In this document: positions 1 through 64,000 of the stretch, piece by piece
How positions within the stretch are numbered: position 1 is the stretch's first letter
Layout: each line of letters opens with the position of its first letter
Assembly: GCF_015864665.1 (NCBI RefSeq)
Contig: NZ_JADYWU010000003.1
Location: forward strand, 3,399-67,398
Direction of reading: 5' to 3'
Source of the DNA: Salinibacterium sp. SWN167
Lineage (GTDB): Bacteria; Actinomycetota; Actinomycetes; Actinomycetales; Microbacteriaceae
Length of the DNA stretch: 64,000 nucleotides
The notes under the pieces: generated by a model
Told to the model about the DNA's origin: nothing
Databases searched by the model: none
The model's input: only the letters and a program-made list of their open reading frames with translations
Program-made: the position numbers and the translations under genes

Positions 1-1839
<1,839 letters not shown>

Positions 1840-2060
1840 TGTTTGATTGCACCAAGAAGCAAGCTCCTCAATGCACATCTTGCGTTACCCGCACCCGGAA
1901 TAGGGTGTCGAGGCAACAAGTTTGAAACTGACAGAACAAATCAATACTGACTTGCTTTGTTTGTTTATATCTTTTTCCAAAGGAATCCGCTGCATAAACG
2001 ACAACCGTTCTGATTAGAACAATTCCCATAAACACAGTCGGGTTTTTGGCATTTGACATT

Positions 2061-2083
2061 GTGCACGCTGTTGAGTTCTCAAG
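2061..2083 (-). promoter_or_regulatory. rrn leader boxA-like antitermination site
   Basis: On the minus strand the leader reads CTTGAGAACTCAACAGCG upstream of the 16S gene. TTGAGAACTC matches the boxA element of actinobacterial rRNA leaders, where NusB/S10 load for antitermination and 16S processing. The motif is read directly; the function is from family knowledge. Confidence 0.6.
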
Positions 2084-2180
2084 GATCGGACGCTCCTGAC
2101 CTCCACCGAAAACGGCTTCACCCCAGGGCTTTCAAAACCTGTGTTGGCAACCCCCGCCGAAAGCGAAAGGCAACCTGTCT

Positions 2181-2208
2181 AACTTACCAGCTTCACCGCG
2201 CTTGTCAA
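2181..2208 (-). promoter_or_regulatory. rrn promoter (proximal)
   Basis: A perfect TTGACA -35 box (2203-2208, minus strand) is followed by a 16-bp spacer and TAAGTT (2181-2186) as the -10 box. This is the strongest sigma-70-type promoter upstream of the 16S gene and would give a leader of roughly 330 nt. Confidence 0.6.
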
Positions 2209-2330
2209 ACCAGCAGAACTGCACCAGAACGGCACACAACAACTGACCAACACACGCATGAAGCGGGAAGACATCCGACGGCCAGACAGCGAAACCTGCG
2301 AGAGGAATTCGGTGACCCGACCGGACTAAA

Positions 2331-2339
2331 ACTATAACA
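2331..2339 (-). promoter_or_regulatory. Candidate distal rrn promoter (extended -10)
   Basis: On the minus strand TGTTATAGT forms an extended -10 (TG-N-TATAGT) with no convincing -35 at the right spacing. rRNA operons commonly carry tandem promoters, so a second start here is plausible but unproven. The stretch from 2340 to 2542 shows no gene. Confidence 0.35.
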
Positions 2340-2542
2340 GATTTAGCGAATGGTGGCCCCCACTTGAGGCCGGAAACCTAGCAGCAGAACTGCCCGGGAC
2401 TTCCGCACCTTTGGGGTGACAAGAGGAAACATTACGTGCATTTTGCCCCCCTCGCCAACACCGACAACATCCCGGGCGTGTCGCAAAAATGAGGGCCCCA
2501 AAACACTGTGTAGTGCTCGAACCGTGCGGTGAAACTTAAGAG

Positions 2543-2959
2543 TTAATGGCGGCAATGAGCCGACAACCGGCGGCAGAGCGACGACCAGTTCGGCGGTACG
2601 ACTTCGTCAACCAGACGGGCGAATTGACCTACCGCCGTGGCCGACTTCAAGCGCGGGCGATTGCCGCCCGCCTCAGGAGGAAATAGTGGAGCACCTCCCG
2701 TCAGCATCGCGAGCGCGAACGAGATCGAAATCTCATCGAGAGCGCCGGCATCCAAGAACTGCGACGCCAACGCTCCCCCGCCCATAATCCAGATGTCGTC
2801 GTGACCCGCAGCCTCGCGAATCGCGGGCAGAGCATCCGCTACCGCTCCGCGAACAAAGCGGACATCGGCGCCTTCGGGAACAGGAAGGTCGCGTGTAGTG
2901 ACGTCGAACGTTGGCTGGTCACCAAAGTAGTCGGCCCACTTCTGCGGGTGCTGCTCGCG
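2543..2959 (-). pseudogene. Dihydrofolate reductase-like (RibD C-terminal domain) remnant, 5'-truncated
   Basis: The frame directly behind the tyrS stop codon, and in the same frame, encodes about 138 residues resembling the C-terminal two thirds of the RibD_C/dihydrofolate-reductase-like family. Readable hallmarks are QHPQKWADYFGDQP, VTTRDLPVPEGADVRFVRG, DDIWIMGGGALASQFLDAG and a final GQFARLVDEVVP. No ATG, GTG or TTG start exists before 2785, which lies inside the conserved GGG segment. The N-terminal half (cofactor-binding start of the fold) is therefore gone. The last residues after VVPP do not look like the family and may also be altered. A true, intact folA lies at 49539-50099, so this is not the cell's main DHFR. 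Confidence 0.75.
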
Positions 2960-4270
2960 CTAGGAGGTGACGAAGATTCCCGCGAGCGTCTTTTTGCCGC
3001 GACGGAGAACGGCCACGTTTCCCGGCAGAAGGTCACTGCCCACCGTGGCCTGGTCATCCGCAACGGCAACATTGTTGAGGTAGACGCCACCCTGCGAGAT
3101 TGCGCGACGTGCTTCACTTGCGCTCGACACCAGTTTCGTGTCGACGAGCAATTGCACAACGGTCGCGTCCGCTGAGGTTTCGACGTGGGCGAGCTCGCGC
3201 AGAGCTGCGGCAAGAGTGTCCGCATCCAATGACGCCAACTCCCCTTGGCCGAACAGCGCTGCGGATGCTGCGATTGCCGCTTCCGTTGCAGTGCGGCCGT
3301 GCACGAGAGAAGTGACCTCGAACGCGAGAGTCTTCTGTGCTTCGCGACGGAACGGTGCCTCAGCAACAGCGGTCTCGAGAGCAGTGACCTGTTCCCGCGA
3401 CAGGAACGTGAAGATCTTCACGCGCTCAATGACATCCGCATCATCGGTATTGAGCCAGAACTGGTAAAACGCGTAGGGGCTCGTCATCTTCGAGTCGAGC
3501 CAAATGGCGTTGCCCTCGCTCTTGCCGAACTTGGTGCCATCCGAGTTGGTGATGAGCGGGGTACCAATAGCGTGAACGCTCGCGCTCTCAGCCTTATGGA
3601 TGAGGTCGCTGCCGCTGATGAGATTGCCCCACTGGTCACTGCCACCGGTTTGCAAGACGCAGTCGTAGTTGCGGTAGAGCTCCAAGAAGTCCATGCCCTG
3701 CATGACTTGGTAGCTGAACTCGGTGTAGCTGATGCCGGCGTCGCTATTGAGACGCGCGCTCACCGCATCCTTTTTGAGCATCGTGCCGACACGGAAGTAC
3801 TTGCCGATATCGCGTAAGAAATCGATCGCGCTCATCGGCGCTGTCCAGTCGAGGTTATTGACCATGCGCACAGCATTGTCGCCCTCGGTGCTCAAGAACT
3901 TGGAGACTTGGGCCTGCAAGTAGCTGACCCATTCGGCAACGGTTTCGTTGTCGTTGAGCGTGCGCTCTGCTGTGGGGCGCGGATCTCCAATAAGGCCGGT
4001 CGCTCCCCCGACGAGTCCGAGAGGTTTGTGGCCAGCCAGCTGAAGACGGCGCAGCAGCAGCAGCTGCACGAGGTTACCCAAGTGGAGGCTGGGAGCGGTG
4101 GGGTCGAATCCGCAGTAGTAGGTGATGGGGTCACCGTCGAGAAGCTTCTCAAGGGCAACCGCATCGGTAGAGACATGCACGAGACCGCGCCACGTGAGCT
4201 CTTGCCACAAGCTCTCGAAAGAGCTGTCGTTGCTTTGGGTACTGAGAGATTCTGATGCTGTCGCTGACAC
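2960..4270 (-). CDS. tyrS: Tyrosyl-tRNA synthetase
   Basis: Charges tRNA-Tyr with tyrosine in the cytoplasm. The 436-residue protein is a class I synthetase of bacterial TyrRS length. It has a HIGH-type HLGN at residues 63-66, a tyrosine-pocket QTGGSDQWGN near 207-216 and a KMSKS-type KFGKS at 247-251. A C-terminal S4 RNA-binding domain (about 370-430) ends in RRGKKTLAGIFV. The start is a GTG. A TANNNT hexamer 7 nt upstream and the absence of a Shine-Dalgarno suggest a leaderless mRNA; the first 18 residues are weakly constrained. It is transcribed divergently from the SatD-like gene, and a broken reductase gene follows in the same frame. Confidence 0.96.
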   Translation of the reverse strand: MSATASESLSTQSNDSSFESLWQELTWRGLVHVSTDAVALEKLLDGDPITYYCGFDPTAPSLHLGNLVQLLLLRRLQLAGHKPLGLVGGATGLIGDPRPTAERTLNDNETVAEWVSYLQAQVSKFLSTEGDNAVRMVNNLDWTAPMSAIDFLRDIGKYFRVGTMLKKDAVSARLNSDAGISYTEFSYQVMQGMDFLELYRNYDCVLQTGGSDQWGNLISGSDLIHKAESASVHAIGTPLITNSDGTKFGKSEGNAIWLDSKMTSPYAFYQFWLNTDDADVIERVKIFTFLSREQVTALETAVAEAPFRREAQKTLAFEVTSLVHGRTATEAAIAASAALFGQGELASLDADTLAAALRELAHVETSADATVVQLLVDTKLVSSASEARRAISQGGVYLNNVAVADDQATVGSDLLPGNVAVLRRGKKTLAGIFVTS

Positions 4271-4277
4271 GTCATTA

Positions 4278-4283
4278 ACCGTA
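4278..4283 (-). promoter_or_regulatory. -10 box for leaderless tyrS
   Basis: TACGGT on the minus strand lies exactly 7 nt before the GTG start of tyrS, with no Shine-Dalgarno between. This is the spacing expected when transcription begins at the start codon. Confidence 0.4.
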
Positions 4284-4393
4284 GTGCCTATCGGCGGGGT
4301 GCTGAGAGCAGCCTGCCGCGCGTTATCCGCAATGCTGAGGCACTGATCTGAAGAAATCAGGCTTGTGGGCCTGATATTGGAGAATCAATGCTG

Positions 4394-4399
4394 TAGCCT
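4394..4399 (+). promoter_or_regulatory. -10 box for the leaderless SatD-like gene
   Basis: TAGCCT is followed by 6 nt and then the ATG at 4406, with no Shine-Dalgarno. This fits the leaderless pattern. Confidence 0.4.
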
Positions 4400-4405
4400 T
4401 TAGTT

Positions 4406-5044
4406 ATGTTTGTGATCACAGCGGACCAAAGAAACAGCCGCAGCAGCGCGGATGCCGTAGCCCAGACTCTGCAGCGCATCAATACCGAGCGCGCGGATGA
4501 CCTCGCCCTGCCCGCCGAGCGCACTGCCGGAGACGAGGCACAAATGCTGCTTACGTCGGCACAGGCTGCTCTCGACATCACCCTCGAACTGACCCGCACC
4601 GAACAGTGGAGCGTGGGAATCGGTATCGGCGCAGTGCCCCTGCCGTTCGGAACAAGCGTGCGCGCAACCAGCGGTCCCGCCTTTCTCGCCGCCAGAGACG
4701 CCATCGACCGCGCCAAGAAGAGTCCAGCCAAATGCGCCGTCGAGTCCGACCCCGAGAGCGAGCTGGCCCGCGACATCGAGCCACTTCTTGAGCTGTTGAT
4801 TCTGCTTCGCAACCGTCGCACTGACAACGGTTGGGAACTCTACGACTTGCTCAGCACCGGAATCACTCAGGCCGACGCGGCCGAGCGCCTCGGCATCTCC
4901 CCGCAATCTGCCAGCCAGCGCGCTCTAGTCGCGGGGCTGCGCACAGAAGAAGAGGCCGTTCGCGCCCTTGCAAACCTGCTCGACAGAGCACACAGTGGAG
5001 TAGCAACCGACAACGCGCTCAGCGCAGAGAAAGGCACGTCATGA
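4406..5044 (+). CDS. SatD-like protein with C-terminal helix-turn-helix
   Basis: A 212-residue soluble protein. The N-terminal pattern VITADQRNSR, the central GIGIGAVPLP segment and the overall layout resemble the SatD family, whose biochemical role is not settled. The C-terminal part contains a helix-turn-helix (about 150-180, TQADAAERLGISPQSASQR), so DNA binding is likely. The ATG of the downstream membrane-protein gene overlaps its stop codon (ATGA), implying translational coupling and a joint function. The family name is from pattern memory and only moderately secure. It is divergent from tyrS. Confidence 0.6.
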   Translation: MFVITADQRNSRSSADAVAQTLQRINTERADDLALPAERTAGDEAQMLLTSAQAALDITLELTRTEQWSVGIGIGAVPLPFGTSVRATSGPAFLAARDAIDRAKKSPAKCAVESDPESELARDIEPLLELLILLRNRRTDNGWELYDLLSTGITQADAAERLGISPQSASQRALVAGLRTEEEAVRALANLLDRAHSGVATDNALSAEKGTS

Positions 5045-5595
5045 CCGGCTGGTGGATCGCGGTACTCGTTCTCACAATCGGAGCGATCGGCGCATCCATG
5101 ATTGCCGCGCGCACCGAAAAGTATTGGCTCGCCACCGTCTCGCTACTGCCTGTCGGTATCGCCCTCATCTTGGGTTCCACTGGAAACCCTCTGCCCGGTG
5201 ATGCTTCTGGGCTAATTATTTTGCTCAGCGCCGCCCTCGTCGCACTGGCCACTCTCGCCGGCAGCCCACTCGTGGCGCTCGTGCTCTCGCTCGCCTCGTA
5301 TCCGGCACCGCGCGGCGAACATGGCGGCATCCTCGTGATCGACGCCGATTCTCCCCTGCCCGAACGTGAAATTCTGCGCGGCGGAACCACGATCGGCTAC
5401 CTCGAACGCTTCGCGTTCATCGCATCCTTCATGGTGTGGCAGCCCGGAGCGATCGCCGTCATCGTTGCCATCAAAGGACTTGGCCGCTTCTCCGAACTCG
5501 AGAACGCCGCTGCCCGCGAACGATTCATCATTGGCACGCTCGTGAGCCTCGTCTGGGCCGGGCTCTGCACCGCAGCCCTGCTTGTCGGACGCTAG
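5041..5595 (+). CDS. Integral membrane protein, partner of the SatD-like gene
   Basis: 184 residues, starting at the ATG that overlaps the upstream stop. Four to five hydrophobic segments are visible: about 5-22, 32-50, 57-90, 125-145 and 165-182. The stretch from IGYLERF through KGLGRFSE to ERFIIGTL resembles the C-terminal part of DUF3307-type membrane proteins, which I recall next to SatD-like genes; that similarity needs a profile search. The long hydrophobic stretch between 57 and 90 is followed by a cytoplasmic-looking loop rich in acidic residues. No enzymatic motif is visible, so the function is unknown. Confidence 0.6.
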   Translation: MTGWWIAVLVLTIGAIGASMIAARTEKYWLATVSLLPVGIALILGSTGNPLPGDASGLIILLSAALVALATLAGSPLVALVLSLASYPAPRGEHGGILVIDADSPLPEREILRGGTTIGYLERFAFIASFMVWQPGAIAVIVAIKGLGRFSELENAAARERFIIGTLVSLVWAGLCTAALLVGR

Positions 5596-5631
5596 GTCGT
5601 CAGTCGGCACTTGCTCTGCGTGGGCCTAGCG

Positions 5632-6552
5632 TTACGGCTGCGCGGTGGCGTTCTCGGCGATCGCTTCCGGCGGCTGTGGTTTCTCGACCCACGTCACCAA
5701 GACCACCGAGACGATCATGAGCAGCAGCCACGAACCAAGCTTGGCGATCGAGACCAACTCCCACCCCTCCGACTGATTGGGATATACCCACGCGTTCGAC
5801 CACGTCGCCACATTCTCTGCAATCCAAATGAATACTGCGACCAGCACGAAAGAGACCAAAATCGGCATCCGGAATCGTGCCCGCGAGACTCTGACGTGCA
5901 TCACCGTGCGCCACCAGACCACCACGATTGCCGCGAAGAGGAACCAGCGAGCATCGACAATGAAATGGTGACTGAAGAAATTGACGTAGATCAGCGTGGC
6001 CAGAATGGCCGTGATCCAGCGTCGCGGATAGCGATCAAAACGAAGCTCGAAGAGACGAAACACGCGCACCATGTACGAACCGACCGCGGCATACATGAAA
6101 CCGCTATAGAGCGGGACGCCGAAGATGTGCAGCACGCCGTCGCCCTCATAGCTCCACGACCCAGCATCGGTCTTGAAAATCTCCATCACCGTGCCCACGA
6201 TGTGGAACAGGATGATCACCCGCAGCTCGCGCAGCGTCTCCAGCTTGAAGACCACCATGAGAACTTGGATGGCGAGAGCAGCCAACACCAGAAAGTCGTT
6301 GCGGGCGAGGGCCGCCGACTCTGGATACCAGAGGCGCGTGAGCACGAGAACCGTCAACAGCGCTCCCCCAAAGACGCACGCCCAAGCTTGCTTGAGCACG
6401 AACACGGTGAACTCGATAGCCCACGTGCGCCAACGCTGTGGTTGGACCCGACCGCTACCGTGCGGATGCTGCGGACCGCCATCGCGAACGCGGTCAAGAC
6501 GCCCGTGCGCCCACTCATCAATCCGCTGCTCTAGCGGTGTGAAGCGGGCCAC
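5632..6552 (-). CDS. DUF817 family integral membrane protein
   Basis: 306 residues with about eight hydrophobic helices. It matches the DUF817 family by the segments ARNDFLVLAALAIQ, FKLETLRELRVI, TVMEIFKTDAGSWSYE and FGVPLYSGFMYAAVGSY, and a C-terminal NVATWSNAWVYPNQ. The function of the family is unknown. I place the start at the GTG that shares a base with the glycosylase stop (TAGTG); an upstream in-frame start at 6624 would lie wholly inside the glycosylase gene. The gene is thus probably translated by coupling with mpg. It converges on the membrane-protein gene ending at 5595, with no clear terminator in the 36-bp gap. Confidence 0.8.
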   Translation of the reverse strand: MARFTPLEQRIDEWAHGRLDRVRDGGPQHPHGSGRVQPQRWRTWAIEFTVFVLKQAWACVFGGALLTVLVLTRLWYPESAALARNDFLVLAALAIQVLMVVFKLETLRELRVIILFHIVGTVMEIFKTDAGSWSYEGDGVLHIFGVPLYSGFMYAAVGSYMVRVFRLFELRFDRYPRRWITAILATLIYVNFFSHHFIVDARWFLFAAIVVVWWRTVMHVRVSRARFRMPILVSFVLVAVFIWIAENVATWSNAWVYPNQSEGWELVSIAKLGSWLLLMIVSVVLVTWVEKPQPPEAIAENATAQP

Positions 6553-7139
6553 TAGCTGCGCTTGCGCTTCACTGCGGGGCGATACGGGGAAACGCTCGGC
6601 TCCCCCGGAATCCAGAAGCGCCACGGATACTCGTCGGTGCCGCCAGCACCCGCGACGCCCGTGCGCGGACCAACGCTGAACGGAGACTGCGACTGAGGCA
6701 GTTCCAGACGAACACGACCTGACTCTAAGTTGGTTCCCGCGTCATCCAGCCGGATGCCGAGCGCCACCGCGAGGCGGGCGGGCCCCCTAGCGAGGTCGGC
6801 CGGTTTCTTGGATGTTGCGCGCCGTTCGGCCGCGACATCCATCCCCTCGATCACTTCGCCGGCGCGTAAAAGGATTCCTGAGGCGACGCCCTCAGGCATG
6901 CACACGACATTCGCGCACGTGTGCATGCCATAGGTGAAATAGGTATAGAGATGGCCGGGCGGGCCGTACATCACAGCGTTACGTTTGCCGGGGCCGCGAA
7001 ACGCGTGCGAGCCAGGATCGACTTCGCCCAGGTACGCCTCGACCTCGGTGAGCCGCACCGCTACCTCGCCGACGCGCACGACAGCCCCCAGCAACAGCGG
7101 AGCAACCTCAGTTGCCGGCCTGCTGAGCAGTTCGAACAC
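6552..7139 (-). CDS. mpg: DNA-3-methyladenine glycosylase (AAG/MPG family)
   Basis: Removes alkylated purines such as 3-methyladenine from DNA, starting base-excision repair. The 195-residue protein has the AAG-fold signature: LTEVEAYLGEVDPGSHAF, in which the second Glu (E35 region) is the water-activating catalytic residue. RNAVMYGPPGHLYTYFTYGMH and the DLARGPARLA block that lines the lesion pocket follow. The GTG start lies two bases after the argH stop, so it is probably co-transcribed with the arginine genes, and the DUF817 gene overlaps its own stop. The association with arg genes is positional; I infer no link in function. Confidence 0.93.
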   Translation of the reverse strand: MFELLSRPATEVAPLLLGAVVRVGEVAVRLTEVEAYLGEVDPGSHAFRGPGKRNAVMYGPPGHLYTYFTYGMHTCANVVCMPEGVASGILLRAGEVIEGMDVAAERRATSKKPADLARGPARLAVALGIRLDDAGTNLESGRVRLELPQSQSPFSVGPRTGVAGAGGTDEYPWRFWIPGEPSVSPYRPAVKRKRS

Positions 7140-7141
7140 GT

Positions 7142-9780
<2,639 letters not shown>

Positions 9781-9825
9781 ATGTTTTTCTCCTTGACGTC
9801 GTGAATCAGTTTAGGGAACTACAAC

Positions 9826-9842
9826 GGCGGCTTCATGCCGCC
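9826..9842 (-). other. Intercistronic hairpin argF/argG
   Basis: A perfect 6-bp stem (GGCGGC/GCCGCC) with a 5-nt loop lies just after the argF stop. No T-run follows on the minus strand, so it is a stem that could stabilise or mark processing of the argF 3' end rather than a terminator. Confidence 0.4.
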
Positions 9843-9847
9843 AAAAA

Positions 9848-10774
9848 CTAGGCAGCCTGTTCGAGCAACCAAATCATGAGAGCCTTCTGGGCGTGCAGGC
9901 GGTTCTCCGCCTCATCCCAGATGACACTCTGCGGGCCATCGATCACGTCGGCCTCAACCTCATACCCGCGGTCAGCAGGCAAGCAGTGCAAGAAGATCGC
10001 GTCAGGCTTTGCGAGCGCCATTAGCGCAGTGTCGACCTTGTAGGCACCAAGAGAAGCCACGCGAGCGGCCTTCTCGTCTTCTTTGCCCATCGACACCCAC
10101 GTGTCTGTGACAACAACATCCGCACCCGTCACGGCTTCAGCCGCGTCGGTGAGAATTGAAATCGAACCACCCGTGGATGCCGCAATCTTCTCCGCGTCAG
10201 CGACGACATCCGCCAACGGTAGGTAATCTTCGGGGCACGCGATGCGCACGTGCATTCCCGCGGTCGCGCCAGCGAGGAGATACGAGTGCACCATGTTGTC
10301 TGCACCATCACCGAGGAACGTGACGGTCAAGCCCTTAAGCTCACCCTTGTGCTCGCGAATCGTGAGCAGGTCAGCGAGCAACTGGCAGGGGTGGAACTCG
10401 TCGCTGAGAGCGTTGATCACGGGAACTTGGGTTCCATGGGCCATCTCAATAAGACCCTGCTGGCCGTAGGTGCGCCAGACAATGGCGGCGACCTGGCGTT
10501 CAAGAACGCGAGCCGTGTCTGAGGCTGTCTCCTTACCGCCGAGCTGACTGTTGGCGGTCGAGATGATGAGCGGCGAACCGCCAAGGTCTGCGATGCCCAC
10601 AGCGAACGAGACGCGAGTGCGAGTTGATGACTTGTCAAAGATCACAGCAACGGTCTGCGGACCCTCGAGCGGCTTTCGCCCCCACCGATCAGCTTTTACT
10701 TTTTCGGCGAGATCGAGAATCTCGAGTTGCTCGGCCGGGCTGAGGTCATCGTCGCGAAGAAAATGCCTGGTCAT
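9848..10774 (-). CDS. argF: Ornithine carbamoyltransferase
   Basis: Makes citrulline from ornithine and carbamoyl phosphate. The 308-residue protein carries the carbamoyl-phosphate loop SSTRTR (49-54), HPCQLLADL near 126-134 and the ornithine-closing HCLPADRG near 262-269. All are as expected for an anabolic OTCase. Its ATG overlaps the argD stop by 4 bp (ATGA). Confidence 0.97.
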   Translation of the reverse strand: MTRHFLRDDDLSPAEQLEILDLAEKVKADRWGRKPLEGPQTVAVIFDKSSTRTRVSFAVGIADLGGSPLIISTANSQLGGKETASDTARVLERQVAAIVWRTYGQQGLIEMAHGTQVPVINALSDEFHPCQLLADLLTIREHKGELKGLTVTFLGDGADNMVHSYLLAGATAGMHVRIACPEDYLPLADVVADAEKIAASTGGSISILTDAAEAVTGADVVVTDTWVSMGKEDEKAARVASLGAYKVDTALMALAKPDAIFLHCLPADRGYEVEADVIDGPQSVIWDEAENRLHAQKALMIWLLEQAA

Positions 10775-11958
10775 GATGCCTCCGTAGATGCTGTGTTGGT
10801 CACTTCGTTCAGCACCGTGCTGAACGTGTCAATGAATTCGGCGATTTCGGCATCGCCAATGATGAGGGGCGGAGCCAGGCGAACAGTTGACGCATTGGGC
10901 GCATTGATAATCAGCCCGTGCTTAAGCGCAACCGCCACGATCTCTTGCGCGACAGGCTCGGCAAGTCCGATGCCGATCAGGAGTCCGCGCCCGCGAAGCT
11001 CCACGATCAACGAGGAATCGATGCGGGCCAGTGCGGTGCGCAGTTCGGCACCGCGCTGAGCGGCATTCGCCACGAGGTCGTCAGACTCAATCTGGCCCAA
11101 GACCGCTTCCGAAACGGCACAGACGAGTGGGTTGCCACCGAAAGTAGTGCCGTGCTGACCGGGATGCATCAGCGAGGATGCCTTCCCGAACGTCACGAGC
11201 GCACCGATCGGCACTCCCCCTCCCATTCCCTTAGCCATAGTGATGGCGTCAGGAACGATTCCGCTCTCTTGGAAGCCAAACCAGTCTCCTGTGCGTCCGG
11301 CTCCGGTCTGGATCTCGTCAATAATGAGCAGCACACCGTGCTGAGTCGTCAATTCACGAGCCGTTTCGAGGTAGCCGGCGGGCAGCGAGTGCACCCCAGC
11401 CTCACCCTTGATCGGCTCGACGATGAGGGCCGAGACATCCGGTCCAATCGCAGCTTCGAGGGCCTCGATAGTGGAATCAATGTGCTCGACGTTGGGAAGC
11501 AACGGCTCAAAAGGCTCGCGCAGCGATGCCTTGCCGGTGATCGAGAGAGCCCCCATAGACCGACCATGGAAGGAATCCATCAACGACAGGATGCGCGGGC
11601 GCCCGGTGAGGCGAGCGAGCTTGACGGCAGCTTCGTTCGCCTCAGTGCCCGAGTTCGCAAAGAACACGCGCCCCTCGTCACCGGCACCCGAAATGCGCAG
11701 CAGTCGTGCCGCGAGCGCGAGTTGCGGTTCGGTCGCGAAGAAGTTGGACACGTGCAGGAGGTTGGCTTGGCGGCTGAGCGCGCCCACAATCGCGGGGTGA
11801 TTATGCCCAAGCGAATTGACCGCAATGCCAGCCAAGAAGTCGAGGTAACGCTTGCCCTCGGAATCGAAGACCGTGCAGCCTTCGCCACGCACGAACTCCA
11901 CCTTCGGTACACCGAAGGTGTTCATCATCCGGTGGGCGTAGTCGTCTTTCCAGGTCAT
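10771..11958 (-). CDS. argD: Acetylornithine aminotransferase
   Basis: PLP-dependent transamination of N-acetylglutamate semialdehyde to N-acetylornithine. The 395-residue class III aminotransferase shows the cofactor segment ANSGTEANEAAVKLAR, the LLIIDEIQTGAGRTG aspartate segment and the Schiff-base lysine in MAKGMGGGVPIGA (about residue 245). The start overlaps the argB stop (ATGA). It may also serve in lysine synthesis as N-succinyl-diaminopimelate aminotransferase, as in some bacteria; this is not testable here. Confidence 0.95.
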   Translation of the reverse strand: MTWKDDYAHRMMNTFGVPKVEFVRGEGCTVFDSEGKRYLDFLAGIAVNSLGHNHPAIVGALSRQANLLHVSNFFATEPQLALAARLLRISGAGDEGRVFFANSGTEANEAAVKLARLTGRPRILSLMDSFHGRSMGALSITGKASLREPFEPLLPNVEHIDSTIEALEAAIGPDVSALIVEPIKGEAGVHSLPAGYLETARELTTQHGVLLIIDEIQTGAGRTGDWFGFQESGIVPDAITMAKGMGGGVPIGALVTFGKASSLMHPGQHGTTFGGNPLVCAVSEAVLGQIESDDLVANAAQRGAELRTALARIDSSLIVELRGRGLLIGIGLAEPVAQEIVAVALKHGLIINAPNASTVRLAPPLIIGDAEIAEFIDTFSTVLNEVTNTASTEAS

Positions 11959-12869
11959 GCGGGTACCACCTCGGTGCCAATTCCATCTTGCGTGAATACT
12001 TCGAGCAGGATTGAGTGTGGGGCTCGACCGTCGATGATCGCGGCCTTCGGAACGCCAGCATCCACCGCTTCAAGGCAGGCTGTCATCTTCGGAATCATGC
12101 CCGATTCCAGACTCGGCAGCAGCTCACGCAGCTCGTCGGTGTTGATGATCGAGACGAGCGACTCCCGGTTCGGCCAATCGCTGTAGAGACCGGCAACATC
12201 GGTGAGGATGACGAGCTTGGCCGCGTCGAGCGCAATAGCTAGCGCTGCCGCCGCAGAATCCGCGTTGACATTGAGCAAGCCAGAGGCGTCTTCAGCGATC
12301 TCTCCCGCTTCCTGGGCCAGTGTCGACACCACAGGGATGTTGTCGCTCGCTAAGACGTCAAGCACTCGCTGAGGATCAACCTCAGTGACATTACCGACCA
12401 ACCCGAGATCAACACGCTTGCCCTCGATCTCTTTGATCATTCGTTCACCGATAAACAGCGAATGTTCGTGCCCGGCAATGCCGTTAGCAAGATCTCCGTG
12501 CTCGTTGATGAGATCAACCAGCTCAGCGCCGACCTGATCGGTGAGCACATCGCGCACCACGTCGATCGACTCTTCTGTCGTCACACGATAGCCAGCACGG
12601 AACTCCGATTCGATACCGCGAATCTTGAGTTCCTTGGTGATCTGGGGGCCGCCACCGTGAACAATCACTGGGCGAACACCAGCAAGACGCAGATAAACCA
12701 TGTCCTGCACAAAGGCGCGCTTGAGTTCGTCGTTGATCATGGCGTTGCCGCCGAATTTCACCACAATGATGCGGTTACGGAATCTCTTCAACCACGGAAG
12801 CGCCTCAATAAGCACTCCCGCCTTCGTCATGGCCTGCTCGTGTTCAGCGCCGTGGGTGTAGGCCGGCAT
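11955..12869 (-). CDS. argB: N-acetylglutamate kinase
   Basis: Phosphorylates N-acetylglutamate, usually the feedback-inhibited step in organisms with the cyclic (ArgJ) pathway. The 304-residue amino-acid kinase has VKFGGNAM (37-44) and VIVHGGGPQI (about 69-78) for phosphate binding. LNVNADSAAAALA and LTDVAGLY complete the nucleotide site. Its N-terminal helix (MTKAGVLIEALPWLKRF) is of the type found in arginine-inhibited hexameric enzymes. The start shares one base with the argJ stop (TGATG). Confidence 0.96.
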   Translation of the reverse strand: MPAYTHGAEHEQAMTKAGVLIEALPWLKRFRNRIIVVKFGGNAMINDELKRAFVQDMVYLRLAGVRPVIVHGGGPQITKELKIRGIESEFRAGYRVTTEESIDVVRDVLTDQVGAELVDLINEHGDLANGIAGHEHSLFIGERMIKEIEGKRVDLGLVGNVTEVDPQRVLDVLASDNIPVVSTLAQEAGEIAEDASGLLNVNADSAAAALAIALDAAKLVILTDVAGLYSDWPNRESLVSIINTDELRELLPSLESGMIPKMTACLEAVDAGVPKAAIIDGRAPHSILLEVFTQDGIGTEVVPA

Positions 12870-14020
12870 CAGCTGGAGTACGCGCTGTTCTCATGCACGT
12901 AATCGTGCGTGAGGTCGTTGGTCAGAATGGTCGCTTCGGCATCGCCCGTAGCCAGATCGATCAGCACGTGCACAGCACGGCCCGTGAGATCTACCTCGTC
13001 ACGTGAACGATCGGGGGCGCCCGCGTGGCAGACCCGCACACCGTTCATCGACACATCGACCGCATAGGGGTCAAAGGCAGCATCCGTGGTTCCGATCGCG
13101 GCGAGCACCCGGCCCCAGTTGGGATCGTTGCCGAAGATCGCGGCCTTGAAGAGATTATTGCGAGCAACCGAACGGCCGACCACGACAGCGTCGTCTTCGC
13201 TGAGCGCGCGCACAACTTCGATGCGGATGTCGTGGCTTGCGCCTTCGGCATCGCCCTGCAGTTGTTCGGCCAGGTCGTTGCACACGCTCGTGACAAGTGC
13301 GGCAAACTCGGCTGCATCCGGAGTCACGCCTGAGGCGCCCGACGCCATCAGCGTTACCTGGTCGTTGGTCGACATGCAGCCGTCTGAGTCAAGACGGTCG
13401 AAACTCACGCGAGTGGCTTCCCGCAGCGCCGCATCGAGGTCGGCTGCGGCGACAGCGGCGTCAGTGGTGATGACCACGAGCATTGTCGCAAGGCCCGGCG
13501 CGAGCATCCCTGCCCCCTTGGCCATGCCGCCAACGGTGTAGCCGGTGCCGGTCGCGACAGTAGTTTTGGGCTTGCTGTCGGTGGTCATGATGGCGAGCGA
13601 CGCATCGGTGCCCCCGTCGGTGCTGAGCGCTCCGATTGCTGCCGACATCCCGGCGAGAACCTTGTCTTGCGGAAGCGGTTCTCCAATAAGACCGGTCGAA
13701 CAGACGAGGATGTCGCCGGCCGATGACCCGAGCGCTTCAGCAACGTGCTCCGCTGTGGCGTGCGTTACCTGAAAACCCTGGGGGCCTGTGAAACAGTTGG
13801 CTCCACCCGAGTTGAGGGCGATCGCTGTGACAACGCCATCGTCGATGACCTGCTTGGACCAGATGATGGGGTGAGCCTGCGCACGATTGCTCGTGAACAC
13901 GGCGGCTGCATCGAAGCGTGGGCCGCGGTTGACGACGAGGGCGACATCGAGACCACCGCTGGCCTTGAGCCCCGCTTCGACCCCGGCTGCTTCGAATCCT
14001 GCGGCTGCTGTGACACTCAT
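12869..14020 (-). CDS. argJ: Bifunctional glutamate N-acetyltransferase/ornithine acetyltransferase
   Basis: Transfers acetyl from N-acetylornithine to glutamate, closing the acetyl cycle, so no separate ArgE is needed. The 383-residue Ntn-type hydrolase cleaves itself before a threonine. The cleavage motif [13 protein letters not shown] is seen at 168-180, with Thr179 as the predicted nucleophile and new N-terminus. [10 protein letters not shown] forms the oxyanion region. Start overlaps argC by 4 bp. Confidence 0.96.
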
Positions 14021-15063
14021 GGTGCTACTCCGTCCAGCGCCAGACCGAGGGTTTCCTCAAGGCCTAACGCAATATTTGTCGATTGAATGGCGGCGCCTGC
14101 GGTGCCCTTTACAAGATTGTCGATTGCGCTGACGACAACCACGCGACGCGCTGCTTCGTCAACGGCAAGCCCAATCAGGGCGGTGTTGGCGCCCAACGTA
14201 TCAGCGGTGCGCGGGAACTGTCCCTCAGGCAAGACGTGAATGAACGGCTCGTCGGCATAGGCGGTCTCCCACGCTTCCCGAATTTGGGCCGCGGTGACCC
14301 CATCAGCGAGCTTCGCAGTGGAGGTCGCGAGAATGCCGCGTGACATGGGCACGAGGACGGGAGTGAACGACACCGTCACCGATGAAGCGCCAGCGACTTT
14401 CAAATTCTGCGCGATCTCCGGAGTGTGACGATGAGTGCCGCCAACGGCATACGCCGAAGCAGAGCCCATCATTTCGCTCGCGAGCAGGTTAACCTTCAGG
14501 CTCTTACCCGCGCCCGAAGGGCCGACCGCAAGCACCGCCACGATGTCTTCTGACTCGATCAACGAGGAACGGATGCCGGGAGCGAGCCCCAGCGTAATTG
14601 CTGTCACGTTGCAGCCGGGCACCGCAATACGCTTCGAACCGGCAAGGACTTGACGTTGCGTGCCCCCGGCGGCGTGCAGCAGTTCGGGCATCCCGTAGTC
14701 CCAGGCACCGTAGAACTCGCCGCCGTAGAAGGCAGCCCAGTCGTCTTCACTGGTGAGGCGGTGATCGGCACCACAGTCAACGACGAGAGTGTCGGGGCTG
14801 AGCTCAGCCGTTAACGCTCCCGACTTGCCGTGTGGCAACGCAAAGAAAACAACATCGTGACCGGCGAGCACTTCGGGCTCCGTCGGCTGAAAAACTAGGT
14901 GTGCCAGAGACCGCAAATGCGGTTGCACATCGATGAGGCGCTGACCGGCGTTACTAAACGCGGTCACCGTCGTGACATCGAACTCAGGATGGGTGGACAG
15001 CAGGCGAAGAAGCTCGCCACCGGCATAACCGCTGGCACCGGCCACAGCGACCGAAATTGACAT
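14017..15063 (-). CDS. argC: N-acetyl-gamma-glutamyl-phosphate reductase
   Basis: NADPH-dependent reduction of N-acetylglutamyl phosphate; first gene of the argCJBDFGH transcript. The 348-residue protein has an N-terminal Rossmann motif [14 protein letters not shown] (7-20) and the catalytic Cys151 in [10 protein letters not shown] His in the GGTHRHTP loop also fits. A Shine-Dalgarno (GAAGG) precedes the ATG. The 279 bp upstream separate it from pheT; I could not identify a clear promoter or a pair of ARG boxes there. Confidence 0.96.
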
Positions 15064-15289
15064 GGAATTACCTTCAGTGGGTTCGGAATCGAGAACACTT
15101 GCGGCGGCGAATCACACACGACCTCGTGGGTTGTGGCGAAACTCCGCCTATCGTCGCTCGTCAGCCCCGCGGAGAACCGGCGAAGACGGCACCACAAAGC
15201 TCAGCGAGAAACGCTGGCTGCAAGTGCGGAAGTCGGTCACATTTCTAGAGTAGTGCCCAGAGCGCGCGGCAGGCTAATCGACAAACGCA

Positions 15290-15328
15290 GAAAGCCGGTT
15301 GCCACTCTGCGAGAGACAACCGGCTTTC
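15290..15328 (-). terminator. Terminator after pheT
   Basis: A perfect 12-bp stem (GAAAGCCGGTTG with CAACCGGCTTTC) and a 15-nt loop lie 15 bp beyond the pheT stop. There is no long T-run, as is common in actinobacteria. It separates pheST from argC. Confidence 0.75.
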
Positions 15329-15342
15329 GCACCAATTAGTGG

Positions 15343-17834
15343 TTACTCGCGCAGTTCAGCGCCCACTCGTTCGCCAGCAAGGGCAACCGCAGCGTTCTTC
15401 GCGTCGGTCGCTTCTGCCTGCGTGAGCGTGCGGTCACTGGCACGGAACCTCAGCGCAAAAGTCAGCGACTTGTGCGATTCCGGGATGCCGGTGCCACGGT
15501 AGTCATCGACGAGCCGCACGTTCTCCAAGAGTTCGCTTGCACCCTCGCGGATGATGGCCAACAACTCGCCAGCCTGAACAGCCACCGGTACTACGAGAGA
15601 CAGGTCTTGCGTAGCGGCCGGGTACGACACGATGGGAGTCGCAGCGATATCTACAGCAGCACTCGTGATCAGCACGGTGAGGTCGAGCTCAAGCACCGCA
15701 ACAACACGCGGCAAATCGAGTTCAAGCGCCAGGGCCGGCAGCAACTCGCCGGCGTAGCCAACAGTGTGGTCGCCCACGCGAAGCTCGGCGGTGCGACCGG
15801 GGTGCATCGCCTGATGGGTTCCCGTCACGACGTCGATGTCGACGGACAGCGTCGCCGCCAGCTGCTGAACCGTGGCGAGAGCATCCGCGAGCCCGCGAGA
15901 GAGTGGTTGCTGACCCGGCTGGCGCGTAACGGCATCACCGAGGAACAGCGCGGCAACGTGCCACGGTTGTTCCGGGATGCTCGAACGCAGTTCGGCGAGA
16001 GCGGCGTCACTGGGCAACTCATAGCCGAGCGGCAACGAGGTGCTTCCGTAACGGTGGCCCGCTTCGGGCAGGAACACCGTTCCGACCTCGAAGAGAGCGA
16101 GGTCCGTGAGTCCACGAGAGACATTGCGGTGCGCGATCGCCGCGAGGCCCGGCAGTAACGAACGACGCAGGGTTGCGGCATCCGGGTCCAAGGCGTTTGC
16201 GAGTTTGATCGTGGTCGCTCCCCCAGCTTCAGGCGAGCCAAAAAGGTCGTTCGACTGCTGAGAGATGAACGGGTAGGCCAAGACCTCGGTGAGGCCGGAT
16301 GCCGCGAGGCTGTTAGAGACGGTGCGACGCAGGCGCTGGGCGCGAGTGAGCCCGCGGCCCGGAGGAGCGACGGGGAGCACAGCCGGAATACGGTCGTAAC
16401 CCACGATGCGGGCAACTTCTTCAACGAGCGTGGTCTTGTCACCGAGGTCGGGACGCCAGCTCGGTGGTGTCACGCTCCAGCCAGTGTCAGTCACAGTGAC
16501 CTCGGCGCCAATAGCCTGCAGAGAGTCGGTGATCTCATCGGCGGAGTAATGAACGCCGATCAGGCCTTCGGCATAGCCCTCAGGCAGATCAACAGCATCT
16601 GGGGTGTGCTCGGCTAGTAGGTCGCTGCCGAGAGCATCGACGGTGCCGCCGCCCAGCTCCACGAGAAGTTCAACGACGCGCGCAGCCGCCGCAGAAGCCA
16701 CTAGCGGGTCGACTCCGCGCTCGAAACGACGTGATGCTTCGCTGCCGAGCTTGTGGCGGCGAGCAGTGCGCGCGATCGAGATCGGTTCGAAGTTGGCTGC
16801 CTCGATCAGAACGTTGGTGGAGGCATCCGTGATTTCAGTGCTTGCCCCACCCATGACGCCAGCCAAGCCGATGGGGCCGGACTCGTCGGTGATGAGCAGG
16901 TCTTCAGGGTTGAGCGTGCGCGACTTGTCGTCGAGGGTGGTGAGCGTCTCCCCCGCTTTAGCGCGACGAACCGTCAATCCGCCCGACACTCGGTCGAGGT
17001 CATAGGCGTGAATCGGCTGCCCGAGTTCGAGCATGACGTAGTTCGTGATGTCTACCGTGAGCGAGATCGAGCGGATGCCGGCGAGCGTCAGGCGCGTGAT
17101 CATCCACGACGGCGTTGGCTTGGTGACATCCACGTTCCGTACGACGCGCGTGACGAAGGCGCGCACTCCGGCGCGACCGCGAATCGGCGCGTCGTCGGCG
17201 ATAACGACGGGGAAGCCGCTCGCCTCGGTGATCGTGGGAGCGTCGGCAGGATCGGTGAACGTTGCCCCCGTCGAGAGGGCGTATTCACGCGCAACACCGC
17301 GCAACGACATGGCATACCCACGGTCGGGCGTGACATTGATCTCTACCGCGAAGTCATCGAGACCGAGCAGCTCGATCGCGCTCGTTCCGACCTCGGGGTC
17401 GAGACCCAACGTAGACAACACGAGGATGCCGTCGTGCTCATCTCCGAGACCAAGTTCGCGAGTAGACGCGATCATTCCATCGGAGACGTGACCGTAAGTC
17501 TTGCGTGCAGCGATCGGGAACGGGCCGGGAAGAACCGAGCCGGGAAGCGTGACAACGACCTTGTCGCCGACCACAAAGTTGTGGGCGCCACACACGATGC
17601 CGCGAGGCTCGGCTTCGCCAACATCGATTTGGCACCAGTTGATGGTTTTGCCGTTGGATTGGGGCTCGCCGACGAACTCAATAACCTGGCCAACGACGAC
17701 CGGACCAGAGATATCGAAACCGTGGACGTCTTCTTCTTCGAAGCCAACCTTCACGAGCGCAGCGTGAACCTGTTCGTGGGTGATATCTGTTGGGATCTCA
17801 ACGAATTCCCGCAACCAACTCATGGGAATTTTCA

Positions 17835-17835
<1 letters not shown>
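15343..17835 (-). CDS. pheT: Phenylalanyl-tRNA synthetase beta subunit
   Basis: Forms the alpha2-beta2 enzyme with PheS and supplies tRNA binding and proofreading. The 830-residue protein runs from the start motif MKIPMSWLREFV through an EMAP/tRNA-binding domain (about 40-150). B3/4 editing domain (about 210-390), B5 domain (about 410-480), the catalytic-like core and a C-terminal FDX-ACB anticodon-binding domain ending in FALRFRASDRTLT follow. Its ATG shares one base with the pheS stop (TAATG), so the subunits are translationally coupled. Confidence 0.97.
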
Positions 17836-18926
<1,091 letters not shown>

Positions 18927-19871
18927 CTAGTACCCGCCGCCGCCAGTGCTGCCATTGTCGACGCCGTAGCTGGCGTGACCGCGCGGCGGCATCGTGATGG
19001 CACGAGTGCCATCTACGCCAGGTTGCTTGGGTGTGTTCGGAGTGGTCGCGCCATCCTTCGGACCGCTCTTCTTCGCGATATAGCGGGCGATGTACGAGAG
19101 GCTCACGTTCATGACGAGGTAAATGACCAGACCGATGGCAAACAGCGTGAAGACGTAGCGGCTGCCGTAAAAGTTCTGCAGCTCCTTGATCGTGCGCGAG
19201 AGCTCGGGGTACGCCACGACGTACGCCAGCGACGTGTCTTTCAACAGCACGACAAGCTGCGCCAAAATGATCGGCAACATCTGGCGGAAGGCCTGCGGGA
19301 ACTCCACGATAAAGCGGGTCTGCAGCGAGGTGAGGCCGATCGACAGCCCACCTTCACGCTGTCCCTTGGGCAAAGAACTGATGCCGGCACGGAGAGCTTC
19401 GCCGATGATCGCACCATTGTAGATTCCGAGACCAAGCACACCGGCCCAGTAGCCACCGGTAGAGAACATCAAGAAAACGAAGAAAATAAGCAACAGCAAC
19501 GGCATACCGCGGAAAATCTCAAGCAAGATCGACGTAGGAATGCGGATCCATTTAGAGGCAGCAGTGCGCCCGAAAGAAAACAGAATTCCGACGATGATCG
19601 CCAGCACTGCCGCGACTCCCGCCATCCGCAAAGTGTTTACAACGCCTCGCCCGAACGCGCCCCAGACTTCAGGGTCAGCCAGAATGTCGGTTCTCGACGG
19701 GTCAAAAAGCCCCGGCTGCTCAGCGCCGTTAGCGCTCACACGCGGCGCAGCCAAGATGAAGTACGCCCAGACGATAAGCGCGATGATGAGCATCGCACCG
19801 ACCACGGAGGCGATGGCGGAATTGCGCCGAGTCTTCGGACCCGGGGCGTCGTACAGCACGCTCGCACTCAT
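18927..19871 (-). CDS. Glutamate-type ABC transporter permease (GluD-like)
   Basis: One of two HisM-type permeases of a polar amino-acid importer. The 314-residue protein has an N-terminal membrane segment (about 22-42) after a cytoplasmic tail and a further four or five helices. The EAA loop is EALRAGISSLPKGQREGG (near 160-177), which docks on the ATPase. The C-terminal 50 residues are polar and Gly/Pro-rich, longer than in E. coli GltK. Its start overlaps the upstream permease stop by 4 bp. Glutamate specificity is inferred from the order ATPase-binding protein-permease-permease, as in corynebacterial gluABCD. Confidence 0.88.
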   Translation of the reverse strand: MSASVLYDAPGPKTRRNSAIASVVGAMLIIALIVWAYFILAAPRVSANGAEQPGLFDPSRTDILADPEVWGAFGRGVVNTLRMAGVAAVLAIIVGILFSFGRTAASKWIRIPTSILLEIFRGMPLLLLIFFVFLMFSTGGYWAGVLGLGIYNGAIIGEALRAGISSLPKGQREGGLSIGLTSLQTRFIVEFPQAFRQMLPIILAQLVVLLKDTSLAYVVAYPELSRTIKELQNFYGSRYVFTLFAIGLVIYLVMNVSLSYIARYIAKKSGPKDGATTPNTPKQPGVDGTRAITMPPRGHASYGVDNGSTGGGGY

Positions 19872-20536
19872 CGCAGCACCATAACCTTCTTCTCGATCGC
19901 TCCGGCTATGAGCCCAAGCGGAATAGTAATGGCCAGATAAAGCGCTGCCGCGTACACCAGGGTGAGCAACACGAGGTCGCCGTGGTCGCGGGACGCAGCG
20001 CCGGTCGCCTTGAATAGTTCGTTCACAAAGAAAGCCCCGGCAACCGAAGTGTTCTTGGTCAAAGCAATGAAGACGTTGATAAGTGGCGGAACGACCATGC
20101 GGCTTGCCTGAGGAAGAATTACGAGGCCAACCGTCTGGGTGAATCCCATGCCAATACTACGAGCGGCTTCGGCTTGGCCGACGGGAACACCATTGAACCC
20201 TGAACGCACCGCTTCAGCGACGAAAGGTGAGGTGTACAGAGTCAAGCCAAGAGCGGCTAGGAGGAAGTAGTCAAGATCGACACCAAGGATGGGGAGCACA
20301 AAGGCGCAAAAGAAAAGCACCAGAAGGAGCGGAATGTTACGAAGGATCTCCGTGTACACCGTTGCAAAAACACGCAAGGAAGGAACCGGCGAAATGCGCA
20401 TCGCCGCAATGAGTACCCCGAGAATAAACGCCCCAACACCAGCAATGCCCAACAGGGCCAGTGTCAAAAGAAAGCCCTGCATGTAGAGCGGCGTTATGTC
20501 GACAAGGGCGTCGATCGCGTTAGAGATGACGTCCAT
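19868..20536 (-). CDS. Glutamate-type ABC transporter permease (GluC-like)
   Basis: 222-residue permease with about five helices and the EAA loop EAVRSGFNGVPVGQAEAARSIG (near 110-130). It pairs with the downstream permease to form the membrane channel. It is separated from the binding-protein gene by a strong hairpin, which suggests lower expression than the lipoprotein. A GGAGG-type site (CAGGAGGC) precedes the start. Confidence 0.88.
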   Translation of the reverse strand: MDVISNAIDALVDITPLYMQGFLLTLALLGIAGVGAFILGVLIAAMRISPVPSLRVFATVYTEILRNIPLLLVLFFCAFVLPILGVDLDYFLLAALGLTLYTSPFVAEAVRSGFNGVPVGQAEAARSIGMGFTQTVGLVILPQASRMVVPPLINVFIALTKNTSVAGAFFVNELFKATGAASRDHGDLVLLTLVYAAALYLAITIPLGLIAGAIEKKVMVLR

Positions 20537-20573
20537 CCGGGCCTCCTGGAAAGTAAGTGAATAGGGCGTGAAT

Positions 20574-20606
20574 GGTGCCCGCCTGCGTTAGTCGCAGGCG
20601 GGCACC
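20574..20606 (-). terminator. Strong intercistronic hairpin between gluB and gluC
   Basis: A perfect 14-bp GC-rich stem (GGTGCCCGCCTGCG and its complement) with the 5-nt loop TTAGT on the plus strand. No T-run follows in the minus direction. It most likely protects the upstream lipoprotein mRNA from 3' exonucleases or partly terminates, setting binding protein above permease. This is a common arrangement for ABC importers. Confidence 0.6.
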
Positions 20607-20613
20607 GAGCACA

Positions 20614-21486
20614 CTAGTTGCTGTAGCGGTCTACAGCAGGAGGGGTCGGAAGCTTCAGGACCTGGCCTGCAGTCGATTCCCAAGCCGCATCCCATGAACC
20701 ATCGGAGTACGAGGTCTCGAGAACGTCATTGATGAAGTCGCGGAACTCGTCGTCATCATGACCGAGACCGATACCGTAAGGCTCCTCAGTGAACGGGTTG
20801 CTCAGAACTTCGAACTCACCCGGGTTCTGGTCGGCAAGGCCGGCCAAGATCACGTTGTCAGTGGTGACAGCGATCACGTTACCGCTGCGAAGCGGCTCGA
20901 GGCATGCTGAGTAAGCGTCAGTAGTGATGAGGTTGACGTCGTACTCAGCGATGTTCTTCTCTGAAGTGGAACCGGCAACGCTGCAGACGTCCTTGCCTGC
21001 GAGGTCCTCGGGGCCAGTGATGCCCTCGGGGTTACCATCGAGGACGAGGATGTCCTGGCCTGCGTTGTAGTAAGGACCAGCGAAGGAAATAACTTCCTTG
21101 CGAGTGTCGTTGATCGTGTACGTCGCGATCACGATGTCTACGGTGCCATTCTCGATGAAAGTTTCACGGTTGGCAGAAACCGTTTCTACCCACTCGATGT
21201 TGTCTTCGCTAATGCCGAGCGAAGCGGCAACGAGCTTACCAATCTCGACGTCAAATCCGACGGGGTCGCCCGACGGACCCTTGAGGCCGAACAGCGGCTG
21301 GTCGAACTTGGTGCCGATGGTGATCGTGCCTGCCTCAGCGAGGTCAGCCATCGTGGTGCCTGCTTCAAACTCGGGAACGACCATGTCGGTGTCGGTAGTA
21401 GACGAAGTGTCTGCTGCACACGCGCTGAGGCCAAGAAGGCCTACGGCGGCGATGGCAGAAATCATCAGACCTTTTTTGAGTCTCAT
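20614..21486 (-). CDS. Glutamate-type ABC transporter substrate-binding lipoprotein (GluB-like)
   Basis: Periplasmic-type solute-binding protein anchored by lipid. I start at the ATG 21486 with AAGGAG upstream, giving 290 residues: a basic MRLKKG start, a hydrophobic stretch and the lipobox LSAC (Cys near residue 22). The mature part is an SBP_bac_3 fold with ITIGTKFDQPLFG at its N-terminus, GFDVEIGKLVAASLG, and TYTINDTRKEVISFAGPYY. The three-frame extension upstream of 21486 is not coding-like and would bury the signal peptide. Confidence 0.92.
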   Translation of the reverse strand: MRLKKGLMISAIAAVGLLGLSACAADTSSTTDTDMVVPEFEAGTTMADLAEAGTITIGTKFDQPLFGLKGPSGDPVGFDVEIGKLVAASLGISEDNIEWVETVSANRETFIENGTVDIVIATYTINDTRKEVISFAGPYYNAGQDILVLDGNPEGITGPEDLAGKDVCSVAGSTSEKNIAEYDVNLITTDAYSACLEPLRSGNVIAVTTDNVILAGLADQNPGEFEVLSNPFTEEPYGIGLGHDDDEFRDFINDVLETSYSDGSWDAAWESTAGQVLKLPTPPAVDRYSN

Positions 21487-21523
21487 GTGTTTCTCCTTGC
21501 TGCTGTGGGGATTACCCGCTGAG

Positions 21524-22276
21524 TTAGTGGGTAAGAATTTTCGAGAGGAAGTCTTGCGCTCTCGGAGATTGAGGGTTGGTGAAGAATTGCTCGGGCTCGG
21601 CCTCTTCAACGATTTCGCCGTCCGCCATGAAGATCACGCGGTCGGCAGCCTTGCGGGCGAAGCCCATCTCGTGGGTGACCACGAGCATGGTCATTCCGTC
21701 TTTGGCGAGCTGCACCATGACATCGAGAACTTCATTGATCATCTCAGGGTCGAGAGCCGATGTGGGCTCGTCGAGAAGGATGATCTTGGGATCCATCGCG
21801 AGCGATCGAGCGATCGCTACACGCTGCTGCTGGCCACCGGAAAGCTGAGCCGGCATCTTGGATGCCTGGTTGCCGATACCAACGCGATCGAGAAGCTCCA
21901 TCGCCTTCTTGTCGGCCTCTGCCTTGGACATCTTGCGCACGCGGCGCGGGCCGAGAGTGACGTTCTCAAGAATCGTCTTGTGAGCGAAGAGGTTGAAAGA
22001 CTGGAACACCATGCCGACGTCTGCGCGCAACTTGGCCAGACCAGCGCCTTCTTCGGGCAGCAACTTGCCATCAATCGTGATGGTGCCATCGTCGATCGTC
22101 TCAAGGCGATTGATCGCACGGCAGAGCGTGGACTTTCCCGAACCACTCGGCCCGATAACGACAACTACCTCGCCACGTTTAATCGTGGTGGAGATGTCTT
22201 TGAGCACGTGAAGCTCACCGTAATGTTTGTTGACGTGGTCGATAACGACCAGAGGTTCACCGCTCTGCGCTGCCAT
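21524..22276 (-). CDS. Glutamate-type ABC transporter ATPase (GluA-like)
   Basis: 250-residue ATPase that drives the importer. Walker A is GPSGSGKST (near 42-50), Q-loop VFQSFNLF, signature LSGGQQQR, Walker B IILLDEPTSALDP and the switch His in VVTHEMGF. It is the first gene of the four-gene operon, with a candidate promoter just upstream. HisP/GlnQ family members share this pattern, so the exact amino acid is inferred from operon layout only. Confidence 0.92.
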   Translation of the reverse strand: MAAQSGEPLVVIDHVNKHYGELHVLKDISTTIKRGEVVVVIGPSGSGKSTLCRAINRLETIDDGTITIDGKLLPEEGAGLAKLRADVGMVFQSFNLFAHKTILENVTLGPRRVRKMSKAEADKKAMELLDRVGIGNQASKMPAQLSGGQQQRVAIARSLAMDPKIILLDEPTSALDPEMINEVLDVMVQLAKDGMTMLVVTHEMGFARKAADRVIFMADGEIVEEAEPEQFFTNPQSPRAQDFLSKILTH

Positions 22277-22281
22277 TCACC

Positions 22282-22312
22282 AAGATAAACACACGCCTGC
22301 AACGGGGGTCAA
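22282..22312 (-). promoter_or_regulatory. Candidate promoter of the gluABCD-like operon
   Basis: TTGACC (22307-22312) and TATCTT (22282-22287) on the minus strand are separated by 19 bp, slightly long. TATCTT lies only 5 nt before the ATG, so transcription may begin at or very near the start codon. Confidence 0.35.
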
Positions 22313-22368
22313 TCAACGCGCCTAGTTGTAACACGGTCGTGACACTAAATCACGAGTACCGGTCACGA

Positions 22369-23172
22369 TCAGTTGCTGCGCTGCGCGAAAGCACTCTCAT
22401 ACAGGCAGACGGATGCCGCAGTGGCGAGGTTCATCGACTCAGCATGGCCATAAATCGGCACCGAAATCACCCAGTCGGCCAAGGCATAATGCTCGTCCGT
22501 CAGGCCACGAGCTTCATTGCCAAACAGCCACGCCGAGGGCTTATCGAGAACGCCCTCATTGCGAGCCGCCAACAAATCGCCACCCTTGATATCGGCGGCA
22601 AGAACACGCATGTCCTCCCCCTTGACGCGCTCCAGCACCGCTTCGAGCTCGGCACCGACAGCAACAGGAAGGTGGAACAGAGATCCCGTCGTGGCGCGCA
22701 CAACCTTGGGGTTGTAAAGGTCAACACTGCGACCCGTAAGAATCACGCCGTCGGCACCAGCGGCATCCGCTGCACGAATGATCGTGCCGGCGTTGCCAGG
22801 ATCACGAACCTCTTCAAGAATTGCGATCAGTTTCGGCCCGCCAGAAAGAAGGTCTTTAACCGACGTCGGGAACTGGCGGCAGACAGCCAGAATGCCCTGA
22901 GGAGTGACAGTGTCAGCCATCGTCTCGAGCACCTGCTCAGAAACGAATTCAATTTCGATCTCCACAGCTTCGGCGGCACGAGCGAGATCGCTGTGGCGCT
23001 CGAGAGCGGTAGGAGTGGCGTAGAGCTCAACCAAGAGATCCGGGCGAAACTCAAGAGCTTCAGCTACGGATTGGGGGCCTTCCAAGAGAAAAAGCCCGGT
23101 CTCAGACCGGGCACTCTTCTTTGCAAGTTTGGCCACTGCTCGTACACGTGGCGAGCGCGGGTTATCAATCAC
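22369..23172 (-). CDS. TrmH/SpoU-family RNA 2'-O-methyltransferase
   Basis: Uses S-adenosylmethionine to methylate a ribose in rRNA or tRNA. I start at the GTG 23172, giving 267 residues from VIDNPRSPRV; an upstream start at 23259 would overlap the rplT terminator. The substrate-binding N-domain (about 25-110) is followed by the SPOUT knot with motif 1 LEEVRDPGNAGTIIRAADAAG, motif 2 WLFGNEARGL and motif 3 VPIYGHAESMNLATAASVCLYE. A classic intrinsic terminator lies within codons 21-29. The target nucleotide cannot be told from sequence. Confidence 0.9.
   Translation of the reverse strand: MIDNPRSPRVRAVAKLAKKSARSETGLFLLEGPQSVAEALEFRPDLLVELYATPTALERHSDLARAAEAVEIEIEFVSEQVLETMADTVTPQGILAVCRQFPTSVKDLLSGGPKLIAILEEVRDPGNAGTIIRAADAAGADGVILTGRSVDLYNPKVVRATTGSLFHLPVAVGAELEAVLERVKGEDMRVLAADIKGGDLLAARNEGVLDKPSAWLFGNEARGLTDEHYALADWVISVPIYGHAESMNLATAASVCLYESAFAQRSN
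23089..23112 (-). terminator. Intrinsic terminator inside the TrmH-family coding region
   Basis: On the minus strand GCCCGGTCTGAGACCGGGC followed at once by TTTTT forms a near-perfect GC-rich stem (9-bp arms around one G) plus a T-run. It encodes codons 21-29 (A-R-S-E-T-G-L-F-L). It looks fully able to stop RNA polymerase when ribosomes are not following closely. Confidence 0.6.
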
Positions 23173-23210
23173 GCCACTAACCCTAAGCTCGCGCCCTGCA
23201 CATACGAGAA

Positions 23211-23253
23211 TCGGCACGCTGTAGGGACCAAATTGGTCGCTACAGCGTGCCGA
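23211..23253 (-). terminator. Terminator after rplT
   Basis: A perfect 14-bp stem (TCGGCACGCTGTAG with its complement) encloses a smaller palindrome (GACCAAATTGGTC). It lies 25 bp beyond the rplT stop on the minus strand and ends the infC-rpmI-rplT transcript. Confidence 0.8.
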
Positions 23254-23277
23254 TTGCACGAATAGTTGTGCGGCTAG

Positions 23278-23664
23278 TTACGCAGCCGAACGGGGTGCCG
23301 ACGTGTCAGCAGGAAGTGCAGCCTTAGCGGTTGCAACCAGCGACGCGAACGTGGCGGGCTCGGTGACCGCGAGGTCAGCGAGGATACGACGGTCAACCTG
23401 CACACCAGCAAGGTTCAGACCCTGGATGAGACGGTTGTAGGTGAGGCCGTTCGCACGCGACGCAGCGTTGATGCGCTGAATCCACAGACGACGGAATTCA
23501 CCCTTGCGGGCGCGACGGTCGCGGTATGCGTAGACGAGGGAGTGAGTGACCTGCTCCTTGGCCTTGCGGTAGAGACGCGAACGCTGGCCGCGGTAACCCT
23601 TAGCGCGTTCGAGGATTACCCGACGCTTCTTGTGAGCGTTAACCGCCCTTTTTACTCTTGCCAT
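23278..23664 (-). CDS. rplT: 50S ribosomal protein L20
   Basis: 128-residue basic protein needed early in 50S assembly. It has the diagnostic [14 protein letters not shown] start, the [22 protein letters not shown] core and [18 protein letters not shown]. It is last in the infC-rpmI-rplT operon, in which L20 usually represses its own operon by binding the leader. Confidence 0.98.
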
Positions 23665-23682
23665 GATGTATTCCTAAACCCT

Positions 23683-23877
23683 TTACTTACCGAGAAGCTT
23701 CTTGATTGTCTTGGCGTCCTGCGGCGCAATGACCTGATCCTGGTTGAGTGCGCGCTTACGCTTGCTGCTCTTAACCTCGAGGTTGTGTCGCATACCCGCC
23801 TGCTGCTTCATGACCTTGCCGCTACCGGTGACCTTGAAACGCTTCTTGGTGCCTGAGTGCGTCTTCTGCTTAGGCAT
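23683..23877 (-). CDS. rpmI: 50S ribosomal protein L35
   Basis: 64-residue protein starting [17 protein letters not shown] and ending in KKLLGK, the usual L35 length. The start ATG lies inside the end of infC (8-bp overlap, ATGCCTAA), so it is translated by coupling with IF3. A longer frame starting at 23982 is only the infC region read in another frame. Confidence 0.97.
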
Positions 23878-24472
23878 CTTTCTCCTCTTTCTCTGGAACT
23901 TCTGCCTCACGAGGCTTCTTGTTAGCTGCCTTGCGGGCCTCGGCTTCAGCCTTAGCTGTTGCCTTGGTCTTGTGTGGGCCAATAATCATGACCATGTTGC
24001 GACCGTCAATAGTCGGTGTCGATTCAATAGAACCGAACTCGGAGACATCTTCGGCAAACTTCTGAAGCAAACGCACACCCTGATCGGGGCGAGACTGCTC
24101 ACGGCCACGGAACAAGATCATCGCTTTGACCTTGTCGCCGCCAGCGAGGAATCCCTCGGCGCGCTTGCGCTTGGTTTCGTAGTCGTGCTTGTCGATCTTG
24201 AGACGGAAACGAACCTCTTTGAGAATCGTGTTCGTCTGGTTGCGACGAGCTTCTTTCGCCTTCTGCGCCTCTTCGTACTTGAACTTGCCGTAATCCATAA
24301 TCTTGGCAACGGGAGGCTTAGAGCTGGGAGCTACCTCGACCAAATCAAGATCTGCCTCTTGGGCGAGCTTGAGGGCGACGTCAATAGAGACGACACCGAC
24401 TTGTTCGCCACCGGGTCCGACAAGACGGACCTCAGGGACTCGGATTCGGTCGTTGGTACGGGGATCGCTGAT
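23870..24472 (-). CDS. infC: Translation initiation factor IF-3 (non-canonical AUC start)
   Basis: Binds the 30S subunit, monitors the start codon and prevents subunit joining. The family-specific N-terminus [10 protein letters not shown] has no ATG, GTG or TTG in register, but AAGGAG lies 7 nt before an ATC codon at 24472. I therefore start there (200 residues). Domains: IF3-N (about 5-75, [12 protein letters not shown]), linker and IF3-C (about 80-165, [11 protein letters not shown]). A lysine/alanine-rich tail of about 25 residues follows, common in actinobacteria. Rare start codons let IF3 limit its own synthesis in E. coli (AUU); the same control is inferred here. Confidence 0.93.
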
Positions 24473-24794
24473 GCGTGTTCTCCTTACATTTCGTGATGCG
24501 CAGCCAAACGGTAGTCGTCTGGTAAACGCAGTTCGGCGGATGCCGTGGCACGAAAGAGGATCAAACGCAGCGAATGCTGCATCACCCTTTAAAGCTGCGC
24601 AGTCCACATCCGGAACAATGCGCTGATTCAAACACGAATCATGCGTACTGCAACGCCAGCGAACTGTGCGGGGTGTAACTACCCGGTAACCTTATATGCG
24701 GTTGACAGGTGGGAGAATCTCCACTTTCGTAACCGGGGCGAGCCCCGGGCCTGCATAAGAATAGCAGAGCGAACCCCAATAAGCGAAGGACATC

Positions 24795-25145
24795 ATGAGC
24801 GAGCCCACCCCAGACGAGACAAATGAAGCACGAGACATCTCAGAAGTGCCCGCAGTCGAGGTAATCAACACCGTCGCCGTACACATGCTCAGCGCTGCTG
24901 CGGTGAAACTCGGCCTTTCTGATGGCCCGGATGCAGAGTCAGAGAAGGACCTCGACGAAGCCCGCAAACTGATTACCGCTCTTGCCGGCCTCGTGACCGC
25001 CGCCGCCCCCGAGATCGGTGACCACCATGCGCGCCCGCTGCGTGACGGACTCCGCTCGGTTCAGCTCGCGTTCCGCGAAGAGTCGCGGTTCCCCGATGCC
25101 CCCGGCAAGGGCCCAGGCGAAAAGTACACCGGCCCCGTCAACTAA
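24795..25145 (+). CDS. DUF1844 family protein
   Basis: 116-residue acidic protein matching DUF1844 by the segment EVINTVAVHMLSAAAVKLGL (residues 22-41) and LDEARKLITALAGLV (about 53-67). The family has no known function and is common next to infC in actinobacteria. AAGGA precedes the ATG. It is divergent from infC across about 320 bp. That gap holds the infC leader (with a small GCAGC/GCTGC hairpin) and a plus-strand TTGACA at 24702-24707 lacking a convincing -10. Confidence 0.85.
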   Translation: MSEPTPDETNEARDISEVPAVEVINTVAVHMLSAAAVKLGLSDGPDAESEKDLDEARKLITALAGLVTAAAPEIGDHHARPLRDGLRSVQLAFREESRFPDAPGKGPGEKYTGPVN

Positions 25146-25151
25146 GACGGC

Positions 25152-25179
25152 GCCCGCTAGTTGCTGTCAGCTAGTGGGC
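25152..25179. terminator. Bidirectional terminator between the DUF1844 and SseB genes
   Basis: A 9-bp stem (GCCCGCTAG with CTAGTGGGC, one G-U wobble or mismatch depending on strand) lies between the two convergent genes. The SseB stop codon is in its loop. Confidence 0.55.
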
Positions 25180-25955
25180 AGGTCAGCGGCTGGTGCGCGA
25201 ATGACTTGGACTGCGAGCGAATCGACCGACTGAGCGATGAGTTCAGAGGCACTCCAGCGTTCGCGCATCCGCTCCATGACCGCATCTAAGGTCTCGCGGT
25301 CAAGCCCCTCGCGCATCGCGATCTGAACGACCAACTCGGGGCCATGCAGCCGTGCACCGGGGTCGCCGGCCAATAGCTGGATATCAGCGACGCATTCTTC
25401 GCTCTCAGCGGATGCTGCGAACTCGTCCCGCACATCGGCACGCAAGAAGCTCGGCGTCCACGGAGCAGACTGCGCGATCGCCCACACTGCCGGGCGACGA
25501 AGGATGAACTCGCTGTCGCTGAGCGGATCGATGATAACGAGGTCAGTGTTTTCGCTGGCGGCCGCAAGCGCCACACGGGTGCCTGCCGCTGGCACTGGCC
25601 GAGCATCCGGATTCCACACCTTCATCGCCTCGACAGAACTGAATACGGGCAACACGGCACGGCCATCTGGCCCCGTAACCGTGACGATTGAGAGCTCTTG
25701 CGTCTTATCGACAGTGAGCCCCTCGGCGGTGGTGCCGGTCTCCCCTGCCTTGGCAAGCAGCGGGATCAGAAGGCGGGACTCGCGAACCTGATCGACAACC
25801 TCAGCTTCGGTGGCATCGCCAGCATGAAAGCGGGTGATAGTGGCCATGAGCGCTTGAGGAGCGCTGCCATCGTCATCGGGTGCTGCGTTGGGCTCAAAGG
25901 AACGCCCCTCCCACGGTACGCCTGCGGAATCCGTTGCGTTCACTTCTGCGCCCAT
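25167..25955 (-). CDS. SseB-family protein
   Basis: 262 residues. The middle part resembles the SseB N-terminal domain: a segment SRLLIPLLAK, then VTGPDGRAVLPVFSSVEAMKVW and ALAAASENTDLVIIDP. The C-terminal part (about 185-262) has no clear assignment. SseB-family proteins are poorly characterised outside enterobacterial enhanced-serine-sensitivity and type III secretion work; neither role should be assumed here. AGGAG precedes the ATG. It lies downstream of hisA (60 bp) and may be on the same transcript as the histidine genes. Confidence 0.75.
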   Translation of the reverse strand: MGAEVNATDSAGVPWEGRSFEPNAAPDDDGSAPQALMATITRFHAGDATEAEVVDQVRESRLLIPLLAKAGETGTTAEGLTVDKTQELSIVTVTGPDGRAVLPVFSSVEAMKVWNPDARPVPAAGTRVALAAASENTDLVIIDPLSDSEFILRRPAVWAIAQSAPWTPSFLRADVRDEFAASAESEECVADIQLLAGDPGARLHGPELVVQIAMREGLDRETLDAVMERMRERWSASELIAQSVDSLAVQVIRAPAADLPTS

Positions 25956-26014
25956 GTCAGCTCCTGTGTCAGTGCTAGGTCAGTTCCGGTTTCCGCGCCC
26001 GCGAAGTGATTCGC

Positions 26015-26764
26015 CTAGTGCGAGGAGACGTCGAGCGCTTCAGCCAGCGTGAACGCCTTCGCATAGAGAGCCTTGCCCACAATGGCGCCCTCAAGACCCT
26101 GCGGAACAAGTTCGCGCAGCTCAATAAGGTCGTCCAAGCTCGAGATTCCGCCAGAGGCAATTACCGGGCGGTGTGTGCGCTCCATGACCTGGCGAAGCAG
26201 CTCAATGTTCGGGCCCTGCAGCGTGCCATCCTTAGTGACGTCAGTAACGACGTAGCGGCAGCATCCGGCAGATTCGAGACGGTCGAGAACCGTCCAAATG
26301 TCGCCACCCTCTTGCGTCCAGCCGCGAGCGGCCAGCGTCGTGCCGCGAACATCAAGACCAACAGCAATGGCCTCGCCATATTCGGCGATAACGTGAGCAG
26401 CCCACTCGGGGTTTTCCAACGCGGCAGTGCCGAGGTTGATGCGCTTCGCGCCAGTCGCAAGAGCAGATTCCAGCGACTCGTCGTCGCGGATACCACCCGA
26501 AAGTTCGATGTTGACGCGCCTCGGCGTCGACTTGATGACCTTCTTGATCATCGCGTGGTTGTCGCCACGACCGAATGCAGCATCGAGGTCAACGAGGTGA
26601 ATCCACTCGGCGCCCTGGTCGGCCCAGTCGTGAGCTGCAGCGCACGGATCGCCGTAACTCTTCTCGGTTCCTGCCTCGCCTTGTGTGAGACGCACTGCCT
26701 TGCCGTCGGCTACATCCACTGCCGGCAGCAGGGTTAGACCGGGGGTTTTGTTGAACTCGCTCAT
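26015..26764 (-). CDS. priA: Phosphoribosyl isomerase A (HisA, probably HisA/TrpF bifunctional PriA)
   Basis: Isomerises ProFAR to PRFAR in histidine synthesis. In actinobacteria the same enzyme also does the TrpF step of tryptophan synthesis. The 249-residue TIM barrel has the catalytic aspartate in [15 protein letters not shown] (Asp near 17) and a second in [35 protein letters not shown] is a PriA-like loop including the Arg/Trp used to switch substrates. Dual function is from family knowledge. No hisF is present in the window. Confidence 0.92.
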
Positions 26765-26843
26765 AGATACGCTCTCTAAAGACCTGACCGCGGAACGCCG
26801 CGCACAAGCATCCGATACTAGTGCACGTAGAACCTCAGCAAAA

Positions 26844-27476
26844 TCAGAAGGTCTTCAACCAGTTGCTTAGTAGTCGGATTCCAGCTTCGCCCGACTTCTC
26901 GGGGTGAAATTGAGTGGCAGTCAATGGCCCGTTTTCGACCGCGGCTAAGAATCGGCCGCCGTGGTCTGCCCACGTGAGCTTTGGCTGCGGAAAAGGCGGC
27001 TGAACATCAAGCGTCCACTGTTGTGCAGCGTAGGAGTGCACGAAATAGAAACGTTCGTCTCGCACCGAATCAAACAGCGTCGTGTCGTCAGGAGTCTCGA
27101 CAGTATTCCACCCCATGTGAGGCAAAACCGGGGCGGGTAACTTTTCTACAACACCAGGCCACTCGTTGAGGCCTTCGGTCTGAATACCGTGTTCGTCGCC
27201 CGAGGCGAAGAGCACCTGCATGCCCACACAGATGCCCATGACTGGGCGACTTCCGGTGAGGCGCTTCTCGATGATTGCGCCCCCGCGAACTGATTCGAGC
27301 GCCGACATCACAGCAGCGAAAGCGCCAACGCCGGGCACGAGGAGCCCGTCAGCCGCCTCAGCGACCGAACGATCCGCACTCAGGCGAACGTTCGCGCCTG
27401 CAGCCTCGAGAGCCTTCGCTGCCGAGTGAATGTTGCCGGAGCCGTAGTCGAGGATGACAACCGAAGGAGCAGCCAC
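26844..27476 (-). CDS. hisH: Imidazole glycerol phosphate synthase glutaminase subunit
   Basis: Hydrolyses glutamine to feed ammonia to HisF. I start at the GTG 27476, which follows the hisB stop by 1 bp and gives 210 residues beginning [15 protein letters not shown]. The longer frame upstream lies inside hisB and is not conserved. Class I glutaminase triad: nucleophile Cys in [11 protein letters not shown], and His/Glu in [10 protein letters not shown]. Confidence 0.95.
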
Positions 27477-27477
27477 T

Positions 27478-28083
27478 CTAGAGCGCACCCTTCGTAGAGG
27501 GGATTCCCGTGACGCGAGCATCCGGCTCAACCGCAGCACGCATCGCGCGAGCGAAGGCCTTGAACTCTGCCTCGGCAATGTGGTGCGGGTCGCGACCACC
27601 CAGAACGGTCACGTGAACGGTGATACCCGCGTTGTAACTGATTGCCTCAAAGACGTGACGCACCATCGAGCCGGTGAAGTGACCACCGATAAGGTGCATC
27701 TCGAAGCCCGCGGGCTCGCCCGTGTGGACGAGATAAGGACGACCGGAGACGTCAACAACAGCACGCACGAGCGCCTCATCAAGCGGAACAAGCGCGTCAC
27801 CGTAGCGCGAGATGCCTGCCTTGGTGCCGAGCGCTTGCCTGATGGCCATCCCGAGCGCAATGCCAATGTCTTCGACCGTGTGGTGCACATCAATGTGCGT
27901 ATCTCCGCTGGCCTTGACGGTGAGATCGATGAGCGAGTGCTTCGAGAACGCCGTAAGCATGTGGTCGTAGAAGGGCACGCTCGTGTCAATAGATGAGGTG
28001 CCGGTGCCGTCGAGATTGATCGAAAGTTCGATGCTCGACTCGCTAGTTTCGCGCGTAATTGTCGCGGTGCGCTGTGAGGTCAT
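27478..28083 (-). CDS. hisB: Imidazoleglycerol-phosphate dehydratase
   Basis: Mn-dependent dehydration of IGP. The 201-residue single-domain enzyme (no phosphatase domain) has the two metal-binding histidine clusters [18 protein letters not shown] (about 65-82) and [18 protein letters not shown] (about 160-178). [11 protein letters not shown] gives further metal ligands. The start overlaps the hisC stop by 4 bp (ATGA). Confidence 0.96.
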
Positions 28084-29168
28084 TGTTCAACTCTACCGAG
28101 CGTCTGGAGGTCGGCCATCGCATCCAAGAACGCAGTGGTTTCCTCTTCGGTGCCAGCAGTGACTCGCAAGTGGTGCGGGATGCCGACGTCGCGGATCAGG
28201 ATGTCCTGAATGAGGAGCTTGTGGAACAGTTCTTGAGGGTCAGCGACGTTGCCGAACAAGACGAAATTGGACTCACTGGGTACGGGGGTGAATCCCAATG
28301 CTTCAAGTCCAGCGCTCATGCGATCACGCTGCGCCTTGATCTCGTCGACCATGGCAAGCATTTGCGGCGCGTGGGCCAGTGCCGCTACGGCCGCCGCCTG
28401 CGTGAGCGCCGATAGGTGGTACGGGAGTCGCACCAAACGCAAGGCGTCCGCGATCGCCGGATCCGCGGCGAGGTAACCGACTCGCGCGCCGGCGAAGGCG
28501 AAGGCCTTACTCATCGTGCGGGACACGAGAAGTCTCGGGCGACCCTCAAGGAGCGACAGAGCCGATTCGCGATCAGAGAACTCGGCATACGCTTCGTCGA
28601 CGAGCACGATGCCGTCGGTAGCGTCGTAGGCGGCCACGATCGTGTCGTTGCTGACGGGGGTGCCGGTGGGATTGTTAGGGGAACAGAGAAAAACAACATC
28701 GGGCGTGTGCTCAGCGATTGCGGCAACGACGCTCTCTGGCGTGATGTCGTAGGCAGGATCGCGCGGTGCCGTGACCCACTCGGTGCCGGTGCCTGAGGCG
28801 ATGATGGAGTGCATCGAGTAGGTGGGCGGGAAGCCAAGCACGCGGCGCCCTGGCCCGCCGAACGCCTGCAGCGTCTGCTGAAGCACTTCGTTGGAACCAT
28901 TGGCCGCCCAGATGTTGTCGGCAGTAAGGCCGTGACCGAGGTAGGCCGCAAGTGATTCACGGAGTTCAGTGAATTCGCGGTCGGGGTAGCGGTTGGCATT
29001 CATAACAGCGCCGGCGAGAGCCATGACAATGTCAGTGGCAACCGCCTCCGGAATCGGATGCGTGTTCTCGTTGACATTCAGCTGGATGCGAACCGGATCG
29101 GTTGGTGCACCGTAGGGCGTAAGGCCCCTGAGGTCATCACGAATAGGGAGATCTGATAGCGAAGTCAC
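28080..29168 (-). CDS. hisC: Histidinol-phosphate aminotransferase
   Basis: PLP-dependent class I/II transaminase, 362 residues, first gene of the hisCBH-priA group. [16 protein letters not shown] binds the cofactor phosphate; [19 protein letters not shown] and [18 protein letters not shown] carry the Asn, Asp/Tyr and Schiff-base Lys. The start is GTG; TACGAT 7 nt upstream without a Shine-Dalgarno suggests a leaderless mRNA. hisD is not adjacent. Confidence 0.95.
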
Positions 29169-29175
29169 TCCACCA

Positions 29176-29181
29176 ATCGTA
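29176..29181 (-). promoter_or_regulatory. -10 box for leaderless hisC
   Basis: TACGAT on the minus strand is followed by exactly 7 nt and the GTG start. There is no -35 of note. Confidence 0.4.
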
Positions 29182-29240
29182 GAGGAACTGGCTGTGACCG
29201 GATGCCGGGGCCAGTGACGACGCCGGCGGAGCGGGGCAGG

Positions 29241-29606
29241 CTAGTTGGAAAAGCTGGCGGGGATCGCGAGCTCTTGACCCGCGAAGATGTCTGCTGACGA
29301 CATCTGGTTCACTTCGATCAACTGGGCAACAACCTCGCGCGGGTCATGACCCGGGGCGTGCTGCTCGGCAATGTTCCACAGGGACTGCCCCGCCGCCACA
29401 TCGACATAGACGAAGGCGTTCTCGTTGGACTCAAGAGTCGCAGCAGCGCCGCCGCTGTTGAGCGAGATGAGAAGGGCCGCGATAACCAACGGCGTGGCCG
29501 CGAGAGTCATAAGGACGACGCGACCACGCGTGGTGAGGCGAAGACGCGGTGCGGACTGCCGTGCACGGACAGCCGCGTTAGGTGCAATCACAGCAGTAGA
29601 CATCAT
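29241..29606 (-). CDS. LysM-domain single-pass membrane protein, YneA-like SOS division inhibitor candidate
   Basis: 121 residues: basic N-terminus, one membrane helix (about 31-49, VVLMTLAATPLVIAALLI) and a C-terminal LysM domain (about 66-118, AGQSLWNIAEQHAPG to FAGQELAIPA). Size, topology and position next to lexA on the opposite strand match B. subtilis YneA and related actinobacterial proteins, which delay division during SOS. LexA boxes lie upstream. The role is inferred from this context. A second ATG one codon on has slightly better spacing from GAGGAG. Confidence 0.8.
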   Translation of the reverse strand: MMSTAVIAPNAAVRARQSAPRLRLTTRGRVVLMTLAATPLVIAALLISLNSGGAAATLESNENAFVYVDVAAGQSLWNIAEQHAPGHDPREVVAQLIEVNQMSSADIFAGQELAIPASFSN

Positions 29607-29672
29607 TCGCTCCTCATGGGGTGGTATCGCATCCGGTTCTCGGCCGGGAGAACCGGATGCGAAGTTGTGTTC

Positions 29673-29686
29673 CGAACATACATTCG
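29673..29686. promoter_or_regulatory. LexA box (LysM side)
   Basis: CGAACATACATTCG matches the actinobacterial/Bacillus LexA consensus CGAAC-N4-GTTCG except at one position (A for G in the second half). It lies about 65 bp upstream of the LysM gene. Confidence 0.6.
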
Positions 29687-29691
29687 AATAG

Positions 29692-29716
29692 TTCGAATAT
29701 CAAGTACATATTCGAA
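29692..29716. promoter_or_regulatory. Perfect inverted repeat TTCGAATAT-N7-ATATTCGAA
   Basis: Two 9-bp arms with a 7-bp spacer lie between the two LexA boxes. The TTCGAA cores resemble LexA half sites but spacing differs, so this may be an additional or auxiliary operator. Confidence 0.4.
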
Positions 29717-29744
29717 GAAGCCACTGACATTTGCTCCCGACACT

Positions 29745-29758
29745 CGAACAAATGTTTG
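29745..29758. promoter_or_regulatory. LexA box (lexA side)
   Basis: CGAACAAATGTTTG fits the consensus CGAAC-RNRY-GTTYG at every position. It lies about 80 bp upstream of lexA, consistent with autorepression. Confidence 0.75.
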
Positions 29759-29836
29759 TTTTTGACCCCTTCTGCGGATACAGTTTCGAATGAGCCACTG
29801 ACATTGGAATCGTGAGTGGCAGAAATAGAGGACTCC

Positions 29837-30526
29837 GTGACTGACGCAACAGCACCCCGAGACGACGCTTCTGAGCGCGGAACACGGCGGCGCACCAGCC
29901 TGAGTGCGAAGCAGCAGGCAATCCTCGAAATGATTCAGCGAGCAGTCGCCACCCAGGGGTACCCGCCGAGCATGCGCGAGATCGGCGATGCCGTCGGCCT
30001 CTCCTCACTGTCAAGCGTTACCCACCAGCTCAACCAGCTCGAGCTCAGTGGCTACCTGCGCCGCGACCCCAATCGCCCGCGCGCCATCGAAGTTCTTATC
30101 GACCTGCCCAACGCCGTCGACGAATCCAGCACGATCAGCCCGTCAATGGGCGACGCAGCAATGGTGCCACTTGTCGGTCGCATCGCCGCCGGAATCCCGA
30201 TCACCGCCGAGCAGCATGTTGAAGAAGTGTTCCCGCTCCCCCGTCAACTCGTGGGCAAGGGTGAACTCTTCATGCTGAAGGTCGTGGGAGATTCCATGAT
30301 CGATGCCGCCATCTGTGACGGCGACTGGGTCGTCGTGCGTCAACAGCAGACGGCTGAGAACGGCGATATCGTCGCCGCCATGCTCGACGAAGAAGCAACA
30401 GTGAAGGTCTTTCGTCAACGAGATGGCCACACGTGGCTATTGCCGCGTAACTCAAACTTCGAGCCGATCCTGGGTGACTACGCCCAAGTGCTCGGCAAAG
30501 TAGTAACGGTGTTGCGCGCGCTCTAG
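29837..30526 (+). CDS. lexA: LexA repressor
   Basis: SOS master repressor. I use the GTG at 29837, which has GAGG 5-6 nt upstream; a GTG seven codons earlier lacks a site. The 229-residue protein has a winged helix N-domain (about 22-85, [13 protein letters not shown]) and a peptidase S24 C-domain. The cleavage bond is Ala118-Gly119 (IAAGIP), the catalytic Ser153 in VVGDSMIDA and Lys190 in ATVKVF. Divergent from the LysM gene across shared LexA boxes. Confidence 0.96.
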
Positions 30527-30541
30527 AGCACGCACAACACC
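30508..30541. terminator. Bidirectional terminator lexA/hflX
   Basis: Fifteen-position arms (GGTGTTGCGCGCGCT and AGCACGCACAACACC) with loop CTAG. Two positions are C-A on the plus transcript but G-U on the minus, so it folds better in the hflX direction. It overlaps the lexA stop codon. Confidence 0.6.
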
Positions 30542-30560
30542 GTCGCTGCAGCTAAATCTT

Positions 30561-32120
30561 CTAGGCCTGCTGCGAAACGAACTCTTCAATCTCGGGAACT
30601 CGCGCCGGGTGAACTAACGCGGTAACCAACGTGCCCTCTTCGCGGTAATCGGTAGAGATCACTCGGCCCTGCACGTGGAGGCGTGAAATGACCTCGCCGC
30701 GGTCGTACGGCACGAGCAGAGTCACCTCAATCTCAGGAGAAGGCAAGAGTTCTGCGATGCGCGCATTGAGCTCGTCAATGCCCTCACCGGAGCGCGCCGA
30801 GACAAAAATGCCCGTCGGCTCCAGACCACGAATTAGTAGACGCTGATCGTCATCCGCAAGATCGCTCTTGTTGAAGACAACGATCTCGGGAATGTCACGC
30901 GCACCGAGTTCGCCAATAACATCGCGCACCGTGGCGAGCTGAGCTCCAGGGTCAGGATGCGACGCGTCGACAACGTGCACGATGACATCGGACTGACCGA
31001 TCTCTTCGAGCGTCGAACGGAAAGCTTCCACCAGCTGATGAGGCAGGTTACGCACGAAACCCACCGTGTCACTCAACGTGTACAGCCGACCGTCGGCAGT
31101 TGCCGACTTACGCACGGTAGCGTCGAGGGTCGCGAACAGGGCGTTCTCCACGAGCACACCAGCGCGCGTCAGGCGGTTCAACAGGCTTGACTTGCCCGCG
31201 TTCGTATAGCCCGCGATAGCAACACTCGGAACCTCAAAGCGATCACGGTTTGCCCGCTTCGCTTCACGCGCCGGCGCAAAGCCCTTGATCTGCTTACGCA
31301 GGCGCGCCATCCGTGTATGAATACGGCGACGATCGAGCTCAATCTTGGTCTCACCGGGGCCACGGCTACCCATACCGGCACCCGCACCGCCCACCTGGCC
31401 ACCGGCCTGGCGGGACATCGATTCACCCCAACCACGCAGACGGGGAAGCAAGTACTCCATTTGAGCGAGCTCAACCTGGGCCTTGCCCTCGCGGCTCGTC
31501 GCGTGCTGGCTGAAGATATCAAGAATCACCGCAGTGCGGTCGATGACCTTGACTCCCACAACGTCTTCAAGAGCGCGTCGCTGGCTTGGGGCAAGTTCGG
31601 TATCGGCAATCACGGTATCGGCACCAGTTGCCGCCACCACATCCTTCAGCTCACGCGCCTTGCCCTTGCCCAGGTACGTACTCGGGTCGGGGTGGCTACG
31701 GCGCTGCAGGAGGCCGTCAAGCACGACGGCGCCCGCAGTCTCGGCTAGCGCAGAAAGCTCTCGAAGCGAGTTCTCGGCCTCGCGCAGGTTTCCTTGGCCG
31801 TAGATGCCGATGAGCACCACGTTCTCGATGCGCAGCTGGCGGTACTCGACCTCCGTGACGTCATCAAGTTCGGTCGATAGACCTGCCACGCGCTTCAGGG
31901 CGTGACGATCCTCGCGATCGAACTGATCACCGTCGCGATCAGATTCATAGTGAGCATCCGATTGCAGCGCTTGAGCGCCGGATTTGCCTGCTCCCTCGGA
32001 ACCGAAGCGCGTCACTGCCGCATGGTCAGAGCTTTCTGCGGCCAGAACACGGTCGACGGAACGCTCGGCGTCGTCGCCATCATTGGCCTCGATACTGGTT
32101 TCTGTCGTGTTTCGCGTCAT
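30561..32120 (-). CDS. hflX: GTPase HflX
   Basis: Ribosome-splitting GTPase that rescues stalled or heat-stressed ribosomes. 519 residues: a charged extension of about 90 residues, the HflX N-domain with VLDGLLQRRSHPDPSTYLGKGK, and a coiled segment around the conserved GPGETKIELDRRRI. The G domain follows (P-loop GYTNAGKSSL, G3 DTVGFVRNLP, G4 NKSD, G5 SARSGEG), then a short C-domain. The ATG is preceded by TAGGGT at 7 nt, a leaderless arrangement. Divergent from the methyltransferase gene across 41 bp. Confidence 0.95.
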   Translation of the reverse strand: MTRNTTETSIEANDGDDAERSVDRVLAAESSDHAAVTRFGSEGAGKSGAQALQSDAHYESDRDGDQFDREDRHALKRVAGLSTELDDVTEVEYRQLRIENVVLIGIYGQGNLREAENSLRELSALAETAGAVVLDGLLQRRSHPDPSTYLGKGKARELKDVVAATGADTVIADTELAPSQRRALEDVVGVKVIDRTAVILDIFSQHATSREGKAQVELAQMEYLLPRLRGWGESMSRQAGGQVGGAGAGMGSRGPGETKIELDRRRIHTRMARLRKQIKGFAPAREAKRANRDRFEVPSVAIAGYTNAGKSSLLNRLTRAGVLVENALFATLDATVRKSATADGRLYTLSDTVGFVRNLPHQLVEAFRSTLEEIGQSDVIVHVVDASHPDPGAQLATVRDVIGELGARDIPEIVVFNKSDLADDDQRLLIRGLEPTGIFVSARSGEGIDELNARIAELLPSPEIEVTLLVPYDRGEVISRLHVQGRVISTDYREEGTLVTALVHPARVPEIEEFVSQQA

Positions 32121-32127
32121 TGGGTTA

Positions 32128-32133
32128 ACCCTA
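32128..32133 (-). promoter_or_regulatory. -10 box for leaderless hflX
   Basis: TAGGGT on the minus strand is followed by 7 nt and the hflX ATG. Confidence 0.4.
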
Positions 32134-32149
32134 CTTCTCTAGTTTTCGG

Positions 32150-32155
32150 TAAGTT
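32150..32155 (+). promoter_or_regulatory. -10 box for leaderless methyltransferase gene
   Basis: TAAGTT is followed by 6 nt and the ATG at 32162, with no Shine-Dalgarno. It is back to back with the hflX -10, so two leaderless promoters share 41 bp. Confidence 0.45.
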
Positions 32156-32161
32156 CTGTGC

Positions 32162-32797
32162 ATGGCTAACGAGCATTACTTCTCGTCATCACCCGAGAGT
32201 GATCTCAAATTGCGGACGATTCACGCGACCATTGCTGGTCTCGAACGCGAACTTGTCACGTCAAATGGGATCTTCAGTCCGGAACGGATCGACGCTGGAA
32301 CCAAGGTTCTACTGGCGAACGTGCCCGCTCCTCCCCCGGGAGGAAACCTGCTTGACCTCGGTTGCGGCTGGGGACCGATGGCGCTCACCCTTGCCCTCGA
32401 GTCACCTCATGCAACGGTGTGGGCGGTGGACGTCAACGAGCGCGCACTGGATCTTGTGCGCGCAAACGCCGAAAAATTGTCCATACCCAACATTAACGCG
32501 GTTTTGCCCGCAGATGTTCCCGAAGACATAACGTTTATGTCTATTTGGTCGAACCCGCCCATCCGCGTCGGCAAGAACGAGCTGCACAACATTCTCCAGA
32601 CTTGGCTACCCCGTCTCGAAGAAGACGCCGACGCCTGGCTGGTTGTACAAAAGAACCTCGGATCGGATTCCCTCCACCGCTGGATGGAAGCAACCTTCCC
32701 CGACGACTTCAGTTTCACTCGCGCCGCAACCAACAAGGGCTACCGGCTACTGCGCGCGAGACACCACGCTGCAACGCTCGACGACGCTGACGCCTAG
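32162..32797 (+). CDS. RsmC-like class I SAM-dependent methyltransferase
   Basis: 211 residues, single MTS-type domain. The SAM motif I is LLDLGCGWGPMALTLA (about 63-78), and the acidic motif II VWAVDVNERA. The catalytic NPPIRVGK (about 130-137) is the N-P-P-[FI] signature of N2-guanine methyltransferases such as RsmC/YbxB. It probably methylates guanine in 16S rRNA (E. coli RsmC: m2G1207), but lacks RsmC's N-terminal pseudo-domain. Confidence 0.85.
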   Translation: MANEHYFSSSPESDLKLRTIHATIAGLERELVTSNGIFSPERIDAGTKVLLANVPAPPPGGNLLDLGCGWGPMALTLALESPHATVWAVDVNERALDLVRANAEKLSIPNINAVLPADVPEDITFMSIWSNPPIRVGKNELHNILQTWLPRLEEDADAWLVVQKNLGSDSLHRWMEATFPDDFSFTRAATNKGYRLLRARHHAATLDDADA

Positions 32798-32807
32798 GCG
32801 GCAGCGA

Positions 32808-32825
32808 AGGGCCGTCAACGGCCCT
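32808..32825. terminator. Bidirectional terminator between methyltransferase and dapF
   Basis: AGGGCCG-TCAA-CGGCCCT, a perfect 7-bp stem with a tetraloop, lies between the two convergent stop codons. Confidence 0.65.
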
Positions 32826-32835
32826 CAGAGGCGCG

Positions 32836-33714
32836 CTACGCGAGTTCGAGGCTGCCGGTGTAAACGAGTTCGGCCGGACCGCTCAGCGACACGTGTTCGC
32901 CATCCTCGGTCGGGAACATGCGAACGACAACGGTTCCGCCGGGAACGGTGACCCGCCACTGGTGGGGAGCGCTCGCTCCGGCGTAATGACGAATAGCTAA
33001 AGCTGCGGCGACAGCACCCGTTCCACACGACAACGTTTCGCCGCTGCCGCGCTCATGCACGCGCATCCGAATCGAACCAACGCCATCTTTGACGAGCGGC
33101 TCGGCCGGCACCACGAATTCAACATTCGCGCCGTGCTCGGGCAGCGGATCAATCACGGGGATGTAGCCGAGGTCAACACCATCGAGTTCTGCTTCTTCGG
33201 CGAGGGCTACGACCACGTGAGGGTTTCCGACATTGATACCGAGGCCCGGACGGGCGACCTCAAGTTCTTTCGCCCGCACGAGCGGCTCTCCGCCGTCGAG
33301 CGCCCAACGCCCCATGTCGACTTGATAGCCGGCCATGTTGCGCTGAACATCGCGCACGCCGCCACGAGTACCGATCGGCAAGGTGTCGCCTGGCTCGAAG
33401 TCAACAAAACCCTCATTAGCGAGGTACTCCGCGTAGACACGGATGCCGTTGCCACACATCTCGGAGATACTGCCGTCAGCATTGCGGTAGTCCATGAACC
33501 ACTCCGCGTCGGCATCTTCGGCAAGCGCCGCAGCGCCCGCGTCAAGACTGCGGGACCGAACAGCGCGGATGATTCCATCGGCGCCCACACCAAAGTGACG
33601 ATCGCAAATGGCCGCAACCTGCTTCGGGGTGAGGTCAATCTCACCATCCGGATCAGAAAACAGCACGAAGTCGTTGCCAGTTCCCTGACCTTTAGTGAAG
33701 TTAAGCGTTGCCAT
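32836..33714 (-). CDS. dapF: Diaminopimelate epimerase
   Basis: Converts LL- to meso-diaminopimelate for lysine and peptidoglycan. I start at ATG 33714 (292 residues, [16 protein letters not shown]), the family N-terminus; it overlaps the end of miaA by 14 bp. The two catalytic cysteines are Cys87 in [12 protein letters not shown] and Cys228 in [11 protein letters not shown], with GNPHVVV between. A much longer frame upstream lies inside miaA. Confidence 0.96.
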
Positions 33715-34759
33715 GCGTTCCATTCTCCCCCATGACGATCGACAGAGCGCGCTCTGCCCGCTCGGGATCGTCATACTGCAGCCAATGACATTGGTCGTAA
33801 CGCTTGAACCAGCCCACCTGACGACGCGCATAGCGGCGCGTGAGGGCGGCCGTCTGCTCGATCGCGTCTGCCTCAGTGAGCGTGCCGTCCAACTGCTCGA
33901 TCGCCTGGGCATAACCGATAGCGCGAGCGGCGGTGACGCCCAGCCCGCGCGGACGAAGCTCACGAACCTCATCGAGCAACCCGGAGTCCCACATCTGCTG
34001 CACGCGGGCGTTGAGCCTTGGAACAAGTTCATCTCGAGGCGCAGCTACACCAAAAATATGCGCGGGAGTCCATAGTTTTTTCTCTTCGGGAAGCCCGGCG
34101 CCGAACGGCTCGCCCGTAATCTCAATCACCTCGAGGGCCCGAACGATACGCCGCCCATTGCTCGCGCCGATCGAGTGCGCGGCTGCCGCGTCGAGCTGTT
34201 GAAGGCGCTGAAAAAGAAGACCAACACCCAGCTCGTCGAGTTCGGCTTCAAGACGCGCGCGAACATCCGGGTCTCGGGCAGGAAATTGGAAGTCGTGGAT
34301 CACGCTCGAAACGTAGAGTCCCGAGCCGCCAACCATGATCGGCACGCGCCCGGCGCTCTGAATTTGCCGAATGATTCGCCGCGCATCCGTCTGGTACTGA
34401 GCAACGCTGGCGTCGTCGGTGGGGTCGAGCGCATCAAGCAGATGGTGTGGGATGCCGCGGCGCTGGTCGAGAGGCAGCTTGGCTGTGCCAATATCCATGC
34501 CTCGATACAGCTGCATGGCATCCGCGTTGATGATCTCGGATGAGATGCCCTGACGCGCAAGACCATCCGCTGTGTTCAACGAGAGTTCAGACTTACCTGT
34601 GCCGGTCGCGCCGACGACCACTACCAGCGGAAACGCAGCAGCGCTGTCGCTGGCAAGTGTCGGGTCGGGCTCGGGGCCGGGGTGGTCAGAGCGGGCAGAC
34701 ACGGGCACCGACGTGGTCAGTTGAGACTGCTCGCGCTGGGCATGCGGTGGTTGTGCCAT
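33701..34759 (-). CDS. miaA: tRNA dimethylallyltransferase
   Basis: Adds the isopentenyl group to A37 of tRNAs reading UNN codons; MiaB then adds methylthio. 352 residues with an N-terminal extension of about 43 Ser/Pro-rich residues that the family does not need. The P-loop is GATGTGKSE (50-58), followed by [19 protein letters not shown] and the tRNA-contacting [12 protein letters not shown] start closer to the P-loop cannot be excluded. It follows miaB by 7 bp. Confidence 0.95.
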
Positions 34760-34766
34760 TTCTTAC

Positions 34767-36320
34767 TTAGCGCAGGGAATCGCTGGGGTCATAGATCGGT
34801 GTCGTGGCGACACGGATCGTGGGCAGACCGAGCGATACGCGTGAACTCGCGTCTGCTGCGCCAGCGTCAGTACTTGTGCCGGTGCCCGTGGGGACTCCAC
34901 ACGATGCTGCCTCGGCACGGTCCCAGGCGTCTCCCGCACGGGTGCGACGGATGTTGAGCACTCCCCCGGGTTGGGTGTCGGCAACGAGATGGAACGCCGC
35001 AGCTTCAGTGATCGTGAGAGTCACGACGTCACCGGGGCGGGGCGTAGCGCTGCCCTCGGGGATGTTGAAGTGCACGAGTCGAGAGTCTTCGGCGCGGCCA
35101 GAGAGTCGCGCGGTTTCAGCCTGCTTGCGGCCTTCCGTTGCTGTCACCATCACCTCGAGAGTGCGGCCGATTTGCTTATCATTCTCTTCTCGCGAGATGC
35201 GGTCCTGAAGCGCCGCGAGTCGCTCGTAGCGCTCTTGTACGACCTCTTTAGGAATCTGGTCTTCCATGGTGGCCGCCGGCGTTCCGGGACGGATGGAGTA
35301 CTGGAACGTGTAGGCCGAGGCGAAACGTGATTCTTCGACCACACGCAGGGTGTCTTGGAAGTCTTCTTCGGTCTCACCGGGGAATCCCACAATGATGTCG
35401 GTCGTGATCGCGGCGTGAGGCATTTGCGCACGGACTCGCTCAAGGATGCCGAGGAATTTGGTCGAACGGTAACTGCGGCGCATGGCTTTGAGGATGCGGT
35501 CGGAGCCTGATTGGAGTGGCATGTGAAGCTGCGGCATCACATTCGGGGTTTCCGCCATCGCGTCGATAACGTCGTCGGTGAATGCGGCCGGGTGGGGGCT
35601 AGTGAACCTGACGCGTTCAAGGCCTTCGATGGAGCCCATGGCGCGCAGCAGTTTGCTGAACGCTTGGCGGTCGCCAAATTCGACGCCGTAGGAGTTCACG
35701 TTTTGACCCAGGAGCGTGATTTCGGTAGCGCCGTCATCGACCACCGCTTGCACTTCGGCAAGAATCTCGCCGGGGCGACGGTCTTTCTCTTTACCGCGCA
35801 GCGTGGGAACGATGCAAAAAGTGCAGGTGTTGTTGCAGCCGACAGAGATCGACACCCAGGCGCTGTGGGTTGATTCGCGGCGCGTGGGCAGAGTGGAGGG
35901 AAAAACGTCGAGCGATTCGAGGATCTCGAGTTGGGCTTCTTCGTTGTGGCGGGCCCGTTCGAGCAACGTGGGCAGTGAGCCCATGTTGTGGGTGCCGAAG
36001 ACGACGTCAACCCACGGAGCTTTCTCGAGGATGACGCCCTGATCCTTTTGAGCGAGACAGCCTCCGACAGCAATTTGCATGCCGTCGTGCTCTTTCTTAA
36101 CGCTCGCCAACATGCCGAGGTTGCCGTACAGCTTGTTGTCGGCGTTCTCGCGGACGGCACACGTGTTGATGACGACGACGTCCGCTTGGCCTTCAGTCGC
36201 TCGCACGTAGCCGGCGGCTTCGAGCGAGCCGCTCAGTCGTTCTGAATCGTGCACGTTCATCTGGCACCCGTAGGTGCGCACTTCGTAGCTGCGCGGGGTC
36301 GCCAGTTTTTCGTCAATCAT
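34767..36320 (-). CDS. miaB: tRNA-2-methylthio-N6-dimethylallyladenosine synthase
   Basis: Radical-SAM methylthiotransferase, 517 residues from ATG 36320 (AAGGTGG upstream). An upstream TTG at 36341 is less likely. The UPF0004 domain holds three cluster cysteines (CQMN at residue 19, CAVREN, and the Cys in VGGCLAQK). The radical-SAM cluster is [10 protein letters not shown]-terminal TRAM domain (about 400-465) is followed by a 50-residue Ala/Ser-rich tail not needed for function. In operon with miaA and dapF. Confidence 0.96.
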
Positions 36321-36335
36321 GTGTTCCACCTTAAG

Positions 36336-36349
36336 CCTCAACGTTGAGG
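36336..36349. promoter_or_regulatory. 14-bp palindrome upstream of miaB
   Basis: CCTCAACGTTGAGG is a perfect palindrome 16-29 bp before the miaB ATG, between recX and miaB. It may be a protein site or a hairpin; no known factor is recognised. Confidence 0.3.
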
Positions 36350-36380
36350 AGGGTTGACAGGCGCGAAGCTGGCCGAGCTT

Positions 36381-37232
36381 CTAGCGAAAGCGGGGACCGT
36401 GCGATGATCCGCCGACACCGGGCGCCAGCGCGGTGTTGACTGCCGATGACACCACAGAGCCCGAATATCCTCTGCGAAGCAGGAATCCGCTGAGGCGGCG
36501 CTTGGCCGTTTCGTTGTCGAGTGAGCGGAGTTGTGGTGCGCGTTTGAGTGCGACTTCATTTGCGCGTTCTTGTTCTTCATCACGCTCGAAGTCGACGACG
36601 GCGTCAATGTGCTCTTGGTCGATCTTTCGACGACGAAGTTCCGCAATGATTCCGCCGGAGCCGAGGCCTTTACGTTCGCGCAATGTGCGGGTGAGCGTTT
36701 CGGCGAGGGCCGCATCGTCGAGGAGCGCGGATCCTTCAAGACGCTCGATCTCTGCCTCGACCTCGTCGGACTCGAATTCACGGGTGGCGAGGAACTGGGT
36801 CATCTCGTGCGAGGACATCCCGCGGCGAGCAAGCGCCCGCATGCTGACTCGGCTGATCTCGGAGAAGCCGTCGCGGGCTTGCTTTCGTGCTTTGCGCGAC
36901 GAACCATCTTCCGGCTCCACCGTTGCTGATCCGTTAGTGGGATGATCGGCCGAAATCGTTACTTCTGAAGCAACCGGTTCAGGGACGAATCGTGGCTCAC
37001 GACGTGTTGCTGGCTGCGATTCTTCTTCTTTTTCGCTGGCCGGACTGAAGTCACGCATTGTGGGCAGTGCGCGGAGCACCGCCTGCGGTTCTTCAACGGC
37101 CTCAGCGGCCCATTGTTCTTCTGCGGAGGATTCCTCCGGCGACGACTCCACCACATCAGCGCGCGCAGCGCTAGACCTGTCAGCAAAGAGGTTGATGACG
37201 GGGGCGATGTAATCGTCGTCGGAGGAATTCAC
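36381..37232 (-). CDS. recX: Regulatory protein RecX
   Basis: Modulates RecA filaments. The 283-residue protein is much longer than typical RecX (about 150-170): residues 1-125 are polar, acidic and probably disordered. The RecX helices run from about 130 (RVSMRALARRGMSSHEM) through REFESDEVEAEIERLEG, RERKGLGSGGIIAELRRRKI and AKRRLSGFLLRRGYSG. Start follows recA by 10 bp. The long N-terminus could be a start-site artefact, but no better start with a site is evident. Confidence 0.88.
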   Translation of the reverse strand: MNSSDDDYIAPVINLFADRSSAARADVVESSPEESSAEEQWAAEAVEEPQAVLRALPTMRDFSPASEKEEESQPATRREPRFVPEPVASEVTISADHPTNGSATVEPEDGSSRKARKQARDGFSEISRVSMRALARRGMSSHEMTQFLATREFESDEVEAEIERLEGSALLDDAALAETLTRTLRERKGLGSGGIIAELRRRKIDQEHIDAVVDFERDEEQERANEVALKRAPQLRSLDNETAKRRLSGFLLRRGYSGSVVSSAVNTALAPGVGGSSHGPRFR

Positions 37233-37241
37233 CAGTACTAC

Positions 37242-38408
37242 CTACTGCCCAGAAGCCTTCTTGAGGGGCGCGGCAGGCGCCTTAGCCGCCACGGGCAACG
37301 TAGGGCCGTCAGCTTTGGCCTCAGCCTTAGCACTGGCCTTAGCTGCCTTCTCCGCAACGGCCTCAGCGTCAGCAAGCGCTTTCGCTTCGCTGGCATTGGC
37401 GGCCTTAGCTTCTGCACCGACACCGAGCTTGCGCATGATCTTTTGCTCAATCTCAAGCGCGATCGCAGGATTTTGGAGCAGGAAAGCACGAGACTTCTCC
37501 TTGCCCTGGCCGAGCTGGTCGCCGTCGTAGGTGTACCACGCGCCCGACTTACGGACGATTTCGTGGTCGACCCCGAAGTCGATGAGGCTACCTTCGCGGG
37601 AGATGCCAATGCCGTAGAGAATGTCGAACTCCGCCTGCTTGAAGGGCGGAGCCATCTTGTTCTTCACGACCTTGACGCGCGTGCGGTTTCCCACCGCATC
37701 CGTGCCGTCTTTTAGCGTTTCGATACGACGGATGTCGAGGCGAACTGACGCGTAGAACTTAAGCGCCTTACCACCGGCGGTGGTTTCGGGGCTTCCGAAG
37801 AAGACACCAATCTTTTCGCGCAGTTGGTTAATAAAGATCATGGTGGTGTTGGTCTGGCTCAGGCCACCGGTGAGCTTGCGCAGCGCCTGCGACATGAGTC
37901 GAGCTTGCAGACCAACGTGCGTGTCGCCCATCTCGCCTTCGATTTCTGCGCGCGGAACCAGCGCAGCAACCGAGTCAATGACGATCAGGTCGATAGAACC
38001 ACTTCGCACCAGCATGTCGGCGATTTCAAGCGCCTGCTCACCGGTGTCGGGCTGGGAAACGAGAAGCGCATCGATGTCGACGCCAAGCTTTGCTGCGTAT
38101 TCCGGGTCGAGCGCGTGCTCGGCGTCGATGAAGGCTGCGATTCCGCCATTGCGCTGGGCATTGGCGATGGCGTGCAAGGTGAGCGTGGTCTTACCCGAAG
38201 ATTCCGGGCCGTAGATCTCGACGATACGGCCGCGGGGAAGCCCGCCTATGCCGAGTGCGACATCCAAAGCGATCGAGCCGGTGGGAATAACCTCAACCGG
38301 AGCGCGCTCATCGCTGCCGAGGCGCATGACGGAGCCTTTGCCGAACTGACGGTCAATTTGCGCTAGAGCGGTCTCAAGGGACTTCTCGCGGTCTGCTACT
38401 GATGGCAT
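37242..38408 (-). CDS. recA: Recombinase RecA
   Basis: Strand exchange and LexA co-protease. 388 residues from the ATG at 38408 with GGAG 8 nt upstream. Walker [10 protein letters not shown] (67-75), [21 protein letters not shown] (L2 region and Walker-B-adjacent), and [14 protein letters not shown] are intact. The last ~55 residues are a lysine/alanine-rich tail, longer than the acidic tail of E. coli RecA. A LexA box lies about 205 bp upstream of the ATG, implying a long leader or a promoter well upstream. Confidence 0.98.
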
Positions 38409-38612
38409 TACTTCTTCTCCAGTGGTTGTAGGTTGCTGCCCATAGGCTGTCGTGATTGGCGTGGACCGATGATGCAAGGCCCGCAACCTCCCGACAAAGG
38501 CTGTATTGCTAATGCCACGCTACGGGCATGCTCTGACATTCCAGAGAAGCGACGTGCGCAACTCATCCAAACTCAATATTCGAAAGGATGTTAGGGAGAA
38601 GACTACCAATAT

Positions 38613-38626
38613 CGAATAGATGTTCG
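38613..38626. promoter_or_regulatory. LexA box upstream of recA
   Basis: CGAATAGATGTTCG matches CGAAC-N4-GTTCG at 9 of 10 fixed positions (T for C in the first half). It lies upstream of recA and just beyond the end of the DUF3046 gene. Confidence 0.65.
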
Positions 38627-38651
38627 AACATGCCACGCAGAATCGAAAAGA

Positions 38652-38876
38652 TTACTTCTTAGGCTCGCGCTGGCCAACGCCATAGCGGCGATCCATAGGG
38701 ACATCCATGGCGTCACACAGGGCAGCCCACACCTGTTTCGCGGGAACACCACGCGACAGCGCTTGAGCGGCGGTAACGCCGCCGACCGGACCAAGCACTT
38801 GATCGTTGACGAGAACGCGGCCGTAGGGCTCACCGAACTCATCGGAGACAGCCATCCAGAACTCACTCAATCGCAT
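38652..38876 (-). CDS. DUF3046 family protein
   Basis: 74-residue small protein typical of actinobacteria and always near recA: MRLSEFWMAVSDEFGEPYGRVL, then TAAQALSRGVPAKQVWAALCDAMDVP. Unknown function. GGAG precedes the ATG, and TAGGGT lies 6 nt before it, so it could be led or leaderless. Confidence 0.88.
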   Translation of the reverse strand: MRLSEFWMAVSDEFGEPYGRVLVNDQVLGPVGGVTAAQALSRGVPAKQVWAALCDAMDVPMDRRYGVGQREPKK

Positions 38877-38918
38877 TACTCCACCCTAAACGCGACAACA
38901 GCACCCCGAACGCACGAA

Positions 38919-38945
38919 TGCCCCGCTCCACACCGGAACGGGGCA
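38919..38945 (-). terminator. Terminator after the HTH gene
   Basis: TGCCCCG and CGGGGCA arms (7 bp) with a 13-nt loop lie about 30 bp downstream of the HTH gene. Confidence 0.5.
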
Positions 38946-38973
38946 CTGACGTGATGGGGCTGACGTGATGGGG
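38946..38973. repeat. Perfect 14-bp tandem duplication
   Basis: CTGACGTGATGGGG occurs twice head to tail, abutting the stop codon of the HTH gene. It is likely a recent slippage or duplication event. Confidence 0.9.
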
Positions 38974-39282
38974 TTAGCGCGAAACCAAGTTCGAATCGAA
39001 CTCTGCGACGAGCTCGTCAGGCAGAGTATCGGGAATCGTGGTTGCACCTTCGATGACCGCAAGACGGTCGCCGACCTCGCGCATGATCACGGAGATGGGC
39101 GTATCGAGAGCTTCAGCTACCGAGGCAAGAATTTCAGAACTCGCCTCTTTCTGACCACGTTCAACCTCACTGAGGTATCCGAGAGCAACGCTCGCCTTAC
39201 TTGCTACCTGTCGAAGGGTGCGTCCCTTTTGCAAGCGGAAGTCGCGGAGAACGTCACCGATTTCTTGACGAACTAGAACCAT
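38974..39282 (-). CDS. XRE-family transcriptional regulator (ClgR-like)
   Basis: 102-residue protein with an HTH_3 domain (about 8-62, LRQVASKASVALGYLSEVERGQK). By position between cinA and DUF3046/recA it corresponds to ClgR, which activates clp protease and stress genes in actinobacteria. I start at the ATG with AAAGGGAG upstream (39282). No nearby clp gene is present. Regulated by proteolysis in relatives: here the C-terminus ends DSNLVSR; the ClpP degradation signal of ClgR (two alanines) is not visible. Confidence 0.8.
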   Translation of the reverse strand: MVLVRQEIGDVLRDFRLQKGRTLRQVASKASVALGYLSEVERGQKEASSEILASVAEALDTPISVIMREVGDRLAVIEGATTIPDTLPDELVAEFDSNLVSR

Positions 39283-39488
39283 TGGACACTCCCTTTCTGA
39301 CTGAATCGTGCGACCAGACAATTCTGGATAGCTAAGACTACAGCCAATTTATGTTCTGAACTCTAACCGCTCCACACTGGAGAAGCCTTGTGAGTTCGCT
39401 TACTGTAACCGAGCCGAAACATGGAATATTCCCGGCTCCTGCCACGAACTGACACCAGTTTTGGGGACAAACGAACCACCCGCGAGAG

Positions 39489-39986
39489 CTAGTCTTCCGA
39501 CGTCAGATAGTCGTACAAACACTGCAGCGCCTCGTGAACGGCCTGCGCGCGAATCTCGTGACGGTCTCCCGAGAACTCAAAATCACGAGTTTCGACAAAG
39601 CCAGTGGCAGCGAAACCGATGAATACCGTTCCAGGTGGCTTTCCCTCGTGGGAGCCAGGCCCCGCGACTCCCGTCGTCGCCAAGCCGTAGTAGGCCTGTT
39701 GCTCGCCTACGCCGAGAACGTCGCGCGCTCCCGTGGCCATGTGAGCTGCGACATCAGGATGCACCGTGCCGTGGATGGCGAGAAGACTCGCATCGACGCC
39801 CAGAACCTGATGCTTGATGGCGGTGTTGTACGCCACCACTGCCCCATTGAGCACAGCGGAGGCACCAGGCACTGCCACGAGCGACGCGCACAACAGACCG
39901 CCCGTCAAAGACTCGGCTAGAGCAAGGGTTTGTCGTTGTTCGGTGAGAATCGCCACGATCTTCGTGGCGAGTTCTTCAGTAGTCAC
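39489..39986 (-). CDS. cinA: CinA-family nicotinamide-nucleotide amidohydrolase
   Basis: 165 residues from GTG 39986; single C-terminal CinA domain (PncC type). Motifs LALAESLTGGLLCASLVAVPGAS and YYGLATTGVAGPG with EGKPPGTVFIG are those of pyridine-nucleotide amidohydrolases that deaminate NMN to NaMN. The N-terminal COG1058 domain is absent, as usual in this lineage. A start at 40037 would add 17 residues and overlap pgsA by 41 bp; the true start is not certain. Confidence 0.88.
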   Translation of the reverse strand: MTTEELATKIVAILTEQRQTLALAESLTGGLLCASLVAVPGASAVLNGAVVAYNTAIKHQVLGVDASLLAIHGTVHPDVAAHMATGARDVLGVGEQQAYYGLATTGVAGPGSHEGKPPGTVFIGFAATGFVETRDFEFSGDRHEIRAQAVHEALQCLYDYLTSED

Positions 39987-39996
39987 TGGTGAAGGG

Positions 39997-40653
39997 TCAC
40001 GCTCCTGAGTTGGATTTGCGGGTGTGACGCCATGCACGCCACAGATATTCGATGCCGGTGTACATCGTCAAGATGAAAGCGATAGCCATCACGAACCAGT
40101 TCACCCAAAGGACCCACGGGCCGAGCACGGTAAACAACGGAACCAGGAAGAGAGAAATGGCGACGGCCTGCAGAACGGTCTTCAGTTTGCCCCCGCGGGA
40201 GGCCGGGACAACGACCTTCGACAGCACCGCAAAACGGTAGATCGTGATGCCGAACTCGCGCACCAGAATAAGAATCGTGATCCACCAAGGAAGCTCACCC
40301 AAAATCGACAGGGCAACGAGAGCGCCACCGGTCAGAATCTTGTCGGCAATGGGATCAAGGATGATCCCGACGTTCGTGATGAGGTTTCGCCCCCGAGCTA
40401 GGTGGCCATCAACGGTGTCAGTGACGATCGCAAAGATGAAGAGCGCAGCCGCCAAGTAACGGATGAGCCCCATCTCGCCGTCATCGAAGAGCAGCATCCA
40501 GATGAAGAGCGGAGCGAGGAAGATGCGCACCACTGTAATGATGTTGGCGATGTTGGCATTCGACGCCGGCGTATCACCCTTGCGAACCATCCGACCACGA
40601 AATGAGCTCGTGCGGTGGGGCGGAGCGGATTCAGAAACTGGTTGGTCGCCCAC
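39997..40653 (-). CDS. pgsA: CDP-diacylglycerol-glycerol-3-phosphate 3-phosphatidyltransferase
   Basis: Makes phosphatidylglycerophosphate. 218 residues with four to six membrane helices and the CDP-alcohol phosphotransferase signature from DTVDGHLAR to GIILDPIADK, in which four aspartates bind the metals. GTG start lies 4 bp after the ftsK stop. The N-terminal 35 residues are cytoplasmic and positively charged. Confidence 0.93.
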   Translation of the reverse strand: MGDQPVSESAPPHRTSSFRGRMVRKGDTPASNANIANIITVVRIFLAPLFIWMLLFDDGEMGLIRYLAAALFIFAIVTDTVDGHLARGRNLITNVGIILDPIADKILTGGALVALSILGELPWWITILILVREFGITIYRFAVLSKVVVPASRGGKLKTVLQAVAISLFLVPLFTVLGPWVLWVNWFVMAIAFILTMYTGIEYLWRAWRHTRKSNSGA

Positions 40654-40657
40654 GCGA

Positions 40658-43423
40658 TCACTCCCGATCGGTCAAATTCCAGGCGTCCTCATCTGAGGCG
40701 CTTTCTACTTCATCGTATCCGCTGAGAGACTCAGCTACCGCGTCGACCGGACCCGGCTCGTCTTCTCCCCGCAGTCGAGCGAGCACTGCAGGCAGCTGTT
40801 CAGCGGACACCAGCACGTCGCGCGCCTTGGACCCTTCGGAGGGACCAACGATTTCCCGCGACTCAAGCAGGTCCATGAGACGGCCGGCCTTGGCGAACCC
40901 GACGCGCAACTTGCGCTGAAGCATCGAAGTGGAACCAAATTGCGTACTAACGATGAGTTCGGTAGCTGCGAGGAGCACATCGAGGTCATCCCCGATGTCA
41001 GCATCAATCTGCTTCTTCTCGGCGACAGCCGCGACATCGTTGCGGTACTCCGGCTGCGCTTGAGCAATAACATGCTTCACGATCTCGGCAACTTCGCTCT
41101 CAGGAACCCACGCGCCTTGAACGCGGATGGCTTTGGAAGCGCCCATCGGGAGGAAGAGTGCGTCTCCCTGACCGATGAGTTTGTCTGCGCCCGGCTGGTC
41201 GAGGATCACGCGAGAGTCCGTCATGCTCGACACCGCGAAAGCGAGTCGCGACGGCACGTTGGCCTTGATGAGGCCGGTGACGACATCGACGCTGGGTCGC
41301 TGGGTCGCAAGCACGAGGTGGATTCCAGAGGCACGTGCCAGCTGGGTGATGCGCACGATGGAGTCTTCGACATCTCGTGGCGCGACCATCATGAGGTCGG
41401 CGAGCTCATCGACAACGATAAGCAGGTACGGGTAGGGCTTGAGCTTGCGCTGGCTACCCTCAGGAAGTTTGATCTCATCGGCAATCACCGCGCGATTGAA
41501 GTCATCGATGTGACGAAACCCGAAACTTGCAAGATCGTCGTAGCGCATGTCCATCTCTTTCACGACCCAGGCGAGGGCTTCAGCAGCCTTCTTGGGGTTC
41601 GTGATGATGGGAGTGATGAGGTGAGGCACGCCAGCGTAGATCGAGAGCTCGACCCGCTTAGGGTCGATGAGAACCATGCGCACTTCGGCAGGCGTGGCCC
41701 GCATCAGCACTGAAGTGATCATCGAGTTCACGAAGCTTGACTTACCCGAACCGGTCGAACCGGCAACCAAAAGGTGGGGCATTTTCGCCAAGTTAGCAAC
41801 GACAAATCCACCCTCGACATCTTTGCCGAGCCCAATAGTCATCGGGTGTTCGCTCTTTGTGCTGGCGCTCGAGCGCAGCACATCGCCGAGCGACACAATC
41901 TCGCGGTCCTTGTTGGGGATTTCGACACCGATAGCGCTCTTGCCCGGAATGGGCGACAGGATGTTGACCTCGTTGCTCGCGACCGCGTAGCTGATGTTGC
42001 GGGCGAGCGCGGTAACGCGTTCCACCTTCACGCCGGGGCCGAGTTCGAGTTCATAGCGCGTAACGGAAGGACCGCGACTGAAACCAGTGACCGTCGCATC
42101 CACGCTGAACTGCTTGAGCACTTCGGTAATCGCGGCGACTACTTCGTCGTTCGCGGCTGAGCGCGACTTCGGTGGCGTTCCCGCCGAGAGCATGGCGGCC
42201 CGCGGAAGGCGATACACCGCGGTGGACTGCGGGGTAGTCTCGTGCGGACCATCGAACTCTCCCGCATTGCCCTTTTCGCTGGCCTTGGTGGTGAAACCGG
42301 GCAGGATGCCGGGGCCGTCGTCGCGCACACCGGTGGCTGCGGCATCCACTTCTCCGGTCGCGTACTTCTTGACGGCGTCTTCTGCCTTGAGGAGATCCTC
42401 GAGCAGCTCGACGCCGAACTCATCTTCTTTCTTCGTGAGATCTTTGGCCGCCGGCGGTTTAACCGGAGCCACTGACGGCGCCGAGGTCGGAGCCGGAGCA
42501 ACAATCTCGGTCGACTGATCACGCGAAATCACAGGACTATCGAACGCCTTGTCTTCAGTCTGTTGTGACTTGTTGCGGCGCCACCATGGCAACGAGCCGG
42601 TGTCGTTGACATCACCAAGCCCGATGTCGGTCAACGAACCGAACTGAACGGAATCGTTCTTATGCGCACCAGTCTGATTCTTCGCCGCAGCACGTTCTTC
42701 ATCGCTCTGCAATTGCGCCCCAAAGAGGTACGCGTAGAGCTCGCGCAGTCGCGACGGGAGCCGATTGGGCGGGGTTTTGGTGACGATGAAAAGCGAAAGG
42801 ACGAGCAAGATCACGATCAACGGCACGGCAAGCCACATGCCGCCAAGCCACAGCAGCGGATTGGCTAGCAACCACCCGAAGACTCCCCCGGCGCGAGCGA
42901 TTACCTCGGCACCATCGGAGGGATGGGGCTGACCGCTGTAGACGTGGCAGAGCGCTGCGACAGTAACGATCAGGATGCTGAGACCGATACCGATGCGGCC
43001 GTTGTCGTGAACGCTCGACGGATGCCGGAACATCCACACGGCAAGAAGCAGCAGAATGACCGGAAGCGCGAAGGCCACACGGCCGACGAGACCGCCGAAG
43101 GTGTACGCGTCGAGGGCGATCGCTACCGAGTCGGTGGGGTTGAACCACTCGACGACGGCGCCGACGATCGCCAGCAGGAAGAAGAGGAAAGGAACACCGT
43201 CGCGACGCTCATCTTTCGTGAGCTCTTCACGGCCGAAAACGCGGAACGCTCCACCGACCATGTGCGCGAGCGCGAGCCACAGCTTGGTGAGAGGACCCTC
43301 CGGCTCGACCGGAGGCTTCGTGCCTCGCGGCATCCGTTTGGTCGCTTGAGTCTTATTCGTGGTGTTTCTGGCGCGCGGTTTCGACGCACCCGAGCGCGAG
43401 GTCGACGATGTACGCGTAGCCAT
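40658..43423 (-). CDS. ftsK: DNA translocase FtsK
   Basis: Septal DNA pump that clears chromosome ends during division. 921 residues: four membrane helices (about 75-235), an acidic/Pro-rich linker (about 240-420) and the motor alpha/beta domains. Walker A is GSTGSGKSS (555-563) and Walker [12 protein letters not shown] (near 668-678). The C-terminal gamma winged helix (about 810-890, [19 protein letters not shown]) reads KOPS-type sequences. SpoIIIE/FtsK family; the last 30 residues are acidic. Confidence 0.97.
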
Positions 43424-43496
43424 AATTCAACGCTACCGGTGGCCTCTGTCAGAGCAATGCAGCGACACTCATCGCGCCCGCTCTGCCCCAGCAGCC

Positions 43497-44897
43497 CTAA
43501 TAGCGGATAGCGTCGATAACTTTCACTCGAACAGCGACGAGAGCAGGCATGAGGCCTGCCAACGCTCCGACCGCCGCGGATGCCGCGAGCGCGATCAACG
43601 CTGCCTCCAGCGGGAACGGGGGAAGATCTTGAACCCCGGGCGCGATGAGTCCTTGCACCGACGGATTCTGAACGATCACAATCGCGAGGGCGACGCCGAT
43701 GACACCGGCGGCAACCGTCGCGACGACGCTCTCCATCATCACCGCAAAGAACACGCGGCCGGCGGTGGCCCCGAAAGCGCGGCGAACGCCAATTTCCCGT
43801 ACGCGGTATTTGACGGTCACGAGCGAGATATTGACTAGGCCGAGACCGCCAAGCAGCAGAATCAGGCCAGCGATGCCACCGATGACCCATTGCAGGGGCT
43901 CAAGCGGGCTGGGCCCACCCCAGGCGAGATAGTCATTTCGGGTGACGTTCGCCGTCCACCCTTCCCCAAAGTCGCCGGCCATGTCACGCGTGATGATGTC
44001 TTGCAGTTGCGCGGATTGTTCTTCGGGCACCCACAACTCGTAGCTGACGTCTGATTGTTGTCCTGCTGAGGACCCGAGCAGAGCCCGGAATGGCTCCTCC
44101 AGCATCGATAGGGTGAGCCCGGTCGAAAACGGTTCGGGGAGAAAGACTCCGACCACCACGGCAGTGGTAGTGCTTTCCCCTTCCAACTCGATGGTCGGAT
44201 GCGTGCGCAGATCGGGGCGGCCGAGCGCGTCATAAAACTCGTCGTTGATTACAACGGCAGTAGCAAGGCGGTTCCCATCCTCCTCAGTGAGCCAACGCCC
44301 CTCGCCCAGCTCAACGCGATGCATAACGCCATAGGCAGCACTCACTCCCTGCACCGCCGTGAACTGGGTGCCGTTGACGAGGTTGGCGGTGATGCTCCCC
44401 CGCAATAGTGGGGTCGCGTGACTGATCTGGTAGCGCTCGATGATGCTTTCCATGCTGGCAACGAACGTGGACGTGTCAGGATTCTGCGTTCCGCTTGCTT
44501 GGTACGGCGGATACACGGCAAGCGTTGCGGGGCGACCGCTGCCCCGCTCAAACTGTTCCGTCTGGGCTTGGCCGAACACGGTGCCCGCCCCCACGACAGT
44601 GGCGAGCGCACACACCGCAACACCGATCCCGATCAGGCTCAACAAGACACGGGTGCGATTGATGCGCACCTCATCCCACGCTTCAACCACGGCACCGACG
44701 ACACCGCTGACCACGGCACCGCGAGGCTCCTGACGAATTACGGCAAGCTCCGAATTCGGGCGTGCAACGAGTTCAGCGGATGCCGCGGGCCCGGCCGACG
44801 GGCCCGCAGGCTCGCTCGGTGGTTCCGCGGGCTCGCTCGGTGTCTCCACAGGCTCAGCCGGTGAATCCGCAGGTTTTTTCTTGCGCCACCAGCTCAT
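43497..44897 (-). CDS. MacB-like ABC transporter permease
   Basis: 466 residues of the FtsX/MacB_PCD type: an N-terminal cytoplasmic tail rich in Pro-Glu-Ser repeats (about 10-40), then a helix near 78-100. A large extracytoplasmic domain (about 105-330) is followed by three helices (about 345, 395, 435). The stretch IGVRRAFGAT is typical of this family. It overlaps the ATPase stop by 4 bp. With the ATPase and the adaptor it forms an efflux or mechanotransmission trio; the substrate is unknown. Confidence 0.85.
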   Translation of the reverse strand: MSWWRKKKPADSPAEPVETPSEPAEPPSEPAGPSAGPAASAELVARPNSELAVIRQEPRGAVVSGVVGAVVEAWDEVRINRTRVLLSLIGIGVAVCALATVVGAGTVFGQAQTEQFERGSGRPATLAVYPPYQASGTQNPDTSTFVASMESIIERYQISHATPLLRGSITANLVNGTQFTAVQGVSAAYGVMHRVELGEGRWLTEEDGNRLATAVVINDEFYDALGRPDLRTHPTIELEGESTTTAVVVGVFLPEPFSTGLTLSMLEEPFRALLGSSAGQQSDVSYELWVPEEQSAQLQDIITRDMAGDFGEGWTANVTRNDYLAWGGPSPLEPLQWVIGGIAGLILLLGGLGLVNISLVTVKYRVREIGVRRAFGATAGRVFFAVMMESVVATVAAGVIGVALAIVIVQNPSVQGLIAPGVQDLPPFPLEAALIALAASAAVGALAGLMPALVAVRVKVIDAIRY

Positions 44898-45619
44898 AGC
44901 GCAGCCTCCGGCAGGCTCGCGGCAAGCATTTTGCGCACATCAATAGCTTCCAACACACCACCGTCGAGGCGGTAGTGTCTGCGGGCCAGTGCTGCGACAT
45001 TCGGGTCGTGGGTGATGGTGATGAGAGCCGCGCCTGATTGCTCAGCAACGTCATCCAGCAAGGCCATCACCGTTTTGCCCGTTTCGACATCCAGAGCACC
45101 CGTCGGTTCGTCGGCAAGGATCAAGCGGGGGCTGCGAACAAGGGCACGCGCGATAGCAACACGTTGCTGTTCACCGCCCGAGAGCTTCTCCGGCATCGAA
45201 GCCATCCGGTCGCCGAGCCCGACGCGGTCGAGCATCTCTGCGGCGATAGCTTTCCGTCGCCAAAATTGGCGCCCCGAGGCATAGAGCAAAGGGGTCATGA
45301 CATTTTCGAGAGCGGTGCGACCGGCCAAGAGATTGAACTGCTGAAAGATGAAACCCACATCGCTGCCGCGCTTGCGGTCGCGTTTACTGCCCGCGAGCTT
45401 CTCGAGCGGCTCACCGTCGAACACGATGCGACCAGTGGTGGGGTTGTCGATGAGACCGAGAAGATTGAGCAGAGTGGACTTTCCGGAACCCGAACGCCCC
45501 ACAATGCTGATGTGGTCACCCACCTCGACATTGAGAGTGATTCCCTTGAGAATCTCCAGCGTCGAGAAATCAGGCAACTCGACCGAGCGCGTGACGTCAT
45601 CAAGCGAGAGCAATGGCAT
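44894..45619 (-). CDS. MacB-like ABC transporter ATPase (LolD/MacB type)
   Basis: 241 residues from the ATG that shares a base with the adaptor stop (TGATG). Walker [11 protein letters not shown]-loop FIFQQFNLL, signature [11 protein letters not shown], Walker [13 protein letters not shown] and switch His in ITHDPNVA. These residues are diagnostic of the LolD/MacB/FtsE subfamily. Upstream partner is the adaptor, downstream the permease. Confidence 0.9.
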
Positions 45620-46587
45620 CAGTAGCACACCACTTCAGTGCCTTCGTAGAAACAGTTGTCGGGCAAAGCTTCGTCGCCGGTGGCCTCAGCGCCAGGAACG
45701 AACTGCAAGATGGTATCTCCAACCTCAATCCCCGAGACAACTTCGACGCTAATGCCGTCGTTGAGCCCCAGAACGACTTCCCGCTCCTCCGTCGTGCCAT
45801 CGGGCATCACGAGGTGAACGATGCCGGAAAGGGCAGTGCCTTCCACCGCCGTGATCGGAACGACCATGACGTCTTCGGCAATCCCTCCCGCAATCGTGAT
45901 GTCGGCGGTGAGCCCGGGAAAGACCACGACGTCGCTCGGCACTGTGCACGACACCATTGGCCCGGATGCTGCCTCCGCGCCCCCATCGCTCGTCGAGGCG
46001 AACGTGATGCTGAGCCCCGTGCACGTGAAAGGCGCTGGACCACCGTTGATCGCAACGCTCGCCTCTTTCGGACGATCTACGAGGCGATACAACTGCTCAG
46101 ACGGCACGGTTCCGCTCACGATGTAGGAGGGTGGCGCAACGTTCCCGACCGGGGAGCCCACCTGAAACGATGACCCCACAAGCGCGGTGAAATCAGTGAG
46201 CTTGCCTGTTGCCGGCGCCTCAACAATTTTCCATTGTGTTCCAGATGTTCCGTCGGGGTTGACAACGTCAGCCCGCAACTTCAGGATCTCCTGCCCCTTC
46301 TTCACTGATTGACCGGCAGATACGGCAACTTCGCGTACTTCCCCCGAGAGGGTTGCAGGAATAGGCACCGCAGCCGCAGCGGCAATACTTCCTGCCAGCT
46401 CGACGTCATTGGCGATGGTGCCTGTCACCACTTCGTAGTGCTGTTCTTCGATCGCGACCGTCGGGTATTCGAGGCTGTCGGCGGTGAGTGCATCGCCAAA
46501 GAAGGCGAACTTCACGAGCGCCGCCGCGATAATGGCAAAAATGATCATCCAGATGATGGGAAAGACCCACCTGCGCGCAACACTCAT
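45619..46587 (-). CDS. Efflux adaptor (MacA/HlyD-like) with an N-terminal membrane anchor
   Basis: 322 residues. One membrane helix (about 8-30), then a membrane-fusion-protein fold: a lipoyl-like half (residues about 70-165; LSGEVREVAVSAGQSVKKGQEI) and a beta-barrel (VPITAVEGTALSGIVHLV). A C-terminal CFYEGTEVVCY carries a possible disulfide pair. Such adaptors act in Gram-positive three-component exporters. First gene of the trio, so its expression leads. Confidence 0.83.
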   Translation of the reverse strand: MSVARRWVFPIIWMIIFAIIAAALVKFAFFGDALTADSLEYPTVAIEEQHYEVVTGTIANDVELAGSIAAAAAVPIPATLSGEVREVAVSAGQSVKKGQEILKLRADVVNPDGTSGTQWKIVEAPATGKLTDFTALVGSSFQVGSPVGNVAPPSYIVSGTVPSEQLYRLVDRPKEASVAINGGPAPFTCTGLSITFASTSDGGAEAASGPMVSCTVPSDVVVFPGLTADITIAGGIAEDVMVVPITAVEGTALSGIVHLVMPDGTTEEREVVLGLNDGISVEVVSGIEVGDTILQFVPGAEATGDEALPDNCFYEGTEVVCY

Positions 46588-46744
46588 GTGACATCCCGAC
46601 TCTGAAGACGCTCAGCCGACACAGCCGAGCAATCTTCACATCACACCATCTCGAGCACAGAAAAACAAGCCCACCGTGTGCCCTCGCGCAGACGTCTAAA
46701 ATCCCAACGAGACGAGATCACAAAGGAAAGACTCCGGGCACACA

Positions 46745-46776
46745 AATGGCGCGGAAGCCGAAGCCCCCGCGCCATT
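46745..46776 (-). terminator. Terminator after rnj
   Basis: AATGGCGCGG and CCGCGCCATT arms (10 bp) with a 12-nt loop lie 9 bp beyond the rnj stop on the minus strand. It separates rnj from the efflux trio. Confidence 0.7.
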
Positions 46777-46784
46777 CATAAAAG

Positions 46785-48461
46785 TTACGCCTCGATGATG
46801 ACTGGAACGATCATCGGACGGCGACGGTGCTGAGTATTCACCCAACGCCCCACCGTGCGACGAACCACCTGAGCGAACGCGTGAGTATCGCGCGTTCCGT
46901 TCTCGGCGGCATCCGTCAGTGCCTTGACAACCTGCGGAAGCACGGCGTCGAAGACGCCCTCGTCTTCTGCGAAGCCTCGCGACTGAATCTCGGGCCCGAC
47001 GATGACCTTGCCGGTTTGAGCATCCACCGCAACGAAGATGGAGATGAATCCCTCTTCGGCGAGGATGCGGCGATCCTTGAGATCCGCCTCCGTGATCTCT
47101 CCGACACTCGACCCGTCGACGTAGACGAAACCGAGATCAAGCTGGCCCACGACAGCCGCATGGCCGTCCTTGAGGTCGATGACGGTGCCATCCTCGGCAA
47201 TGATCGTGTTCTCAGCGGGCACGCCCGACTGAATGGCGAGATTCGCGTTGGCGACCAGGTGGCGGTACTCACCGTGAACGGGAAGAACGTTCTTGGGTCG
47301 CAAGATGTTGTAGCAGTAGAGCAATTCGCCTGCAGCAGCGTGACCTGAGACGTGCACCTTGGCGTTGGCCTTGTGCACGACATTGGCACCCAACTTGGTG
47401 AGGCCATTGATGACACGGTAAACCGCGTTCTCGTTGCCGGGGATGAGGCTCGATGCGAGGATGACCGTGTCACCCTGACCGACCTCAATCTGGTGTTCCA
47501 TGTTGGCCATGCGAGCCAGAACAGCCATCGGCTCGCCTTGACTGCCGGTGGACATGTACACGAGCTGGTTGTCGGGGTAGTTGACGGCCTTCTTGGCGTC
47601 TAACAGAACCCCGTCGGGCACCTTGAGGAATCCGAGGTCTGACGCGATGCCCATGTTGCGCACCATAGAACGCCCCATCAGAACAACCTTGCGGTTGTTG
47701 GCGATCGCGGCATCCAACACCTGCTGCACGCGATGGACGTGACTCGAGAAGCTGGCCACGATGACGCGCCGCGGAGCCTTGGCGATGACCGCTTCGAGTA
47801 CTGGGCCGATGTCACGCTCGTTGGGCGTGAAACCGGGAACGTCTGCGTTCGTGGAATCGGAGAGGAAGAGGTCAATTCCCGCTTCGCCGAGTCGTGCGAA
47901 CGCACGAAGGTCGGTGATGCGGTTGTCGAGAGGCAACTGGTCCATCTTGAAGTCACCCGTGTGCAGGACGGTGCCCGCCACAGTGGTGATGGCGACAGCG
48001 AGTGCATCCGGAATCGAGTGATTCACGGCAACGAACTCGAGGTCGAAGGGACCGATCTTCTCTTTCTGGCCCTCGGTGACATTGAGCGTGTATGGCTTGA
48101 TTCGGTGCTCTTTGAGCTTCGCCTCAATCAACGCGAGCGTGAGAGTCGATCCGATCAGCGGGATGTCCTGGCGCAAACGCAAGAGATAAGGAACAGCACC
48201 GATGTGGTCTTCGTGGCCGTGCGTGAGCACAATGCCGAGGATGTCATCGAGACGATCACGAATCGAGCTGAAGTCGGGCAGGATCAGGTCGACTCCGGGC
48301 TGGTGCTCCTCAGGGAACAGGACGCCACAGTCGACGATGAGAATCTTGCCATCAATTTCGAAGGTGGTCATGTTGCGACCGATTTCGCCAAGACCACCGA
48401 TCGGGGTGACACGGAGCGTTCCCGACTCAAGCGCGGGCGGATCAAAAATAGAAACTGGCAT
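46785..48461 (-). CDS. rnj: Ribonuclease J
   Basis: Dual endo- and 5'-3' exoribonuclease of the metallo-beta-lactamase/beta-CASP family, 558 residues. The Zn motif HGHEDHIGA is at 81-89, followed by LHTGDFKMD, LLLSDSTNAD-type motif (LFLSDSTNADVPG) and the beta-CASP motif SHVHRVQQV. The terminal domain ends in RRPMIVPVIIEA. AAGG precedes the ATG. Just upstream of ftsK in the usual actinobacterial order; here the efflux trio lies between. Confidence 0.96.
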   Translation of the reverse strand: MPVSIFDPPALESGTLRVTPIGGLGEIGRNMTTFEIDGKILIVDCGVLFPEEHQPGVDLILPDFSSIRDRLDDILGIVLTHGHEDHIGAVPYLLRLRQDIPLIGSTLTLALIEAKLKEHRIKPYTLNVTEGQKEKIGPFDLEFVAVNHSIPDALAVAITTVAGTVLHTGDFKMDQLPLDNRITDLRAFARLGEAGIDLFLSDSTNADVPGFTPNERDIGPVLEAVIAKAPRRVIVASFSSHVHRVQQVLDAAIANNRKVVLMGRSMVRNMGIASDLGFLKVPDGVLLDAKKAVNYPDNQLVYMSTGSQGEPMAVLARMANMEHQIEVGQGDTVILASSLIPGNENAVYRVINGLTKLGANVVHKANAKVHVSGHAAAGELLYCYNILRPKNVLPVHGEYRHLVANANLAIQSGVPAENTIIAEDGTVIDLKDGHAAVVGQLDLGFVYVDGSSVGEITEADLKDRRILAEEGFISIFVAVDAQTGKVIVGPEIQSRGFAEDEGVFDAVLPQVVKALTDAAENGTRDTHAFAQVVRRTVGRWVNTQHRRRPMIVPVIIEA

Positions 48462-48554
48462 TCAGTACCTTGCAGATAGATGTGTGGGGCCGTCAGCCCC
48501 CGTGCGAAAAATGTGGGCCATGCCCGTGGCAGAGCCTACCCCGCGTGGGTGAAG

Positions 48555-49529
48555 CTAGCGGGTTGCCCCGGCAATCTTGGGCAGGGCTCCCCCAGCCGCG
48601 GCATTGCGGTCAGGGCGAAAGTTGGACAGATCGAGCCCCTCGATACCCGAGACGAGAGCCAACTCGTCTTCGATGAGGGCTGCCTCAGCATCTTCGGGGC
48701 CCACGAGCGGCAAGCGCACGCGCGGGCTCGAGATACGGCCGAGACCGTGAAGGATGTACTTGGCGGCGACCGTGCCAGGTACGTGAGCCATCGCTGCACG
48801 CACGAGCGGCTCGAGAGCTTGGTGGGCGGCCGTTGCGGTTGCAAGGTCGCCAGCATTGACGGCATCCACGATCACGCGGTACGGCGCTGGCGCAATGTTG
48901 ACGGTCACACCGATGAGGCCAGAGGCACCGATCGACAAGTGCGGCAAGACGTTGGAGTCGTCACCCGAGAAGTACATGAGATCAGTTTGGTTGAGCACAC
49001 GGCTTACCTCACTAAAGTCGCCCTTCGCGTCTTTGACGGCCAGGATGTTGGGGTGCTTGGCGGCGCGAAGAATAGTTTCGTAGGTAATCGGGATTCCTGT
49101 GCGGCCGGGAATGTCATACAAGATCACCGGCAAATCGGTCGCGTCCGCGATCATGCGGAAGTGAGTGAGCACACCGGACTGAGTCGGCTTGTTGTAGTAC
49201 GGCGTGACGATCATGACGCCGTCAGCGCCCGCCTTCTCACTCGCTTTGTAGAGTTCGATCGCGTGCGCAGTCTCGTTAGATCCGCCGCCCGTGATGATCT
49301 TGGCACGACCGCCAGAGACCGACTTAGCAACCTCAACGAGCTTGATCTTCTCGGGGTCAGTGAGCGTGCTCGTCTCCCCCGTGGTGCCCGTGACGACGAT
49401 GCCGTCGGCGCCAGAACTGATCACGCTATCGATGTGCTTCTCTACATCGGCCCAATCGACTTCACCCTCAGAGGTGAAGGGCGTAATGAGCGCAACAAGG
49501 ACTTGGCCGAAGGGATTCTCTTTAGTCAC
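48555..49529 (-). CDS. dapA: 4-hydroxy-tetrahydrodipicolinate synthase
   Basis: First committed step of lysine/diaminopimelate synthesis: aspartate semialdehyde plus pyruvate. 324 residues, TIM barrel with the Schiff-base Lys166 in ILAVKDAKGD, the TTGE motif (GTTGETSTL) and Tyr138 in LYDIPGRTGIP. The GTG start is preceded by AGAGGG; TAGCCT lies 6 nt upstream too. It follows folA by 9 bp, so it may be part of the thyA-folA transcript. Confidence 0.96.
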   Translation of the reverse strand: MTKENPFGQVLVALITPFTSEGEVDWADVEKHIDSVISSGADGIVVTGTTGETSTLTDPEKIKLVEVAKSVSGGRAKIITGGGSNETAHAIELYKASEKAGADGVMIVTPYYNKPTQSGVLTHFRMIADATDLPVILYDIPGRTGIPITYETILRAAKHPNILAVKDAKGDFSEVSRVLNQTDLMYFSGDDSNVLPHLSIGASGLIGVTVNIAPAPYRVIVDAVNAGDLATATAAHQALEPLVRAAMAHVPGTVAAKYILHGLGRISSPRVRLPLVGPEDAEAALIEDELALVSGIEGLDLSNFRPDRNAAAGGALPKIAGATR

Positions 49530-49538
49530 CCCTCTAGG

Positions 49539-50099
49539 CTACCGCTGCTGAGGCTCTTGGTTCTCGTAACGCAGAAATCGGTAGCGAAGATCAGTGGCTG
49601 ACGTGTGCCAGCCGTCGACCGGATCGGAGGCGGCGAGCATCCACTCGTCACCGAATTCTGGCGCCACGGTGTCGCCAGCGTAGGTCGCCGCGATCTCGGT
49701 GACTTCTACCCGACTAGCGTGACTGAGAACCGCAGCGAAAATTTCCGCTCCGCCAATAACCCACACGGTGTCGGGTTGCTCAGCTTCGCCCTGTTCAGCG
49801 GATGCCGCAGCCAGCTCAATCGCCGCGTCAACGCTGTGCGCGACTTCGGCTCCGCTCGCGGCCCACGTTTCTTGGCGAGTGACAACGATATTGCGTCGCC
49901 CTGGCAGCGGGCGAAACCGTGGATTCAGGGAATCCCACGTCTTGCGCCCCATGATGACGGGGCTGCCGAGGGTGAGTTCTTTGAAGTGTTTGAGGTCTTC
50001 GGGCAAATGCCACGGCATCGAGCCGTCGTGACCGATGATTCCGCCGGCGGATTGTGCCCAGATCAGGGCGACGGAGAAGGTGCGACCGTTGCCGCTCAC
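49539..50099 (-). CDS. folA: Dihydrofolate reductase
   Basis: Regenerates tetrahydrofolate after thymidylate synthesis; 186 residues. Motifs: [24 protein letters not shown] (catalytic Asp in PEDLKHF), [10 protein letters not shown] and IGGAEIF. The GTG overlaps the thyA stop by 4 bp (GTGA), so the two are coupled, matching their joint role in dTMP synthesis. Intact, unlike the remnant at 2543. Confidence 0.95.
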
Positions 50100-50905
50100 A
50101 CGGCGACCGGGGCTTTGATGGCCGGGTGGTGCTCGTAGCCGACAATCTCAAAGTCTTCAAAGTTGTAGTCGAAGATGCTCGCTGGCTTCGCAGTGATCGC
50201 CAGCTGCGGTGCCGCAAACGGCTCGCGAGACAACTGTTCTGTCACTTGCTCAACGTGGTTGTCGTAGATGTGGCAGTCGCCGCCCGTCCAGACGAAGTCA
50301 CCGACCTCGAGGCCGGTCTGCTCTGCTACGAGGTGGGTGAGCAGCGCGTAGCTCGCAATGTTGAAGGGCACGCCCAAGAACAGGTCAGCACTGCGCTGGT
50401 AGAGCTGGCAAGACAGCTTGCCGTCGGCGACATAAAACTGGAAGAACGCGTGACACGGCGCGAGAGCCATCTTCGGGATGTCTGCAGGATTCCAGGCCGT
50501 CACGATCAGACGCCGTGAATCGGGGTTGGTCTTGATCTGCTCGATGACCTCGGAGATCTGGTCGATCTGCTCACCAGACGGTGTCGGCCAGGAGCGCCAC
50601 TGAACGCCGTAGACAGGGCCAAGCTCGCCGTCGGCATCCGCCCATTCGTTCCAAATGCTGACACCGTTGTCTCGCAACCACGACACGTTGCTTTCGCCGC
50701 GCAAGAACCACAAGAGTTCGTAGGCGATCGACTTGAAATGCACCCGTTTGGTCGTGATGAGGGGAAACCCCTCGGCGAGATTGAACCGCAACTGGCGCCC
50801 GAACACACTACGGGTGCCTGTGCCGGTGCGGTCGCCCTTAGCTACGCCGTTCGCGAGAGTGTCGCGCAGCAAGTCTTCATATGGGGTTGCAATCGTGGAT
50901 GCCAT
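50096..50905 (-). CDS. thyA: Thymidylate synthase
   Basis: Methylates dUMP to dTMP using methylene-tetrahydrofolate. I start at ATG 50905 (269 residues), the family N-terminus; the frame further upstream is low complexity. Nucleophile Cys151 in [12 protein letters not shown], folate-site VYGVQWRSW and [20 protein letters not shown]. No Shine-Dalgarno, with TACTAT 7 nt upstream: probably leaderless. Confidence 0.97.
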
Positions 50906-50912
50906 CGAACCA

Positions 50913-50918
50913 ATAGTA
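50913..50918 (-). promoter_or_regulatory. -10 box for leaderless thyA
   Basis: TACTAT on the minus strand lies 7 nt before the ATG. This is the strongest -10 match among the leaderless candidates. Confidence 0.5.
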
Positions 50919-51039
50919 CTGAGTGCACCGCCCGCGGCGCCACGGCTCAGCAGCGCGGCGACCGGCATCGGTTTCACACGGCTTTCTCATGCGCGCTACA
51001 TAGCCAACGCATAGTGTTGAGATCGACGAAAGGACAGCA

Positions 51040-51465
51040 ATGCCTGTTACGAGCGAAGCAACAACTCTCTGGTTCGGCGACCTCTTCAGTGGCAAAGGAA
51101 CCACCTCGTTGGATTCCTCTGATGCCGCAGAATTCCCCGTGACGTGGGCCGCACGATCCGAAGGTCAAGAAGCGACGACAAACCCCGAAGAACTTTTGGG
51201 TGCCGCCCACTCCGCATGCTTTGCAATGGCATTCTCGAACGGTCTAGCCGAGAACGGCACCCCGGCAGAAAGTCTTCAAGTCACTGCCGCCGTGACGTTC
51301 GATCCCGCCGAGGGCATCACCGGGAGCCACCTGCTCGTGAGCGCCAAAGTGGCGGACCTCAGCGATGACGACTTTCAGCGACTGGCAACCGAAGCCAAAG
51401 AAGGCTGCCCCGTCTCACGAGCGCTGACCGGCATCCCCATCACCCTCGAAGCGAGCTTGGCCTAG
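51040..51465 (+). CDS. OsmC-family peroxiredoxin
   Basis: Thiol-dependent organic hydroperoxide reductase; 141 residues. Resolving and peroxidatic cysteines are Cys60 in AAHSACFAMA and Cys123 in KEGCPVSRAL. AAAGGA precedes the ATG. Divergent from thyA across 134 bp and followed after 2 bp by the epimerase gene, so co-transcribed with it. Confidence 0.93.
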   Translation: MPVTSEATTLWFGDLFSGKGTTSLDSSDAAEFPVTWAARSEGQEATTNPEELLGAAHSACFAMAFSNGLAENGTPAESLQVTAAVTFDPAEGITGSHLLVSAKVADLSDDDFQRLATEAKEGCPVSRALTGIPITLEASLA

Positions 51466-51467
51466 CC

Positions 51468-52379
51468 ATGAACGAGTCCGCTCCCCGTCCCCCGATTTCA
51501 CGAGTCCTTGTTGCCGGCGCGTCTGGCTACATCGGAACAGAGCTGGTAGCCCAACTTACCGCTGCGGGATTCGAAGTGATGCAGCTTGTGCGTCGCGAAC
51601 CGACCGCCGAGGGCGAATACGAGTGGGATCCACGATCGGGCACGGTGGATGAACGGGCCATCGAGCGCGCTGACGCCGTCATCAACCTCGCTGGTGCGTC
51701 CACAGGCAAGCTCCCGTGGACGCCCAGCTATAAGCGCGAGATTTTGCGGTCGCGCGTAGACGGCACACGCGCGCTGGCCGAAGCGATTCGGCGCGCCTCG
51801 AATCCGCCCGTCGTGTTTCTCAGCGGGTCGGCCGTTGGTTACTTTGGCAGCCGCCCCGGTGAAGTGCTCACTGATGAGTCAAGCAAGGGAACAGGATTTC
51901 TGAGCGATGTCGTCTACGCGTGGGAGCAAGCGGCGCGACTAACGCCGAGCACCACTCGGCTCGTCATGTTCCGCACCGGAATTGTGGTCGGCCGGGGCGG
52001 AGCATTCACGCCGCTCAACCTCTTGACGCGGTTTGGGGTCGGAAGCCGGCTCGGCAGCGGTGCCCAATACTGGCCATGGATCAGCCTGCACGATGAAGCC
52101 GCGGCTATCGTCCATCTTCTACGCAGCGATTTTGCCGGCGCCGTTTCGCTCGTCGGCCCCACTCCAGCAACCGCTGAAACCATCACAAAAACACTGGCCC
52201 AGAAAATGAAACGGCCACACTGGTTTGTGGTTCCGAGTTTCGCATTCCGGATGCTGGGCGACGCCGGTAAGGACCTCATTTTGGTCGATGAGAACGTTCA
52301 ATCGCCCACGCTAGCCAACACGGGATTCACGTTCCGCCACACCACCATCGAACAGGCCATCGACGCGTTCGTCGAGTAG
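51468..52379 (+). CDS. TIGR01777-family SDR epimerase (YfcH-like)
   Basis: 303 residues. The N-terminal Rossmann motif VAGASGYIGTELVAQL, IERADAVINLAGAS and SGSAVGYFG followed by RTGIVVGRGG are family marks. The C-terminal part (about 180-300) is the DUF1731 domain. Substrate unknown; likely NAD(P)-dependent epimerase/dehydratase. In operon with osmC. Confidence 0.88.
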   Translation: MNESAPRPPISRVLVAGASGYIGTELVAQLTAAGFEVMQLVRREPTAEGEYEWDPRSGTVDERAIERADAVINLAGASTGKLPWTPSYKREILRSRVDGTRALAEAIRRASNPPVVFLSGSAVGYFGSRPGEVLTDESSKGTGFLSDVVYAWEQAARLTPSTTRLVMFRTGIVVGRGGAFTPLNLLTRFGVGSRLGSGAQYWPWISLHDEAAAIVHLLRSDFAGAVSLVGPTPATAETITKTLAQKMKRPHWFVVPSFAFRMLGDAGKDLILVDENVQSPTLANTGFTFRHTTIEQAIDAFVE

Positions 52380-52407
52380 AGGTACTCTCGCCGACCAACG
52401 AAGCTAG

Positions 52408-52863
52408 CTAGGCGGTGGGCGTCGGCTTCGCGCGCGAGAGCGCGATTGCCCGTCGGGTAGCCCAACGAGCCCGCTTGCGGTCGCCGCTGGCGTCATACGC
52501 GAGCCCCAAGCGCAGCCAGGCACGCCATGATTCTGGTGCGGCCTCAGCCTCGGTACGATAGCGGTCGAAGGCGCGATCTGCCGTCGCGGGATCGGGGCGG
52601 CCGCTCGGCAAGAGCTCAACCACCTCATCCGGCAGCGCACCTTCCTCCTCAAGAGTGGTGAGCAGTCGCTCGGCCCGGAAAATGAAAAACAGTTCTGCGG
52701 CGAGCGCCCAAAAACCGATCAGCGGCAGCACGAGCAAAGCCCAGCCCATGACGTTGGCAATGGGCTGATCGATGCGGATGAGCACGATCGAATAGTTGAT
52801 CACGAAGATCATGTAGAGCGCGAGAAGCGCCACCATGACCAGTGCGGCTATGCGTGTTTTCAT
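52408..52863 (-). CDS. Small membrane protein with a TPR-like C-terminus
   Basis: 151 residues with two membrane helices (about 5-25 and 40-60) followed by a helical, Ala/Arg-rich cytoplasmic-looking tail. The tail contains a TPR-like segment (AWLRLGLAYDASGDRKRARWATRRAI, residues about 115-142). The start overlaps the dapB stop (ATGA). Such proteins follow dapB in many Microbacteriaceae; function unknown. Confidence 0.7.
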   Translation of the reverse strand: MKTRIAALVMVALLALYMIFVINYSIVLIRIDQPIANVMGWALLVLPLIGFWALAAELFFIFRAERLLTTLEEEGALPDEVVELLPSGRPDPATADRAFDRYRTEAEAAPESWRAWLRLGLAYDASGDRKRARWATRRAIALSRAKPTPTA

Positions 52864-53615
52864 GCGGAGGGTGCGCCCGATGCTGGTGAGAGGTCTATGA
52901 GTTGGTCGAGACCAACCGTCACGCCGGTAGCGCTGACCACGGCACGGAGCCCCAACAGGATTCCAGCCTCGTAGGAATCTTGCGACATTGTGCGGTGGTC
53001 GATGGTGAGCACTTCGCCGGGACCACCGAAAATGACCTGCTGGTGCGCGATCACTCCCGTCATCCGCAGGCTGTGCACGGGAATGCCAGCCACCTGCTCG
53101 CCCCGGGCGCGCTGATCGACGTGCGGGGCCAACGCCGGGCCACGCTCTGAGCGAGCATCCGCCATGAGCTCGGCGGTGCGCACTGCGGTTCCCGACGGAG
53201 AATCGACCTTGGCGGCGTGATGGCTCTCGATGATTTCGATCGAGTCGAAATAGCGAGCGGCAGCGGTCGCAAAGGACGTCGCGAGGGCCGATCCGACAGA
53301 AAAGTTGGGAATGATAACGACGCCAACCTCGGGAGTCTCCGTCAAGGTTGAGCGCAAGCCCTGAACGCGGTCCTCACTCCAGCCCGACGTGCCAACGAGC
53401 ACGCTCTTGCCATTGCTGATCGCGAAATCGACAACCGAGGGTGAGACACTCGGCTCCGTGACATCCACCACGATGTCTGCCGCGAGCATCTCGCTGAGTT
53501 CAGACCGTGAGTTGAGGGCGGCGACGAGCGAGAAATCAGCAGCAGCCTCTACGACGCCACTGATGTATTTGCCCATGCGACCGGTTGCGCCGACTACCGC
53601 TACTTTCGTTGTCAT
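52860..53615 (-). CDS. dapB: 4-hydroxy-tetrahydrodipicolinate reductase
   Basis: Second step of the diaminopimelate route. 251 residues: Rossmann motif VVGATGRMGKYI (7-18), the SGWSE loop, the catalytic HH pair and KVDSPSGTA (family EXHHXXKXDAPSGTA; here IIESHHAAKVDSPSGTA). C-terminal tetramer segment. ATG start, TAGATT 6 nt upstream, no Shine-Dalgarno: leaderless. Divergent from the GNAT gene. Confidence 0.96.
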   Translation of the reverse strand: MTTKVAVVGATGRMGKYISGVVEAAADFSLVAALNSRSELSEMLAADIVVDVTEPSVSPSVVDFAISNGKSVLVGTSGWSEDRVQGLRSTLTETPEVGVVIIPNFSVGSALATSFATAAARYFDSIEIIESHHAAKVDSPSGTAVRTAELMADARSERGPALAPHVDQRARGEQVAGIPVHSLRMTGVIAHQQVIFGGPGEVLTIDHRTMSQDSYEAGILLGLRAVVSATGVTVGLDQLIDLSPASGAPSA

Positions 53616-53621
53616 TGTTCA

Positions 53622-53627
53622 AATCTA
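53622..53627 (-). promoter_or_regulatory. -10 box for leaderless dapB
   Basis: TAGATT on the minus strand is followed by 6 nt and the ATG. Confidence 0.45.
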
Positions 53628-53673
53628 CCAATCCTGAGCGGGCTCACCGACTACTCCCCCGCTGCGCCGCGAG

Positions 53674-53679
53674 TACTCT
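53674..53679 (+). promoter_or_regulatory. -10 box for leaderless GNAT gene
   Basis: TACTCT is followed by 6 nt and the GTG at 53686. Together with the dapB box this makes a second divergent pair of leaderless promoters. Confidence 0.45.
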
Positions 53680-53685
53680 GGTGCT

Positions 53686-54225
53686 GTGCCACAGTTTCGC
53701 TCTCTTCCCGTGACGGATGCCCTCGCCCACGAACTTCTGACGGAATACTTCAGCTACCGTGCTGAGACCTTCCCGACGCCCTCTGGCTATGTCACTACGT
53801 TTCCCACGCCGGAACAGTTCACTGAGCCGCGCGGGGTTTTCCTGGTCATCGAGACGGCCCCCGAGCCTGCTGCTGGCCCCGGACGTGATGCGAAGCCCAC
53901 CGTTGCATCGGAAGCATCTGCCGTTGATGCTCAGTCGAAGGCGACCGCACTCGGCTGTGGCGGCATCCGCCAACTTGAGCCCGGCAGGTTCGAGGTGAAG
54001 CACCTGTGGGTGCGCCCTGATGGTCGCGGTAAGGGTCTTGGCCGCCAGCTTCTCAGCGAACTCGAACGACGCGCACGCGCCTGGGGCGCTACGGAACTCG
54101 TACTCGACACCAACGAAAGCCTCGCCGCGGCTGGTGGGCTCTACCGTTCAAGCGGCTTCGAGCCGTGCGAGCCCTACAACGACAACTCGAACGCCACAAC
54201 CTGGTACCTCAAGACGCTGCGCTAA
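53686..54225 (+). CDS. GNAT-family N-acetyltransferase
   Basis: 179 residues from a GTG. The acetyl-CoA site is VRPDGRGKGLGRQLL (residues about 110-124), then LDTNESLAAAGGLYRSSGFEPCEPYNDN, typical of GNAT enzymes acting on small molecules or amino groups. A 25-residue Ala/Ser-rich insertion (about 60-85) interrupts the N-terminal half and may be a flexible loop. Substrate unknown. Confidence 0.83.
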   Translation: MPQFRSLPVTDALAHELLTEYFSYRAETFPTPSGYVTTFPTPEQFTEPRGVFLVIETAPEPAAGPGRDAKPTVASEASAVDAQSKATALGCGGIRQLEPGRFEVKHLWVRPDGRGKGLGRQLLSELERRARAWGATELVLDTNESLAAAGGLYRSSGFEPCEPYNDNSNATTWYLKTLR

Positions 54226-54265
54226 TCCCTGCAAGGGCCGACCCAACCTTGCCGAGCAGGACTGG

Positions 54266-54874
54266 CTAGTAGGGCTGTTCCGTTGGCAACCCGGTGCGCA
54301 GCTCAGCGGGCAAGTGCCCGAGGTCATTATGGGTCACGAGCACGGGTGGCTTGGCACTACGCACACGGATAATTGTCAGCCCGCAATTGGCCTGATTGAG
54401 GCCGAGCCAGCGCCACTGATCCCCGCCAAGCACTTCGCGCACGAACCACGAAATCACAAAGTTGTGGGTAATAAGAAGGTCATGACGGTCTTCGCGCGCC
54501 GGAGTCAAAAACTCGTTGACGGCATCTTCCATTTGCGCCTGCCCGGCGTCGATCTCTTCATCCGTCACGGAACCGAAGAAGGGCTCAAAGGCTGCGGGCA
54601 TATCGTGAGTGGGGCCGCTGGGAATGCAGTCCATGAGTAGCGTCGTCGGCTGAGACTCAAGGGCGGGCATCCGCTCGGTCATAATCGCGGCTGTCTCTTC
54701 TGCACGCTGCAACGGCGAATGGAACGCTCGAGTGAAGGGAACCCCGCTCAGTCGTTCAGAGATCGCTTGGGCCTGCCGGACTCCTTTGCCCGACAACGGT
54801 CCGTCGGGTAACCCGTGCTCTGCGTCCTGCTGCTCTCCGTGCCGTACGAGATACAGGTAATGCGCCATCATCAT
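54266..54874 (-). CDS. Histidine-phosphatase family protein
   Basis: 202 residues. Phospho-accepting LVRHGE at residues 9-14 and the second catalytic His in DLLITHNFVISWFV. The His-phosphatase (phosphoglycerate mutase-like) fold is clear, substrate unknown. It follows the M16 peptidase by 12 bp and is likely co-transcribed. A cluster of Met codons at the start makes the exact start uncertain by one or two residues. Confidence 0.85.
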   Translation of the reverse strand: MMMAHYLYLVRHGEQQDAEHGLPDGPLSGKGVRQAQAISERLSGVPFTRAFHSPLQRAEETAAIMTERMPALESQPTTLLMDCIPSGPTHDMPAAFEPFFGSVTDEEIDAGQAQMEDAVNEFLTPAREDRHDLLITHNFVISWFVREVLGGDQWRWLGLNQANCGLTIIRVRSAKPPVLVTHNDLGHLPAELRTGLPTEQPY

Positions 54875-54886
54875 TCCTTTGCTGAT

Positions 54887-56257
54887 CTAGCTCTGGGCAA
54901 CGTTGCCGAGAGCAAGCCCCGAGAACATCTCTTCGTTGACGGCCCCGACCGCTGCAATAGAGAGGGGGCGCGACGAGAGTTCATGAGCAAGTTCTTGGAT
55001 GTCGTCGGCAGTAACTGCCGAGATGCGGGCAATGGAGGCGTCGAGGTCGACGAACTCACCGAGAGTGAGCTCACTGCGGCCGAGGCGTGACATGCGGGAA
55101 TCGGAGTCTTCGAGCGCGAGCGCTGACCCTCCCCGCAACTGGCCAATCGCACGGCTGATCTCTTCGTCGGTGACGTGGGCGGTACCTAGCTTGTGGAACT
55201 CCGCGAGCATCAGGTCAGTAACCTGGGTGACTTTCTCGGGCGAGCATCCGGCATAAATACCAAACACGCCTGCGTCGGAGTAGCTCGGTGAGAACGAGTA
55301 GACGGAGTAGGCAAGCCCGCGCTTTTCGCGCACCTCTTGGAAAAGGCGCGACGACATGCCGCTGCCCAGGATCGAGTTCAACACCGTCAGCGTTGCGCGA
55401 CGACTATCGGTCGCGGAGAGGCCTTCGACCCCGGCGATGATATTGGCCTGCTCGATGGGGCGATGCGTGACGTGCAGCCGTTGGCCCGGGGTCAGCACCG
55501 GAGAATGCGCGCTGCCAGAGAGGTCGCGACGCGCAACCGGAGCTGCTTCTACCGAGAGATCCCAGCCGGCCGAAACGAGGCACGCGGAAATCGCTGCTAC
55601 GAGTTCATCGTGGTCAACCGCCCCTGCCACCGTGATGACGAGGTCTTGCGGACGATAGTTGGCTTGGTAATGGTCCCAGACGGCATCGCGCGAGATCGCA
55701 TTGATGGTGTCGGGGCTTCCCCCAATAGGACGGCCGAGTGGATGAGCGCCGAACACGGCCTCGAAGTAGCGCTCGCTGGCAACATCCGTGGGATCGTCGT
55801 CGGCCATCGCCAGTTCTTCGAGAATGACGCCGCGCTCGTTAGCGAACTCGGTGGGATCGATGAGGCTTGACGTGAGCATGTCGCCGATGACCTCGATCGC
55901 CATCGGCAGGTCGATGTCTTGCACCTTGGCGTAGTAACAGGTGTATTCCTTGGCCGTCATCGCGTTGTGCTCACCGCCCACAGCATCGAAGCTCACAGCA
56001 ATGTCAAGAGCCGAACGCGCGGCGGTGCCTTTGAACAACAGGTGCTCAAGAAAGTGCGTGGCGCCGAATGTCTCGGGATGTTCGTCACGGGAACCGGCAG
56101 CAACCCAGTAGCCCACGGTTGCGCTGCGCGCTCCGGGTACTTGTTCGCTCAGAATGCGCACACCGCTCGGCAAAACAGTTCTACGAACGAGACTGTCGCC
56201 GGTTGCGGTGAACGACAGTTCGGGAAGGTCAAGAGGAAGAATTACAGCGTCGCTCAT
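54887..56257 (-). CDS. M16-family metallopeptidase (PepR-like)
   Basis: 456 residues from ATG 56257 (MSDAVILPLDLPELSF). The inverted zinc motif HFLEH is at residues 68-72 in GATHFLEHLLFKGTAAR, with the third ligand in VILEELAMADDDP. The two-lobed layout has a second domain from about 230. Actinobacterial relatives lie next to pnp; here other genes intervene. A longer frame upstream would run over the TetR operator and is unlikely. Confidence 0.9.
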   Translation of the reverse strand: MSDAVILPLDLPELSFTATGDSLVRRTVLPSGVRILSEQVPGARSATVGYWVAAGSRDEHPETFGATHFLEHLLFKGTAARSALDIAVSFDAVGGEHNAMTAKEYTCYYAKVQDIDLPMAIEVIGDMLTSSLIDPTEFANERGVILEELAMADDDPTDVASERYFEAVFGAHPLGRPIGGSPDTINAISRDAVWDHYQANYRPQDLVITVAGAVDHDELVAAISACLVSAGWDLSVEAAPVARRDLSGSAHSPVLTPGQRLHVTHRPIEQANIIAGVEGLSATDSRRATLTVLNSILGSGMSSRLFQEVREKRGLAYSVYSFSPSYSDAGVFGIYAGCSPEKVTQVTDLMLAEFHKLGTAHVTDEEISRAIGQLRGGSALALEDSDSRMSRLGRSELTLGEFVDLDASIARISAVTADDIQELAHELSSRPLSIAAVGAVNEEMFSGLALGNVAQS

Positions 56258-56347
56258 CACCACTGAGCCTACGTCATTTGTCTCTCTCCTGAGCCGATTG
56301 CTCAGATTCGGTCGGATTGCGTCCCCCATATTGGGGTGAAAAAAAGG

Positions 56348-56373
56348 GGACAGACAGACTTGTCTGTATGTCC
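56348..56373. promoter_or_regulatory. TetR operator dyad
   Basis: Arms GGACAGACAGAC and GTCTGTATGTCC flank TT: 11 of 12 positions are complementary. It overlaps the -35 box of the tetR promoter, the position expected for an autorepressor site. Confidence 0.6.
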
Positions 56374-56387
56374 TCACATGCTAATGT
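56360..56387 (+). promoter_or_regulatory. tetR promoter
   Basis: TTGTCT (56360-56365) and TAATGT (56382-56387) with 16-bp spacer. The start would fall near 56393-56396, just before the first ACCCGAA hairpin. Confidence 0.5.
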
Positions 56388-56395
56388 TCTTTCTA

Positions 56396-56543
56396 GGCAC
56401 CCGAAGCCGACAACCCATCATCCGGACCCGAACCGGTTGATGTAAACCACATAACCCAGACCCGAATCCGGGTTATGAAACAAACCGCATCGCTTGGACC
56501 CGAATCTAGCGATGCACATAGTGGGGACAGTTCCTGATCCGAA
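56396..56543 (+). promoter_or_regulatory. Tandem hairpin leader with invariant ACCCGAA loops
   Basis: Four copies of ACCCGAA (56399-56405, 56426-56432, 56460-56466, 56498-56504) each sit in the loop of a hairpin whose stem differs from the others but pairs perfectly. Stem 1 is GGC/GCC. Stem 2 is CATCA, T-T mismatch, CCGG with CCGG and TGATG. Stem 3 is CATAACCC/GGGTTATG with an inner A-C mismatch and G-C pair. Stem 4 is GCATCGCT/AGCGATGC, T-T mismatch and two inner pairs. A variant ATCCGAA (56537-56543) precedes the GGAAGGAG site of tetR. The array fills most of the 175-nt leader. I know no RNA family with this loop. Confidence 0.7.
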
Positions 56544-56567
56544 CCTCCACGGAAGGAGTGCGCTGCG

Positions 56568-57158
56568 ATGGTATTTGAGACACCAGAGACCGCGCAGCGC
56601 GCTCCGGCCAAAGGCCGCATCTTAGAGACGGCCAACACACTCTTCTACCAAGACGGCATTCTGAACGTCGGGGTAGACCGCATCATCGCCCAGTCGAGCG
56701 TGACCAAGGCAACCTTCTACAAGCACTACCGTTCAAAAGACAACCTCATCCTTGAGTACGTCAAGAGCCGCCGTGCCGCCGTTGAGGGTGACGTGCAGTC
56801 GATAATCGACAACGCCGCCTCACCGCACGACGCTGTTCTTGGCCTCCTGGAGTCAGTCGCTGCGGAGCTCACTAAGCCCGACTTCCGTGGATGCCCGTTT
56901 CTCAACGTTGTCGCAGAGTTCCCCGACCCGACGCACCCCGTCCGTATGCTGATCGCTGATCACCGCGACTGGTACAACGAGTCGCTCTACGAACTTATGC
57001 GCGCCGCAGAGCACCCCTTTGCCGGCGACGCCGCTGACGAGCTCATGCTCGCCAAGGATGGTGCCCTCGCCGGTGGCTACGCTGGCGACACCATCGCTGC
57101 TGGCGCCGCCATGGCCCGCGTGGTCAAGCGCGTACTCTCTGACTCAGTGAAGGTCTAG
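56568..57158 (+). CDS. TetR/AcrR-family transcriptional regulator
   Basis: 196 residues with N-terminal HTH (about 17-63, VDRIIAQSSVTKATFYKHYRSK) and an all-helical ligand domain containing GCPFLNVVAEFPDPTHPV. Related regulators of this subtype sense small hydrophobic compounds and repress neighbouring redox or efflux genes. GGAAGGAG lies 9 nt before the ATG. Operator-like dyad overlaps its own promoter, and a matching half-site precedes the aldo/keto reductase gene. The long hairpin leader is unusual for a tetR gene. Confidence 0.9.
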   Translation: MVFETPETAQRAPAKGRILETANTLFYQDGILNVGVDRIIAQSSVTKATFYKHYRSKDNLILEYVKSRRAAVEGDVQSIIDNAASPHDAVLGLLESVAAELTKPDFRGCPFLNVVAEFPDPTHPVRMLIADHRDWYNESLYELMRAAEHPFAGDAADELMLAKDGALAGGYAGDTIAAGAAMARVVKRVLSDSVKV

Positions 57159-57269
57159 CGACCCACCTGCGCGCCCGATTCCCCGTGACGGTGAGGCACG
57201 CTGACGGCTGGAACGAAGCAGTAGCGAGAGACGCGATCGACGCCAGAACGCGCCTGCTACAAACGCGCG

Positions 57270-58262
57270 TTAGAAGTTAGAGACGCGATCCAACTCGGCT
57301 GACTGGTGCCGCGTCAATTGCACGCGCGCCGCCGCGATGAGCTCAGGAACCTGCTCTGCACGGCTAGCGCTCACCACGGGTGCGACAACACCAGGCTTGT
57401 TCAAGAGCCACGCCAAAGCGATCGTCGCAACGCTTTCATCCTGCTCTTCGGCGACTCCGTCGAGAGCATTCAAAATCTTGATACCGCGGCGACGCAGGTA
57501 CTGCGCCGCATCGTGACCGCGCGAGTTGAGCGCCAGATCGGCACGCTGTCGGTACTTGCCGCTCAAGAACCCACTAGCCAGCGCGAACCGAGGCATCACA
57601 CCTAGGCCTTGAATGGCTGCCACGTGGGCGAGCCCGGTTTCGTACTCTTGGCGGTGAAGAAGGTTGTAGTGCGCCTGCACAGCCACCATGGGGGCAACGC
57701 CCATCTGACCGCACGCGATGCGCGCCTGGATAAGGCGATTGCCCGTGTGATCGGAACCGCCGAAGTAGCGCACTTTGCCTTCGCCGATAAGTTCGTCGAC
57801 CGCGAGCAGAGTCTCGTCGAAGTCGACACTCTCGTCATCGACGTGCAGGTACAAAAGATCGATGTGGGATGTCCCTAACCGCGCAAGCGAGGCATCCACC
57901 GAACGCTTGATGGCGTCCGCTTCCATGCCGGGGTTATCGCGGCTCTTGCCGACCTTGGTCGCCACCACAATCTGATCGCGATTGCGACGGACGCGCATCC
58001 ACTTTCCGATCATTAGCTCACTGCGACCAGAAGCATAGGAGTCTGCTGTGTCGATGAAGTTGCCACCGCCGTCGGCGAAAGCGTTGAGGATCGATGCTGT
58101 TGCAGCATCATCTGCGGTCCAGCCGAAGATGTTTCCGCTGAGCGCAACCGGGAAAACACGGAGGTCAGATGACCCGATTACCCGGGTAGAGAAATGCTGC
58201 CCAGTTACTGGACGCGCGCGAGTGGAACCCGTCAGTGATTGAGTCGGGTGCACCTGCGTCAT
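57270..58262 (-). CDS. Aldo/keto reductase
   Basis: 330 residues from ATG 58262, with GGGAGG 6 nt upstream. (beta/alpha)8 NADP reductase: catalytic Asp/Tyr in NFIDTADSYASGRSE, Lys in VVATKVGKS, His in LLYLHVDDESVDF. C-terminal NADP segment VVAPVVSASRAEQVPELI. Convergent with tetR; the shared half-operator suggests repression by the TetR protein. Substrate unknown. Confidence 0.9.
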   Translation of the reverse strand: MTQVHPTQSLTGSTRARPVTGQHFSTRVIGSSDLRVFPVALSGNIFGWTADDAATASILNAFADGGGNFIDTADSYASGRSELMIGKWMRVRRNRDQIVVATKVGKSRDNPGMEADAIKRSVDASLARLGTSHIDLLYLHVDDESVDFDETLLAVDELIGEGKVRYFGGSDHTGNRLIQARIACGQMGVAPMVAVQAHYNLLHRQEYETGLAHVAAIQGLGVMPRFALASGFLSGKYRQRADLALNSRGHDAAQYLRRRGIKILNALDGVAEEQDESVATIALAWLLNKPGVVAPVVSASRAEQVPELIAAARVQLTRHQSAELDRVSNF

Positions 58263-58320
58263 AACGGCCTCCCACAAGGCTTTTGGTAAGAATATGTCGC
58301 CACAGCACTGAATGGAGGGA

Positions 58321-58332
58321 GGACAGACAGAT
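58321..58332. promoter_or_regulatory. TetR half-operator upstream of the aldo/keto reductase
   Basis: GGACAGACAGAT repeats 11 of 12 bases of the left arm of the operator at 56348. The partner half is poor (GGAC ends match), so binding may be weaker. Confidence 0.45.
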
Positions 58333-58455
58333 CGTTATTAGTCCGTGTCGAAAACTGTCATTTTCGGGTCACACGCCCCGTGAAAGTGTCATCCGGACGT
58401 CATTCTCGTCATACTGGCCCCAGCGTCGTTTTTTGCAACCGAAAGGACAATCACC

Positions 58456-58986
58456 GTGAATGACCCCAACTGGAAACTGCCTCAAGTCCCCTCATTTGCG
58501 CTCGAAAGTCCCGACTTCGAAGAGGGCGGCATGCTTCCCCAGTGGGCTCGCTCCGGAATTGCGAATGCCGGCGGCGAAGATCGCTCCCCCACGTTGCACT
58601 GGCACGGCTTCCCTTCCGGCACGAAGAGCTTCGCGCTGACGGTCTTTGACCCTGATGCCCCCACCGGCAGCGGCTGGTGGCACTGGGCGGTCTACAACAT
58701 CCCCGCCTCCGTTGAGTCGTTGCCGCACGACGCCGGCAATCCGGATGGCCAACTCCTGCCCAACGGCGCAATTGCTCTTCCCAACGAACTGCGGCTCACC
58801 TCGTTCCAAGGAGCAGCCCCTCCCGCTGGCCATGGGCCGCACCGCTATGTCTTCACCGTGAGTGCACTCAACGTCGAGCGCCTCGACGTTGCCGAAGGAA
58901 GCACTCCCGCCATGCTGGGGTTCGCACTACGCGACCACATCGTTGCCCGCGCCCAGCTGATCGGCCTGTCGAGCACTAGCGAGTAG
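58456..58986 (+). CDS. YbhB/YbcL-family Raf kinase inhibitor-like (PEBP) protein
   Basis: 176 residues from GTG with AAAGGA upstream. PEBP fold motifs: DRSPTLHWHGFP, FALTVFDPDAPTGSGWWHWAVYNIP (the conserved Asp-Pro and His ligand-binding pocket) and GPHRYVFTVSALNVERLD. No signal peptide, so cytoplasmic, unlike E. coli YbcL. Function unsettled in bacteria. Divergent from the reductase over 193 bp. Confidence 0.88.
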   Translation: MNDPNWKLPQVPSFALESPDFEEGGMLPQWARSGIANAGGEDRSPTLHWHGFPSGTKSFALTVFDPDAPTGSGWWHWAVYNIPASVESLPHDAGNPDGQLLPNGAIALPNELRLTSFQGAAPPAGHGPHRYVFTVSALNVERLDVAEGSTPAMLGFALRDHIVARAQLIGLSSTSE

Positions 58987-59045
58987 CTCGCTTACGAAAC
59001 GCTCGGCCGAAAGCGCGCAGCAGAAAGCGCAGGCACGACGAGCAT

Positions 59046-59064
59046 CCCGTATCGGGAATACGGG
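59046..59064. terminator. Terminator after the PEBP gene
   Basis: CCCGTAT and ATACGGG (7 bp) with loop CGGGA lie about 60 bp beyond the PEBP stop, between convergent genes. Confidence 0.5.
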
Positions 59065-59092
59065 CAATCGGGAGAACGCGAGAGTCTCTGAC

Positions 59093-59245
59093 TTAGGTGT
59101 TACGGCGGTAGTAGTGCGGCACGCGTTCGTAGCCTCGGTTGCGCATCTTCGCAACAACCACGCTGACGACCACGACGATTACAACAATGCCGAGCGCCAC
59201 CCACAAATACCATGCGGTCTCTAGCCAAATGAGCATGTCGCTCAT
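59093..59245 (-). CDS. Small single-pass membrane protein
   Basis: 50 residues from ATG 59245: a short exterior part, one long hydrophobic helix (about 12-33, VALGIVVIVVVVSVVVAKM) and a basic, Arg-rich tail. No Shine-Dalgarno is obvious; a GTG 13 codons upstream would give 63 residues. Unknown; possibly a membrane-anchoring or stress peptide. Coding status is moderate. Confidence 0.5.
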   Translation of the reverse strand: MSDMLIWLETAWYLWVALGIVVIVVVVSVVVAKMRNRGYERVPHYYRRNT

Positions 59246-59410
59246 GAAGGCATCAAGAGGTGTAGTGATTCGGGTCACAACCACACAATAGCGCGGTAAC
59301 CCCCACCTAGCGGCACCCCAACGAAGGGCAGACTAGGGTGACTACCCCCTTTCTAGCTGTCATTTGCGCAAGAAAGTTTTCGTGCGCACACTCCCCCCGT
59401 GCCGTTAACG

Positions 59411-59447
59411 ACACAGCGCCCCTTCTCAACGAGAAGAGGCGCCGTGT
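59411..59447 (-). terminator. Terminator after pnp
   Basis: A long imperfect hairpin: GCGCC/GGCGC and CTTCTC/GAGAAG with bulges, closed by ACAC/GTGT. It starts 20 bp beyond the pnp stop on the minus strand. Confidence 0.6.
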
Positions 59448-59466
59448 GATGTGCGTTTAGCGGGAC

Positions 59467-61716
59467 TTAGCTTTCGTCAGCGGGAGCCGCTGCTTCTGCG
59501 TCAGCCTCGTCGAGGACGGGAGCAAGCGAGAGCTTGCCACGGTCATCGATCTTGGTGATTTCAACCTGAATCTTCTGGCCGACTCCGAGCACGTCTTCGA
59601 CGTTCTCAACACGCTTGCCACCGGCAAGCTTGCGAACCTCGGAGATGTGCAGCAGACCGTCTTTACCAGGGGTGAGCGAAACGAAAGCACCAAAGGTAGC
59701 GATCTTGACGACCGTACCCAAGAAGCGCTCGCCAACCTCAGGGTTGAGCGGGTTCGCGATAGCGTTGACCGCCGCGCGTGCAGCCTCAGCAGAAGGACCA
59801 TCGACAGCGCCGATGTAGACCGTTCCGTCATCCTCAATTGAGATGTCGGCTCCGGTGTCATCCTGGATCTGGTTGATGTTCTTGCCCTTCGGGCCAATCA
59901 GCTCACCGATCTTGTCGATCGGAATCTGAACCGAGATCACGCGAGGTGCCGTGGGGGCCATCTCGTCAGGAGCATCGATTGCAGCGTTGATCACCGAAAG
60001 AATCGCGGTACGCGCTTCTTTGGCCTGCTTGAGTGCACCGTCGAGAACCGACGAAGGCAAACCAGCGAGCTTGGTGTCGAGCTGGATAGCGGTGATGAAC
60101 TCACTCGTACCGGCAACCTTGAAGTCCATGTCGCCGAGAGCATCTTCAGCACCGAGGATGTCGGTGAGAGCTGCGTAGCGCGTGACGCCATCAACTTCAT
60201 CCGAGATCAGGCCCATAGCGATACCCGCAACCGGTGCGCGCAGCGGCACACCAGCGTTGAGCAGCGACAGAGTCGATGCACAGACGGAACCCATCGACGT
60301 TGAACCGTTGGAACCGAGAGCCTCGGATACCTGGCGGATCGCGTAAGGGAAATCTTCACGCGCAGGAAGCACCGGTGCGATGGCGCGCTCGGCAAGGAAG
60401 CCGTGCCCGATCTCGCGACGCTTCGGGCTACCAACGCGACCGGTCTCACCAGTCGAGTAGGGCGGGAAGTTGTAGTGGTGCATGTAGCGCTTCTTGGTCA
60501 CTGGTGCCAGTGAGTCAATCTGCTGCTCCATCTTGAGCATGTTCAGCGTGGTGACACCCAAGATCTGAGTCTCGCCGCGCTGGAAGATTGCCGAACCGTG
60601 AACGCGAGGAATGACCTCAACCTCAGCATCGAGCGCACGAATGTCGCTCAAGCCACGGCCGTCGATACGGATGCCCTCGGTAAGGACGCGAGTGCGCATG
60701 ACCTTCTTGCTGACGGCCTTGTACGCTCCGCCAACCATGCCGAGAACGTCTTCGCCGAGTTCTTCAGCGTCGACCTTGGACTGAACCTCAGCCTTGACGC
60801 GAGCCTTGAGCTCGTCATCAGCGGTCTGGCGCTCGATCTTGTCCGCGATCTTGTAGACATCGCGAAGCTCAGCTTCAGCGATTTCGCTTACCGCGTTGTA
60901 CGCCTGGTCGGAGTACGGCGGGAAGAGCTTGAACTCGGCAACGGGCTTGGCAGCCTTGGTCGAGACCTCGAGCTGAGCCTTCACAAGCTGCTTGAGGAAC
61001 GGCTTGGAAGCTTCGAGACCCTGAGCAACAACAGCCTCGTCGGGCTTGGTCGCGCCAGCCTTGATGAGCTCCCAGCTGTTCTCGGTAGCTTCTGCTTCCA
61101 CCATCATGATGGCGATGTCTTCTTCACCCTTGTCGTTGGTGACCATGCGGCCAGCAACGGTGAGGTCGAAGACAGCGTCAGCAAGCTGGCTGTACTTCGG
61201 GAAGGCAACCCACTGGTCGTTGATCAAAGCCATGCGGATGCCGGCAACCGGACCATAGAACGGGAGTCCTGAGATCTGGGTGCTGAGCGATGCGGCGTTG
61301 ATCGCGAGAGCGTCGTAGAACTCGTCCGGAGCGATGCTCAGAACAGTGATGACGATCTGAACTTCGTTGCGGAGACCCTCAACGAACGTCGGACGCATCG
61401 GACGGTCGATGAGACGGCAGACAAGGATCGCTTCCGTGGAGGGACGACCCTCGCGGCGGAAGAAGCTTCCGGGGATCTTGCCGGCAGCGTACGAACGCTC
61501 TTCGACATCCACGGTGAGCGGGAAGAAGTCGAAGCCTTCACGCGGGTGCTTACCCGCGCTCGTGGCGCTCAAGATCATTGTTTCTTCGTCGAGGTACGCA
61601 GCAACGGCACCCTGTGCCTGCTGAGCGAGTCGACCGGTTTCGAAGCGCACGGTGCGCTTGCCGAACTTGCCGTTATCGAGAACGGCTTCGGCGAATGTGA
61701 TTTCTGGACCCTCCAT
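59467..61716 (-). CDS. pnp: Polyribonucleotide nucleotidyltransferase (PNPase)
   Basis: 3'-5' phosphorolytic exoribonuclease, also able to add tails; 749 residues from ATG 61716 (AAAGGAG upstream). Two RNase PH domains flank a helical domain. The second carries the active-site segments [24 protein letters not shown] and [20 protein letters not shown]-terminal KH ([16 protein letters not shown]) and S1 ([15 protein letters not shown]) domains bind RNA. Its usual partner rpsO is not adjacent. A structured leader suggests autoregulation. Confidence 0.97.
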
Positions 61717-61740
61717 GCGGGGGTTTCTCCTTTGTTTTAC

Positions 61741-61960
61741 GTCGCGCACCCGTGTGGTGTGCGACTCGTCAAGGAGCAGGAGCGGGCAGAAGGACGCGAT
61801 GGTTCATGCGCATGCCTAGAGTGGCGGCGCATGTCTGGCCAACAGTAGAAAGCCTCCGAACGACTCGGAAAATTACCACCGGTGACCAGCTTCTTGCCAG
61901 CCTGCTCCGTGCGTTGCCCTCTAACTAGCAGGACAACTCCCCTAATCGTAGCACCGGGGG
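61741..61960 (-). promoter_or_regulatory. Structured 5' leader of pnp (Actino-pnp-like candidate)
   Basis: On the minus strand the 200 nt before pnp hold a hairpin near the start codon (61741-61765, 9-bp arms with one mismatch). A 7-bp CATGCGC/GCGCATG stem lies at 61805-61833, and CCGA-GTCGT-TCGG sits near 61860. Actinobacteria have a described Actino-pnp leader element; I cannot confirm a match by eye. A TACGAT -10 candidate lies near 61946-61951. The rest of 61717-62036 shows no gene. Confidence 0.5.
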
Positions 61961-62023
61961 CCTGTGAAGCCCCAGAGATTGGCGCGCGACACGAACGAGG
62001 AGCGCATTGCCCTAGAGGTGGCC

Positions 62024-62029
62024 TACGCT
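62024..62029 (+). promoter_or_regulatory. -10 box for leaderless DUF5302 gene
   Basis: TACGCT is followed by 7 nt and the ATG at 62037; no Shine-Dalgarno. Confidence 0.4.
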
Positions 62030-62036
62030 GACAAGT

Positions 62037-62219
62037 ATGGAACCCACAGAAGAGACACCCTCTGCGAGCGAAGAGAACAAGCGCAGGTTCCGCGAGGCGC
62101 TTGACCGCAAGCAGGGTAAGCAAACATCACGTCCAGGCCATTTGGATGCCGAATCGGCTATCCACGGCACGCAGGACCGCGCAGACCACAAGCGCGACTT
62201 CCGCCGCAAGACCGGGTAG
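62037..62219 (+). CDS. DUF5302-like small charged protein
   Basis: 60 residues, highly charged and probably disordered: an acidic N-terminus, RRFREALDRKQGKQ (16-29) and C-terminal DHKRDFRRKTG. This layout matches small actinobacterial DUF5302 proteins of unknown function. It has no Shine-Dalgarno but a TANNNT box 7 nt upstream. It is separated from the PPK2 gene by 111 bp. Confidence 0.75.
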   Translation: MEPTEETPSASEENKRRFREALDRKQGKQTSRPGHLDAESAIHGTQDRADHKRDFRRKTG

Positions 62220-62318
62220 TCACGGCTGAATGACGCGCAGTTCGACAGGCTTTTCCCGGTGAGATCAGGACTTCTGTCGCTGAGCTAAGTTTTTTCGAGC
62301 TATTTTTTCTACACGCTG

Positions 62319-62324
62319 TAGAAT
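62319..62324 (+). promoter_or_regulatory. -10 box for leaderless PPK2 gene
   Basis: TAGAAT is followed by 6 nt and the ATG at 62331. The sequence TTTTTTCTAC lies before it, with no canonical -35. Confidence 0.5.
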
Positions 62325-62330
62325 TGCTGA

Positions 62331-63263
62331 ATGACCTCATCCAACGGTGATTCAGGACCAGAAGCCAACTCCGACGCGGTCTCGCGTGAAAGTGCAACGA
62401 GTGCCCCCTCCCCTAGCGAGCACAGCGTTCTGCCACTCCAAGAACCGAAAGTCGCGTGGCGGCACGGTCATCCATATGAGACCAAGATGTCCCGTCGCGA
62501 GTATGAGCGCCAGAAACGATTGCTTCAGATCGAGCTGCTCAAACTTCAGTCGTGGATCAAGGAGACAGACCGAAAGGTCGTCATCATCTTCGAGGGCCGC
62601 GACGCCGCAGGCAAAGGCGGCGCCATCAAACGATTCATGGAGCATCTCAATCCTCGAGGGGCCCGGGTGGTTGCGCTCGAAGTCCCCACCGAGCGCGAGC
62701 GAAAGCAATGGTACTTCCAGCGGTACGTGCAGCACTTGCCGACCGGTGGCGAGATAGTGATCTTCGACCGCTCCTGGTACAACCGAGCCGGTGTAGAACG
62801 CGTAATGGACTACTGCACGCCGCATGAACATCTCGAGTTCACCCGCTCAGCACCCGAGTTCGAGCGCATGCTCGTGCAGTCGGGCATCCATTTGGTTAAA
62901 TTCTGGTTCTCTGTTGGCCGGGATGAACAACGCGCACGGTTTGCCGCGCGGTCCCACGATGCAGTGCGGCAATGGAAGCTATCGCCAACAGACCTCGCGA
63001 GCCTCGACAAATGGGATGACTACACCGAGGCCAAAGAAGCCATGTTCTTCTATACCGATACCCCGCAGGCCCCGTGGACCGTCGTTAAATCCAACGATAA
63101 GAAGCTCGCTCGAACCGAAGCGATGCGTTGGCTCCTCGCGCAATTTGATTACACCAACAAAGACAACGATGTAGTCGGGATTCCTGATCCGAAAGTGATC
63201 GGTAGCCCACGATCAATCTACGATGATGGCGAAGTGCTCGGCGGAACCTTCCCCACTATCTAG
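62331..63263 (+). CDS. ppk2: Polyphosphate kinase 2 family protein (class I PPK2)
   Basis: 310 residues. Transfers phosphate between polyphosphate and nucleotides, mostly making GTP/ATP from NDP. After a disordered Ser-rich N-terminus (about 1-40), Walker A is EGRDAAGKGGAIK (88-100) and the Walker B/lid are IVIFDRSWYNRAGVERVM (about 141-158). KLSPTDLASLDKWDDYTEAK is a class I trait. Leaderless start likely. Confidence 0.93.
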   Translation: MTSSNGDSGPEANSDAVSRESATSAPSPSEHSVLPLQEPKVAWRHGHPYETKMSRREYERQKRLLQIELLKLQSWIKETDRKVVIIFEGRDAAGKGGAIKRFMEHLNPRGARVVALEVPTERERKQWYFQRYVQHLPTGGEIVIFDRSWYNRAGVERVMDYCTPHEHLEFTRSAPEFERMLVQSGIHLVKFWFSVGRDEQRARFAARSHDAVRQWKLSPTDLASLDKWDDYTEAKEAMFFYTDTPQAPWTVVKSNDKKLARTEAMRWLLAQFDYTNKDNDVVGIPDPKVIGSPRSIYDDGEVLGGTFPTI

Positions 63264-63314
63264 ACCCTCGGCAGCGGGCTCGGTGTCACCCGTGCCCGCC
63301 ACCGCCGGTTCGTT

Positions 63315-63947
63315 TTATTGCGCCCCAAAGCTCCCGACGGGGCTGAATCCCTCGGGAAGGGCAAACGGGTCGGTCACCCGCGAGGAGCGTTGGGAAACCG
63401 CGGCGAGCGCCGCCAACTCCCCGGCCGCCCGCGAGATTCGTTCGGGAAGGGTGCTCGACGTCCTGTCTGAACCACTTCCCCAATCGGCGGATGCCGCATA
63501 CACTCCCGTCGGCACCGCCACAGCGTGGAGGTAGCTGAACAACGGTCGCATCGCGTAGTCGATCGCGAGAGAGTGCCGATCGGTGCCACCGGTCGCGCCG
63601 AGCAGTACTGGTAGGTCGGTGAGCGATTGCGGGTCGAGCACATCGATGAATGACTTGAACAGCCCGCTATAGCTCGTGGTGAAGATGGGCGTGACGGCGA
63701 TGAGTCCGTCAGCGCCAGCAACCGCGGCGATTGCCTCGTCGAGCTTGGCGCTCGGGAAGCCCGTGAGCAGGTTGTTCGTGACGTCGTGCGCGAGGTCGCG
63801 CAACTCGATGACGGTCACTTCGGTTTCGATGCCACGTTCCCGCAGATCGATGATGGTTGCCTCGGTGAGGCGGTCGGCGAGGAGGCGGGTTGAGGACGGC
63901 TGGCTGAGTCCAGCGGCGATGACGGCAATCTTCTTGACGTCGGACAT
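63315..63947 (-). CDS. NADPH-dependent FMN reductase family protein
   Basis: 210 residues, flavodoxin-like fold. FMN phosphate loop GLSQPSSTRLLADRL, IAVTPIFTTSYSGLFKSFIDVL and LLGATGGTDRHSLAIDYAMRPLF. The family (CE1759/MsuE-like) includes flavin reductases that serve monooxygenases. The ATG is present; upstream sequence lies near the window edge, so operon context is not visible. Convergent with PPK2 (51-bp gap). Confidence 0.88.
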   Translation of the reverse strand: MSDVKKIAVIAAGLSQPSSTRLLADRLTEATIIDLRERGIETEVTVIELRDLAHDVTNNLLTGFPSAKLDEAIAAVAGADGLIAVTPIFTTSYSGLFKSFIDVLDPQSLTDLPVLLGATGGTDRHSLAIDYAMRPLFSYLHAVAVPTGVYAASADWGSGSDRTSSTLPERISRAAGELAALAAVSQRSSRVTDPFALPEGFSPVGSFGAQ

Positions 63948-64000
63948 GGTGTGCTTCTTTCTATGGATCTGGGTGTGGGTGCGCGGCGGGCCGCGAAACT

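Follow-up and report, generated by a model that had tools for sequence, protein, structure and literature searches.

The tetR leader of Salinibacterium sp. SWN167 repeats one short sequence, ACCCGAA, several times within a region predicted to fold strongly. In the current study, we asked whether these repeats form an RNA element and, if so, what might read them. An initial annotation of the 64,000-nt stretch of DNA analyzed here (the window) described four exact heptamers and one variant, 27-39 nt apart, and took a constant loop on varied, complementary stems to be the mark of an RNA element.

The gene downstream of the repeats (56568..57158, + strand) encodes a 196-aa protein with a TetR_N domain (E 4.5e-11) and a C-terminal TetR_C_13 match below the family cut-off; its nearest named relatives, at 97% identity, are from Salinibacterium. 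Between tetR and a divergent M16 peptidase gene lie an operator, a presumed promoter and a leader of ~172 nt. The operator, GGACAGACAGACTTGTCTGTATGTCC (56348..56373, +), is a TetR-type palindrome that is kept in the tetR leaders of relatives and is the sole match in the genome at up to 3 mismatches in 24 positions. It overlaps the −35 element (TTGTCT, 56360-56365) of the presumed promoter (56360..56387, +), whose −10 element is TAATGT (56382-56387); this promoter was placed by eye, as was the presumed transcription start at ~56394-56396, and is absent from the list returned by a consensus promoter scan. About 12 nt 5′ of the operator is a second palindrome, CCCCCATATTGGGG (56323-56336), and similar CCCC-N-GGGG stretches occupy the same place in many relatives and also lie 5′ of the Salinibacterium SipW-type gene. 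Across 54887-61749, the M16 peptidase gene and a pnp-like gene (the latter identified by eye) flank tetR, an aldo/keto reductase gene and a PEBP-family gene. Upstream of the aldo/keto reductase gene (~58263-58412, −), one ACCCGAA is accompanied by CGATCTGTCTGTCCTCC, a sequence similar to a TetR operator half, and this gene may be a TetR target. A leader peptide was considered and rejected, as the ATG overlapping the −10 element is not kept (ATT in L016) and not every repeat spacing (27, 34, and 38) is divisible by three.

The ACCCGAA array and its predicted fold

Exact copies of ACCCGAA begin at 56399, 56426, 56460, and 56498 (+), with spacings of 27, 34, and 38 nt, and the variant ATCCGAA follows 39 nt later at 56537 (+), in agreement with the initial annotation. 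The window holds 18 copies on its two strands against 7.4 expected, a number reached in none of 100 shuffles, and four copies within 106 nt of one strand are far beyond chance. Held to a rigid 7-nt loop register, the array sites have 3, 4, 1, and 2 closing pairs, and a small register shift improves pairing at the third and fourth; outside the array, 1 of the 14 window copies is closed by at least three contiguous pairs. The leader with the first tetR codons (56392-56640) folds at −102.6 kcal/mol (z −7.9), and none of 200 shuffles was equally stable.

The predicted fold places ACCCGAA, or at least its CCCGAA portion, in the loops of four hairpins. Hairpin 1 (56396..56408, +), GGC[ACCCGAA]GCC, sits at the presumed 5′ end of the transcript, and hairpin 2 (56416..56442, +), CATCA.CCGG[ACCCGAA]CCGG.TGATG, also shows the whole heptamer. 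The first A of the heptamer is paired in hairpin 3 (56450..56477, +), CATAACCC.GA[CCCGAA]TC.GGGTTATG, and in hairpin 4 (56487..56515, +), GCATCGCT.GGA[CCCGAA]TCTAGCGATGC. The variant copy had been counted as a fifth loop, which is one too many: hairpin 5 (56521..56550, +) is predicted to have the loop CTGATCC, with the end of ATCCGAA in its 3′ arm. The sequence of this hairpin is nearly constant, and an alignment-based fold gives an alternative pairing for the region. Likewise, a T-T mismatch had been noted in stems 2 and 4; stem 2 has it, but stem 4 has a bulged T instead, and the feature is not kept in relatives. As a separate observation, ACCCGAAGCC, a sequence shared with hairpin 1, occurs in sense orientation near the 3′ end of the 16S rRNA gene (425-431, −).

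In a sixth hairpin (56555..56605, +), overlooked in the initial annotation along with the recurrence of the motif in other leaders, tetR codons 8-13 pair with GGAG and the region around the start codon. Judging from the fold and from comparison across the family, this hairpin is predicted to hide the tetR start codon along with its Shine-Dalgarno sequence. The arms of this start lock co-vary across the Microbacteriaceae, with GGAGTGCGCTGCG facing CGCAGCGCGCTCC in the window, GGAGACGTTGTGCCTCTCG facing CGAGAGCACAACGTCCTCC in L032, GGAGCACGCTGTG facing CACAGCGTGCTCC in L127, and GGACGCCG facing CGGCGTCC in L123. The duplex has a median energy of −29.3 kcal/mol, and 43 of the 54 leaders that could be scored, from a set of 60, have a z below −2, with the other 11 above. 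The residues QRAP are very constant in an otherwise loose TetR N-terminus, and this constancy may exist because the start lock pairs there.

Stem covariation and loop identity in related leaders

Orthologous tetR leaders were collected from the genome itself, 28 further genomes and 80 named loci, giving 96 distinct leaders; relatedness was handled by dropping similar sequences rather than by a tree, and many placements were judged by eye. Among ten close leaders, 96.2% of cells are paired in the structure model, a figure biased in the model's favor since the structure was derived from these same leaders. Changes on both sides occur in 13 of 64 pairs against 5.0 after shuffling, with none of 500 shuffles as high, and pairing falls to 32-43% when partners are slid by 1 to 3 columns. 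Most of this covariation comes from hairpin 2 (two-sided changes in 4 of 9 pairs) and hairpin 3 (7 of 9, with 82% of cells paired). Hairpin 4 contributes 1 of 9 pairs, hairpin 6 hardly varies and has one such pair, and hairpin 1 gives no covariation evidence because it is invariant in the ten leaders.

In the wider set of leaders, the flanks at 76 distinct NCCCGAA sites form 4.9 of 8 possible pairs, compared to 3.2 when flanks are re-dealt (maximum 3.9 in 1000). In 60 non-redundant tetR leaders, 54 (90%) have a fold z below −2, and the 325 predicted loops contain CCC in 174 cases (58 when shuffled, maximum 72) and CCCGA in 71 (3.25 when shuffled, maximum 8). CCCGA lies wholly within loops at 66 of 118 sites in the tetR leaders, versus 5-15 of 130-155 with shuffled flanks. 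Stems in relatives thus change with compensation while the loop stays constant. The loop is ACCCGAA in Salinibacterium and several other genera, and runs of C replace it in Curtobacterium and other leaders; at least one NCCCGAA is present in 51 of the 96 distinct leaders.

No Rfam 15 family matches the leader, the two sub-threshold matches (E 1.5 and 4.7) being to unrelated families. A covariance model of the hairpins, for which E-values are rough, gave three matches at E < 0.1 among the 150 candidates scored, out of 1340, in the genome, all within the tetR leader. Sixteen further matches outside tetR (12 in the genus, 4 in the genome itself) lie, by eye, in coding stretches or terminators, and no second conserved array was seen among them. 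Taken together, stem covariation, the lack of an Rfam match and the confinement to the leader of the E < 0.1 model matches in the genome uphold the initial view of an RNA element.

Several known elements offer partial parallels. Mini-ykkC (guanidine-II) RNAs have two hairpins with identical ACGR tetraloops on variable stems, and the array shares with them one loop on variable stems, but its loop is ACCCGAA; ACGR loops are absent from the tetR leader, as first noted, and so is a match to the family in Rfam. CsrA/RsmA sites in leaders likewise consist of several short motif copies in loops, some at the start region, and their targets include biofilm genes; the motif there is GGA, whereas the loops here read ACCCGAA or CCCGAA, and on this ground we discount CsrA as the reader.

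The motif upstream of other genes

A search for three-copy ACCCGAA patterns gave matches in 40 of 299 genomes of the family, compared to 9 for a reversed control (our own count). Of 30 such loci inspected by eye, ~18 precede genes and ~12 are coding-repeat-like or ambiguous. Order-wide, 29 of 297 genomes matched versus 22 for the control (again our own count) and the matched strings mostly resemble coding repeats, so this search gives no indication that the system extends beyond the family. Within the family, three-copy arrays precede TIGR04089 SipW-dependent protein genes in two genera (L202, L199), a GT2 glycosyltransferase gene with a distant, below-cut-off cellulose synthase match (L184), a secreted beta-propeller protein gene (L183), a small-protein gene with a zinc-ribbon match below cut-off (L193) and further unrelated genes. 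Some arrays, such as that of L199, hold copies without stems. At a small conserved protein gene (L193:1500-1560, and also L192 and L194), ACCCGAA falls within or close to a hairpin loop, and CTTACCCGAA lies near the start codon with no clear Shine-Dalgarno sequence.

In the genome studied here, the TIGR04089 gene leader has a CCCGAA hairpin and two more copies of ACCCGAA. By eye, this gene is the first in an apparent SipW operon (L390:5208-9060, −), where the next genes are two whose signal peptides look SipW-type and one that resembles a signal peptidase gene; no candidate reader gene was seen among the operon's neighbors. Related Salinibacterium keep the leader motif with variation, the first loop being altered in L239, L242, and L243, and two distant relatives (L247, L248) have no CCCGAA before the SipW-type gene. 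The tetR gene and this operon are the only carriers known in the genome, which is few for a general regulator, and leaders at large show no general enrichment (7 copies of ACCCGAA in the 39 kb of 332 upstream regions, with the tetR leader accounting for 3).

Matches to TIGR04089 were found in 84 of 199 genomes, and 80 non-redundant upstream regions of 250 nt formed a SipW-type test set, with expectations taken from a first-order model. ACCCGA occurs 86 times in these regions against 11.8 expected, at least twice in 23 of them, compared to 6 occurrences of its reverse complement and 3 of ACCCGA in the next 150 nt upstream. By this ratio it ranks second among frequent 6-mers, behind the Shine-Dalgarno-like AAAGGA. 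The full ACCCGAA is present 47 times (~2.4 per kb), and around tetR outside its leader the density on both strands is 0.087 per kb. The upstream regions are mildly structured (median z −1.6). Because 24 of 128 CCCGA sites have a flanking stem of at least 5 pairs (7.3 when re-dealt, maximum 16) and 26 of 124 (21%) lie in predicted loops (versus 7-15 of 149-164), presentation in loops falls short of that seen in tetR leaders yet exceeds chance. In the predicted folds, many SipW-type copies seem to be unpaired or to sit in other settings. A 400-kb sample of the genome showed no stem excess at 56 ACCCGAA sites (2 vs. 5.2). In a few leaders, e.g., L326, L304, and L267, copies lie at or near start codons.

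TetR itself may connect to the same genes. A weight matrix built from 32 tetR operators, with its threshold at 99% of shuffles, found operator-like sites before 10 of 90 SipW-type genes where ~1 is expected, and four of them exceed all 450 shuffles; three of the ten regions are near-identical Salinibacterium sequences, including that of the genome studied here. The site in this genome is weak and was missed by the direct search at up to 3 mismatches. These sequence matches suggest that TetR may control some SipW-type genes. In addition, two SipW-type genes of one genus (L314, L280) lack ACCCGA and have upstream TetR-operator-like palindromes that beat all shuffles.

A candidate loop reader and its alternatives

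The loops, covarying stems, start lock, and the recurrence and strand bias of the motif in other leaders were computed; the reader, its protein nature, the direction of its effect and the binding of TetR to operator-like sites we infer. We propose that the leader acts in cis as a post-transcriptional control element. Four of its hairpins would expose ACCCGAA in single-stranded form for recognition in trans by a reader, most likely an RNA-binding protein engaging several copies at once, and the last hairpin would conceal the tetR start codon together with its ribosome-binding site. Binding would alter translation (or stability) of the tetR mRNA, atop autorepression via the operator, and the same reader would also target Microbacteriaceae leaders that precede genes for SipW-dependent, TasA-like proteins. 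By analogy, copies of one loop on free stems, in the leaders of a few genes and sometimes at the start codon, have the layout of multi-site RNA-binding-protein targets; CsrA and ANTAR proteins are comparable regulators that act on translation. Of the three roles first offered for the array, such a multi-site target is the one most strengthened, given that other leaders carry the motif too and that it touches the start codon in a few of them, while a private titrating RNA becomes less likely and a ligand-sensing leader finds no support. We put at about even the chance that the leader is a multi-site target of a reader that acts in trans on the loops and is most likely a protein, though not an ANTAR protein that keeps to the loop rule. 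Counted against this reading are the modest loop share in the SipW-type set, the relatives with altered loops or none, the few carriers in the genome and the C runs of Curtobacterium.

ANTAR proteins recognize the loops of tandem hairpins, in Actinobacteria often at the ribosome-binding site or start codon, and a member with a shifted loop rule is a possible but unlikely reader. ANTAR domains were found in each of the 27 genus genomes searched, with three in this genome, and their carriers are the first candidate readers. By its fold and the ten-leader comparison, the tetR leader has the tandem stem-loops of ANTAR-target RNAs, such as those read by EutV, AmiR, and NasR. A published actinobacterial set includes targets that overlap the ribosome-binding site or start codon and some that lie before TetR genes, and A1 and G4 are conserved in that set only a bit over 50% of the time (PMC8164766). 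The stated rule is a pair of hexaloops whose first base is A and whose fourth is G (PMC8164766, PMC3369931), and mutation of either position weakens EutV binding (PMC3369931). Here, up to four loops of 6-7 nt read CCCGAA or ACCCGAA. The hexaloop CCCGAA does have G at position 4, but its position 1 is C, and the G of ACCCGAA falls at position 5. Overall, A..G.. fits 1 of 68 hexaloops in the 60 tetR leaders and 6 of 81 in SipW-type leaders, consistent with the initial statement that the loops are not of the ANTAR type.

Alternatively, a small or other RNA bearing UUCGGG(U) could pair with the loops, or the leader could itself be a small RNA with C-rich loops akin to 6C RNA, a pair of options we consider rather improbable. 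The likeness of 6C RNA (RF01066) lies in its actinobacterial hairpins with C-rich loops, and one Curtobacterium tetR hairpin is identical to Salinibacterium 6C RNA loops over GATTCCCCCCAA, 12 nt; nevertheless, 6C RNA is a separate small RNA with two hairpins, and at gathering score neither the window nor any of 10 related tetR loci yields a match to its model. Among the candidates scored, 6C RNA was found at E up to 0.001 in at least 11 of 25 genomes of the genus and was not found in the genome studied here. Among 31 distinct tRNA genes checked, the anticodon loop of tRNA-Pro(CGG), TTCGGGA, would give six pairs with CCCGAA. We rejected this partner, as the first loop base at the 76 NCCCGAA sites is A in 61 and T in 2, the opposite of what pairing with A38 needs. 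Moreover, one leader has more loops than an antisense RNA needs.

The strong start lock and the hairpin at the presumed 5′ end would also fit a leader with no dedicated reader, in which TetR is held low by the stability of the 5′ end, by standby sites for the ribosome and by the lock, and the loops are kept for local reasons. We find this decidedly unlikely, as it leaves unexplained both an exact common loop on unrelated stems and the motif upstream of other genes. Short sites repeated upstream of genes, including stemless copies in arrays such as that of L199, might suggest a DNA-binding site of a transcription factor, but the strand bias (86 vs. 6), the position of the array after the presumed tetR promoter and the compensatory stems around the sites make this highly improbable.

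Returning to a trans-acting protein as the reader, if SipW-type leaders share it and some resemble TetR targets, then one loop motif would couple a repressor to part of its regulon. It is conceivable, although we hold it to be somewhat short of an even chance, that an undescribed Microbacteriaceae regulator reads ACCCGA(A) in RNA loops with CsrA-like logic and couples a TetR repressor to SipW-dependent, TasA-like genes through shared leaders. To our knowledge, Actinobacteria have few known RNA-binding regulators for which targets have been defined. No report of such a loop array was found in the titles and abstract openings of the papers surveyed, and Hfq has not been found in Actinobacteria by sequence searches (PMC6789036). 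A short, exactly kept, multi-copy loop is a good bait, and one pull-down could seek its reader. If the link to SipW is true, it would show how TasA-like proteins are controlled at the RNA level in these bacteria, and the recurrence of the motif in tetR and TasA-like gene leaders hints at an undescribed system of RNA-level control.
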